A stretch of 64,000 nucleotides of DNA from Nelumbo lutea (taxonomy: Eukaryota; Streptophyta; Magnoliopsida; Proteales; Nelumbonaceae), in assembly GCA_022828595.1 (NCBI GenBank), contig JAKGHH010000007.1, forward strand, positions 41,277,973 through 41,341,972. The letters run 5' to 3'. Shown piece by piece: positions 1-64,000 of this stretch. The notes beneath the pieces were generated by a model. That model did not search any database, was not told where the DNA came from, and saw only the letters and a program-made list of their open reading frames with translations. Both the position numbers and the translations under genes were made by a program. Positions within the stretch are counted from its first letter, which is position 1. Each line of letters opens with the position of its first letter.

Positions 1-3000
1 AACATTAGAAGCAGTGGTGTATTTGTGAATGCCTATTGGTGGTTTATCTTTTGTGAATGCCCATTGAGGATGAGATTGCCTTCCCAGTTGCCAAGCAATG
101 ATACAAAGCAAACTTCTATCAATTCTTAGCGTAAAAAGCCCTAGTTACAAGTGGTAGATGAAGAATACATCACCGTCTCTAGGTGGCTACATTTGGGGAA
201 CTAAGAGAAGCTATGTTTTTTAATCCTTTCCGATGGAAGCTAAAGATGTAAAAGAAATGAAACAAACATCTACAAATTACAATAACTCACAGATAGAATA
301 AACAAAGCTATTTACATAGAAAAAAGAAAATTGCAATTTTATCCACCATACGAGAAATGTAAACTTTTTCCAAGGTAAGAAAGGCTAAGTACGATAGAGG
401 CTAAGTGCACTGAGATGAGGGGTGCAATGCGATGTTGGGTGCGATGACAATGTGCAGGGAAGGTAGAAGGGTGTGATTTTAAGTGCTACGATGGTGCTCT
501 TAGGTGCGATGGAGATACTCTAAGGTGTGATTTGGCTAATTAAGGTGTGATGAGACTGAAATGAGGTATGATTTGGCTAACTAAGGTGCAACAAAACTGA
601 AATAAGGTACAATTTGGCAAACTAAGGTGCAATGAAACTGAAGGTGGAGCAATTTTGATGTTTTGGATTGTGATGGAGCTAAAAGAATGTGTGATTTTGA
701 CAAAGGTGTGCTTCTGCGTGAGATTTTAGGTGCAATTTTGGTAATGGTGCAGTTTTAGGTGTATTGTGTTGGATAAGCCTTGGATGCGATTTCAACATAC
801 AAGGGAGGTCTACCACATTGAGCATTGCTGAAATGCGATTTTGAATTGCTAAGAGGGCCTGAAATGCGAGTTTAAATCATTTAGAAGGTTTAAAGGTTTA
901 ACAATGCTAAGTCCTGGCTGAAATGCAAGGTCTAATAGTGCTAAGCCATGCTGAGATGCGATTTCAAATCGTACTCTAGCAACTTCTAACCTTTAAAGTG
1001 CACAATAAAAAGGCAAGAATTTGAGCCCAAACAACTCCCGATAAAGGCTCCAGCATATCCTTAATGGAGTCACTAGCTGTGAGCTCCAATAAGCTTATGG
1101 CCAGCTCAAAAAGATGGATTCTCTATCCATTTTTAGAAGAAATGGGACCTCGTTTTCAACTTTTATAAAAATGATCTTACTTTCTTTATAGTGATTTTGT
1201 TCTCTATGGGGAAAGGCGCACAACCAAGAGATTTTGGTTCCCAAGGATTGGGAGAGGGAAGGTGTTAGGCACCCTCCCTCTCTCCAAGCTGTTGTAGAAG
1301 CCTAATACAATAATTGTTTAGGCTCAACTTCTAGCAAAAGAACTAATAAAAATGATTGCTAAGAATTTTTGAAATCTAGTGAAAACGTTTTAGACTTCTC
1401 CCAGAGATGATTTGAGGTGATGTTATTGGGTCTTAGGTACTAATTTCTTAAAACCCTTGCCTCTCTACCTCTTTTTCTCAATCTAGGGGATGCTAAGAAT
1501 ATGATTTTTCCATGGTTTCAGGACTCCGAGCAACCTAGAACCACACTGAAAAACAAAGACTAGGAATCTAAGCTAAATAGTAGAATCAGAGACTTACATC
1601 TCGTGTAAAACCTTGATAGGAGTGTTCTAGCAACTGATATGGATTAGGATGAAGCTTGGATGAGCAATTGAGCAGGAGTATGCTTTTGATTACAAATCCT
1701 TAGTCTGAAAATAGGGGAAATGTGTTTGACATTTGGTGGTTCAAGTACTTAGGGAGCTTTAGCAAATAGAGGTTCTACAGAGGCATGAGATGCTTCTTAA
1801 GTCTCTCTCTTTTCTTCAAGCTCAAGTCAAGTCTCTATTTATAGAGAAAAGGGGAAACAAGTCTGAAATTTGCCCAACTACATAGCATGGACTTCAATAG
1901 AACTCTTTCATAAAAACAAAAGGAAAATATTATAAGAGGAAAAGGCCTCCAATCGACCTTTCCTTCTTTTTGTAACATTTTACCTTGATTTGGAATGGAT
2001 TTATATGTGCTTCGTGCATCCAATGAGATCATGGGGTGTGATATACATTACAGTCTTGTATTTAGGGCTACTAGCAACAAAAGACATAAATTTAACTTGC
2101 CTATAAATGTTATTTTGTCTTTTCTTAACCTTAGGTTTTGGGGCTTTTAAAGTCTACTTGGCTTCACTTTATTAGTCCAGGTGTTTTAACAAGTCAAGTA
2201 AGGGGCTGATGTCAGCCCCCACCCTCTTGACTTCCCAGGTTGGAACAACTGATATATCAATTTAATCTAATGTATTAAAATGAAATCTTTCTAGTTTAAT
2301 GGTCTAATGGGTGAATTAGGGTGTGAAATTTGATGTATAAGGGTTTTTGGGTCTCTAAACAAGGCGGTAAGGTCTGATAGGTTAAATAAAGCTTGGATGA
2401 TGAAGATCTATGGCTAGTACGTTCTTAATTAATGAGATTTGTTAAAATAGAATCTTAGCTCAATGTAGGGTCAAACAAGGGAATTTTAGGATGAAATTTG
2501 GTGGGTAAGAACTTTTGAACATCTTGAATTTGATGGAATTGATGGATTTTTTATTAGAAGTGTGGACTGATAAATTTGATTTAGATCAGGTCTTAGCTTA
2601 TGGGTTATCAATTAACGAGATGACCTGAAATGTAATCTTTCTTGTTTAACGATCAAACAAAGGAGTTATGTTACAAAATTTGACATGCAAGGGCTCTTGG
2701 TTTTTGGATATGATGGTGAGGTTTAAATAGTCGGATGAAACTTGGATGCTAGACATCTATGGCAAGAAATATCCCATTAATGAGATTTACTGAAATAGAA
2801 TCTTGACTTGATAGAGGATCGAATGAAGTGATTTTGAGTTAAAATTTGGTAGTGTCATGGATTTGAATTACGATGTTGTTGGGAGGTTTGATCGCGTCAA
2901 GGACATGGATTGTAGGTTTTAGGCTTGAAAAGTGTTATAGTGACAAATACGTAGAATAAAATGGATGAGTAGCAAAATCAAGGAGTTTAGGGCTAAATTT

Positions 3001-3630
3001 TGGTGCGATTGGATGTTCAAATGTTTTGTTTCACGCGGTGAAGCCTGGTCATGGATCAAATATGGTGATGTGGCACAATCTTGATCATTGAAAGAGAATC
3101 TTATATCTAATGGTGAATCTAGGGATATTTGAATTAAGACCTGATTCCTTGGGGTTTTATCACAGTCGAGGTTTGATCGAGCATCCAAAGTTTGATAAGT
3201 GGATTAGAGAATGGAATGAGCAAAAAAGGTGTTAACAATTATGTATTTGGAAAATAAACATCAGTCCTAAGAAGGTTCATACTACTGGATTAATCCCAAG
3301 AAAATTGAAGGTTTAAAGTGTAGAAACCGCATTGCTGAATCAGCTTCACTTCACTACTGTGCCATTTTCAGTAGGAGGCTAGTTCGGGTCTGACATTGGG
3401 CATGAACTACCACTTTGGGAGCTGCACCTGTGGACTCTGTATCAGGTATAATCAGAAATTAATTTGGGTCTCAAATCTGGTCTAGTTCAATACAAAATCG
3501 ATCCCAAAATTTTAGATTTCAAAATTACAAGAAACTAGTTCTTAAGTTGGTTTAGAAAAGTTTAAAAATTAAGCTAGCCACTAGAACTAGTTTGACCTTG
3601 AGTAATCTATTTTCTAACTCAACTAATATT
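1..3630. other. Degenerate non-coding DNA, probably partly gypsy 3' end/LTR
   Basis: No gene or long frame was recognised. Between ~523 and 645 a 41 bp motif is repeated three times. Near 1230-1300 the phrase GGTGTTAGGCACCCTCCC resembles plant gypsy LTR or 3'-region sequence. At ~2212-2226 a purine tract on the minus strand followed by TGACATCAG could be a polypurine tract/LTR edge of the minus-strand gypsy element whose integrase lies at 3634-4412. The last two are weak inferences. Confidence 0.35.
523..645 (+). repeat. 41 bp tandem repeat, three degenerate copies
   Basis: Units begin AGGTGTGATTTGGCTAA, AGGTATGATTTGGCTAA and AGGTACAATTTGGCAAA at about 523, 564 and 605. Looser GTGCGAT-type words surround it from ~400 to ~980. 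Confidence 0.6.
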
Positions 3631-3633
3631 CCC

Positions 3634-4412
3634 TACCTATCATGTGGAGCTACCTTGATAACTAGGTCCCCCTTCTTGAACTCCCTTGTCTGCATTGGTT
3701 TGTTATACTGAGTTGTCATTTGCTATTTATATGATATTTGGTTTATTAAGGCTTTCTCTCTTTTCTTATTTAGGCATTCTAGTTGTGCATACAACGTCTC
3801 ATCCACGTCTTTTGAATAAACTTCTTGGCATAGTTGTTGTGTTATTCGTACGGACACTGGTTTTATTTTTGCAAGTAGGATAACCTCTTGACTATAAACT
3901 AGGTTATATGGAAATGCATCTATTTCTTTTCTTTTGAAAGCTCTATAAACCCAATCTATTTGGTGGTCATTTACTACCTTCTTCAACATTTTTAGGATTG
4001 TTTTGTTGGTAGCCTCTACTTGGCCATTTCCTTAAGAATAGATAATAAGTGGTGGAGTTCCCTAACTTGGCTCCGTACTAGCCAAGTAGATTTGAAACCT
4101 TTGAATTTTTTAAAGGATAGAGTGTTATTTTCCAAAACCCTCATAGGTTCCCCAAACCTAGGGTATGCTACATTCATTGTGGTCACCTTCATGAGTTGTA
4201 CTACTTCTACTCACTTTGTAAAGCAATTAAATTCAGTAATATCAGTGTAAAGTAGGTGTGATTTTCCTTATCAAGCTAGTCCATAGGCCAAGTGTGGAAA
4301 GGCCATAGTGTGATGGTGGGGTTGAGGGGTTGGGCGGGTTTATGTATCAATGGTGTATGGATATGACACTGTTTACAATTTTGAACATGTACTATGACAT
4401 AATGTATCATGG
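3634..4412 (-). pseudogene. Ty3/gypsy integrase remnant (3' end of pol)
   Basis: On the minus strand the piece starts near the integrase zinc-binding region (CKQCHIHTPLIHKPAQPLNP, then WPFHTWPMD, the usual W.F..WGMD entry to the catalytic core). It continues with the core C-terminus (PYNLVYSQEVILLAKI) and ends with KPMQTREFKKGDLVIKV, the conserved Gx(D)LVL-type C-terminal domain, then a stop. Several stops and frameshifts interrupt it. It is cut at 4412 by the outer end of a copia LTR. It is most likely the distal half of the gypsy element whose Gag to RT start lies at 17762-20900, same strand; RT and RNase H are missing between them. Confidence 0.8.
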
Positions 4413-5442
4413 TGAAGGGAGTGAAAGATCTATCGTATGGACGCCCAAATCTTAAGGAATAAGGTGGGCGAATTTCAAAAAATTTATCTCCCCTCAACTG
4501 GGAATCGCATTCCCTATTTTAGAAAAATCATATTTTTAAGGATCAATCTTGAACCATGAATCGAACCAGATTTGAACAAAAATAGTAGGAGAGGATTATA
4601 CCTGATACAGAGAAAAAATATCTCCCAACGAAGGTGTTCACGCCCAAGGAAGGATCCGAAGACTGCTCCCACTGAAGATGGCATAGTGTAGGATGGAGCA
4701 GAATCAGTAGTGTTCTCTCCAAGAACCTAATCCTTCGCAAGAAATAGCAGGATGGCACATGAGCATAGCTTCCTATCAGTCCCTTCACAAGGAACTGATG
4801 TCAAGATCAAATCTTGATTTCTCCCACTGAACTGGAGGTCGAACTGGCAGGTGAAGCGGCAACAGGAAGGAGACGGCAAGAAAGAATTTCGCAGGGTTGA
4901 TTAATTCTTCCTTCTGTGATTTCAGCTCCGAAGAGGATATGAATATGTGTCTTCTAAAGGCTATCGCCCCCTCCTGCTTTTGTAACCTTAAAGGGATCAG
5001 CTCCTAATCCCATTAGGAGTTGCTGATCCAAATCATATTTGGATCAGTTTTCCATTTAAGTGATGAGGGTAAACTTGTATCTCATCTATAGGTTGGATCA
5101 ACCTTCTCCTAATCTCATTAGGAGTTTTCCATATCTGAATCTCTTTCAGATCTAGACTCTCTGAGTGGATAGGGTTAAGACCCAATCCTATCTACTAATC
5201 CAATCTCAGAATTCACCCCTTATTTAATAGATTAAATTAGCCTAGTTCGAAATGGGCTTTAGGCCCATTAAGGTTATGTGCTCACTTAGCCTTCCTAACT
5301 GCTGCCTAGTTGGGCTTTCTTGTATGGCGTGGGACCCAAACATTGATCTACACATCAGCCACATGGGTTCAGCCCAGCCTTTGTTACAAGGTCTGGCCGA
5401 ATACACTGTTATGGGCAATGCACCCCTGAAACCCATCACATG
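4413..5442 (-). mobile_element. Copia LTR copy 1 (truncated inner end)
   Basis: On the + strand it begins TGAAGGGAGTGAAAGATC and is collinear with the LTR at 15913-17761 for about 1 kb. It then breaks off after GAAACCCATCACATG, where integrase coding sequence of the same family follows. The outer TG end is intact. Confidence 0.8.
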
Positions 5443-6434
5443 CGTAGCCCCAAAAGGATGTGGGTAACTTTGAGTGTATGAGAAGTGAACGGACTATATC
5501 CAATAATGTCCTATTCCTCCTCTCTGAAACACCGTTAAGTTGAGGTGTAGCAGGAGGAGCCAATTGTGATACTATCCCATTGTCCTTTAAGTAGTCCCTG
5601 AATTCGTCAGAGAGATACTCACCACCTCGATCTGATCAAAGGGTCTCTTAATTTCTCTCCCTAACTGCTTCTCAACCTCCTATCTGAATTCTTTGAACTT
5701 TTCAAAAGATTCAGACTTGTGCCTCATTAGGTACACGTGACCATATCGTGAGAAATCATCTGTAAAGGAGATGAAATATACGTGTTGATTCTGTGTCCTA
5801 ACACTCAAAGGACCACATACATCAGTATGTATAAGGTCAAGTGTGCCTGTACATCTTTCAGGTTTACCATTAAATGGCCGTTTTGTCATCTTACCTTATA
5901 GGCAAGGCTCACAAGTGGGAAGATCTTCTACAGTTAGAAAATCCAAAGGACCATCCTTTACCAACCTTGTGATTCGGTCAGCACCGATGTGGTCAAGTTG
6001 GTAATGCCATAGCCACGTGGGATTAACTGTATCACGGACTCTTTTCTTGGGGATTTCAGTCGACGTAGTTTCGGTTATGTTAGTTTTCAGAGAAAGATGT
6101 AGAACATAGAGACCGTTCTCCAATTCCCTTATGCGATGAATCTGTTATTTCTTTTGATAGTAATCGTATTACTGAAAAGGACAGAATAACCATCTGCACA
6201 TAGTTTTGAGATAGAAATCAAATTTCTTCTTAAAGTTTGTACATAAAGACAATCTTTCAATACAATAACTCCTCTAAAAATTAACTCCATGGTTCTTATG
6301 GCCGTGGCTGCAACAGTTGCAGTAGTCCCCAAGTATAGTGTAACTTCTCCTTCACTTAGCCTTCTGCTTACCTTGAACCCTGCAGTGAGTTACACGCATG
6401 AGTTGAAGCCCCAAAGTCAATAAACTAGGACGCA
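5443..6434 (-). pseudogene. Copia protease, GAG-pre-integrase and integrase remnant (element X)
   Basis: Minus strand, several frames. The order is: a protease-like start FIDFGASTHACNS (the catalytic DSGA has become DFGA), LCADGYSVLFSNT, the pre-integrase HHCC-type motif LWHYQLDHIGADRITRLV, CEPCL, then the integrase core with HTDVCGPLS and SFTDDFSRYGHVYL. The third part of the core is frame-disrupted. Compared with element Y at 11999-14150 it lacks gag and everything after integrase. It is bounded by LTR copy 1 on one side and an inverted LTR end on the other. Non-functional. Confidence 0.85.
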
Positions 6435-6734
6435 GAACACTGATTCTGCTCCATCCTACACTGCGCCATCTTCAGTGGGAGCAGTCTTAGGATCCTTCCT
6501 TGGGCGTGAACACCTTTATTGAGAGATATTATTTCTCTGTATTAGGTATACCTCTCTCCTACTTCTTTTGGTTCAGATCTGGTTTAGTTCATGGTTCAAG
6601 ATTGGTCCTTGAAAATATGATTTTCTAAATAGGGAATGTGATTCCCAGTTGAAGGGAGAGAAAAATTTTTGAAATTCACCCCCTTCATTCTGCAAAGATT
6701 TGGGTGTCCATACGATGGATCTCTCAACCCTTCA
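6435..6734 (+). mobile_element. Inverted terminal fragment of the copia LTR
   Basis: This stretch (GATTCTGCTCCATCCTACAC ... CTCAACCCTTCA) is the reverse complement of the LTR end at ~15913-16205, so it lies opposite to the three other LTR copies. It stops exactly at the LTR terminal CA. Confidence 0.75.
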
Positions 6735-7945
6735 GGTCTATGACGCCCCTATCATCTTATGAAACACTTAGACAAGCCCAACAGCAAATGGATAGCCCAT
6801 TTTCTAGTGTGTTTCCTCATTACTAAAGGACCCATTCTCATGCTAATGATGGAAGGCCTTTAGAGAGTTCATCACATGAATCTCCCATTGACTTTCATAA
6901 AGCTAGATTTTGGTGGGCCCAAATCGGTTAGGGTTCCACACGTATCCTCTTCACGAGGTGTGGGGCCCACTACTGAGGGAGGTCATCCAATGATCAGTAG
7001 GGACACCATGGCAATGATGTGCATTCAACCATGGTGTGCACAAGAGCCACTATCATTGAATCAACATGGGCCAAGCACTTATGGCCCATGAACGTAGCAC
7101 ATCACACATCCATACATCACATGTAGGGAAGAATTGATCCAATCAATTAATATCTGTAAAGCCTATTTTAAAGCCCATAGTATTATCCATTAATATTATC
7201 TAGGTATATGGGCTGAAATTAGGGTTGATCAATTTGGTCCATATAGCTTTATCTACGAAGTGGGCTTTTAGCAGTATTAACAAATTAAAATTGGGCCTTT
7301 ACCGGTTGGGCCGAATTAAGCACTCAATTAACTAACCATCCTTAGGCCCATTAGTGGGAGAATTAGGGCTGACATTCAGCCTTGATTGAACCCTAGATTC
7401 GGTCCAACCAGTTTGGACCAATCTGCTTCAAATGGGTCCAGGGTTTGATCATTAATTAAAGATTTAATTCAAGAGATTAATCTGAAATTAAATACTGATA
7501 AAAGAAAAACAAGAATTAGTCAGATAGGGCTGTTCGCACTATTCATCATCAAAACAGAGATTAGATCACACTTTGTAGTTTCATAAACTGCAAATCACAG
7601 ACAACGATTATCCCATCTGCGAAATCTCCTTCCTTGCGCCGCCATTTTCGATCCAAAAAAATAAAAAACCTAATTTCTATTATAATTACATTAGATTGAA
7701 TGCCTATACATTCTGTCTAAAAATAAAAAAAATTATTTTACAGACCAAATGTAATAAAATAACTAAGAAACTACAAAATCGCAGGTTCCCTTCGCCAATC
7801 AAGATTTCGATCTCCATGTGTATGAACAGCCCATAAATCAAGAAAATTATAAAGAACAATTCTAAATAATAATCAAATTTATAAAATTTAATTTCAGATT
7901 AATCGTCCATTAACTGGAAACAAATTTTCTAGAAATATTGATCCA
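6735..7945 (-). mobile_element. Copia 5' untranslated region, copy in element X
   Basis: Collinear with 14528-15862, the segment between the primer-binding site and gag of element Y, with scattered substitutions and one ~75 bp indel near 6890. The PBS itself is missing; the sequence passes through a short shared CCAATTCG directly into the middle LTR. Confidence 0.75.
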
Positions 7946-9858
7946 ATTCGAATGCCCAAATCTTGCGGAATAGAATGGGCAAATTTCAAAAAATTTCTCT
8001 CCATCCTACTGGGAATCGTATTCCCTATTTTAGAAAAATACATTTTTCAAGGATCAATCTTGAACCAAGAACCGAACCAGATATGAACAAAAGTAGTAGG
8101 AGAGGGATAAAACTGATACGGATAAACAATATCTACCAATGTAGGTGTTCACACCAAAGGAAGGAACCAAAAACTGCTCCCACTGAAAATGGCGTAGTGC
8201 AAGATGGAGTAGAATTAGCAGTGTTCTTCACAAGAACCAGATCCTTCGCAAGAATTAGCCGGATGGCACGTGAGTACTACTTCCAATCAGCCCTTTCACA
8301 AAGGACTGGTATCAAGATCCAATCTTGACCACACCAACAGACGAGAGGGGATCGAACTGGCAGATGTGGCGGCGGCAGGAAGCGGCAAAAAAAATTTGCG
8401 CTGGCGTGCTGAATTCTTTCTTCTGTGATTTCAGCTTTGCAGAGGATGTGAATAATGTTGTTCTTCTAAAGGTTGTCGCCCCCTCCTCCTTTTATAAGCT
8501 TAAAGGGATCAGCTCCTAATCCCATTAGGAGTTGCTGATCCAAATCATATTTGGATCAGAATTCCCTGTAAGTGATAAGGCTAAACCCTTATCTTATCTG
8601 CATATTAGATCAGCTCTCTCCTAATCTTATTAGGAGGTTTCCAGATTTGAATCACATTCAGATCTGGACTCTTTGAGTGGATAGGGTTAAGACCCAATCC
8701 TATCTGCTAATCTAATCTCAAAATTTGCCCCTTATTTAACTGATCAAATCAGCCCAGTTCGAAATGGGCTTTAGGCCCAATAAGGTTATGTGCTCACTTA
8801 GCCTTCCAAATTGCTACCCAGTTGGGTTTCCTTGTATAGTGTGGGACCCACTACACATGAGCCACATGGGTTCAGCCCATCCTTTGTTACAAGGCCTGGC
8901 CGAACACACTGTTATGGACAGTGCACCCCCTGAAACCCATCACATGGGCTCTATGAGCCCAACACTTACCCTAAGTGGTCGTAGGGACAAGCCACTTTGT
9001 AACACCCAAGGACTGTGGGCAGATGTAAGATTAGTCCATCAGGTATTATCCTCAATGGCCTTACACTTGACCTCTCAGCCCATAAAGACTAAACACTACC
9101 CAACAAGAGAGGACCTCTCCCTCGGCTGCAAGGAACAGTGCTGCACTCTCTACTCACATGGATCCCGGGAATTAAAACCTTTTGCAAACAGTTAGACATC
9201 GTAATATATATACTGTTATATCTCAGATAAAATATATTTTGCAAAACAAATCTCAACGATTGAAATCGGTTGCCGGCAGTCCTGGATCCATCAAAGAGAG
9301 TGCATCCCGATCATTACCTTTGTCTAACAAAGGGGCTGATCTTATCATTATGATCACCCACTCAGATGAATTCTCAAACTGTCCCAACATACCCAGGTTT
9401 TGACCCCCTCTAAGGATCTCACTGATTGGCATATCAAAGACAGCCCAATCCGAAACCTAGTGTAGTATCATAATCGAGTCTAGGGGTCAAGTGTAAGTTT
9501 CCAGTTTTGCCCATCAATCTCCAAGGTCCAGGGCAATACTGGAAATCTGGTCTGGTTCAAAGATTCAATTAATCCTACACTGCATGTACCTCGGGTCTCA
9601 CCATGGTGGCAAAGACAGGCCACCCCAACCGACTTGGCGGCACATCATTGTTAGGCTTAGCAGGATAAATCTCCCCAAACTTATCCAATGGTTGTGAACA
9701 TTCTAAACCAACACAAGTCTCTTAAGTGTCCGGTTTAAGGGTATTACACAGAAACACACCACAGGAACATGAATCAAATATTTACTTTATTCATTTACAA
9801 TAAATGTCATAAGTGCATCAAACTGATTGGAGCTAAGGGCATACAAAACTGTCTAACA
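7946..9858 (-). mobile_element. Copia LTR copy 2 (middle LTR)
   Basis: Collinear with 15940-17761. The minus-strand 5' end is TGTTAGACAGTTTTGTATGC at 9858. It directly abuts a broken reverse transcriptase frame at 9859 with no polypurine tract between them. The opposite end has lost the LTR terminus and the PBS. Confidence 0.8.
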
Positions 9859-10442
9859 AAGTCCATATATGGATCTATTTAGTTTACATACCATGTGTTC
9901 TTGACCCACAGCTGTGAAGCCTTGCGGCTACGGCATATAGATATATTCAATAAGATCTCCATTCAGGAACGTAGTTTTGACATCCATTTGCCAAATCACG
10001 TAGTCATGGTATGCTGCTACAGCTAGCAGGATCCTAATGGATTTAAGCATGGCCACAGGCGAAAAGGTTTCCTCATAATCGATGCCCTCTTTCTGAGTGT
10101 ACCCTTTCACCACCAAACGAGCTTTGTAGGTTTCAACCCTGCCATCGGGGCCCTTCTTCCTCTTATAGATCCATTTGCAACCAATTGCTTTTACTCCAAG
10201 GGGTGGATCTACCAGAGTCCAGACTTCATTGGTCTCCATTGAGTCCATCTCAGCTCTCATGGCATCTACCCACTTAAGGGAGTCTATGTCCAACATAGCT
10301 TCCTTGTAAGTCATGGGATCCTCCTCACTAGTCAAGCCTTCCACCAGGTAACTATCCTGGTCATAACCATAACGAACTAGTGGCTTGGATAACCAGGTAG
10401 ATCTTTTAGGTTGGTTACTAACTTGGAACTTGTGAGACACCT
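9859..10442 (-). pseudogene. Copia reverse transcriptase, N-terminal part
   Basis: An uninterrupted minus-strand frame at 9928-10440 reads through TYKEAMLDIDSLKWVDAM, NEVWTLVDPPLGVKAIGCKW, YKARLVVKGYTQKEGIDYEE, TFSPVAMLKSIRILLAVAAY and WQMDVKTTFLNGDL, the standard start of copia RT. After one stop it continues to SIYGL and ends at the middle LTR. The YVDD active-site half and RNase H are absent. This is the continuation of element Y's pol, separated from its integrase by the insertion at 10443-11998. Confidence 0.9.
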
Positions 10443-11998
10443 TGATGACACTGAAAAGATCCCTATTTTTATCCCATATTTTTCATCTTTTTACATTACC
10501 TTATCACATAAATGGACTCATTACTCTTGTATTTTGATTCAGGGCAATAAAGAAGGCAATTGGAAGAAAACAGGGCAAATTGGGTGATTTTGCACAGTTT
10601 CGGCGACAGTCAGTAATCTGGACATAACTCTCAATTCCTGACTCGGAATTGGACAATTCATGAAGCATTAGAAAATGAAATGAAGGCCCACAACTTTTAC
10701 GTTTTGGGTTTCGACAGATTCATCTTGCATCGAGTATGAAAATGAGCCCGAAGTTGGAGCAAGTTCGTAGCCAGGCCCATTTCACAACTTAAGCCCAACT
10801 CACAGAAGTACCTTGAAGCAGCCCATGTTTTAAAGCAGCCCAACTTGAATTCAAGAGTTAAGAGTCCAAATTTTGAATGTAATCTTCAAGGAGAGAGTCT
10901 TATCAGATCTAAAGTCTTGAATGTAATCCTAGAGAGATAAGAAGATTGAGATTAGATCATTAGATAAGAAATATGATAGGATTAGTTCAAAGAAAATCAA
11001 GACTCTCTAAAGATAAGATGATCTGCTAGAAGGAGTTGGAAAACAGCCATCTCCTTTGGCTATATAAAGAGGGGGGCAAACCAGCTCTACCATCACTCAC
11101 TCCTAGATCCAAGAGATCATCAAGAAGACCAAGAAGCTCAAGAAAGCAGTTCGGCTATGGAGAAGCAAAGCATGGAGATTGCGTAGATTATGAGCAGCTA
11201 AACTTTTTTTTCTGGTTCAAGGGGGGAGGTTCGGTTGTATCATTGTGATGTTCTGTAGTTAATTTATTTTCTTGCTTTTTAATTCAAGTATTCATTGATT
11301 CTTGTGCATATTTTATTGAATATTGATGTTAATTAGTTTGACAAACTGAATTAATGTTGATTTTCCTACTGCTATCCATGATTTCGGTGATCCGTAATTG
11401 TCACGGATAATGGTACAAGTAGCAATTAGGTTGGTATCTTTTTGGGTCAATTGTTCGTGACAGCCTTTGACCAATGTTTTAACATGGTTCAACCTAAAGG
11501 AATCGATAGAACAAGATTCAGTAAATGCAGCTATCTCAATTATTGTTATTTTGGTTTAACTGTTTTCACAAATCTAAATGCTATCACTGTTTAACATGGA
11601 GCGCTATCGTACCCAGTTAAGTGGTGATAAGTGTTGATCGAATGCTGGGTTTGGTCAACTGAATTAGGAAAATGCAAGGTTTATTATGGTTATCCTAATA
11701 AATTTAAGGTTAAATGCTTGAATGGCAAGAATACTAAAATTTACCTAGGATCGATGGCCAATCGATTCAACTCGAACCATGAACCAGAATTCGGTAAGAC
11801 TGATTTTTTCTTGTTTGTTTAGTTTGTTATTGCTTTCTTATTCTTTTAAATTTCATTTATTTTCCCACTCAATTACTTTATCCATTCGGCTAAAAGATTA
11901 CTGATTTGCTCACTGTGGGATTCGACCTAGTACCACTTTTTACTGCAATTATTTGATTGTGGAACTAGTACTAATTTTGAGGGTTTCAACAACCCATC
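10443..11998 (+). mobile_element. Solo LTR-like insertion in copia element Y
   Basis: A 1.56 kb interval that interrupts the copia pol region and is flanked by ACACCT at 10437-10442 and 11999-12004. It begins TGATGACACTGAAAAG and near its end reads GAGGGTTTCAACA. A TATA-like TATATAAAGA lies at 11061-11070, and GGGATTCGACCTAGTACCA, a phrase common in plant gypsy LTRs, lies near 11920. No coding region was recognised, so a solo LTR (or a non-coding LTR element) is the best reading; the exact right end is uncertain by a few bases. Confidence 0.6.
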
Positions 11999-13322
11999 AC
12001 ACCTCCCACTACATCCGAGCTCTCCTCATCAAAAACAACTTCCTGACGATGATTGTTCAGGATGTAATCCTCCTCCAAGAAATGGGCATTCCAACTACAG
12101 AACACCTTCTGTTCTCCTAGGTCATAGAATAGATAGCCGATAGAGCTTTTGGGGTAGCCTACAAATAGTCAACGATTGGTACGCGATTCCAATTTGTCCA
12201 GGGTCATCCTTTTAACGTGTGTCGGACAACCCCAAATCTTCAAGTGTCTGACACTTGGTTTATTTCCGCTCCAAGTTCATATGGAGTGCTCGGAACCGAT
12301 TTGGTTGGAACCCTATTCAGCATGTAAATCGCAGTTTCTAATGCGTATCCCCCAAAGGATGTGGGTAACTCCGAGTGTGCGAGAAGTGACTGGACCATAT
12401 CAAGTAAGGTCCTATTCCTCCACTCTAAAACACCGTTAAGTTGTGTAGCAGGAGGAGCTAACTGCGATACTATTCCGTTGACCTTTAGGTAGTCCCTGAA
12501 TTCATCAAAGAGATACTCGCCACCTCGATCGGATTGAAAGGTCTTGATTTCTCTCCCCAACTATTTCTCGATCTCTTGTCTAAACTCATTGAACTTTTCA
12601 AAGGATTCAGACTTCTGTCTCATTAGGTACACATAACCATACCGCGATTAATCATCGGTGAAGGTGGTGAAGTATACATGTTGGTTACGATTCCTAACAT
12701 TTAGGGGCCCACATATGTCACTATGTATAAGGTCAAGCATTCCCGTACATCTTTCAGGCTTCCTACCAAATAGCCGTTTTGTCATCATACCATGAAGGCA
12801 GGGCTCATAGGACCATCCTTTACCAACTTTGTGATTCGGTCAATACCAATATGGCAAAGATGGTTATGCCACAGGCACACAGGACTAATGGTATCACGAA
12901 TTCTCTTGGGAACGTTAACCAATGTAATTTCGACTATGTTGGATTCTTGAGAAGGATGCAGAACATAGAGATCATTCTCCAGTTCCCCGCATGCGATGAA
13001 TTTGTTGTTTATTTTAATAGTAATCGTATTACTAAAGAAAAACAGAATATCCATCAGCACACAATTTTGAGACAGAAATCAAATTTCTTCTAAAATTTTG
13101 TACATAAAGACAATCTTTAAGTACAAGTGATCATTATCAAAAAAGACAATTCTATGCTACCGATGGCCATAGCTGCAACGCTTGTAGAAGTTCCCAAGAA
13201 GAGTGTCACCTCTCCCTCACTCAGTCTTCTGCTTATTCTGAAACCCTGCAATGTGTTACATGCATGAGTCAAAGCCCTGGAGTCAATACACCAGGATGCA
13301 AAAATAACCAACAAATTGGTTT
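11999..13322 (-). pseudogene. Copia protease, GAG-pre-integrase and integrase (element Y)
   Basis: On the minus strand, from high to low coordinates: a protease-like SWCIDSRALTHACNTLQGF (DSGA changed to DSRA), the pre-integrase motif CLWHNHLCHIGIDRITKLV, CEPCL, then integrase fragments including [18 protein letters not shown] and [20 protein letters not shown], and a linker ending EESSDVVGGV. Frameshifts and stops separate the parts. This is the same family as 5443-6434. Confidence 0.88.
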
Positions 13323-14150
13323 CTATGACACAAGATTCAGGATTACCTTTCTTGGATTCCAAGTAGGCAGGACAGTTCCTTCTCTAGTGGCTGGTCTGGT
13401 GACAATGGTGACAGGCATCGGATGCCTTATCCTTCTTCTATTTCTTGGATTTGTTGCCCTTTTTGTGGGGCTCTTCTTAGACCTCCTCTTCTTGCCACAC
13501 TTGCCTGCTTCCATAAGTATGGCGGCGGGCTCATCCTTACGAATCAATTCCTCAGCTCGTTGCAACATATTGCTGAGCTCTTGTAAGCTGACGTTCAGCT
13601 TATTCATGTTATAATTCATGACAAACTGATTGTAGGACGGAGGTAAAGAATTCAGAATGGTGTCTACCTTGGTGACGTGGTCTAGCCCGGACCCTAGGGC
13701 TTCTAGCTCGTTTATGTATCCCATCATCTGAAGACAATGGTCATGCACTTGCTGTCCCTTGGTCATTTGAGTGGTCATGAACTGCTTCAAGACTTTCTAC
13801 CGAGTAGAACAATTTTGCTCTTCATACATAGTTTTCAGACTGTCCAATATGTCTTTGGCCAGTTTGATCTGATCGAACTGCCTCTGTATTGGATTGTCTA
13901 GAGAAGCTATGATATAGCAGTGGGCCAGAGAGTTCTTTTCCTCCCACTCCAAGTAGTCCCTTCTGCGGGCCTCAAAAGTCCGATCACCTAGACACTCTAG
14001 GGCGGGGTTTTTGGCAACTTTATCCAAATTTTCAAAAGTTAGTACTAGCATGAGGTTATGGTACCAATCAGCGTAATTAGGGCCCTTAACTTTTTTGTCA
14101 TCAAGAAGCTTGGCGAATTGTCCGTTAGCCATTTTCTGGTAAAACAACAA
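13323..14150 (-). pseudogene. Copia Gag (element Y)
   Basis: The minus-strand frame 13797-14150 starts near ANGQFAKLLDDKKVKGPNYADW and reads LEWEEKNSLAHCYIIASLD. One stop later it continues at 13323-13790 with KGQQVHDHCLQMMGYINELE and LPPSYNQFVMNYNM, the usual copia Gag fold, then a basic tail and a CCHC-type knuckle near 13400-13330. It is preceded by a ~1.7 kb leader to the PBS. Gag is interrupted by at least one stop and a frameshift, so the element is dead. Confidence 0.88.
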
Positions 14151-15898
14151 ACATTAGTCCACAACCTAATTTGATCCATGTTCATTACATAGATATGGCT
14201 TTTAATCTATGTTCCATTCCCATTTGTTCATCTCTGAGATTTCCCTCCCATCTCAGTGACGAAGATAGTGACTTGTCTCTGGAAATGTGGAAAACCACAT
14301 AGGGTGCTTGGAGCCAACTATTTCAGTTGCAAAACCCCACCACCTTTCTGTAAAGGACCATATCCACTCATCATATGAGTTTTCCCTTTGGCCTCTGCCA
14401 GACAAGGTTCAAAGCCATTTTTAGGTAAACCTTTCTGTCCAGCGAGTGTTTAACCATCATATTCGTGAACGCCAAGGTACCGTGAGAGAGTTCCCATTTT
14501 CTAGTGAAGCCCTACCCACATCGGTCTATTAAAACCCTATCATCTTATGAAACACTCATACAAACCCAACATCAAATGGATAGCCCATTTTCTGGTGCGT
14601 TCCTCATTACTGAATGAACCATCCTCATGCTAATGATGGAAGGCCTTTACAGAGTTCATCATATGAATCTCCCTATCACATGCACTCATATTTGTTGGAG
14701 GGAACGAAAAATCACGCCCTAGTTTGATTTAGGTTAAACCAAAGTGGCTCTCACTGACTTTCATAAAGCCAGATTTTGGTGGGCCCAAATCGGCTAGGGT
14801 TCCACACGTATCCTCTTCAGGAGGTGTGGAGCCCACCACTGAGGGAGGTCATCCAATGACCAACAGGGACACCATGGCAATGATGTGCATTCAGCCATGG
14901 TGTGCGCAGGAGCCACTATTGAATCAGCATGGGTCAAGCACTTATGGCCCATGAACGTAGCATATCACACATCTATACATCACATGTAGGGAAGAATTGA
15001 TCCAATCAATTAATATCTATAAAGCCCATTTTAAAGCCCATAATATTAACCATTAATATTATCTAGGTATATGGGCCGAAATTAGGGTTGATCAATTTGG
15101 TCCATATAGCTTTATCTGCGAAGTGGGCTTTTAGCAGTTTTACCAAATTAAAACTGGATTTTTATAGGTTAGGCCGAATTAAATATTCAATTAATTATGA
15201 ATCCTTAGGCCCATTAGTGGGAGAATTAGGGCTGACATTCAGCCTTGATCGAACCCTAGATTTGGTCCAACCAGTTTGGACCAATCTAATTCGAATGGGT
15301 CTAGGGTTTGATCTTTAATTGAAGATTTAATTCAAGAAATTAATCTAAAATTAAATACTGATAAAAGAAAAACAAGAATCAGTCAGATAGGACTGTTCGC
15401 ACTATTCATCATCAAAACAGAGGTTAGATCACAATTTGCAGTGTCATAAACTGCAAATTGTAGATAGCGATTTTCCCATCTGCGAAATCTCCTTCCTTGT
15501 TCCGCCATCTTCGATCCAAAATAAAATAAATAGAAAACCTAATTTCTATTACAATTACATCAGATCGAATGCCTATACATTCATTCTAAAAAATAAAAAT
15601 AAAAAAATATTTTACAGACCAAAAGTAATAAAGTAATCAAGAAACTGCAAAATCGTAGGTTCCCTACTCCAATCAAGATTTCGATCTCCATGTGTACGAA
15701 TAGCCCATAAATCAAGAAGATTATAAAGAACAATTCTAAATAATAATCAGATTTATAAAATTTAATTTCAGATCAATCGCCCATCAACTGGAAACAAATT
15801 TTCCAGAAAAACCTTATATCTATGCAAATCGGATAGAACGCCTTCTGCCCATTTGTGTAGGTTCAGATTTGACCCAATTCGGTTCAAGATTTGAACCT
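14151..15898 (-). mobile_element. Copia 5' leader of element Y
   Basis: Non-coding leader between gag and the primer-binding site on the minus strand. Most of it (14528-15862) is repeated at 6735-7945. Confidence 0.7.
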
Positions 15899-15911
15899 GG
15901 CTCTGATACCA
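15899..15911 (-). other. Retrotransposon primer-binding site (initiator tRNA-Met type)
   Basis: The minus strand reads TGGTATCAGAGCC, the canonical plant copia PBS complementary to the 3' end of initiator tRNA-Met, immediately next to the LTR end CCTTCA. Confidence 0.9.
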
Positions 15912-15912
15912 C

Positions 15913-17761
15913 TGAAGGAATGAGATATCCATCGTATGGACGCCCGAATCTTACGAAATAGAATGGGCGAATTTCAAAAATTTCTCTCCATCTTACTGGG
16001 AATCGTATTCCCTATTTTAGAAAAATCATATTTTTCAAAGATCAATCTTGAACCATGAACTGAACTAGATCTGAACAAAAGCAATAGGAAAGGGATATAC
16101 CTGATATAGAGAAATAGTATCTCCCAATGGAGGTGTTCACACCCAAGGAAGGAACCAAAAACTGCTCCCACTGAAGATGACATAGTGCAGGATGGAGCAG
16201 AATCAACAACGTTCTTCAAAAGAACCAGATCCTTCGCAAGAATCAGCTGGATGGCACGTGAGTACTACTTCCAATCAGTCCTTCCACAAAGAACTGATAT
16301 CAAGATCTAATCTTGACCACTCCCACTAAGAACAGGAGATCGAACTGGCAGATATGGTGGCGGTAGGAAGGATGCGACAAGAAAGAATTTGTGCAGATGT
16401 GCTGAATTCTTTCTTCTGTGATTTTCAGCTCTGAAGAGGATGTGAATATATGTGTTCTAATTGCTGCCGCCCCTCCTCCTTAATAAGTAGTTTAAAGGGA
16501 TCAGCTCCTAATCCCATTAGGAGTTGTTGATCCAAATCATTTTTGGATCAGAATTCCCTTTAAGTGATAAGGGTTAAGACTTAATCCTATCTGCTAATCT
16601 AATCTCAGAATTCGCCCCTCATTTAACTGATTAAATCAGCCCAGTTCGAAATAGGCTTTAGGCCCAATTGGGTTATGTGCTCACTTAGCCTTCCAAACTG
16701 CTCCCCAGTTGGGATTCCTTGTATGGTGTGGGACCCAAACATTGATCTAAGCATAATTCACATGGGTTCAGCCCAGCCTTTGTTACAAGGCCTGGCCGAA
16801 TACACTGTCATGGACAGTGCACCCCCTGAAACCCATCACATGGGCTCTATGGGCCCAACATTTACCCTAAGTGGTCTCTGGGCCTAGGCCAAGCCACCTT
16901 ATAACACCCATGGACTGTGGGCAGATGCAAGATTAGTCCATCAGGTATTACCCTCAATGGCCTTATACTTAACCTCTCAGCCCATAATGACCAAACACTA
17001 TCCGATAAGAGAGGACCTCTCCCTCGGCTGTGAGGAACAGTGCTGGACTCTTTACTCACATGGATCCCGGGAATTAAAACATTTTGTAAATGTCTGGAAA
17101 CTATAATATATATACTTTTATATATCATATAAAATATATTTTGCAAAACAAATCTCAACGATTGAAATTTGCTGCTGGTAGTCTTGGTTTCCATCAGAGA
17201 GAGTGCATCCCCGATCATTACCTTTGTTCGACAAAGGGGTTGATCCTGTCACTATGATCACCCACTCAAATGAATTCTCAGACCGTCCCAACATACCTAG
17301 GTTTTGACCCCCGCTAAGGATCTCACTGATTGGCATATCAAAGACAACCCAATCCGACACCTAGTGCAGTATCATAATCAAGTCTAGGGGTTAGGTGTAA
17401 CTTTCTAGTTTTGCCCATCAATCTCCAAGGTCCAGGGCAATATTGGAAATCTGGTCTAGTTCAAAGATTCAATTAATCCTACACTACATGTACCTCGTGT
17501 CTCACCCTAGTGGCAGAGACAAGCCCACCCCAACCGACTTGGTGGCACATCCGTGTCAGCCTTATCAGGATAGGTTTCCTTAGACTGACAAACTGGCTGT
17601 GAACGTTCTAAACCAACATGTCTCATAAGTGTCCAGTTTAAGGGTATTACACAGAAACACACCATAGGAACATGAATCAAATATGTACTTTATTCATTTA
17701 CAATAAATGTCATAAGTAAATCAAACTGATTGGAAATAAGGGCATACAAAACTGTCTAACA
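15913..17761 (-). mobile_element. Copia LTR copy 3 (complete 5' LTR of element Y)
   Basis: About 1.85 kb, bounded on the + strand by TG (15913) and CA (17761), with the PBS next to its inner end. It is the only copy with both termini and serves as the family reference. The 5 bp after it (TGTAA) does not match the 5 bp before LTR copy 1 (CATGG). Confidence 0.85.
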
Positions 17762-20700
17762 TGTAAGACCAGGCAAAAAAATCTTTAAACTCTTTTAGCA
17801 AGTTGGTCAGTTTTGCTTTTTCTACTTCAATTAAGTCCACAGAAATGAAAAGTGGTTTCTTCTCCTCGATTAATCCTGAGACATTTATTTCTTCTAACTT
17901 CTCCTCAATTGTTTCTATAGTCTCCTAGAATGTCCATGGGGCTGGTGGTACCTCAGCTATATACTCTAATGTCTCATTCATGTCCTTGTTTGCTAAGGTT
18001 GTTATTATTTTATAATCTGCAGTTGAGTGGTTTGTTGTATGGTGCTTTCTAATTGCATATAGTGTTGTAATGGAATTTTATGTGCCATTTGTGAGTTATT
18101 GTAAAAATATATTGAAAATAAAACATATAACTTGCATGGAATCAGAATTTGGTATCGATAATGGTCTTACATAGATTAAAAATATAATAGATAACTTGCA
18201 TGGATTCAGAATTCGATATCAATAATGGTCTTACATAGATTGAAAATATAATAGATAACTTGCATGGATTTAGAATTTGGTATTAGTAATGGTCTTACAT
18301 AAATTAAAAATATAACAAGTAATTTGCATAATTTTTTGTTAACATGAACTTCTATATTAAGAAATCAACTTAATTACTTTAATAAAAATAGTTGTTGATG
18401 ATACTTATAGTTAATGAGGTTATGAATTTTAGAGAATAGACACTTGTGTGAGAGGGGATGAAATAGTTGTAAAAGAAATTTATGCTCACTATGAAAGATA
18501 TAACTTGTTCCCAAAAAATTTTACTTTGGGTGGGTAGGTGGAACTCATACCTAGTTTGTGGAGATGGAGGCTAGGGCAGGCATGAAGGCTTGCCCATGCA
18601 ACTCTTGCAAGAAAATGCCATCACACTGCACTAGGGTGTAGAAATTATCTCCTTTTAGGGTGACTACCTCTATACACCTGGTCTTCATGATTCATTGCTT
18701 TTTCGGTGAAGGTCGGCATTGATGTAACTCATTGGATTGGGGATTTTATGGGTGCTTTCTTTGTGATTGGATGGCTGATTATCTTGATAAGTTTGGTATC
18801 ATCTTCCAACGTCGTCTTTGTGTAGTACATGACATCCTATAGGTGTGTCACGGTAATCGTAAAGGGTGACTTAGTTCCTAATATCCTATAGGTTTTTGCA
18901 GTGGGTGGCCTTGTCACATTGATGACACGTTGAGGGGACCAGTTGTAGATGGTGGATGAATGGTTTTCCTAGCAAAACATGATGTGTGGGGTGGCCTACC
19001 AAGATCTGGAACTCTACCTTCAAATTATAGGGCCCAACTTCCACTTACAACATTCATAAGCCTAGGGTCCCCAATATTCTTGATCCTTATTGTTAAATTT
19101 AAAAGTTTGAGATCTCCATACTCATACTTTTATCCCCAATAATCTTGATCCTTATGGCTCACAAAGTATGCATGGACATAGCATTTATAGAGCTACCTGC
19201 TACCTGCATCCATCATCATCCTTCTTTCTTCATATCCATTGAAGTGACTTGTTGCGTTCAATGGCTGGTTGTGGTGGGGATCCTTTACCATTATATCTTC
19301 CAATCCAAAAGAAATGACCTTGGTCCATTGTCCTGTCCCATCTCTCCCAATATTGACCAAGCCCCTGGCCATCCTTTGTTGTGCTTTTGTGAAAATACCT
19401 TTCTCCTGAGAAACCCTGTTGACAACATCGTGAGCATAGCCATGTTGCAAACAACACCATAGATCATGTTAATGCTTCTTGCAGGTGGGTGAGGTGACAA
19501 GGGCTGGTCATCCACTCCTTCGGCTAAGACTTGGGTTAAGTCCTTCAGCTGAACAAACTCTTCAAAGTACTTCTGCAATTTGTCGCAATTCATGATGTTA
19601 TGCGGGACTGTCTAGTGGAACTCACAAAAGTATATGTTTTGCTTATCCTCCTTAGTTGGTAGGCACAACTAGTGGCCATTGGATCTTTCCATCTACGAAC
19701 TACTCTATGATGGCCAACACCTCCTTCTTCCATACGTGAAAGGGGTGGGGACTAGCTCTCATGATGAATCTAAACTTCCTCTTCCTCTTCCACCTCTTCC
19801 ATGGGTGATTCCTTATACAAAGTAAACTTCTTCTAACCACTTTCCTATTTGCAGGCCTCTTCAATGTCCGAGTAGTCCTCCTCGCATTGCCATAAGCTAG
19901 TAAAGTCCTAAAAGTTCACATTCTCAATGTTGAGTCTGTAGTGGGGGTACATGTCCCTGATGCATTCCTCTAGCAAATCAACTCCACCCACCTAGTCATC
20001 ATGTAGCTTGTAGGTGGCGACTCTAAACCTTTCCAAATACACTAGCAACTCCTCAATGGCGTGCTAGAGAATTCCTCTTAGATTGGCCATGGTGAGCCCA
20101 ATTTCTATTATGAACTACTTAGACAAAAATTTTTCTATCAACTCTTCCTAAGACTAGATTCTCTCTAGTGCCAAGTTGACAAACCAAGTGTAGGTCAGGC
20201 CAGACTAAGACTTAGAAAACTCCATAACCTTCAAGTCTTCATCCATGACAAAGGGGCCTAGGGCATCCTCAAACTTGTTGATGTGCTCCCTAGCATTGTT
20301 ATTGACACCATTGTAACATTACTTGGAGGTTAGCACAAAGTAACCCTAATGGTTAGGCTTCTAGGCAATCCATTGACAATAAGGCTTCTAGTATAAAGAT
20401 TGATAAACTTTACTACACGAATAGTCTCCAACAAGTAACTAGGGACAATCCAACAGTTTTTCCTTCAACATGTGCTGCAAGCAATCACACCAATCACCCT
20501 TACTGGTGATCCTAGATCTGATGTTCATGGGACTTGGGATGCTAGTGGTGGTAGTCGAGGTGATGGTGGCACTCTGGGTGAAGTCCTAGGTGATGGAGAG
20601 TCAGACTAGTAGTGTTCCAACTCTCGACTCTCGAGGTGGTTGGCAGTCGGTTCTTGATCCCAATGGTAATGTATTGATGCCTAAGCTATAGATCTGCGCT

Positions 20701-20900
20701 CTGGCACCTCTACTACTAGATGTTGAGTCGGTAATACTACAAATCTCTTTTAGCCAGTTAAAGAGTTGGTCTTGCTTCTTCTCCAATTTGGCGAAGCGCC
20801 AGTGTTGGATACCTTCCAACTTGTTAAGGCACTCTTCCATATCATAACTTTTTTAGCAAGGTTAGCCAAGTGGTTGTGGATGGGGTCTTTATTAGAGAAC
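17762..20900 (-). pseudogene. Ty3/gypsy Gag, protease region and start of RT
   Basis: Minus strand, many frameshifts. From the 5' side: a coiled Gag N-terminus at 20840-20601 (EECLNKLEGIQHWRFAKLEK); a Gag core at ~20330-20000 (NAREHINKFEDALGPFVMDE, LTYTWFVNLALERI, HAIEELLVYLERF); a Gag end at ~19650-19500 (YFCEFH, MNCDKLQKYFEEFVQLKDL, ARSINMIYGVVC); and a protease/linker region at ~18990-18870 (LVGHPTHHVLL, FIHHLQLVPST). It ends with LTNLLKEFKDFFAWSY at 17762, just before RT proper, where the copia LTR begins. RT, RNase H and most of integrase are lost; the integrase tail is at 3634-4412. Confidence 0.8.
18120..18335 (+). repeat. 64 bp tandem repeat, 3.3 copies
   Basis: Units carrying CTTGCATGGA...CAGAATT...ATGGTCTTACATAGATT recur at about 18131, 18195, 18259 and 18322. 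It lies inside the gypsy remnant. Confidence 0.8.
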
Positions 20901-21589
20901 TCCTGTTGTGCATGAAGATCTAGTGATATCTCCTCTAGTGCTAGCTGTTATAGCTCTTGTTGTTGTTGTTGTTCATCTCTAGAGGTGATGATGACATTCT
21001 TACAAGGTAGCATCCTACTACACTTCCGCAAAACTACAACTCGAGATTTTTATGTAAGTGTGCCATTGTAGGGATGGTCCAAGTTTTTGAAATAGTGAAT
21101 ACTAGTTTAGAAAGGTGAAAATGAAAGTTTCAAAGAATAAAGGATGGGATGATGCTAGGGTTAGAAAAGAACTTAGGGAATGACTAAGGTTTGAATAGAA
21201 TGAATGAAGTCGAATTGAGGAAGGATGAGAGATGGAATGATGGAATATCCCTTTTCATATCATGAACCCTACTATTAATAGACAAGAGGAAGGCTTACTT
21301 CATGCATGGGCTAGAGTTCTAGAATATTTCCTAGAAAATTAATGATTTAAGATCCAATATATTTTTCAGATGGTTAAGGGTTCGAGTCCTTAGGTCGCTC
21401 TGATGAGGACACTTGTCGAGCTACAATGCAGGGAATATATTTGCTTTGATTCCTATACCTGCAAGCTTCTATTACATTTTATTTCAGGGGAGACAGTATC
21501 TATCGTATAATCAACTTTTCAGTTATTTTGTTCCTTAAACTATGACTTACTTTATTCATTTTTGCTTTGCATCTTACAAAGGTATCTAC
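20901..21589. other. Non-coding, probable gypsy leader/LTR side
   Basis: No coding sequence was recognised. By position it should hold the leader or 5' LTR of the minus-strand gypsy element, but no TG...CA pair or PBS was found. A tRNA box-B-like word occurs at 21379-21389. Confidence 0.3.
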
Positions 21590-23930
21590 AGTTCAAGGTC
21601 CAAAGGGTAGAGAGCATTTGCAACTAGCCTCTTTAGGGAGAGTTCGTAGTCCTCTTTTAAAGTGAGTACTAATAGCTTGACAATCATAGAACCTGTAAAC
21701 TTTCTGATCAACCACCCAATAAATTTTATTTCCAAAAATACCCACTTTACCCCTTAAACATAAAAGAGTCTGAGCCAAAGCTTCTCATTAATCGTAATTA
21801 ATCTTATTCAAAATCTTCATCGTAACTCCTCCCAAGACACACAAACTTTACCATTACCTTTCTAAACTTTATGATCAATCATCCAATAAATTTTAGACCC
21901 AACAATACCCATTTTACCCCTTAAACAAAAAAGATTCCCAACTGACTATTCTTATTAGTCACAATTATCCTAATTAAAAATCTTTATTGTAGCACAACCC
22001 CCAAGAGACCCAAACCATACCAACAACTTTCTAAACATACTGGTCAACCATCAATCAAATTTTAGACATAAAATACCCATTTTACCACTCATACAAATAA
22101 GATTCCAAATCGAACCCTCCCATTGGTCATAATTATCCTGATTTAAGATTTTCTTCATCGCAACACTCCTAACACACATAAACCTACCACTACCTTTCTA
22201 AGTCTTCTGCTCAACCATCCAATAAATTTTAATTCCAAGTACCAATTTTACCCCTTAAATAGAAAAGATTCCAAATCGACCACTCTTATTAGTCGTAATT
22301 ATCCTAATTCAAAATCTTCATTGTAACACAATTCCCAAGAAACCCAAACCATACCAATAGCTTTCTAAACCTCCCGATTGACCATCCATCAAAATTCAGA
22401 CCCTAAAATACTTAATTTACCCCTCAAACAAAATAAATTCCAAATTGATTACTTTCATTCGCCATAATTATCCTAATTGAAAATCTTCTTTGCAATACAA
22501 CTTCTAAGGCATCAAAAACTTAGCATTACCTTTGTAAAACTTCCGGTCAACCATCTAATAAATTTCAAATACGAAATACCCATTTTACCCCTATTACTAA
22601 TAAGATTCTACATTGAACTCTTATTGGCTGCATTATCCTAATTCAAGATCTTCATCACGAGAGAACTTTTAAAACACGCAAACCCTACCATTTCCTTTCT
22701 TGACATCCCACTTGACCATATAATAAATTTTAAACCAAAAAATACCAATTTTGCCCCTATTACAGATAAGATTCTAAATTAAATATTCTTATTGGTTGTA
22801 GTTATCCTTACTCAAGATCTTCATCATGGCACAACTCCTAAGACACCCAAACCTAATACCTTTCTAAACAAATTGATCAATCGTTCATCAAATGTTAGGC
22901 TTAAAACTACCATTTTAGCCCTCAAATAAAAAGATTCTAAATTTGTCACTTTAATTAGCCATAATTATCCTAATTCAACATCTTTATCGTGACACAACCC
23001 CCAAGACACCTAAAAATGCCCACCTTTCTAAACATCCCGGTCAACCTTCCACCCAATTTCATACCCAAGAATACCCATTTTGCACCTCTCACAAATAAGA
23101 TTCATTTCGACTCTCATTGGCTGCAATTCTCTTAACTCAAGATCATCATCGCAACACGACCTTCAAGACATCCAAACCCTACCAACATCTTTTTAAACAT
23201 CCTAATGAAACTTCCATCAACTTTTAGGCCCAAAATTTCCATTTCACCCCTCCTATGGATAAGATTCTAAATCAAGTTTTTTCATTGGCCGTAATTATCC
23301 CAATTTAAGATCTTTATCATGTCACTCCACCTAAGACACTCAAACCCTATCATTACCTTTCTAAACCTTCCGATCACCCACCCAAAAAATTTTAGATCCA
23401 AAAATACCTATTTTGTTTCTTGTATAGAAAAGTTCCAAATTGAGTCCTCACATTAGCCATAATTATCCTAATTCAAGATTTCCATCACGATACTCTTCCC
23501 AAGACACCCAATCCCTATTATTACCTTTCTAAACTTTCTAATCAACCATCCAATAAGTTTTAGAACTAAAAATATCAATTTTGACCCTCAAACAGAAAAG
23601 GTTCCAAATCAACCACTCTCATTACCCATAACTATCATATTCAAAATCTTCATCGCGACACGTCTCCCAATAAACCCAAACCCCACCAACATTTTTCTAA
23701 ACACCCTAATTGGTTATCCATCAAATTTTAGACCTAAAAATACCCATTTTACCCCTCATACAAATAAGACTCCAAATCAAGCCCTCTCATTGGTTGTAGT
23801 TAACGTAATTCAAGATCTTCATCGAGGCACCCCCTCCTAAGAAACCCAAACCCTACCAAACCATTACCTTTCTAAACCTTTTGAAAAACCATTCAATAAA
23901 TTTAGACCTAAATTACCCATGTTTAGTTTT
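21590..23930. repeat. Satellite-like tandem array, ~168 bp unit, about 14 copies
   Basis: A CTTTCTAAAC-type landmark recurs at 21695, 21862, 22031, 22198, 22365, 22534, 22700, 22864, 23028, 23193, 23361, 23529, 23698 and 23872, with spacing 164-174 and mean about 167.5. Each unit also has a CCAT(C/T)(C/A)AATAAATTTTA-like part, ATACCCATTTTACCCCT, an AAGATT(C/T)(C/T)AAAT part and ATTATCCTAATTCAAGATCT. Units are diverged, so the array is old. Some alternate between a form with ATTACC before the landmark and a form with CCAACA. Confidence 0.9.
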
Positions 23931-24204
23931 AGATCTCATTGATTGCCAAATTAAATTTTGAACCCCAATATAGAATATACAATAATGCAAAACAAAAATA
24001 TCATATGGGAAATGACAACTTTTTGGGATTTTTAGAGGATAAGACATTGAGAAATTTCTAAAAATAGGAGAATAGGAAGTAATGTAAAAGAGAAGAGTAA
24101 AAATAAAGGTGAATCAAATAGAGATTTTTTTAACAGAATAAACTTTCGAAAATCTTTAAACCTTAAATTCATTGTGCAATGCCCATTGCTAGTTATCAAA
24201 AAAA
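23931..24204. other. Non-coding spacer
   Basis: A/T-rich; nothing recognised. Confidence 0.3.
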
Positions 24205-25149
24205 GGGTAAATTATAGACTAATTCCCTATACTTTAGGGCTAGTGGAAATTACCTCTTGAACTTTCATTAGCAACAAAGACCCCTTACACTTTTAAATTT
24301 CGACAAAGGCCCCCTCCCATTAAGTTAAAATTTAAATTACCAAAATATTCTTTAGGCTTAGTTTGGAAGGAATACAAATATAAATATATACAGTAAAAAT
24401 ATATACAAAATACATGGTTTTGCATTCTACATATTTGTATTTGTACTCCATCCAAACTGATCCTTAAGAAACTTCTATAAAATAGAAATTACAATAACAA
24501 AAACCAAAAACTTCTATGGAAACTTAGAATTGCAAGAAAAATAATATGTAGTTAATATCAATTAAACCAGTGACAAATGAAAGTAGAAAAATAGTAAAAG
24601 TTGTTAGAGAAGTGTAATTAGGGAATTTCAAAGTTGAGTTGCATTAGAATTTTTTTTATTTTTTAAAGTTAATGGAGAGGGTTTGTTGCAAATAAAATAT
24701 TTGGGTTAATTACAAGGACCCCCCTACTATGGGGTCAATGGCAAAGACCACCTATACTTTAATTTACAACAAAGACCCCTATGAACTTTAGTTGTTAGAC
24801 AAAGATTCCCCTCCTTTAGTGTTCCATTAGTTAACTTCGAAAAAGATTCTCGTTTGGCTGTTTAAAGTTTTTTAAATGCCTAAACTACCTTTTTTGATGT
24901 AAAAACACTTGCCTTGGGACCAAAGTGAAAATGGTCGCTAACAATGAAGTGGCTATTGATGACACTTGTTGTTGTAACTCCTAGTAGTGGCAGTGGCATG
25001 GGATTACAGCTTCAAAGGATTTCGAAGAGAGAAAAAGCATAAAGTTACAAACATCTCCATTATTTGATTTTATAGACATCTCTGGTCGCTTGTTCTTGGT
25101 CAATATTTCATATGCTCTTGTCAAAGAATGACCTTCACCGCCTGATCTA

Positions 25150-26375
25150 TTAGACAATGTATGCCCTTAGCTCTAATCAGATTGAAGTACAGATACATTT
25201 ATTGTAAATGAATAAAAGTACATTATTGTTTAATGTTGTTATTGGTATGTTTTTGTGAAATTACCCCTTAAAATGGACATTTGTGATACTCATGTTAGTT
25301 TATAATGATCTTAGCCATTGGATAGACTTGGGGAGTTTATCCTACAAAGGCTAACACTAATGTACTACCAAAGAAGTTGGGGCAGTCTGTCTCAGCTGCT
25401 AGGGTTAGACCCAAAGCACATGCAGTGTGTGTTTAGTTAAAACATTGAACCCGGACCACTTTCCTATTATGCCTTGGACCTTAGAGATTGATGGGCAAAA
25501 CTTGAAAGTTACACATAACCCCTATACTTCATTATGGTACTACACTAGGTGTTGGATTGGGTTGTCTTTGATATGCCAATCAGTGAGATCCATTGAGGGT
25601 CAAAACCTAGGTATGTTGGGGCAGTCTAAGAATTCACTTGAGTGGGTGATCATAGTTATAGGATCGGCCCCTTTGTCAGACAAAGTGAATGTAAGGCTTA
25701 CACTCTCTTTGATGAAAACTTAAACTCCTGACAGTGGATTTCAACTATGTTTGAGATTTGGTTTTGCAAATCTCAAACATATATATATATATATTATAAA
25801 AAATGTTTGCAAAAGGTTTTAATTCATATAATCTATCCGAGCAAAGAGTGTGATCATTATAGGCCTAGAGGTTAACTGTAAGAGACCATTACAGGACTGA
25901 TTACCTAATGAGCTTTATCTTACTTAAGTCCATTATCCCTGGGTTTTCATAGGATGGATGAATTCAATGATCATTTAAGTGTAAATGTTGGGCCTATTTA
26001 GAGCCCATAGTGATGTGCTTAGGGGTTCACGACATTTAGTAGTGAATTTGGCTAAGCTTTTTCACAAAGGCTAGGCCAAACCCATGTAGACTTATGTAAG
26101 GTCATTGTGGGGTCCCATGCCATACAAATCAGGCCTAAGTTGGCCATGCAACACGCTTAGGTCATGAACCTTGTAGCTAATGGGCCTAAGGCCTATAATT
26201 AATATAATTAATTAAGTTGTCATGTGAAATGGGGCGAATTTGAGTTTAGAAGTGGGTATGGAGCACCATCCTCTTAAAAGGATAAGGTTATCTCTTAATA
26301 GAGTCTAGATCCAAATTAGATTTGGATAATCTCCTAATTTGATTAGGAGAAGTGCTCTATAAAGAGATAAAAGAA
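25150..26375 (+). mobile_element. Copia LTR, plus orientation (relative of the 4-18 kb family)
   Basis: It opens TTAGACAATGTATGCCCTTA and runs collinear with the reverse complement of the LTRs at 7946-9858 and 15913-17761, for example GATATGCCAATCAGTGAGAT near 25572. A CTATAAAGAGATAAAAG TATA-like box lies near 26357. Neither the terminal CA nor a PBS follows; it is cut at about 26375 by a copia fragment of the opposite strand. Confidence 0.75.
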
Positions 26376-27555
26376 GAAGAGTAATCCAATGAATTGAGGA
26401 TTCCATCTTTTGTGAAACATTCCATTTTTTCTTTAGAAAAGTGGCCTAATCTTTTATGCCACATAATGAATGAATTCTCATTCCCTCAATTTCTTTTATT
26501 TCTGACTATATAGTTTTCATGCAAGCTATATTGGCCATAAGCAAAGATAAAGTGCAATTTAATCTTATAAAGATTTTTGCATAACACACCACACTCAACT
26601 TTAATAGAATTATGAAGTAGAGTGAAACTTTTGTTCTTAAACTTAAAAGCTAAAGGAATCAAGTTTAGGAACTAAAATAAGGTTTCTCTTAAATGTAGGT
26701 ACATAAATTGTATCTACTAAGTCTAGATGAAAGTCGGTATCCAAAATGAGACAATATGTCCCTACGACTTCAACATCTATCTCTATTCCATTGCCAACGG
26801 TTATGGTGCATTCTCCCTTATGCATCTATTGATTTGTCAGAAAGCCCTATAGAGAAACTACAACATGAGTTGTAGTGCCTATATCCACCCATCATGTATT
26901 AGATGGTGCGCTAACCAAATAGGATTCAGAAAACTTAAAGGCAGAATTCTTACCTTTCTTGTTGAGCCATGCCACATATTTGGGGAATTCTTTCTTTATG
27001 TGTCCCTTCTTTTTATAAAAGAAGTAACGAGCTTTATGATCCCCACCTTCTGTAAATATGGCCTTTTCTTTTCCCTTCCTTCAAACATTTCACTTTTAAG
27101 CCTTTTCTTCTTCTTGAATACACATGGCGTTCAGCTCACTCATGTTCTATTTCTCTTTTTGCGTATTATAGTTGATCTTAAATTGATCAAATTGTGTAGG
27201 AAGAAAAATCATAATGAAGTGCACAAGAAAACCTTTGGATATTTTCATATCCATTCCTTTTATTCGGTTTGCCTTGTCACTCATCTTCATAATGTTCTCA
27301 CGTACCCCACTACGACCATTTGCTTTTAAATAATCCATTTGCTTTCCTATTAGTGGAGCCAACAAAGTGTTTTTCTATTGCCTTTAAATAATCCATTTGC
27401 TTTCCTATTAAAGAATTGCACCACAAATTGCAATGGAAGTGGTGATCATTATGATCATAAGACTTATCCAATTAGAGCGTTCCCACTTTTCATAAAGTGC
27501 CTTTTTCTCACTATTATTGGCATCAATAGTTTTAGTGAGTTTTTTCTATTCTAAT
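26376..27555 (-). pseudogene. Copia Gag to GAG-pre-integrase remnant
   Basis: Minus strand from 27555: Gag with SEKKALYEKWERSNWISLMI, GVRENIMKMSDKAN, MDMKISKGFLVHFIMIFLP and QFDQFKINYNTQKEK; then protease-side ITVGNGIEIDVEVVGTY and IYVPTFKRNLILVPKLD; then the pre-integrase motif MWHKRLGHFSKEKMECFTKD near 26400-26490. It is a different family from the 4-18 kb block. A ~33 bp segment (AAATAATCCATTTGCTTTCC) is duplicated at ~27325 and ~27385. Multiple frames; dead. Confidence 0.85.
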
Positions 27556-27700
27556 AGGAAGGTCCAAATCCATGCACAGACCACCCAACTAGACGGCCAT
27601 CGTTATTTATCTAACTAACTAGTTCGTCGTGACTTTGTAGAGTTTGGATCTTTTCATGGTGAAGAGGTTTGTGCCGTTTGGTCGAGTTCAGTGGAAATCA

Positions 27701-28121
27701 CTTGAATGAGGGGTCCAGATGTAGTAGGTACGTTAGGTAAGCACAATGAGTGAGCACGTAATAGTTGTATGAAACATGTCCAAATTAATGTGTCTTTCAT
27801 CCAAACTTTTTTGTTCCATTAGACAAAAATTATCCATTATTTTATTATTTTTGTCAAAATAATTAAATATAAAAAACAATGAAAAAATAAAACATAAATG
27901 AGTCCCAACTCCCAACATGTTTAGGTTTTCCTTTTTCATTGTTTTTATTTTTAATTATTCTGATTAAGATAATAAAATAATAGATATTTTCTGTCTAACA
28001 GAACAAAAATGTTTGGATGAAATGCACATTAACTAGGACGTGTGTCACACAGCTATTATATGCTCAGCCATTATGCTTACCTAACGTGCCTAGTATATGC
28101 AGATCCCTGAATGAGTGTTTC
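27701..28121. repeat. Foldback element (~420 bp)
   Basis: The left arm GTACGTTAGGTAAGCACAAT ... TTTCATCCAAAC is mirrored by the right arm GTTTGGATGAAATGCAC ... GCTTACCTAACGTGC. The arms are 150-190 bp, imperfect, around a short A/T-rich centre near 27910. MITE-like, no coding capacity. Confidence 0.8.
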
Positions 28122-28405
28122 ACTAGCTCTTGTAAAAAGTAATGAAGGTATTTTTGGGTCAGTTAGGTTTTAACAAAAAAATTATATGAAAAAAAAAGGA
28201 GAAAATTTAGTGAGGCATTTTAGTAATTTAATGCTTTTCGTTATCTGATTTAACAACCGAGAGGTATTTGTCACAATTTAAAAAAGTTAAGGGTGTTTGT
28301 CACAAATTATAAGAGGTCTTTGTCATTGACTCCATGCTACAGGGGAATTTTTGTAATTTACCGAAAATTTTCAAGGGGTAATTGCCACTGCCCAAAGTAG
28401 TTCAT

Positions 28406-28645
28406 CTAAAGTATAAAATGAAAAACGTCATCGATTTCGTTGGTTGCACCTGTGATCCTTGACCCCGTTCCCCCGTTAAGATTCTCCACACTGAATTAGG
28501 TGAAGACAAAAATAAAAAAAGAAACAAAGAAAGCTCTGCCAAACTCGTCACTAAAACAGCTGCGATGCTTGGACTCTTTCCCTAGATTGAATCTTGTGTA
28601 ATATCTATCCATAAAAAATCGAGTGTTCGAACTTTATTCGGTTAA
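28406..28645 (+). promoter_or_regulatory. Putative STR1 proximal promoter and 5' UTR
   Basis: About 240 bp remain between the inverted-repeat transposon edge (~28405) and the ATG. No convincing TATA box at a sensible distance was seen; the only A/T-rich candidate, near 28608-28618, is about 30 bp from the ATG and would leave almost no leader. Role assigned by position only. Confidence 0.4.
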
Positions 28646-28747
28646 ATGGCACCTCCCCTTCTCACAAGGTCGCTAGGTAGACTTCGGGCGATTCGTTTTT
28701 CGATTGCTTATTCACAGAAGCCACAAATATACAGTTCTTTTGTTAAT
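28646..28747 (+). CDS. STR1: STR1 exon 1: start codon and mitochondrial presequence
   Basis: 34 codons beginning [19 protein letters not shown], rich in Arg, Ser and Leu with no acidic residue, which is typical of a mitochondrial presequence. The TAA at 28643-28645 is in frame immediately upstream, so translation cannot start further 5' in this exon. The donor is AAT|GTAAGTG (phase 0), a strong plant donor. The presequence is the least conserved part of the family, so the exon is assigned by frame, splice site and composition rather than by homology. Confidence 0.85.
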
Positions 28748-31700
28748 GTAAGTGTTCGAATCTCTGTTTCCAATCCTTGAAAGCATGTATTCGTTTATCG
28801 ATATGTAGCATAAAATTGGTCGGTTTTGATTCTTATCATCGATATTGAGCCTCTATAATGGGCTTCTGCATTACTACCTCTTCATGATTGGGCACACTCG
28901 AATGATCGATTTCTCTGCGTTGGGTTTCATGATTTCTGGTTATTACTTTTTTTTTTTACACTTTGTACGATGGTTCGACAATGCAAATTCTTTTGGTCCG
29001 TGGGTTTGTTCCGAAATTATTTTCTTTTTAGCATTCTGTGATTCTTTGCTAACGCGTTTATTTTTTATTTTGTTTAACTTGATCATAGTGTTTATTTACA
29101 TAGATAAATGAATTTTGAGAATGCCTTTTACTTTCTAGGATTGATGTCTTTTCCCCGCCACCGCTAAATGATTGCCTTTAAGAACTCTACTGATTCTGGA
29201 CTGTCCTTGGTTGCCCAAATCTTTTTTTTTTTTTTTTGTCTTTTTCCTTGTTTTGGCTGATCTCTTATAGTCTTATGTTGCTTTTTTTCCCCTCTAGAGG
29301 AAAGCATTTTGCAGACAGGTTGACATTTCTTCTTTGTTGCCAAATATTGGTTTGGCTCGTTGTGCAATGGCTTCTTCAATATCTGGATCAAAAGCTGTAT
29401 TCTCAACTCAATCTGTGTCTACTAAGGAACCTGTTGTTTCTGTTGATTGGCTTCATGCTAACCTCAGGGTGCCTGATGTTAAGGTGCTTTCTTGTTGCAA
29501 CTGTATCTATATCTTCCTTTTTCATTTTCAAATTTGGTTAATGAATCTTTTCACTTGTTAGAAAAATTCTCTGCATTGTTTATGGGCAAGTGGTTAGTTT
29601 TGTTCAATCGTCATCAAGGGTTAATTCTTTTTCAGAGTAATATGAATTTCTTTCTTCTTGCTTTTGGCAACAAAGTCAGCAAAAGAAGGGCATGGGAAAG
29701 TACATAAGGTATTTAAAATGCAATATATACATGTATGTGTGTGAATATGTATAGTTGTTAAGCCCTCTGTGTACCTTGCACATTGAAGGTAAATCCTTTT
29801 TATTTATTAAAACTTCTACACAAAATCATAGGTTCACAACTATCCACTACAAAAGGTGAATTAAGGAGTGAACGTTTAGAATCTAAAGTTTATTTATTTT
29901 TTGATAAACGAGTTTTAGAATCCAAAGATTCAAGAGATGGGAATATGAAACAATAATTTATTACTAATATATGTACATAATGTACTTTTTACTTGAAGGA
30001 AAATAATCATCGAGGAGAATCAATTATTATATTATTATTGAATTGGATGTGCAAAGGTGTCCTTGAAAAATTGGGATTTAGTTGCACAGTGCCCTTTTTT
30101 ATAGGTAAAAGACCATTACCCAATGTTGGTCCAAGCTATCTGGTGTCTTGGGAGGGGTGAACTGGATACGATGCTAACCTTTGGCCTTTTTCTTTCTGCA
30201 CAAAATTGCCATTCTCAGAATTGAACTTGTGTTCTCACACTTTTCAGCTGTTTCACTTGGTCAAACAACCAAAAGATTCTGAGTTTGATACTCCTGGATA
30301 CAGTTGTAGTTTTCTTAGATCGAATATTGCTCTGTCAAAATTACTGCAAGAAATGATCTACAATTAAGTGTTGAATCATAAGCCAGCCATCCTAAGATCT
30401 CTCTCTCTTACCGCCTTAGACATTTCAAATTTGAAAATATGAGGAAGTTGGGTGATCAATTCATCCTGATGGTTGAGGAGAAATAGCATTTGATTATATA
30501 CTTCCACCTGTAGTTGGCTTGAGAGGCAGGTTGTTTCAAACTAAGGACCAACCTGTGGCTGGGTTTTGTTTGGAGAGACAAGGTTGCTTAGGTCCCGCCA
30601 CTCCAAATCAGAGCTTTGCACAAGAAAAGGTATGTGAGTTGCTGTGATTAATGCAAAAAAAGGTATGTTCCCTGACATGTTATCTTGTGAAGGGATGATC
30701 CATGGCAAATGAATAAATCATCTTTTTATCTCCTGAATTTATGTTTCCGAGGCTTAGGGGCATCCCCTTTCTTTGATATCTCCATTCTTTTTGAGGCAAA
30801 GTTCTTTTCTCCTCCTACCATAAGATGGAAATCTCATGGAGATGTATCTATGCTGCAGTTGTTTGTAGCATGTAGGAAGATTTTGATTGGGAAATCTTGC
30901 ACAAAGAAATTAAATACTTATGAGATGTTTCAATCAATGCAGCATTTCTCATTGTGTGTGGGAATTATTATTTGCTCTTTTTGACTACAGGTGGTCCCTG
31001 TGCATTGACATGGAAAACCCATTTAAGACTTCACTCTTTAATCCAAGAAGAAGGGTTTTAAGGTTTTGTGGAGGTGTACAAGAGCTGCCATCCTATGGAC
31101 TCTGTAGGAAGAGAGAAATGTGAGAATTTTCAATGAAAAGCAAAGACTTAAGGAGGCAGCTATTAGGACTGGTCTATCAAGAATGGTGAATTGGATTAAA
31201 ACCCTTGAATTGTTTGCACCTTTTCCAAAAATGATATAATTAGAGGGTGTCAGGTTATAGCAAATTCTTTCATGTCAAGGGTTGTTAATCGAAGGGAGTG
31301 GACTTCTTCTATATTGAACCAAATTAAGTTCAGTTTTGATGTTCGCAGCCTTGGAAATCCTGGTCCAGTAGGAATAGGAGGATGCTTTAGAGACAGTGTA
31401 GGTTTCATTTTATTGATTTTCTCAGGGCTGATAGGTGTGTGTAACTCTCCAAGGGCAGAATTGCTTGCTGCAATTCAGAGCCTAGAATTGGGAAGAGCTT
31501 GAATGTACAGAACGTAGTGGTTGAAAGGGAGTCAAAGACAGTAGTGAAATGGCTAAATAATGACAGCACTTCAGAGCCTAAGCTTTGTATTGTACACAAC
31601 ATTCTTTGATCATATTCAATAAAATTTCACTGTTACTTATCAGGGGAAAAAAGTTTCAATTGATTCAAAAAGATTGGGTTTTGCCCCTTCATATGTGCAT

Positions 31701-34700
31701 CTTGGGAAGGGGCGGTTAGTGGTGAATATATTTTTTGATCATTAAGTACTCAAATTTTATATTAGTTGTAGAAAAGATGATGGACAACATTTCAATGGTT
31801 TTGAACTGAGTACAACCAATATGGTGCTAAGATAGCACCAACCAACAAGTGCTACTCAATTAAACAACAAGAAGGGAAACACTAAAACAAACAAGCTCAG
31901 ATCTCCTCATCAAAATAATCTTCCTTCCCTCCTTCCTCTTTAATAAAAGAAAAATTTATTAAAGAAAAAAGGGAAACTGAGTACAACCAATATGGTACTA
32001 AGATAGCACCAACCAACAAGTGCAAAACAAGCATACTCAATTAAACAAGAAGGGAAACACTAAAACAAACAAACTCAGATCCCCTCATCAAAATAATCTT
32101 CCTTCCCTCCTTCCTCATTCCAAGTTTCTCCCCCTTCCCCAACTCTGGTTTTCTTAAGACTCTCGTCCCTCTTATTTTCTCGTAGTCCTCTAAAGGACTT
32201 CTCAAAAAAGCCTCACCTCCCAAGAAGAAAAGACCCAAAGACTTGCCAACCTCTACCTCCCTGTCAACAAGCACACGTAGATCAACTCTTCCTTGTTGCT
32301 CCTCCTCCCCTTTTGATCCCCCCCCTTAAGAGTATTCAAAGGTAAATCAGGGCTTCTTTCAGGATTCTACACCTTCTAACCTTCCCAAATGTAGCCTCAA
32401 GCCTTGTACTTCTGGGTTTAATTCTTTTTCTTTTGCACAATTTTTAAAATTTGTTAGTCAGGCCTGCCACCACAAGGCCATCTTTCAGACACGAGAACAC
32501 TTTAGTAACATACACTAAATGGGTTTTATTTGCAGCCCTTGATTTTTTTCAGATCTCCCAATGAAGCTTCAAACTCAGAATTTTTGAATTCCTTCCTCCT
32601 ACGCCCTAAATCTACACCCAGCTTTCCAACCAGCAACTTCTGCAACCAGAGTATTCCCACCATCTTCATCAAAAATGTCTTCATATTAAGATCAGCACAA
32701 ACAAAAGCCACACTATATCTGTGCTGCACCTGCCCCATCCTCCTTGTCTTCTTTGGCTTACCCTTCCTAGTTCTCACCTCCCCCTCCACAACCAAGACCA
32801 CTCCATTTCCAAAGCAAACCACGACCCCCTTCTCCACCCCTGAAAGAAACCAACTCCCATTCCACATACTTTGTCCCTATGTGCCTGAACTGGGGCACCA
32901 AGAGAAGATACACAACCACATTGAGGTTCTGACTCCTGTGGCAGAACTGTGACTTCATCTTCCTGTGGCAGAACTGTGACTTCATCTTCCTGTGGCTCAC
33001 CATTGAAGAACCGAACTAAGCATCCTGCTGGCTGGTTGAAAACATGGGCTTGAACATGAGAAGATTCACCAGGATTATTAGCACCATTTGAAGCAACACT
33101 CCTAAGATTCGAGCTAGCAAACTTCGTAATCACCCAGACCCATTTTTCATTCCTTCTTTTTCGAATGTTACATACGACCTTTCCCCTTATCGAGATGCCT
33201 CTCACCTTAAAACCAGAAAAAAGACTTAACTCTGAGCCTACTCTTCTTATGCCCCCTTATCTTATCTGCTCTAGAAACAAATCTGGAAGTTAAGATATTC
33301 TTATCAAAATGGTGGTTCCCACTCAACTGTTTAAATCCATCGAGAGCCAGGGAAGACTTTTCATCTCCGTCTTGAAAGATCCCCATTAGGCTCTTCAACT
33401 CCTTCCCTTCTCTCAAGGTTCTCCGCCACGTGTCCATTAAATAAAACCACCTCATCCCTCTCGCTGAAATTACCTTTCTACCCCCAAACGCCCCTGCCCA
33501 TCGTCTTCCACCTCTGGATATCTCTTTGTCTTCCTTCTATGCTCTCATCTTTGTAAAATATGTATAGTTCCTGTTTTTTCTAATAGAAATGATATTTCAT
33601 GTTTCTGAATTCTGATAAAAAAATGAAATTTGTTTTAAATCCATATCCATACAATTGATTACAAGATACCCTATGCCTATTGGATCAGTCACTTTGAGAG
33701 AACATGGTGACTAACTTGAACTCTGATACCGACTGATATAGGATTGATGAATGATTGAATGCCTTTTGATGATAAAACTTATGGTTGTTGATGACTGTAA
33801 TGGGTTCTTGAAGGATAAGAAAAGAAATAGTGAGAGAAAGAAGAGAGAGGAAACCTAGAATCACTCGAAGGCATGGGAATCACTCACCATAGGTAGCATA
33901 GTCTGTAGGAACTAAATTGAACTTCATTGATCTTTGTGTAAAACGTTCATACATATTAATAGATTATTATAAGATCCTAGTAGGATTCATAAATAGAAAC
34001 CTACTAAATTGCCACTATACTATTGCAATTCAAAGACACTTTTCTTTTTGGTAGAACCAATAACCCTACTTATTTAATGACTGAAACGTTTAACATAAAC
34101 CAACTAGAAGACAAATCAAACTAATAGACTAGGCCCCACAGGCCCATGTTAAAATGACCAAAATATCTTAACTAGATATATCAAACTAATATATTAGGCT
34201 CCACAGGCTCATGTTAAAATGACCAAAACACCCTTACTGTCCAAAAATACAGGAATACATAAAAATTCAGAAAACTCCAAGCTTGACTCTTCAGTTCCTG
34301 CATCAAAGCTATTGTTATTGTATTAAGTATTATTATGACCTAGCCATGAAAATACATATGCTTCTATTTACTTTCTTCAGCTTCTGATGTTTGGTTTGCT
34401 ACATTAAGGTGTTAGATGCTTCCTGGTACATGCCAGATGAGCAGAGGAATCCATTTCAAGAATACCAGGTACTGATGTTGATTTCTTATTGACTTTTGAA
34501 CTTTTTTTTAAGGGTTAATTACTTATATATACCCTGTATGTTTGAGAAGCTACTTATATATACCCTGAACTTTCAAAACCAACTTAAACATGCCTTTTTG
34601 GATGGCCCCACATAACATAAATAGGCCCTCCAATGAAACGCTTAGGACCTTTGTAGCCATCATTAAAATTTTTGATAATTCCAAGTTTATCCTTCTATTT

Positions 34701-37700
34701 TGAAAGCACTGTTGATCTTCTACTTCAAATTTCTGAACTGAAACCCTAGACTGATCTTTCTACTCTTCTACTCCACAAATTTAAGTTATTGACCAAGGCT
34801 TCCATTTAAGTATTATGTATTTTGCATTGTTTCTTTGTATTAGCTATAACATTCTCCAGTATATTGTATTATTGTTTTACCTGCAGTTCAGGTCCAACTT
34901 GTGGCATTGACTTTAGTGTTTATTATTTTATACAGGTTGCACACATTCCTGGTGCTTTATTCTTTGATGTAGATGGAATATCAGATCAAACTACAAATGT
35001 GAGATTTTTTCCCTTGGCATATATCACATGTTTTCCACATTTATACAGAGGTTCTAATATATCTTACTAAAGTAAAAAAGAGTGGTGATTAGGACATGTA
35101 CTGCTTTTGTAAATGGAGCATATCCCTTGTGAAAAGACAAAAGGTACCCCTATTAATCCCTTGTGGAAAGAAAATACCCCTATTAATATTAGCACTAGGG
35201 TATTCCTGTCTGTTAAAAACTTGAAATAAGGAATTTTGCCTATATACTTTGGATATGCCTGGTTTATTAACAATGGGATCTCCTCCAATCACCATGTAAA
35301 GAATTTTGATTACCTTTTAAACAGAGAGATTTGCCTTTTGTATGTTGTAACTAATCATAAAAAGAAAAAAAGAAGAGTTGTACATTATTCTTAATTCTTC
35401 AAATTCATAATTATTGTGAACCAAGTGTCTTTGCATAGTTTATATTTTATTTAAATAAAACACCCTATTTACAATTATAAACAAATCCTCTTTACTCAAG
35501 CTAGTGGTTGGAGTTCAGCAATTTCAACTGGCTTATCAAATGACCCCCAAAAAATTAAATCATATTCTTATAACAAAGACCATGAGAGACCCAGCATCTG
35601 TGGGTGCTAGGGAAAAGGCCCTTGTTTTGATGTTCAATGTTGAAAAGAGTAGACTCTCTGGTATATTCAGAATTCAGAAAGCCCCAAGAAGATGAATTAG
35701 TTAAATTTATTATTGTTCCTGAGATGAAGATGGAAAGGTTCGTGGAAGCTGCAAGATGGAGGAAAGCTTTGATGATTGAAGCTAAGGACTTTATCTTTGA
35801 AGAAATCATGATTAAAGGGTTGTCAAGCTTGAAGATTAGGGAGGCTAAGAAAGCTATGGTTCAGCTGGAAGGTTTCGAAGGGATTGAATGGCTGAAGAAG
35901 TTTGTAATGGGAGCAAGTTCTAAAGGTAAACAACTAAATAAGGAGTTTGACTTAGAAGAAAGAAAGAGGTATGTGCTGGAATTTAAAAAGAATGCCAAAG
36001 ATTTCTACAAGGGGGATTTTCTGTGGCAGGTGTCTATTGCTAGAGCAATTGCGTGGTGCTTTTCATCTCAGCATACATCTGCTCTAGGCAACCGAACCGA
36101 TCTTCAAAGTCATAAACCTTGTGGGACAAAAACTCAATATCAGCTCGACTGCTCTTCTTGAATTATTTCTTTAGGGTTCACCTCCTTTTTGACATTGGTG
36201 TGTTGCTCCTCTGGGACTGGGGAAAGGTTGATCCTTCTGGGAACCATCTTTGCGATCAAGGACTTAACCAGAGATTCTAATGTAAGCTGGTTGTGGTAAG
36301 GCAGCAAAGAGATGGTCTCCTTGAAAGGTGAAGATGATTGAGGATTGGTGCGGGGGAGAAAGAGAATTGCTGGAGAACAGGGAATGGAAAGGTTGTGGAA
36401 GCTTGTAGGTTGGGGATCTAGAGACAACTCTCGTGTGTGGGTTCTTGTGTTTCTCCTTTTTTTAGAGGAGATTCCAAAGCAAGCCATAAGGAGAAACGTC
36501 CAAATTAGGACATTCCCTTGATAAGGAAGAGGATCGGGATTCTCGGGTTCTAATTGGGAAAGCCATATTGGGGTTTTGCTATGTGTTTAGTGGGAATCTT
36601 CTGGGACTACGATTTCTCCTCCCTTAGGATTCTCACATGGTACGTTTTGGCTACAGAGCCTTGATGGGTTTTTTTGCCATGTGACGAGGACAAAGTTCTT
36701 CTGGAAGTGTTGACCTATCTAAGCAACATGGCAGTCACGATGGGGTGAGCCATTTGTAGCCAATCGCAGAGAGTAGGGGAATATGCTTCGTCTGGCTCTG
36801 TCTGGCTATGGGTGAGGGTGACTTGCATTTGCTTCTTGGGTCGTCCATCGGCCATCCAGAGGGTCTCTAGTGACTCATTATTTTTATGTTACTGGTCGTC
36901 ATGCTACTTATCACAGATGCTTTATCATTGTATCTTGTACCATTACAATCCTCACTGCAACTTGGATTCCCTGTGTGCTTGTAGTTCCTGGTTTTTATCA
37001 CAACCTCTACGATACCAGGCTACATGTACTTACACTCACAACACCTTACAAGGTAATTTTTGGCACTTTTCCTAAATTTCTCAAGTTTGTAAGGTATGAT
37101 GTTTGCTTTGGCAATTCTGTTCTTTTTTGGGAAGATGTTTGTGGGTACTCAACCTCTAAAAGACCGCTTCCCCTCTCTTTATTTTGTCTCCCTCTTTAAA
37201 TAGGTGCTTGTTTCAAGGTTCCTTTCTCCCCTGGTTCTCCTATTGACTTTAAATTGTGACTTTGGGTTTTGTAGAGGTTTAAGGGACCGGATGATGAAGT
37301 ATGCTTGTGTCCATAGTTGTCAAGGTGCCCTTGGAGGCTCGCCTCGCCCAGTCGCCAAGTAGTTTTGCATGCTGTGTAATAAAATACTTTTATATTATTT
37401 TTTTGAGATTATAATTATAAAATAGACATTATTAAAGAAAAATATTCATTTTTTGTGTTTATAAACTGATTTCTTTTTATTATCTTCTTATTTGTTAGGG
37501 TTTAATCAACACAAACATTGCTAACTGCTGTATTGAACCCTCAATGACTTCAAAATCTGAACCAATAAGTAAGGGAAGAACTTAAAATTTTGTCTAATCA
37601 ACACATTTCTTCATCTTTTCCTTCTTCCACCTTTTCTTTCTTTTCCTATAACAAAAATAGGGGTTCAGCCCCTATATTTTTTGAATTTTCTTTCCTTTCT

Positions 37701-40700
37701 TCTTTTTCTTCTCATAAATATGTTGATTTTCTAGACTTAAAACATGAAGTTTATAATTTTCTTATGAAAATTGTGGATAGTTATTAAAGAAAGTTGGTTA
37801 TGGAACTTAGGAAACTACCCTAGGATATGTGATTTTTACTTAAAAAAAATCCATTTCCTAGGCGACAAGGCGCCCCCCTGCCGCCTAGCCTCGCCTTGGC
37901 ACATTGAAAACTATGCTTGCGTCTCTAAGCTTTTATTTCTTCTTGATTCTTTTTGTTTGGACCCCTGTAAACCTGATAGAAGAATTTGGACTTTGACTAT
38001 TAGTGGCTCATTCACTTGTGTCTCCTTCAAGTCCCTTTGTTCTACTCCTTCCCCTTAGATGTTTCTCATTAAAGAAATTTGGTCAAGGTCTATGCCACCT
38101 AAAATAGTTGTTTACTATTGGGAAGTCTATTATGGTAAGATCAATACTCTGGATAAGCTGCAAACTGGTGTATTTTGTGTAAAGTGCAGAGTGGGGAGTG
38201 CCACCACTTGTTGCTATTTTGTTCCTTTGTTGCTGATATTTGGAATTGGGTTTTTATGTTGTTTGGGTGTAGGTGGAATTTTCCCTCTAAAGTAAATTTG
38301 CTCTTTGATCATCTACTTTAGGGTTGTGAATGAAGAGAGGGAAACTAATGTGGAAGTGTATTAGGGGAGGCTTGTTGAAGTAAAGGAGTGCATATTGACA
38401 AGGGAATTTTTTTTTTTTTTTGGCTGAAAACTTCGGACCCTTTTATGAATTATTCTTATGATGATTTTCGGAAAAGTTGGGCAGAGATGGCTTCCACAGC
38501 CTCCAAAAAGAATAGATTACAAGCAGAAAAGAGACCCCCTATGGAGGGAGTTGTAAAGTTGTACTTTGATGGGAGTAATCAAGGTAATCCAGGACCTTTG
38601 GGTATAGGAGGGATTTTGAGAGATAAGGATAGCAACATTCTATCCTTATTTTCAGGCCCAGTGGAAATTGGTAATTCTACAAGGGCTGTGATACTGGCCA
38701 CGGTGCAAGTAATACAGGTTGCCAACCAACTTGGAGTGGAGAACTTGATAGTTGAGGGGGACTCTAAGGTGGTAGTGAGTTGGTTGTCAGATCTAGAAAC
38801 AGTTTTCTGGGGCTACAGGGATCTTCTCAAGAAAGCTAATTGACTTATAAATAATATGCCAATCAGATTTCAGTGGGCTAGCAGATCAGCAAATGCCATG
38901 GCTGATTCTTTGGTTAAACAAGGGGCTTCTAGGGTTGAACTGTTTTGGGCTACCTTATAATTGTATTCTGTCAAGAGTGTGGTTATGTTGGGGTCGCACA
39001 TCACATCCCTATTGGGATGGTTTGTCTTGTAAATCTTGATGTAATCCCTTCACTTTTTTAATAAAACTCTACCATTTATAAAAAAAAAAGGAGTGTGGTT
39101 ATGTTCTCATTTCCGAGGGGAGGTAACATCTCGTGGCTCCTCTTAGGGTGACTGTATACTTTCTTCTCTTATTAATAAAATTGCTAAGGCTCCAAGTCGG
39201 GCTGGGTTAGGTCAGGTTGAGGCCAACCCTAGACCAACCCGACCTTCAACTTGACCTACCCAACCCTAACCCTATCCCTAACTAAATTCCTTCAACCCTA
39301 ACCCAACCCAGCCCAACCCGAAGTTGAGCTGGGCTCGGGTTGGGTCCAACCCTACCTTCTTCCATCCCTTAAAATCTCATAGAACTTCTTAATCTCAGAT
39401 CTTAACTCAAGTTTCACTACATATATTAATCCTATTTTTTATTAGTATTTGTTTGTTGTTTTTATTGGTTCTTTAAGTACAAAATTAAGAAAAAAAGTGT
39501 TTGAAATGACTATAGTTTATTATGAGTTATGACTTATAATAGATCTTTTATGGACAGTAAGCTATGGGTGGAAACAACAGAGAGGAGATAAAGAATGAAA
39601 TATTCAAAAACCATAAAATATGTTATTAAGGTTTTAGTATTTCTAATTAGGATTAAGTGAAGTGATTCTCTTAAAAGAAATAAATGATGGTATGTGGTGG
39701 GGGCTATACAACTATCATGCATCTAAATAAATCAATGTATGATGTATCATATATATAATTTATTTATATATGATATGTACTATAGAGTCAGGTTGCCCGA
39801 GGGGTTAACCCTAACCCAACCCGAAGTAAAGTCAGGTTCATAAATTTCGACCCTAACCCTAACCCGAGCATCAACCCGACTCAACCTAACCCAGCCCAAG
39901 TTGCAGCCTTAAAAATTTCCATTCATTTATAAAAATAAATCATATAGTGTGCATGCGAGTAGGGGGTTCCATCTCCTTAAATTATCCCTATTCTATTAGT
40001 ATGCTGTTGGTGTATACAATTGTGGTCTTTTTCACAATACCATCTCTGTATTTCCCCAATTTAATGATATAAGAATTGTGCTGAGCTGTCTTTAATTTAA
40101 ATAATTTGGATCAGTTGCCACATATGTTGCCATCGGAAGAAGCTTTTGCTGCTGCAGTTTCTGCACTGGATATTCAGAATGAAGATGGGGTGATTGTTTA
40201 TGATGGAAAGGGAATTTTCAGTGCAGCTCGTGTTTGGTGGTAAGAGTAGGCTTCAGAGTAACAGTAAAAAAATGCTAAAATAACAGATTTCCTTCTATAG
40301 CTAAAATAGCATTTAGCTAAATAGCTAAAATAGCATTTAATTAAATTGCAAGGATGTTTCGAGTGTTTGGGCATGATAAAGTTTGGGTGTTGGATGGAGG
40401 ATTGCCACAATGGCGTGCTTCAGGATATGATGTTGAATCTAGTGCTTCTGGAGATGCTATTTTAAAAGCTAGTGCTGCTAGAGAAGCAATAGAGAAGGTT
40501 TATCAAGGAAAAATGGTATGGTTGCTTATTCATGCATGTAGATACAATATTTTAGTATTGTTCTTCGTCTGTTATCTGTTCTATTAAATATTGGATATGC
40601 ATCATTTTTATCCTCATTTCTATACAATGTAGGTGTTGGTTTCTGGACTAGTTTCTATGATTTTTTGTCTCTTAACATTTTATGCTTTATTTATTTTTTA

Positions 40701-43700
40701 TAATAAATAAACAAGAAAAATTTTTATTAAAAAAGAGAGATTACATCAAGGTGATGAGGAACCACTAGAATCAAACAAAGTACACTAAGCAAACAGGAAA
40801 CACTATTACATCAACAACCAAAAGCATACTCTCAGACAGTTCAAACTCGGGTAGGACTAAAATCCAGTCCCTTGGTCTTTTCCCACTCAAGAACACAATT
40901 TGTTCCCTGGTTTTTGATTATCCACCAAAGATTTCTATTTCTTTCCTTCCAAAATTCCCAGCAGATTGCTAAAGGAATGCAGCTCCATACAATACCATGA
41001 AGGCTGTAAAAGTATCCCCTCATATATTTAGAAAAGTAACATCCAGCAAACAAATGCATCGCATTCTCCCCATCAGCCATGAAAGAAAGCATCTACATGC
41101 CAATTGAAAACCTCTATTCTTTATTATGATCTTGAGTCAGAATACTAAAAGAAAGATTTCCAGCTAGTAAACTTAGCAAGAAAAAGATTGATCTGGCCTT
41201 TCAAGGTTTTAAGGCTAATGGTGAGACCTGATATCATTTACTAATCTCCTGCCCATTTGTTGCTTGCATTTGGGAAAGATTCTTGTCTCTCTTTGGTTGC
41301 AGGGGGACGGTGCCTTCAAATATGGCAATGTTGTTCTGTATAGAAACTTTCACATGGCCAAGAAGAGAGAGAGTTCTGTGGAGATGCACAAGATCAGCAA
41401 TAGTGTGGACAATATGGGAAGAAAGAATACAATGATATTCTGTAAAATGATAAAAGAAGCATTAATACACATTTTTAGACTATTATCTTATTCCCAACTA
41501 TCACATAAAGCCAAGAAACTAAGATCAATAACAAATTAGTAAACAATGAAGTTGTCCTACAGACTTCAGTAGTGAACAATTAACACTTAAAAGTGCATAA
41601 TTTATTATATAAATAAAAACTAAGGTTTAACATCACATCCAAACCATCACACAAAGCCAAAAAGCTAAGATTGATAATAAAATGATAAACAATTGAAATG
41701 ATCCTACAAGCTTCAAGAATTAATGGTTTACAGTTAAACTACATGATCTATTACATAAACAAAAACTAAAATTAAAATCACATTCAAAAAGAACTTCTAG
41801 GTGGCTCAAGGTGGTCATCATCTCCATTGCTAACTCATCATACTATGATACCATCTCCTGTACTCCACAAAGCATTGGTTGTTTTCCTGGTCAATTCTTT
41901 GAGAAACTCCTATTTGGGGTATTTTCCATATCCATATCCATGTTCATATCTATAAAGTCCAGGGATACCAGGCATATAAAGGTGTTAAGCGAAAGCATTG
42001 ATGATAATATAAGCAGGTTATGATTTTACTTCAAAGGAAAACTAATTGGCTTACATGAAGAAAAGAAAACTACCACCCCCATACAAATTGAAGGAGAACA
42101 TGCAAACAATAAGAGCTATGTAACTTCTGCAAACAAAAAGAACCTCAACTGAGAATTGGTTGAACCTTGGTTGGGCCCGTATGGAGCATGGGTTAAGCTT
42201 TAGTACTTAGAAAAAGGTTAAGCGTGGCTTGAATTTCTTGCAACTTCTCTGTTGGAATTCTATGGTTTTAAAAACGTTACTTTTCTTGTTTTTTTAAACA
42301 AAGAGGTCCACATGGATTATTTGTATTCAATATTCCTTCTGTGTATACATATCTTCCCTGTAGCAGTTGTTGGCTGCTTCTTACTAATTTCAATAATGAG
42401 ATTATTCTCATAGTTCTTTTGACAGCATAAAAAGTAATTTTAACAGCATGAAAAAGAGTAATTCTAAGTTTTTGTATTGGTAAAGTTTCTTGTACATGGG
42501 GCATCTTCTTGAACTCCTATAGTGTGGCCAAGATTTAGAGTCAACACTATGGTCAGTCTTATTATTATTATTATTATTATTATATTTTTTTTTCAAAGAA
42601 GGTTTTGTTGTAGTATCTTCAATCAAAGCAAGGTGTGGCACACGTCTACTATGGCAATGGGTTAAATTATATATAGACTAATTTAAAATATGCTAGGTGC
42701 TGAAACATTCTGTGTTCTGAAATTCAATCAAGATGTTTTTTGGATCAATACCAAAAACAATTTTATTAATGAATAATTAAGTACAATGAAAAAGGGGGTG
42801 AGATAAACTCTCTTAGCTCTCCCTAAGGAAATATCCAGTTACAACATAGCCCAAAACAAATTGTTCCTTCCCACCCCTTGTTTAGCCAGTGCGTCAGCAA
42901 ATGCATTGGCTTCTCTTCTCACTGAATTGAATGTCACCTCTACCCCTTGTAGTTGCCCCATCACCTTCCTTTTTTCAATCAAAGATTGTAGGCCTGGATA
43001 GATCTATCTATTAATGGCAATCTAAAAAATTAACAGAAAATTGGATTTATTGCATAGAATACAAAACTGGAATTGTTTCCATGCTAATTCTGACAGAAAA
43101 AATAAAAAAAAATTGCCAATAACATGGGCCTTGCAAAAAGGACTGGACACCCACTAATATTGCTATCCATAATATGAATGTTGATGTTCGATTGAAATCC
43201 TGAAGATTTTACATTTTCCTCAAAAAAAAAAAAAGAAATCCTGAAGATTTTAATGAAAAGACCAACTATGATTATGATATGCTTAAATTTTGTGAAACTA
43301 AAAGAGATGCATGTGTCAAGCTGGAGACTAAAATAATGGACTGGACCAATAGGTTCGAAGATGGTCTAAAAAGGTTAGAAGTGATGTTGGCTTTCTTGGG
43401 CATGGGTAAAACAAACCTAACCATGTGTCAATGCACCAACTACTTGATCCCTCTCCCTTATTTATAGGTCAATAATAATCACATGAAGACAAAGAAAGAA
43501 GAAATCAAATCAATTAATTTACCATGCTTAGGGTCGTCAAAGAGGCATGGGGTCTATAGATGTGGGGGGTATGGGATTTGTAGTGGTTAATGGGACTCTT
43601 GTGAAAAGCAGGTTATTGGGCGCTCGGGATTCACAAATGTCTAATAGAAAGAAGGTCCCATAGAAGGGGGTACTAGGGGTCTAACTAGTGGAAAATCTCA

Positions 43701-46700
43701 AAAGGGTTTGGGTTTCATAAGTTGGGGCTTGCACAGGTCTCGACTCTTGGGTCTCATAAATAACATGAGGTCATCGCGAGGTCCAACTAGGACACAAGGT
43801 CTTGTTAGGAGAAATCCTGGAAGGAAATCATTTATTTGGCTTGCTTCTCACCAACAAGACAATTGCAAGAGGAAATCACTCAAAGAACAGAGGCCGTGAT
43901 GTCACACAGTTATGCAGTTAGTGTACAAATAGCACTGCAAGGCCTTGGGGCTACAAGGCCACAAGACCGCCCCGTAGGTGGGATTGATGGGTATTAGGGT
44001 TACAGGGTTGTGAGACTGTGGGATTACCTCACAGATGAGATGACTTCATGATATGGGATCACTCAAGAGTCCAAAGTTTTTTTTTTCTTTTTTGAAGAAA
44101 TTCTAGATTGCAAACTACAGACAACCAAGGAGATTGCAGGATTGCAGGTAAACTAGGATTATAGGATTTTAACTGGAATTCATAGAGGCGGCTAAGAAAA
44201 CCACTAGAGATCAAAGTTCTGAAACACAAATTGAATGTGCATGCCACTGCAAAACAAAACACATTACTTTGCACAAACCCAGTGTTTTAAAAGCGCAAGG
44301 CGCAAGGTGAGGTGCGTGCCTTTTAAGCAAGGTGCAAAAATAAAAAAAAAATGCTAAAAAATCAAAAGAAAATTTGTCAAGAAAATAAAAAATGCAAAAA
44401 AAAATCAAAAAATTATTAAACATAATATTAATAAAAATATAAACTTAAATTTTAAAGTAAATGTTTTAAAAATCCTATTGTCTAAAATTAAAATACATAA
44501 ACATAATATGTAAAGCATATTTAAATGAGAATTTAAAATTAAAATCAAACATATAAAACGTTTTCAAGCATGTAAAACCCACAATCTCTTTTTTTCTCAA
44601 TTGCATCACTTTAAGTAGTTAATGTGATGTAAAACATATTACATTCCTGATTCTATGAGCTGCCTTTGTGCCACACCTCTCGAGGCAAACCCAACCAAGT
44701 TCATGTTAGGGTCTTAAATTCTTAGTTCTCACACAAAAAATAATGATTTTATAGTTTTAATTGCTTTTTAAGAAGATATTTTATTAGGATGAATGAATGA
44801 ACAACATTACCAAATAGTCACTGGGCCGGCCCAGCCACTAGACTCAGAAAAAGCAAAAAAAGTGTCAAATTTTCAAAAGGCACAAGGTGCACCCGGTGTG
44901 TGACTTTTGAAAGGGCTGCGCCTAGGACCTGGGCGAGGCACCTACCCTAAAATGGGCCTTGCCTGTGTGCTAGGCACGCTTGAGGTGCACGTTTTAAATC
45001 ACTGCACAAACCAATGGGAGTTACTAGAAGAGAGGAAAGAACAATCAACGAGCAACTTTATCAGATAACCAGTTAAGATCTGACCTATAAATGCCTAAAG
45101 TTGACAATTGACAGAAGAGATTGCCCTCCTAATCTTACCACCTACTCTTCTTTCTAAGCAGTGTTGCAAAGATTCAAGCTCTATAACAACAATGATGATT
45201 CTGTTCCTGATGTCTGATTGAGAGTAGGGTTTCTAAACAGGGAGATCTGCTTGATGCCGCAACTTTCCGAAGTCAGTGATAGCAGTGATTAAATTATATA
45301 CACAAGGAAGATCATGAATTCTATTTTGCTCATAATTAATGAAATACAAGAAAGAAAGTGGGAAAGAGCAAGAACGAAATCTGCACAAATAAACAGTTGA
45401 TTTATGGTGAAGCTGGGTGGAGGTTGTTGTTAGTGATTCGGCAGGATGCTCCAATAACAGCAGGCTGTCTTCTTGAGCATCTGTTGTCACAATTCATCTC
45501 TGGAGATTGGAAATGAACCAGAAATTCTGGTGGTTGAGCTCCGAAGGTATAGAGAAGAATGGCAGTGGGATGAGTCAGTGATTGCAGAGAGAGGGAAAGA
45601 GAAAGGAGAAAGGAAAAAGAGGGAGAGCTAGAATATGGGTCCTATCCCCCATAATGTGTTTCATGGGCTTTTGTTGTTAATGGGTTTCATGAGTATAATG
45701 TTAATGGATCCCCATATGGGTATGGGGCCCTATTTATAATGATTTTACTTTTACAACTCCAGAATTTCCTATATTTTATTTTTGCCTATTTTGCCCTTTA
45801 ACTAATATTCCAATAATTTCTCACACTTAAATTGGTGCACACAACTTTGCTTTAGTAAATAATTGGTCTGAATTGGTTCAATCTGATTCGGGTTTATGTC
45901 AGGTCAGCTGGGTCAATGTACTTACATAAATCCACTGTCTTACACTAGTATTTTGGAACCATTAGGGTCTGGTTTGGTTGTGGGTCTAGGTAGTTTAATA
46001 TAAGGGTAGGGATCTGCTTCCAACAAAATGCTCATAACACTGTCCCAACAACCAATTGCACCATACATTGGGAACATCTCCCTTGTCAATCATGGGGAGA
46101 TATTCCCAATGTGCGGTTGCAGCGGCTGGTTGGGACATGTTGGGAGTGTCTGGTTGGTAGCAGATTTGAACTCATTTAATAGTTAGGTCAGGATGGTTCT
46201 ACACTGTTCCAAACCTGACCCAACCCATTGACAGCCGTACAGTTACCTTTTGAACAGAGCTTCCACTCAAATTCATGAAAATGTGATTCTTTGCATTAGG
46301 GTTTGAACTTATTTGGTTAGTCATAGAAGGGAAGTTTTAGATTTTTGGTGCTGCTTTTTCTGCTTATCTGGTTTTCTTCCACCTAGAGTTGGAAGATCTT
46401 ATGTGCTACTGATTTATTTCTCTTAGTAAAATGATATGATCTTGTTTCTCGTTTTTTATTTTATTTTATTGGGTTTGAAAGTTTGAATTATATTATACAT
46501 TTGGCACCTGCTGGAAAGAATACTTTATTAGTGTTTTGCCTTCTCATTTTTTTTTGTTTTCCCTATTTTTTTATTACTATTTCTTATGGAAAACATTTAT
46601 GCCGTTGCAGGTTGCTCCAATTACTTTTAAGGCTAAATTCCAGGCACATCTTGTCTGGACACTTGACCAGGTTAAGTTCTTCAGTTTGATTACTGCTGCT

Positions 46701-49700
46701 CATTTTATGAGATTGCAAAAAAATTGCCATAGAAAAATGTTAAAATGTAGGTACATTTACCTTTGCTCTTTTTTTCTAAGGTTTCGTTTTGTTATCTTGG
46801 ATAGTAGCTCCAATTGGTTGTAGGTGCAGCCAAAATTACCTGCAATTACAAAAGAAATGTAAAGATGATAATTATAGTTAAGGGTCAATTTCTGTATGTA
46901 CTACAATTCCCAGAATCAAGAATGTTATGATTGATATTCATGCTGCTTAAGAAGTCAAATGGAGTGAGTTTCAAAACAAGATCTAGTTCCACTATAGGTA
47001 TGGAGAATCACAGCTATTTACTTGACCCAGAAGAGGGTTTTGACCCAGTACACATTAAAAATATACTGGAAAGACCATTTGGTTCTTGCTGCCTGCTGCT
47101 GTGTTGTGGGCCATTTGGATGGAGAGAAGCAGAAGAATCTTTGAAAACAAAATCTCTCAAATTGATGAAGATATCCAAAATATGACTAAAGATCTTTTCC
47201 TTGGCAATAACTTCAAATCTGTCTACAGACTAACTTTTTTGTATCTAGTAAGCTTTTGATGTTTTGTGAATGATATTACACTGTGCATTTGCTCACTGTA
47301 TTTGGAGATTCTCCCATTTACTTCACTAATCAGATTAAAATTAGCATGTTACAAGGAATGGCAAAGGACAAATAGGACAGAAAATTGGAACAATTATAAG
47401 TCCGTAAGAAAAAGGAAGTTAAAAAGAAAGTAAGTGAAATTAAATTTAGGGCTTGTGATGAGCATATCATAAATTAGGCACTAATGAGGGAGAAAAAGGA
47501 ATTTATAAACTAGTATAGATGAGAGAAAGGATAGGTAGAGCTATAAACCATGTTAAGTGCATTAAATAGGAAGATCAAAGAGTGGTAAAAGATGAGGAAA
47601 TCAGGCAAATATGGAGAAACTATTTGAACAGTTATTAAGTGAATATTGTTAAAAATAACATTTATCTTTGTAAAATTAGAATTGTTGAAGTGAAATAGGC
47701 ATTCAATTAGATGAAAAGGTAAAAACGTTAGGACCCGATGGGATTCCAATAGAAGCATGGAAAGGTAGGTTTTTAATGATTAACTAAGCTATATAATAAT
47801 ATAATGAAAGAAAAGAAGATGCCTAATGAACAGGGAAAGAGTAGTATGGTGCCTATATTTATGAACAAAGGTTACATACAAAGTTATAATAACTATCATG
47901 GGATTAAACTCATGAGCTGCAATATGAAACTTTAGGAGAGAATAATTGAGCACAAACTATGACATGAAACAAGTATATCAGAGAACCAGTTTGGGTTTGT
48001 TGTATTTCTTACTTTATGTGCCACAAGGGAACAAGTGTCCTTTTACCGTTTTATTGTAAAGTCGCTACATATAAATTATGTGCTGGAACCAGCAGTCTAT
48101 CTTTTGGCTTTCGGTCAATTCTTTTCCCTCTTCTCACTTCTTTATTCCCTTGCCTTTCTGTTTTTTCTTTAATAAGATGGTATCGGAGCAAAATTTCAGG
48201 GCCTGAGAATATGCTCTAATAGTAATACCATATTCTCTGATAGCACATATTCTCAACAGCAGAATTTCAGGGCCTGAGAATAGATCGAAGATGTCTGAGA
48301 CAACTTTTGGGGGTTATTATTCTTTCTTGGTCATGTGCCCAGAAAAAACAGTAACTATTCGAGAATATGTGGTTTGAAGATCCTTCTTTTAAGGAAAGGT
48401 TAAAGGTTTGGTGGGGAGAACTTAGACATCTAGGAAGGGAGAAAGTAGTGTCTTTTGCCAGGAAGCTAAAGAAATTAAAGGAAAAAAAAAGTTTGGAATA
48501 AAGAGCAATTTGGTAGGGTAGAAGAAACAAGGAGAAAATGGCATTAAGGATCGAGGAGTTGGATAGGAGGGAGGCCCTCAGAATCTTGTTAGAAAAGGGA
48601 AAGGTGGAGGCAAATGTAAGAATTGGAAGAGATCTTAAGGAAGGAAGAAATTCGTTGGAAATTCTAGATGTAAATGGCTTGTGGAAGGGGATGGTAATAC
48701 AAAGTTTTTCCATTCACTTGCAAATTGTACAAGTAAAAACACCATTCTTAGTGTGGATATTGAGTGTTGGGATATAAGAGATGGTCAAGAGATCACTAGG
48801 CTGTTTGTGAACCATTTTAAAGCTCTTTTCATAGATTTAGCTAGGGTGAGGTAAAGCTTGTCAGGTGTGGATTTGGACAGAATTTCAGAGGAACAATCCC
48901 TGATGTTAGAACGAAATTTCTCCCTTGAAGAGATTATGGAAGCTGTATTTTGAATGGAGAGATCCAAAGCCACTGGTCCAGATGGTTTCTCTATGGCCTT
49001 CTACCAAGAGTGTTGGGATTTTTTGAAATTAGACCTCTTGGAAGTCTTCGATAAGCCCTTTCATAAAGGGGAGATCCCCTAGTGGTAAATGCCACATTTT
49101 TTGCATTGGTGACAAAAAAAAAAAGTTGGGCAAAACCCCAAAATATTTCAGACCGATAAATTTAATTAGGAGTGTCTATAAAATCATTTCAAAAGTCCTG
49201 TTAGAGAAGATTAAACAAGTGCTACCTTTAGTAGTCTCACCCTTTCAGGTGCATTTATGGAAGGTAGGCAAAATTGTGGGTCAAATTCTAGTGGCTAATG
49301 AATGTTTTGTGTAAAAGAAGAAGAGAGGAGAGAGGTATTTGGTGTGCAAAGTGGATTTAGAGAAAACCTATGATCTAGTGGATTGGAAAGTTCTAGAATT
49401 ACTAGAGAGGCTTGAGTTTGGAATATAATGGAGATTATGGATTAAAGGGTGTGTCAGCTTTGTTCATTACTCAATTCTTATCAATGGTGTGGCAAAAGAC
49501 TTCTTCTTGGCTAGGCAAGGAACTAAGCAAGGAGACCCCTTATCAGCCTTCCTTTTCACCCTAGTGGCAGAATGTGGTGAAAGCAGATCTACAAGACCTT
49601 TTTAGGGGGTGGAGAATTGGTAGAAATCAAGTGGTGGTCTTCCATCTCGAATTTGTTGATGACATAATTCTGTTGTGTGAGTTCGTTAATCTACATTGGT

Positions 49701-52700
49701 GAGGAACCTGAAGTATTTGATTAATAACTTTGTGGGCCTGACTGGATTGGGGATTGATTGGAGTAGAAGTGGAATTGCAAGGATCAACCTGGAAAAGAGG
49801 TTGCTTCTGAGGTTTGCTGACTTATTGGGATGAGGTTAGGAATTGGCCTATTACTTAGTCTTGCCTTTGGGAGGGAACCTTAGGTCTGATGGGTTTTGGA
49901 AACTAGTAGTGCAAAGGTTTGCTAGGAAACTAGGCCATTGGAAATGGAATTGTATCTCTTTAGGTGGAAGAATCACGTTGATTAGAGCCACACTGGCCAA
50001 TCTTTCCATTTACTTCCTATCCACTTTCTGTATCCTAACTAGGATAGCAATGGCAACTTGAGAAATTCATGAGGGACTTCCTCTGGGAACTGGGAAATGA
50101 AAAGAAGGATCGCTTGGTAAAATGGGAACAAGTTAGCAAATCTTGGGAAACATGGTGCTTGGGGCTAGGAAGCATTGCCTCTAGAAATACAACTGTACTA
50201 GGTAAGTGGTTATGTAGATTCCCATTTGAGAGAGACGGGCTATGGCACAAGGTAATAGAAAGCATTCATGGTTTGGAAGGTAATGGTCAAGATGCTAGTG
50301 CTCCACACTCTTCTTCTGTTTCTCCTTGGAAAGCTATTCATGAAGTCTACCCTTTCTTTCTTAATTCCATCAGGTTTGATGTGGGAAGGGGTGATAAAGT
50401 ACAAATTTGCAAAGAATTGTAGTTAGGGGAGAATCCACTCAAAAACCAATTCCTAGACCTCTTTGCTCTCTCTACTTTAAAGGGTGAAACTATGTCTAGA
50501 CTAGTAACAGCTTCCCCAACTAGCTTAAGTTGGGATTTGGGCTTGAAAAGAGGGTTAAGGGTTAAAGAATGCCCTTCTTGGTCCACTTTTTTGACATTTT
50601 AGGGCAAGTGTTCATAGACCATTCCCTTGAGGACTCTAGAATTTGGGCAGCTTCACCAGATGGTCTCCTCACTTGTTCCACCTTTTTTAAAATCCTTGTT
50701 TTTCCTAACCCTCAGGGGGTGAACTTCCTGGTGGAAGAAATTTGGAGTAATCCTATCCCACCAAAAATTCAAGCTTTCTGCTGGAAAACTTTCTTTTGTA
50801 AGGTAAACACTTGTGTCATGCTGCAGGGAAGAAGGCCTTATGTTGCCTTTCTCCTCACTAGTGTTTCTTATGTAGGTGCAGTGGTGAGACTCTATCTCAT
50901 TTACTAATTTCATGTCCCTTTGTGCGTTGAATTTGGGAGTTTTTCTCTACTACTTTTGGGTGCAGTTGGGATCCCCCTCAAGATGTGGTGCATAGTTGCC
51001 AAGGTGATGCCTAGGCTACAAGACACCTTGGGAGTCTCACCTCGCCTAATCGCCAAGAAGTTTTCTATAGTGTGTTATAACAAACTTTTATATTCTTAAT
51101 ATTTTGAGGTTATAATTATAAAATTGACATTTTTAAACTAAAATACTCATTTTGTGTGTTTATATACTAATTTCTTTTTGTTATTTTCTTATTTGTTAGG
51201 GTTTAATCAACACAAACATTGCTAAATGCTGTATTGAACCCTCAAAGACTTCGAAACCTGAACTAATAAGTAAGAAAGAACATAAAATGTTGTCCAATCA
51301 ACATATTTTCTTCTTTTTCTTTACTAATTTTGTGTTTTTATATACTAATTTCTTCTTCTTCTTCTTCTTCTTCAACCTTTTCTTTTCTTCTTTTCCTATA
51401 ACAGAAATAGGTGTTCAACCCCTATATTTTTTGAATTTTCTTTTCTTTCTACTTTTTCTTCTCATGAATATGTTGGAATATGTTGATTTTCTATACTTTA
51501 ACATGAAGTTTATACTTTTCTTGTGAAAATTATGGATATTTATTAAGGAAATATGATTATGGAACCTAGGGAACTACCCTAGGATACATGTTTTTACTTG
51601 AAAAAAAAAAACCTAGTTGCCTAGGCAGCTAGGCAACTAGACACCCCCTATTGCCTAGCCTCACCTTGGCGCCTTGAAAACTATGATGTGGTGGTATAGT
51701 TCAACCCTAACTTCTTGATGCAATCATAGAAAAGAGGGAAGTTACTCTGGAGAGTGCATAAAGATAAAGGTGGTTTGGGAAGAAAGGAATAATATAATCT
51801 TCTCTAAAAAGAGCAAGTCTCTAGAGGAATTGATAGAGTGCATAAAGATAAAGGTGGCATTATGGGTAAAGACATTGGGTAGTTTCCAAATGTTCTTAGT
51901 TACTGACATCCAAAGATCCTGAACCGAATGGCACCATTTTTGAGAGAAAAGATAGGGTAAGGGTGGACTGGAAACCCCCAAAAACACTAAAGTCAAGCTG
52001 AATTTTGATGGGAACTCAATTGGAAACCCATGATTGGTAAAGTGGAAAAGTTTGGACAACCTGTTTTGATAAAAAAACTCTAAAAAAGAAGGAAGAAAAG
52101 AATGAGAAGAAAAGGTTTCAGCTGAGAAAGAGAGAGAACAGAGATAGAAGAGAATGGGAGAAGCTCATAATTAGGTCTGGCCGCCCCTTTCATTAGATTA
52201 TATACTCATAAATAAAAGAGAGTACAGAGACAAGTATGCCCTTAGTAAGTCGGCTACTTGTGAGAACTTAAAAACACTGTTAACTTAAAACATAAACTAA
52301 TGGGCCTAAAGCCCAATAACTCCCTAACTATGCTATGTAAATGAAAAACATGTTATATTAGCCCAAAACTCAACACTCCCCCTCAAGTTGGGAATAAATG
52401 TCACACATTCCCAACTTGCATAGATCATGCTCTAGCTTGTTTCTTGCAACTCCTTTTGTAAGAACATCAACAAGCTACAAGTCGGATGCAACATATGGCA
52501 AGCAAACTTCTCCGGATGTCACCCGTTCCCTTATAGTGTCTATCCACTTCTATATTCTTCATCTTATCATTGTTGAACTAGGTTGTGGGTAATGTTAATT
52601 GTTGCCTGATTGTCACAATATAGCGTCATAGGTTCTTCGACCTCAACTCCAATCTCCCCTAACAAGGAACGAATCCAAAGGAGCTTTGAAACACCATGTG

Positions 52701-55700
52701 CCACGACTCTGTATTCAGCTTTTGCACTTGACCTTGCCAAAACTGTCTGTTTCTTACTCTTCCATGAAACTAAATTACCTCCAACAAGAGTACAAACTTC
52801 TGATGTCATCTAGACATCCTGCCTAATCAGCATTTGTGTAAGCCTCTAATTTCAACTGTCCATTGTCAGCAAACAATAGGAAAGTATCCTATCAATAGCC
52901 TTCCAATGCTGAACTCGTGGGGCATGCATGTATTGACTTACCACATTCACTGCATAAGAGATGTTTGGTCGTGTCATGCATAAGTATAGCAACCGCCCCA
53001 CTAACCTCTGATATTTTGAAACATCCTTCACTAGTTCACCCTCTGAAGCATTTATCCTATGGTTCTGATCAATAGGTGTATCAGTTGCCCTTGCCCCAAG
53101 TTTTCCTGTCTCTTGTAGTAGATCTAGAACATATTTCCTCTATGAGATGAAGATCCCATGCTTGGACCTTGCCACTTCAATGCCCAGAAAGTACTTTACC
53201 TCCCCAAGATCCTTAATCTCAAACTCTTTGTGCAGATTCTTCTTCAAGGTGTCAATCTCACTCAAATCATTTTCTGTGACTACAATGTCATCCACATACA
53301 CTATCAAAACCGACACCCGTGACGCCCTCCTCTTCACAAAAAGAGTATGATCAGATTGAGTTTGAGTATAGCCAAATACAACCAATGCACTTCTAAACCT
53401 GTCAAACCAAGCTCTGGGTGATTGCTTTAAACCATATAGAGATTTCTTCAACCTGCATACCTTTCCCTTTTTGACATTATTGTAGAAGTCAACTGGAAGG
53501 TCCATATACACCTCCTCCTGCAAGTCCCCATTGAGAAAGGCATTCTTCACATCAAGTTGGAAGAGTGGCCAAGAGTATGTAGCTACTAGTGATAGAAGAA
53601 TCTGAACTGAACTCATCTTTGCCACTAGTGCAAAGTTTCCAAGTAATCTATGCCATAAGTCTGAGTATACCCTTTTGCAACGAGCCTCGCTTTGTACCTT
53701 TCTATACTCCCATCAACCTTGTACTTCACTGTATAAACCCATTTGCATCCAATTGTCTCCTTGCCATCAAGAAAATCCACAATCTCCCATGTTTGATTTG
53801 TAATCAATGCTTTCATTTACTCCTATATAGTTGTCTTCCACTCAAGTTTGGAGAGAGCCTCACTAACAAACACTCTTGGGTATAAACACTGAGTCAAGGG
53901 AGGAAAGGAAGGCCCTGTAGGAAGGGGATAATCCACTATAGGAAAGATTGTGTGAGATGCAATGAGTAGTACACTTCCTCTTCCCTTTTCTAAGGGTAAT
54001 AGGGAGATCAAGGTCATCTGCAATGGTGTTAGGAGCAGGGGTAGCAGTATCAATAGGAACTAAACCATCAGGGGGAACGAGAGGCATACCTAGGTCTGTG
54101 TCAATCGAACCTAGAATCTCCGATGAGCCGATAGGGAGTGATGTGGGTTCATCTACTATGGAATCAACCTCCCTGTGCTGTCATAGGCATTGTCATGTAA
54201 CACACTAAGAGATAGAACGCAATGGAGGTGGCAAAGTGGGTGAGATAGGTAGGTCAGGCACTGAAGTAGACAAAGGAATTGGAATAGGAAGTGGTATAGA
54301 TTGCTCACTTCCTTCTCTAAAACACTCCCCCTGAAAAGAACCCCCTAAGAAAAAAGGTGTGGACTCAAAAAATGTGACATCCATAGTAACATTCCGACTT
54401 CTGGAACTGTAGAGCTCAACATCATGCTTCTTGCTACTTCCACAATATGTCTGTTCTTCCTTTCTGCTACACCATTCTGTTGTGGAGTGTATGTACAACT
54501 GCTCTGATGGATAATTGCATGTTCCAATAGGTATGATGCTAGTTTTTTTTTCAAAGTATTCCTTGGCATTGTTTGATGGAATTGTTGAACCAAAGACGGT
54601 ACCTCATCACGGGATCTCATCAAATATATCCAAGTTGACAATATCAAAAGCAGAACATTTTTTATTACTTGCTTTAAAAGGAATGTCTACAATGCTTTCC
54701 AAGTTGACAGCCCTCACACTCCAAACTGGACAAACTAACACACTTAAACAATTTAGAAAACAAAAAAATGCAAAGAAGTAAAAGACAAATGTCCTAACTG
54801 ATTATGCCAAAGCATAATCTGACCCACTGACTTTGACTCAGTATTCTTGCTGATATGATGAAGAGAATGGGAGAAGCTTAGAATTAGGTCTGGCCGCCCC
54901 TTTCATTAGGTTATATATTCATAAATAGAGTACAAAGACAAGTATGCCCTTAGTAAGTCGGCTACTTGTGAGAACTTAAAAATACTCTTTAACTTAAAAC
55001 ATAAACTAATGGGCCTAAGGCCCAATAACTCCCTAACTATGCTATGTAAATAAAAAACTTGTTATATCAGCCCAAAACTCAACAGGCAGGAATATGAGGG
55101 GCAATCGGAAATGCTAAAAGGAGGATTTTTGCCTTATTTTCAGAGCCAATTGGTATAGGAAATTCCTTGAAGGCTGAACTGTTGGCACTACTACAGTCCC
55201 CGGTTAGCAAAGCAGCTGGGTAAAGGTGGAAGGGGACTCAAAAGTAGTCATTCTCTTGGGTAAACTGCAACAGACATACTCCCTGGACTCTCAGACATGT
55301 GATAAGGGAAATAGAGTAGATTGCTATGGATATAGAGGGTGGGATTTAAATGGTTTAGAAGAAGGGCAACTGGATTACCTGATTCCCCAATCAAGGGATT
55401 ATGTGGCAGCAACTGTTTTGGGCTTCTATGTAATTGGGGTTTGAAAATTGGGAATGACTTTCCTGTCATCAAGCTATTTTAATTAACTTTCCAATTGAAT
55501 CTAATAAATAAACATATTTTCTTCTGATCAAAAAATAAACATCAAATTGATGGTTCCTCCATCATCTGCCCATTTGAAGACAGTCCAATGATCTGGATCT
55601 TAGTTGGTATGTAACGTGACAGTGTAGAAATATATTTTGGTGCATTGCATACTAGGAAAGATGGATATACACCATCAAATACACATTAATCCTACCTCCA

Positions 55701-57081
55701 AAACAAAGGTTCTTTTTTTGGTTCTATTCTTCTAGAACCATTAGATCCATTAGATCTACATCTAGATGTTAATCTGTGTAATAATGAGCCAATCATCAGA
55801 AACATTTATTTTAAATTTGACCATTGGATGAGAAATCAGTATAGTAGGGTGATGTCACATTGAATATAGACATTTCATTTAGGCTAAGTTTAGGAGTGCT
55901 TAAAAATAAGTGCTTATTCAATAATAAGCACTTATTTTGGGCCAGGACCACACCAATAATAAGCACTTATTTGCATTTGAGAAATAAGCACGGAATAAGA
56001 GCTTATTCTGATTTCTGAGAATAAGCATTTATTTGAGAAGCCCAAATTTTGGGCTTATTTTAAGTGCTTTTTTCCTTTCTGGTCTATCTTGACCCGCCAT
56101 GTCATTTTAAGTGCTTTTTCACCAAATGCTCATAAATGCTTATTAAAATAAACACTTGTTTTTAAGCACTTATTCAATAAGCATTTATATTTCAAATAAG
56201 CACTCCCAAACTTGGCCTTAATTGTTTCCGGTAGCAATGTCAATAACACAACACTGCTCAAAACACTTGTTGAACACCTAATCAGCATAAGTATCAACCA
56301 AACAAGTTTCATATCAAAACACTTATGTTGGCATTTTCACATGAAATGCCATTGCCTCTCTAAACGTTTAAACCTGAAATGGTAATGGTACCAAACACAA
56401 GCTCGATGGTCAAGTGTTTTGAAAGCAATGCATATCATGTAGGAGGATACTAGAGTCAATAATTGTAACATATTCAAATAGATATTCATAATAACTTATT
56501 TACAAGGATCAAAATTTCGCAATATATCAGCCAATATACTTATCGTATTGGCAGGCCACCAATACTACAAATAAGGATCTTTTGGGGTTTTGACCAATTT
56601 CAGGGCGTAGGCAGGCTTAAGACCAACTCCCCTGGCCAATTTTGAAAAGGAAAAGCTATAAAAAAATTATGGTCAGTTGAAACACTTGATACATAGGTTC
56701 GGCAAATATCTACCTTTCTCAAATTGGAATATCTGCTTTTAATACTTTTTTCTTACAGTTAGTTCTGTTCTTGATAATAAATAACCTTCTCAAACTTGAC
56801 TGACTATTACAAAAGCTTGGTGAAGGAATTACAATTTCTTCAGTCTGGTTCTTCTATTTGATTTCATTATTTATTTCGTAGAGAGAGACTTAAAAGTTTA
56901 ATTAGTAGTAAACTCTGTACAAAGCTAACAAATGCTGTTTCATTTCCTCATCCAACACATTGATGATTCTTTGTCAAATATCTTTTAAGTCTCCCATTTA
57001 TTTCTAATATTATATGCTTCAGGTTAAGAAAAACATTGAGGACAAAATATACCAACATGTAGATGCCCGCTCGAAGGCCAG
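28646..57081 (+). CDS. STR1: Thiosulfate/3-mercaptopyruvate sulfurtransferase, 5' part of the gene (8 exons)
   Basis: Two-domain rhodanese that transfers sulfur from 3-mercaptopyruvate or thiosulfate to thiol acceptors or cyanide; plant members act in mitochondria and cytosol. Exons are 28646-28747, 29298-29483, 34409-34468, 34936-34998, 40115-40239, 40353-40515, 46611-46670 and 57023-57081, every intron GT...AG. Joined they give 272 codons plus two bases without a stop. Order: Arg/Ser-rich presequence (residues 1 to ~35), linker, N-terminal rhodanese domain from [10 protein letters not shown] (~82) to ~225, then the start of the C-terminal domain ([13 protein letters not shown]). Family members are about 380 residues, so roughly 105 residues, including the catalytic Cys loop, lie beyond 64000. 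Intron lengths are 550, 4925, 467, 5116, 113, 6095, 10352 and >6919 bp. An in-frame TAA directly precedes the ATG. The family match is based on long recognisable stretches in every exon; expression is not known. Confidence 0.95.
29298..29483 (+). CDS. STR1: STR1 exon 2: linker and start of the N-terminal rhodanese domain
   Basis: 62 codons. The acceptor follows a pyrimidine-rich tract (TTTTTTTCCCCTCTAG) and the donor is AAG|GTGCTTTC, both phase 0. The second half contains the family-conserved [14 protein letters not shown], which opens rhodanese domain 1. Residue 58 is Met in the context RCAMASSIS; initiation there would remove the presequence, so it could be the start of a cytosolic form (inference). 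Confidence 0.95.
29484..30699 (+). other. STR1 intron 2, 5' part
   Basis: Non-coding; no element recognised apart from an A/T-rich stretch. Confidence 0.4.
30700..31657 (+). pseudogene. LINE (L1-type) 3' fragment with RNase H start, in STR1 intron 2
   Basis: + strand, frames broken. Zinc-finger-like reverse transcriptase tail ([10 protein letters not shown]...HFSLCVG), then [19 protein letters not shown], then an RNase H start with [20 protein letters not shown] and [16 protein letters not shown]. It ends in an AATAAA-containing 3' tail near 31650. It is 5' truncated, as usual for LINE insertions. The same family occurs at 37036, 48360 and 59994. Confidence 0.8.
31800..32126. repeat. Direct duplication of ~145 bp
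   Basis: AACTGAGTACAACCAATATGG ... CTTCCTTCCCTCCTTCCTC (first 19 bases of each end decide the match) occurs at ~31805-31943 and again at ~31977-32126, separated by an A-rich TTTAATAAAAG tract. Minus-strand LINE tails look like that tract. Confidence 0.75.
32127..33480 (-). other. Unrecognised open frames, possibly LINE ORF1-related
   Basis: Open frames occur on both strands (minus 33207-33455, 32774-33205; plus 32530-32952), none with a recognised domain. The minus-strand frames end towards an A-rich LINE-like 3' tail at ~31940, which suggests a decayed LINE ORF1 on the minus strand; this is inference. A 27 bp unit (GTGGCAGAACTGTGACTTCA...) is exactly doubled at ~32938-32992 and adds a nine-residue repeat to the minus frame. 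Confidence 0.3.
33722..34301 (-). mobile_element. Copia-like LTR remnant with PBS
   Basis: The minus strand shows GGTATCAGAGT (PBS-like, ~33722-33732) just after an LTR-like end CTATATCA (33735 on the + strand begins TGATATAGG). The LTR body runs to ~34300. Inside it CCACAGGC(C/T)CATGTTAAAA is duplicated at ~34137 and ~34202. The coding part is missing. Confidence 0.5.
34409..34468 (+). CDS. STR1: STR1 exon 3
   Basis: 20 codons, [20 protein letters not shown], a strongly conserved stretch of rhodanese domain 1 in plant STR1. The acceptor is ACATTAAG and the donor CAG|GTACTG, phase 0 on both sides. It lies 4.9 kb from exon 2 because of transposon material in intron 2. Confidence 0.95.
34936..34998 (+). 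CDS. STR1: STR1 exon 4
   Basis: 21 codons beginning [17 protein letters not shown]. The HIPGA.FFD motif is a standard rhodanese motif. The acceptor is TTATACAG and the donor AAT|GTGAGA, phase 0 on both sides. Confidence 0.95.
34999..37035. other. STR1 intron 4, 5' part with unrecognised ORFs
   Basis: A 174-codon + strand frame at 35637-36161 is rich in Lys and Glu ([20 protein letters not shown]) and predicted helical; a 115-codon minus frame lies at 36140-36487. Neither has a domain I recognise. The minus frame, with the sequence just below it reading [17 protein letters not shown], looks like a coiled coil of a TE structural protein. Probably transposon-derived; no function is claimed. Confidence 0.3.
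37312..37915. mobile_element. hAT-like MITE with CATAGTT termini
   Basis: 604 bp. Inverted ends are CATAGTTGTCAAGGTGCCC and, from the other side, CATAGTTTTCAATGTGCC. It is flanked by the 8 bp near-duplicate CTTGTGTC (37304-37311) and CTTGCGTC (37916-37923). The interior is A/T-rich and closely shared with the copy at 50991-51685. Non-coding. Confidence 0.85.
38990..39090 (+). mobile_element. 101 bp LINE 3'-tail insertion with 15 bp target-site duplication
   Basis: GAGTGTGGTTATGTT is present at 38975-38989 and 39091-39105. Between them lies only a LINE 3' UTR (CTTGATGTAATCCC ... TTAATAAAACTC) ending in poly(A), an extremely 5'-truncated target-primed insertion. The tail resembles the minus-strand LINE end at ~40700. 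Confidence 0.9.
39185..39911. mobile_element. hAT-like MITE rich in AACCC/GGGTT words
   Basis: 727 bp with inverted ends TAAGGCTCCAAGTCGGGCTG and, from the other side, TAAGGCTGCAACTTGGGCTG. The near-perfect 8 bp flanks are AAAATTGC (39177-39184) and AAAATTTC (39912-39919). Short runs of CCCTAA occur near both ends as part of the family's sequence. Non-coding. Confidence 0.82.
40115..40239 (+). CDS. STR1: STR1 exon 5
   Basis: 41 codons plus two bases, starting [18 protein letters not shown] and ending with IFSAARVW. The acceptor is TTGGATCAG. The donor GTAAGAG begins inside the second TGG of VWW, so the codon is split TG|G (phase 2); reading on without splicing meets a TAA at once. Only 113 bp separate it from exon 6, the one compact intron here. 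Confidence 0.95.
40353..40515 (+). CDS. STR1: STR1 exon 6
   Basis: One base completing the split Trp codon, then 54 codons beginning [18 protein letters not shown]. This covers the end of rhodanese domain 1 (VLDGGLPQW is where the catalytic loop region of an active rhodanese follows) and the inter-domain segment ending YQGKM. The acceptor is TTGCAAG and the donor ATG|GTATGG, phase 0. Confidence 0.95.
40690..41110 (-). pseudogene. LINE 3' fragment, minus strand, in STR1 intron 6
   Basis: On the minus strand it reads [20 protein letters not shown], the conserved region downstream of RT in L1-type plant LINEs, and then runs to a 3' tail (TTGATGTAATCTCTC, TTAATAAAAATTTTTC) at ~40700. There is no RNase H between them. 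Confidence 0.8.
41111..42743. other. STR1 intron 6, unassigned
   Basis: A/T-rich, no gene found. An (ATT)n microsatellite lies at ~42557-42583. Confidence 0.4.
42744..42990 (-). pseudogene. LINE RNase H C-terminus and 3' tail
   Basis: The minus strand reads [20 protein letters not shown] followed by [13 protein letters not shown] and a stop, the end of the LINE RNase H domain, and then an A-rich tail with TTCATTAATAAAATTG. 5' truncated. Confidence 0.85.
42991..44271. other. STR1 intron 6, unassigned
   Basis: Nothing recognised. The 43500-44050 part is G-rich on the + strand and of unknown origin. Confidence 0.3.
44280..45004. mobile_element. hAT-like MITE with CAGTG termini
   Basis: 725 bp. 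Inverted ends are CAGTGTTTTAAAAGCGC and, from the other side, CAGTGATTTAAAACGTGC. It is flanked by an exact 8 bp target duplication CACAAACC (44272-44279 and 45005-45012). G/C-rich sub-termini (AAGGCGCAAGGTG) surround an A/T-rich core; non-coding. Confidence 0.92.
45013..46011. other. STR1 intron 6, unassigned
   Basis: Non-coding. An A/G-rich stretch near 45590-45640 and short frames only; possibly LTR-derived, not proven. Confidence 0.3.
46012..46165. repeat. Snapback hairpin, 154 bp
   Basis: The left arm ATCTGCTTCCAAC ... CATTGGGAACATCTCCC pairs with the right arm GGGGAGATATTCCCAATG ... GGTTGGTAGCAGAT, about 70 bp each with a loop of about 12 bp. Small MITE-like unit; it could fold as RNA because it lies in a transcribed intron (inference). 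Confidence 0.85.
46611..46670 (+). CDS. STR1: STR1 exon 7: start of the C-terminal rhodanese domain
   Basis: 20 codons from [16 protein letters not shown] to TLDQ. The acceptor is CCGTTGCAG and the donor CAG|GTTAAG, phase 0 on both sides. It joins in frame with exon 6, and its sequence matches the beginning of the second rhodanese domain of plant STR1. Confidence 0.93.
47070..47240 (+). pseudogene. Small L1-type LINE fragment in STR1 intron 7
   Basis: The + strand reads [20 protein letters not shown] followed by IDEDIQNM, the post-RT region of L1-type plant LINEs, and nothing else of the element. Confidence 0.7.
47344..48005 (+). pseudogene. RTE-type LINE reverse transcriptase fragment
   Basis: The + strand, over shifting frames, gives [53 protein letters not shown] and [14 protein letters not shown] then ENQFGFV, the conserved N-terminal RT blocks of plant RTE elements. 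It stops before the catalytic motif. It is a different clade from the RNase H-bearing L1-type LINEs elsewhere in the gene. Confidence 0.8.
48006..48300 (+). mobile_element. LTR end with primer-binding site, plus strand
   Basis: A short LTR-like stretch ends ...TTTAATAAGA and is followed by TGGTATCGGAGC at 48178-48189, a one-base variant of the copia PBS. Right after it, AATTTCAGGGCCTGAGAATA is present twice (~48194 and ~48264). Confidence 0.5.
50991..51685. mobile_element. hAT-like MITE with CATAGTT termini, second copy
   Basis: 695 bp, inverted ends CATAGTTGCCAAGGTG and, from the other side, CATAGTTTTCAAGGCGCC. Exact 8 bp target duplication ATGTGGTG at 50983-50990 and 51686-51693. Same family as 37312-37915; both copies landed in L1-type LINEs at different positions. 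It includes a (TTC)n tract near 51350. Confidence 0.93.
52567..53885 (-). pseudogene. Copia reverse transcriptase and RNase H
   Basis: Minus strand: [40 protein letters not shown], then frame 53625-53140 with [38 protein letters not shown], the active site [24 protein letters not shown]; then [18 protein letters not shown], and RNase [29 protein letters not shown] and [12 protein letters not shown] has its active-site residues but is split by a frameshift at ~53625 and stops further on. Confidence 0.92.
54205..54850 (-). pseudogene. Copia GAG-pre-integrase and integrase fragment
   Basis: The minus strand reads [31 protein letters not shown], then, after a deletion in the core, [20 protein letters not shown] and VEVARSMM, the conserved third-acidic-residue region of copia integrase. 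The HTD and first Asp region is missing. Frameshifts separate the parts. Confidence 0.85.
55537..55878. other. STR1 intron 7, unassigned
   Basis: Non-coding; nothing recognised. Confidence 0.3.
55882..56217. mobile_element. PIF/Harbinger-like (Tourist-type) MITE, 336 bp
   Basis: Ends GGCTAAGTTTAGGAGTGCTT and, from the other side, GGCCAAGTTTGGGAGTGCTT, flanked by TTA at 55879-55881 and 56218-56220, the 3 bp duplication typical of this superfamily. Most of the length folds back on itself (AATAAGCACTTATT words). Confidence 0.88.
57023..57081 (+). CDS. STR1: STR1 exon 8
   Basis: 19 codons plus AG of a split Arg codon, containing [17 protein letters not shown], a conserved element of rhodanese domain 2. 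The acceptor is ATGCTTCAG and the donor GCCAG|GTAGTG (phase 2). The following exon, expected to begin with the family's FDGTAPEP-like segment, was searched for and not found before 64000. Confidence 0.93.
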
Positions 57082-57639
57082 GTAGTGAAGCCATTTATTG
57101 AATCATCATTATACCAATTATCCATTTATGCTTTATCGAGATATCTGTCTCATCTTTCTTTGTTTAATATACTGATCATTTCTGTGAGAAATTGCACTTA
57201 TGTGATATTATGTTTACTATCCCGGATTCCTGGTTAGTGCCAGTTTAATTTTCAACCACCACTATGCAACCTTCATTATTTAGTATAACAATTATTTATC
57301 AGTTGAAATTGTTTTGTTAATGTTTATACTCATTAACATAATCCTAAACTTGGAATCCTAGGAAACATAGTGAAATTATCTTTTACATCTTTCATGCCTG
57401 TAGAAAAGGAGTTCAGATTGGTACCTAACCAGAAAATTCGTTCTCAGACATAGCTAGGAAAGGGTTAGTTGACATATTGGGGGTTCTTCGCTTGAGAGTA
57501 ATACTTCTATGGGCTGGTTTCTGTACGTTGTTTTTTTTTTATGGTGTTGTCTCCTTGTTTTCTAATCCATAGGTCCTTTTTTTCCCCTAATCACTATCAC
57601 AAAATTCATTAATGATAAAAAATGAATTTTTTCTACCAG

Positions 57640-57765
57640 TACTGAACATAAAAAGGAAACTCCATTATAGAACATAAAAAGGAAAGCACACTCCAAAACT
57701 GTAGGAGGAAGCTCCATTAGAGAACATAAAAACGAAAGCACACTCCAAAACCACAAATAGTTTCA
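57640..57765. repeat. ~60 bp tandem repeat, about two copies
   Basis: AGAACATAAAAA(G/C)GAAAGCACACTCCAAAAC occurs at ~57668 and ~57721; a partial third, GAACATAAAAAGGAAACTCC, precedes it at ~57647. Confidence 0.7.
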
Positions 57766-57949
57766 AATCTTGCCATTCTAAATAACTCAATCCATCCAAG
57801 GGTGTGATAGATATTGGGAAACTACTATTTTTTTCTACCAGTACTGAAGATAGATGGCCTTCCAGAAACATATGAATCTTCAGTAGTCATCTTGCCTTAA
57901 TACAAATGTTTCAATGGTTGCAACTAGTACAGGTTTTTTTTTTTTTTTT

Positions 57950-59993
57950 TTGATCAATAACAGCCTTGGAAGCATGAATCTACAAGCCACAAAAGATTTG
58001 TTGGAAGAAGAAAGTTTAAACACAGCTATTCTTTTCCTGGAAGAGGAAGCTTCTGCACCGGAAGGCTTTGGGAATGAGGAACGTAAGAGCGTAGATGTTG
58101 AGGTTGAACAATCAAGGATTATAACAGATTAACAGTCACTGTGTCACATAAGGGTAAGGCGAACCTAGCAGCAACTATAGAGGATGATCAAGGTACAACT
58201 ATTCCGGCAACCAAATCCCTTCCAGAAATCAACTATTAAAGGCGTTCAGTCTGGAGGGGCAGGAACCATATCTGCAGGTTTATGAAGAGGCACACACACA
58301 GGATAACCTAGAAAAGGTTTCTTTGTACACAGGGGTTGACAAGGTGTTGATTGAACCAAGTACATCCACAACTGAATCTGCCAGAGGGAATGGTCCTTGT
58401 CCAGAATTCTATTACTGATGCCCCAACACAAGTCCTAGCCCATTCATCTCCTGCCAGGCCAGGTATGTTTGTCCATTCGGGTTTTGATACTAACTTGGGT
58501 TCAATGCCTGAAGTAGGTACCCTGGCATCCCAATTGGACAGAACAGCTGGAGGTGAGGGAGTGGAGGTGGAAGGGGTTGAATTTGAAATAAAGGAACTTC
58601 TTTATTGAGAAAAGGACAAGTGAAGCAACTAGAGAGCATCTGCGAGCAAATCTGTGCCTTGTTGGAAGAGTATAAGCAGAAAGAAGATCAAGAGTGCAGG
58701 AGAAGAACCATTTAATAAAAGCAGGAAGAAAATGAAAAGATCAAAAGTAGAAAGACTACTCTCAGACATTGAAGGGGATTTAGAATTCAGTGGAAGAGGG
58801 GAGAGGGAGAAGGCTCCTAAGTGAAGGACAAAGGGTGTTCGAAGGGTGTCATTCTACAACTATGTTGATGAAGATCATTAGCTGGAATGTGAGAAGTCTA
58901 GGAAGTGCGAGGTAGAGAAGGTTGATAAAGAATTTGTGGAGGGAAAAAGGCCTGACATTGTGTTGATACAGGAAACCAAACTTACAAATCTAGATAGAAG
59001 ATGGGTTAGAAGTGTGTGGAAGGCAAGAGGTGTGAATTGGTGCTCAACTCCCTCTTGGGGAGCCTCTGGGGGTTTAGTTACTCTTTGGAGAGAGGATGTG
59101 ATAGAATCATTAGAGGAACTGATAGGTAGTTTTTCTATCTCTTTAAAGTTTAGGATGGTGGAGGATGGTTTTACTTGGGTGTTAACCAATGTGTATGGGC
59201 CAAATAATTATAGAGAGAGATGAATTTTGGGAAGAGCTTTATGGAATTTGAGGCTTATGGGAAGGTCCCTGGTGTTTGGGGGGAGACCTCAATGTAATAA
59301 GGTTCCTAAATGAGTCAAACAATCCCTAGCAGTCTATCACAACTAGCATGAGGAGGTTTAATGACTATCAATAATTGTGATCTAAAGGAATTCCCTTTTC
59401 TAAAGCCAACTTTACTTGGTCAAACTTCGAGGAGAACCTATCTTGCTCAAAATTAGATAAAGTTCCTTTTCAATGAAATCTGGGAAGCAAAATGGAGGGG
59501 TTTGCTGGCTAAAGCTTTGCTTAGAGTTACCGAGAAACTTTTGGGTTTGGACCTAGACCTTTTAGGTTTGAAAACATGTGACTAACACACCCGGACTTTG
59601 TGCCTAAGGTTTTCAGAACTGATGACAGCAGTCTATGGAGTAGAGAAAGCTAAAGAAATGGGGATTGATAGGCTGATTATTGAAGGTGATTCAAAAGTAG
59701 TTGTGGGTTGGCTGAAAAAGGGGAAGGTGTCATATGGAAGTTAAGGAATGAGTTCAGGCACTTCAAGCAGATTCCTAAAGACATGATGATCCAAATCAGG
59801 CGGATTAGAACATCTACAAACAGTATGGCTGATGGTCTAGCAAAGCAAGGAATTCAGAGACAACCTATGTTCTGGGCAGTTATGTAAATAGTGAATGGTT
59901 TCTGTTTGGGCTTTTTGTTTTTGCCCACAACTCCTTATTGTATTTCTTATTTTTAAACTAATGAATCAATTTTTGTGTTGCTGATAAAAAAAA
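57950..59993 (+). pseudogene. L1-type LINE with endonuclease joined to an RNase H tail (STR1 intron 8)
   Basis: Plus strand. An ORF1-like end without a recognised domain (57950-58860) precedes the endonuclease start MKIISWNVRSLGSAR at 58868. This continues with DIVLIQETKL (catalytic Glu), WGASGGLVTLWREDV, LTNVYGPNNY and GDLNVIRFLNES. Around 59470-59640 the sequence jumps to the RNase H end: [40 protein letters not shown] and FWAVM with a stop, then a poly(A) tail at 59984-59993. The whole reverse transcriptase is absent. Frameshifts throughout. Confidence 0.85.
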
Positions 59994-60576
59994 GGTTTAA
60001 ATAAGTGATACCTTTAGTAGTCTCACCCTTTCGAGGCGCATTTGTGGAAAGTGGACTTAGAGAAAGCCTATGATCTAGTGAATTGGAGAATTCTTCTATA
60101 ATTACTAGAGAGGCTTGGATTTGAAGCAAAATGGAGATTATGGATTAAAGGGTGTGTCATCTCTGTTCATTACTCAATTCTTATCAGTTGTGTAGTAAAA
60201 GACTTATTCCTGACTAGGCTAGGAATTAGACAAGGAGACCCCTTATCACTCTTCCTTTTCACCCTAGTGGCAGAGGGCCTAAGTAGAATGGCGGTGAAAG
60301 CAGATCATCTACAAGACCTTTTTAAGGGATGGAGAATTGTTAGAAATCAAGTGGTGGTCCCTCATCTCCAATTTGCTGACGACACAATTCTATTCTGTGA
60401 GGACATTAACCTACAATTGGTGAGAAACCTAAAGGATTTCGTTGATAACTTTGTGGGCCTGACTGGATTGAGGATTAATTGGAGTAAAAGCGGAATTGCG
60501 GCGATCAACCTAGAAGAGAGGGAGCTTTTGAGCTTTTCTGACTTATTGGGTTGTGAGGTTACAAACTGGCCTATTA

Positions 60577-62359
60577 GGCCCCATTTGGTATCAATTCTGG
60601 GGATTCTCATTCTCAGAATCCTTTCAAAAAAGAATGGATCCTGAGAATTTTCATTCAGATAATCACCAGTCTTGTTTGGCACAGTCATTTGATTCCTGTT
60701 TCTCAAAAACAGAATCACGTTTGGCAGCAATCAATTTCTTGAAATCAATTCTCTGACCGATTGAGTGCTTACATTTTATTCAAAGTGGGGAAGCTGTTCA
60801 TTAAGCCTTGTAGCAACAACATAGCTAGTATACGCTCCTAAAGTTCACATGGATAAACACTCATTCCTTGACACAATAAATATATAAATAAAAATGTCAC
60901 ATGGCTGATTTTAGTGTTAATAATTTAAAACTGTGCAACCACTTCCAATAAAGAGCTTCCTTCCCATTCTTTTTATGGTGTACATAGAGGTAGGAAATGA
61001 GAATTATGTAGATTTGGTATAAAACTTAAATTAAGGTGATTAGATCCTTCACCACACAATAAGCCTACTGTGTGAAAAGAACTCTGATATGCTGAAAACT
61101 TACAGAAAGGTTACAATGGCACTAGAAAGAACAAGAAACCTGGAGAGAACTATAATCAAGCATTTTATGTTTACTTGATGGAAGATTATTCTGAGACAAA
61201 AGGATTAAGAATCTATTGAGAACCCCAGCAAGATCCCACTGCAACCCTCAACCAAAATTAACCAGTTTCCTGACAAACCAGGATTACCAAACATCAGCTA
61301 TGCAGTGGGGTACACAATCACCAAATAAAAGATACAAGAGCATCCGGTACATAGGAAATGTAAGTCTCATTGCTGAGGCCAAATGTTGAATTCAAAAATA
61401 GTTAAAAAAGTGATTTCAATATTTTAGGTCAATTCAGTCAATGGGCAAAGATCTAAGAAAATAATTAAGTACAAACAGGTGCAGCATGCTAAAATGAAGA
61501 ATTATCAATCACATAACAAATCAGATAAAGAAGGGCACAAGGCTAAGAACAGTCTTCTATGACTCCGAAGTGTGGGCACATGGCTGGAAAGGTTCTGGTT
61601 TCAGTAAGTGAGCACGTCAATAGGCTCGTTGCAGCCAGATTGCAGTTTGATATCATGGGGGTCGAAACCGTGTTGGTGGCTCATACTGATGCTGTTGCTG
61701 CTAATTTGATTCAGACCAATGTTGATACCTGAGACCATCAGTTCATATTGGAAGCAACTAACCCCAATTTTAAAGGTAAGAGCATAGCCACGATTCTTGG
61801 TGAAGCTATGTCTGTCGGAAAGACTGGACCTGATGAGGACAATTGGTTATTGATGGCCCGATTGAAGACCTTCTCTGAATGCATAGTGGACGAGATTAAG
61901 AACTTGAACAATGGGGAAAAAGAGAAACAGAGGAGATTGCTGCAATCCAAAACAATGAAAAGAAAAAACAAAACGCATTGCTGCAAGCCATGCACCTGTG
62001 TAGATGGGAGAAACAGATAGAGCCGTTGGAGTCCTTGGGAAGGAGAAAGACGTTGGAGAGGGTTTCCAACATTTTAGGGCATTTTACTCAATCAAGATAT
62101 ACATTTGATATAGAATGACACAATTACCCACACTTGCACATGGGACTATTGCACATGTGTTCATTATTTACTATAGGACGTAGCGAGAATTGTGATTCTC
62201 CAAAGTGAAAAATTTTCACTTTGGAGAATAGTGCCTTTAAACAGAAATTCTCATCCTAAAAAAAGAGAAAGTACAAATACTCTGTCCCAAACAAGATTCT
62301 CATCCAAAGAATCCCAGAATCACCAAAATTGATTTTTTGGAGTGATGCCAAATGGGGCC
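60577..62359. mobile_element. PIF/Harbinger-like non-autonomous element carrying a gene fragment
   Basis: 1,783 bp. Ends GGCCCCATTTGGTATCAATT and, from the other side, GGCCCCATTTGGCATCACTC, flanked by TTA at 60574-60576 and 62360-62362. The related LINE reads GGCCTATTACTTAG without the insert at 49845-49858, so boundaries and duplication are confirmed. No transposase; the interior includes an isocitrate lyase fragment at 61562-61942. Confidence 0.93.
61562..61942 (+). pseudogene. Captured isocitrate lyase fragment
   Basis: The + strand frame reads [55 protein letters not shown], a TGA stop at 61730-61732 where the family has Arg (CGA to TGA), then [33 protein letters not shown], a short deletion, [20 protein letters not shown] and [15 protein letters not shown]. 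Isocitrate lyase is the glyoxysomal glyoxylate-cycle enzyme splitting isocitrate to glyoxylate and succinate; CGH belongs to its KKCGH active-site signature (first Lys lost). Only about 125 of ~575 residues are present, so it cannot be functional. The fragment lies wholly inside the Harbinger-like element, so it was carried there by the transposon. Confidence 0.92.
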
Positions 62360-63402
62360 TTACTTAGGCTTGCCTTTGGGAGAGAACCCTAGTAGTGATG
62401 GATTTTGGAAGCCAGTAGTGGAGAGGTTTGCTAGGAAGCTAACCCTATGGAAACAGAACTACATCTCTCTAGGTGGAAGAATCACATTGATTAGAACACT
62501 AACCAATCTTCCCATTTACCTCCCATCCACTTTTTGTATCCCAACTTGGACAGTAGGGCAACTTGAGAAATTCATGAGGGACTTCCTCTGGGAAGCTAGT
62601 GATGAAAAAAAGGATCACCTGGTAAAATGGGAAGCAGTTAGCAAAACCCAAGGGAAAAGGGGGCCTAGGGCTAGGAAACATTGCCTTAAAAAATATTGCT
62701 TTACTAGGTAACTGTTTATGAAGATTTCATTTTGAGAGAGACTAGCTGTGGCACAAGGTAATAGAAATCATTCATGGGCTGGAAGGTAATGGCCGGGATG
62801 CTTTGCTCCGCAGTCTTCTTCAGCTTCTCCTTAGAAAGCTATATATTAAGTCTCCAGTTAGCAAAGCAACTGGGTGTCAGACGGGTTGAAGTGGAAGGGG
62901 ACTCAAAAGTAGATATCTCATGGACAAACTGAAACAGATGTACTCCCTGGACTCTCAGTCATAAGTGGAACAGATTGCTATGGACATAGAGGCTGAATTT
63001 AAATGGGTTAGCTGATTTCCTTGCCAAACAAGGGGTTATGAGGCAGTGACTGTTTTGGGCTTCTATGTAATTGGGGTTTGAAAAATTGGGGATGACTTTC
63101 TTGTCATCAAACTGTATTGATTAATGCTCTAATTGAATCTAATAAATAAACCTACTTTCTTCTGATCAAGAAAAGATAATGAACACCATATGAAGATTTC
63201 TCATTTCTCTCTACTCTTTGGTTTTCTCATATACTTGTTTCATGTCATAACCTTTGCTTATTTATTCTCTTCCAATGATTCATATTATGGTTCTTGACTT
63301 TAATCCCATGACAATTATTACAACTGAGTAAATTGCTTTTGATGACTTTGAATTTACTACATTGCCCCTTCATTGCGATTTTCTTAATAAAAAGTAAGTG
63401 TT

Positions 63403-63804
63403 TGTGTGCAGAATAAAATGGGGAAATAATTTAACCAAGAAAAAGAAAAGCTTGTTGAATAAAAGAATAAAAAGGTGTGTTCTAATGTAATTCTGGAAGA
63501 ACGAAAAGAAGTCAATTAGGCTTCGAAGAGAAGAAGAGAGAAGAGAAAGAAGAGAAGAAAGAGAAAAGGGGTTCGGTTAGATTAATTATGCTGCCCCACT
63601 AAATATTATATATATATATATATATTCATGTCCTTACAAAAGGAGTTGCTGTAATACCCCTACTTAAAACAAAAGAAAAATAAACAAAAAATAAACAAGG
63701 CCCAACTAGCCCAACCACCAAGACTAACATAAGGAAATAAATAATAAAATAAAGTGTGGGGCTGGAACCACACACACACTAATGACCTACTAACTATCTT
63801 TACA
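63403..63804 (-). mobile_element. Copia 3' LTR of an element continuing past the window
   Basis: About 400 bp. On the + strand it begins near TGTGTGCAGAATAAAATG and ends CTTTACA. On the minus strand the inner side is preceded by a polypurine tract (AACTTGAGAGGGGG). Contains an (AT)n tract at ~63606-63627. Confidence 0.75.
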
Positions 63805-64000
63805 CCCCCTCTCAAGTTGGGAGTTGATATTTGTCATTCCCAACTTGCATAAATCTGCCTCCAACTTGCTTTTTGTGATTGATTTAGTAAAGAGATCAAC
63901 TAACTACATGCCTAAGGCAATATAAGGGAAACACATTTCTTGAGATGCAACTCGCTATCAGATAAAATGTCTATCCACCTCAATATGTTTAGTCTTGTCA
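63805..64000 (-). pseudogene. Copia pol 3' end (RNase H side), runs off the window
   Basis: Collinear with 52373-52565 of the copia element in intron 7 (CTCAAGTTGGGA, CATTCCCAACTTGCATA, TATCCACCTCAATATG), so it is the region between RNase H and the 3' LTR of a related element on the minus strand. Coding status beyond the edge unknown. Confidence 0.75.

Follow-up and report, generated by a model that had tools for sequence, protein, structure and literature searches.

Capture of host gene sequence by PIF/Harbinger-type transposons has been described in maize, rice and grapevine. The Pack-PIF elements of maize and rice are described as non-autonomous, carry pieces of genes, and are flanked mostly by TTA/TAA (Gisby and Catoni, 2022, PMC8903248); the maize example given there is multi-copy, with 72 Pack elements averaging 535 bp. 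For grapevine, PIF transduplications comprising host exons and introns are reported for Pifvine-3, with cargo that is in some cases common to several copies (Benjak et al, 2008, PMC2528002). From lotus, 1,447 Pack-mutator-like elements have been reported, and PIF elements were assigned 2.7% of the genome (Ming et al, 2013, PMC4053705); no report of a Pack-PIF in lotus was found in the open-licence literature. According to a 2026 review, DNA transposons may be able to acquire unlinked fragments by a mechanism that has yet to be discovered (PMC13317346).

The element described here, from Nelumbo lutea, resembles the maize and rice Pack-PIFs in its gene cargo, its TTA duplication, its conserved ends and the variable interiors of its relatives; unlike the maize example, the form that carries a fragment of isocitrate lyase (ICL) was encountered a single time, measures 1,783 bp, and has pieces that match three separate places in the genome (compare PMC8903248). 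Like Pifvine-3, it is a PIF element with host gene sequence, but the Pifvine-3 cargo is described beside ORF1 and transposase regions, whereas the tested frames of the lotus element contained no transposase (compare PMC2528002). The Pack-mutator-like elements come from the same host genus and also carry genes, but belong to the Mutator superfamily and not to Harbinger (PMC4053705). The initial annotation of this locus had considered gene capture to be less often noted for Harbinger-type elements; the capture itself was borne out, but capture of this type was already in print (at least in PMC8903248 and PMC2528002). Harbinger gene capture is already known, and the lotus case is an unusually well-documented one; what is new here is the interior, a mosaic from three sources.

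The window (the whole stretch of DNA analyzed, 64,000 nucleotides) contains a non-autonomous PIF/Harbinger-type element of 1,783 bp at positions 60577-62359. Its parts and immediate surroundings are as follows:

57020..57082, + strand: last exon match of sulfurtransferase 1 (STR1) before the element (tblastn)
59981..62760, + strand: LINE remnant split by the element (limits are those of the stretch compared, not the LINE ends)
60574..60576, no strand: left target-site duplication TTA (a single TTA in the other LINE copy)
60577..60593, + strand: left terminal inverted repeat (repeat search; 72 genome sites at ≤2 mismatches)
60577..60764, + strand: family left end, element 1-188 (whole or part matches at at least 37 other places)
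60774..61187, + strand: captured piece 1, element 198-611 (C4:34830013-34830419, 85%)
61188..61530, + strand: captured piece 2, element 612-954 (C7:36831283-36831658, 81% with gaps)
61545..61939, + strand: captured piece 3, the ICL exon fragment (C1:149840601-149840985, 88%)
61940..62018, no strand: 79 bp between the ICL piece and the family right end (self-match only at E ≤ 0.001)
62019..62359, + strand: family right end, element 1443-1783 (parts matched by other family places)
62343..62359, − strand: right terminal inverted repeat (repeat search)
62360..62362, no strand: right target-site duplication TTA (a single TTA in the other LINE copy)

The terminal repeats, GGCCCCATTTGGTATCA and GGCCCCATTTGGCATCA (60577-60593 and 62343-62359), differ at one of their 17 bases; a search of the window with the terminal repeat at ≤3 mismatches returned two matches, compared with 0.14 on average over 100 shuffles. 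PIF/Harbinger elements have short terminal inverted repeats with a consensus of the type GG..CC..TTTGG, with which the repeats found here (16/17 bp) agree, as does the TTA on both flanks (60574-60576 and 62360-62362) with the 3-bp TTA/TAA target-site duplication of this superfamily. Two other classes of gene-carrying elements were considered and rejected: Pack-MULEs have target duplications of ∼9–11 bp, whereas the duplication here is TTA only, and Helitrons have neither terminal inverted repeats nor a target duplication, whereas both are present. When 8 of the 48 open frames of the region were searched against Pfam, no transposase was detected; ICL alone was above the cut-off, accompanied by one match at chance level (E = 0.16). 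An element lacking a transposase of its own in the frames tested, with captured pieces accounting for most of its interior and a host-gene piece whose source is identified in the same genome (ICL, on contig C1), corresponds to the Pack-TYPE pattern, and the element is almost certainly a mosaic Pack-PIF, a non-autonomous Pack-TYPE member of the PIF/Harbinger superfamily that belongs to a lotus family. A 72-aa frame at 61900-62115 was considered as a second captured gene and rejected: one of its ends lies in the ICL piece and the other in the family right end, and its last 67 residues had no Pfam match. The family right end also contains a palindrome (62195-62229), whose two 17-bp arms match perfectly around a loop of 1 bp, and a similar sequence is present in a relative, L025.

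The element interrupts a LINE. A LINE reverse transcriptase domain was detected upstream (PF00078, E = 7.8e-9, for 60102-60644). A second LINE copy in the same window (49343-50254), with 82% identity to the flanks when these are joined, continues across the insertion point and has one TTA there. The empty site and a 3-bp duplication are thus seen in a related copy. On a larger scale, STR1 gave eleven matches on the + strand, seven of them within the window and four in the next 40 kb (tblastn; the limits are match limits obtained with an approximate probe protein, not splice sites). The exon match following the element lies at about 71475-71591 (window coordinates, in the flanking DNA, + strand), so that the element is intronic, the intron being ∼14 kb, and the ICL fragment is in the sense direction of the gene. 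Gaps between exon matches of STR1 reach 5–14 kb (29355-57082), and the open frames within them were judged by eye to be LINE and copia remains. A joined pair of exons matched rhodanese (PF00581, E = 4.8e-8), with rhodaneses and mercaptopyruvate sulfurtransferases among structures as its solved relatives; by sequence, STR1 is here the rhodanese-type sulfurtransferase 1. The mycorrhizal ABC transporter also called STR1 was rejected in view of these rhodanese matches; a single Walker A-like match and a single ABC-signature-like one were seen, ∼6 kb apart, in frames that looked unlike a transporter. The initial annotation had proposed a 1.78-kb element with PIF/Harbinger ends and TTA flanks, inserted in a LINE within an STR1 intron and carrying, in sense direction, ∼125 codons of ICL at 61562..61942. 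All of this stood, with the fragment slightly displaced: its similarity to ICL spans 61545-61939, and the piece comprises 131 codons (61547-61939).

The ends of the element belong to a family. The pattern of TTA plus terminal repeat occurs at 72 genome sites at ≤2 mismatches, the two of the window included, whereas the reversed pattern, serving as control, occurs at none; the terminal-repeat family is evidently present elsewhere in the genome. Equal 3-bp flanks were found in eight of the nine elements counted (the one in the window, e015, e030, e155, L014, L017, L039, L034/L054, and L021/L065), seven being TTA/TAA and one GAA; e015, which is the same element as L057, has unequal flanks (TAC/TAA). 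This count leaves out uncertain readings among the 27 loci L051-L077 (L060, L061, L068, L069, L072, L075, and L076; of these, L061 reads TAA/TAA at 1,410 bp and L069 reads TTT/TTA), the place C1:8596264-8600453, and the pairs inferred from places (C3:8193885-8196572, C5:35022199-35024441, and C8:34168368-34171824), whose flanks agree in 3/3. Comparison of seven family elements with one another revealed similarity mostly at the ends only. One relative with GAA flanks, 1,193 bp long (L014:325-1517), contains a carboxylesterase (CXE) fragment recognizable by its similarity to PDB 2o7r (E = 1.2e-14), without a Pfam match; a stretch of 941 bases from it returned 27 matches when its own is counted. 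Several of these are partial and lie in clusters, a hint that elements of this type may have been amplified together with their cargo. A piece of LINE RNase H was detected in e155 (PF13456, E = 8e-5), and another lies inward of the left end of L071 (E = 3.7e-7), for which a right end was not found. The Harbinger-type DDE transposase expected of a relative was encountered in L073, as a remnant: the locus has the same left end followed, at 871-1365 from it, by DDE_Tnp_4 (PF13359, E = 2e-6; 28.0 bits at a cut-off of 24.8), while neither its right end nor an intact transposase gene was seen. Altogether, Pfam scans of the relatives' frames gave matches in 1/10 and 2/10.

The ICL fragment is recognized by Pfam (PF00463, E = 3.9e-43, with its stop codon entered as X) and corresponds to ICL residues of about 205-339. 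A search with it through the genome (843.7 Mb, 63 contigs; all four candidates scored) returned four matches, itself and three on C1: C1:149840601 (88%), C1:77570400 (79%), and C1:77546824 (75%). The translation of the first is 99% identical to the Nelumbo nucifera ICL P0151 over 535 residues, and that of the second 98% to the Nelumbo paralogue P0218 over 541; the third is a broken copy. The first two matches place the host in Nelumbo. The closest, at C1:149840601, is taken as the source gene, and residues 11-545 of it are encoded on a single exon. ICL homology ends at both edges within this long parental exon, and no ICL sequence flanks the fragment. As both edges lie inside one exon, the loss of introns, to which the initial annotation had looked for guidance, is not informative. 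The search did locate the parental gene that had been postulated; of the other copies that had been envisaged, it yielded no second ICL-bearing element anywhere in the genome (4/4 candidates scored). Related ends with varied interiors are multi-copy; the ICL-bearing form was found once. Two further observations concern the ICL sequences. A 34-bp imperfect direct repeat (74%; 61916-61990) spans the end of the ICL piece on its right side and the following 79 bp; it could have arisen by slippage at the junction or by chance. In the broken ICL copy (L004, C1:77545324-77548707), which lies ∼24 kb away from the paralogue, an insert of 830 bp with the ends GGCGGTGTTCGG.../...AACACACCC and TAA on both sides (by eye) splits the sequence at about residue 211, ∼20 bp from the start point of the captured piece; this insert is perhaps another Tourist/Harbinger-like insertion.

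ICL had been the only cargo recognized in the element, but pieces matching C4 and C7 are present as well. Of the 126 candidates from a genome search with the left 970 bases, 40 were scored, and these comprised the element itself, 37 family left-end places (all within element 1-188), one place on C4, and one on C7; these single-place counts hold among the 40 scored, and further copies are possible. The corresponding search with the right part gave 33 matches (29/29 candidates scored), with the family places over element 1443-1783; for the 79 bp at element 1364-1442, the same search of the genome (29/29 scored) yielded only the self-match at E ≤ 0.001. Origin of the C4 and C7 pieces from one locus was rejected, as the 3.4-kb stretches around C4:34830013 and C7:36831283 have no sequence in common; neither has similarity to the ICL locus. 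When the element was compared with both places, including ∼1.5 kb on each side, no family end was found beside them. The chain of three captured pieces accounts for ∼1.15 kb of the 1.78 kb and is tightly joined: 9 bp separate it from the left end, pieces 1 and 2 abut directly (0 bp), and a 14-bp spacer precedes ICL. No family end sequence was seen in these spacers. Substitution levels of the three pieces are 10.0, 10.3, and 9.1%, a divergence compatible with similar age, although the ICL gene is under constraint and the other two sequences probably are not. At a rate derived from published lotus figures (median Ks 0.5428, 65 million years; PMC4053705), the age is estimated to be of the order of 12–18 million years, with wide error.

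Compared with its source gene, the ICL piece differs at 36 of 395 aligned bases and lacks 12 nt; an in-frame TGA (61730-61732), its sole stop, reads CGA in the gene. Changes are found in 7 of 68 near-invariant ICL columns, whereas 189 ICL homologues (the sequences of 480–620 aa among 232 proteins) average 0.30 such changes, with no more than two in any one of them (of 69 columns), the columns having been defined on the same 189 sequences that serve as the yardstick. Among the residues lost are two with roles in catalysis, the first lysine in KKCGH and the arginine in VARTDA. The 37 codon-wise differences divide into 20 assigned to the fragment, 10 assigned to the gene, and 7 assigned to neither. 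The 20 changes in the fragment are distributed 10/7/3 over the codon positions and alter the protein in 17 cases; the assignment used the paralogue (L003), and as a change can be placed in the fragment only where both genes have the same base, third positions are under-counted. Pairwise dN/dS was 0.56 when the fragment was compared with the gene, as against 0.13 for the two ICL genes; the former value, though well above the latter, is <1, so that the decay may not have been fully neutral. Judged by its stop codon, its missing nucleotides and the loss of conserved residues, the ICL fragment looks dead; it is unlikely to have a coding role and is decaying.

We consider it likely that the locus represents a lotus Pack-PIF, with an interior from at least three unlinked host sequences, at a TTA of a LINE within the STR1 intron. 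The ends, the target duplication, the empty site, the family, the three matching places and the damage to ICL make up the observed part of this explanation. For the remainder, a break within an element, such as one left by a transposase cut, would have been repaired by copying pieces, the polymerase switching templates several times, and Harbinger transposase acting in trans would have placed an element of the lotus family into the LINE. The shape of the junctions, on which template-switching repair is proposed as the capture mechanism, gives it a slightly better than even chance. That the interior was filled in a single episode of repair synthesis across three places on three contigs, which would unite unlinked pieces without any fusion of neighbours, is a more tentative idea and on balance doubtful. 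Because the ICL-bearing element was found once, the interior could have been rebuilt before its arrival or in place. The alternative in which nearby family elements use their outer ends and carry along the DNA between them, repeated rounds producing a mosaic, draws on the proposal first made for Pack-CACTA and then widened to Pack-TYPE elements of all DNA superfamilies, and on a maize Pack-PIF subgroup with pieces of two genes (both in PMC8903248), and family ends are indeed numerous. It would, however, require rounds at three places and the loss of all internal ends, while the spacers measure merely 9, 0, and 14 bp and the pieces have diverged about equally; we regard it as rather unlikely.

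That the ICL piece was copied from RNA rather than derived from DNA would agree with its lack of introns, but the source region, too, lies on a single exon (residues 11-545), which makes missing introns uninformative; moreover, the two adjoining pieces bear no sign of an RNA origin, and the sequence beyond the right edge is rich in A without forming a plain run of A. Such an origin is very improbable. No more credit, and if anything a little less, can be given to retention of the piece for a function, either as a source of small RNAs against ICL or as an STR1 exon. Its sense direction within a gene and a dN/dS below 1 could be cited in favor; however, STR1 transcripts would be sense, not antisense, to ICL, and the divergence, the stop, the missing 12 nt and the lost near-invariant residues speak against such a role. 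As the terminal repeats are short, they might also be a chance pair around an old ICL pseudogene with no transposon involved, but this notion is already refuted by the 72 genome sites against none in the control, by longer ends common to the family, and by the empty site in the related LINE copy, leaving it a negligible probability.

An ICL exon piece in the intron of another gene could mislead gene annotation. There is no settled account of the way in which cut-and-paste transposons acquire host genes, and the three-source mosaic bears on how such capture happens: its three matching places lie in one genome, its edges are resolved within a few bases, and its pieces have diverged similarly. 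With the places named, the edges resolved and the divergence alike, the Pack-PIF of lotus makes models of neighbour fusion and of template switching testable in a slowly evolving genome.
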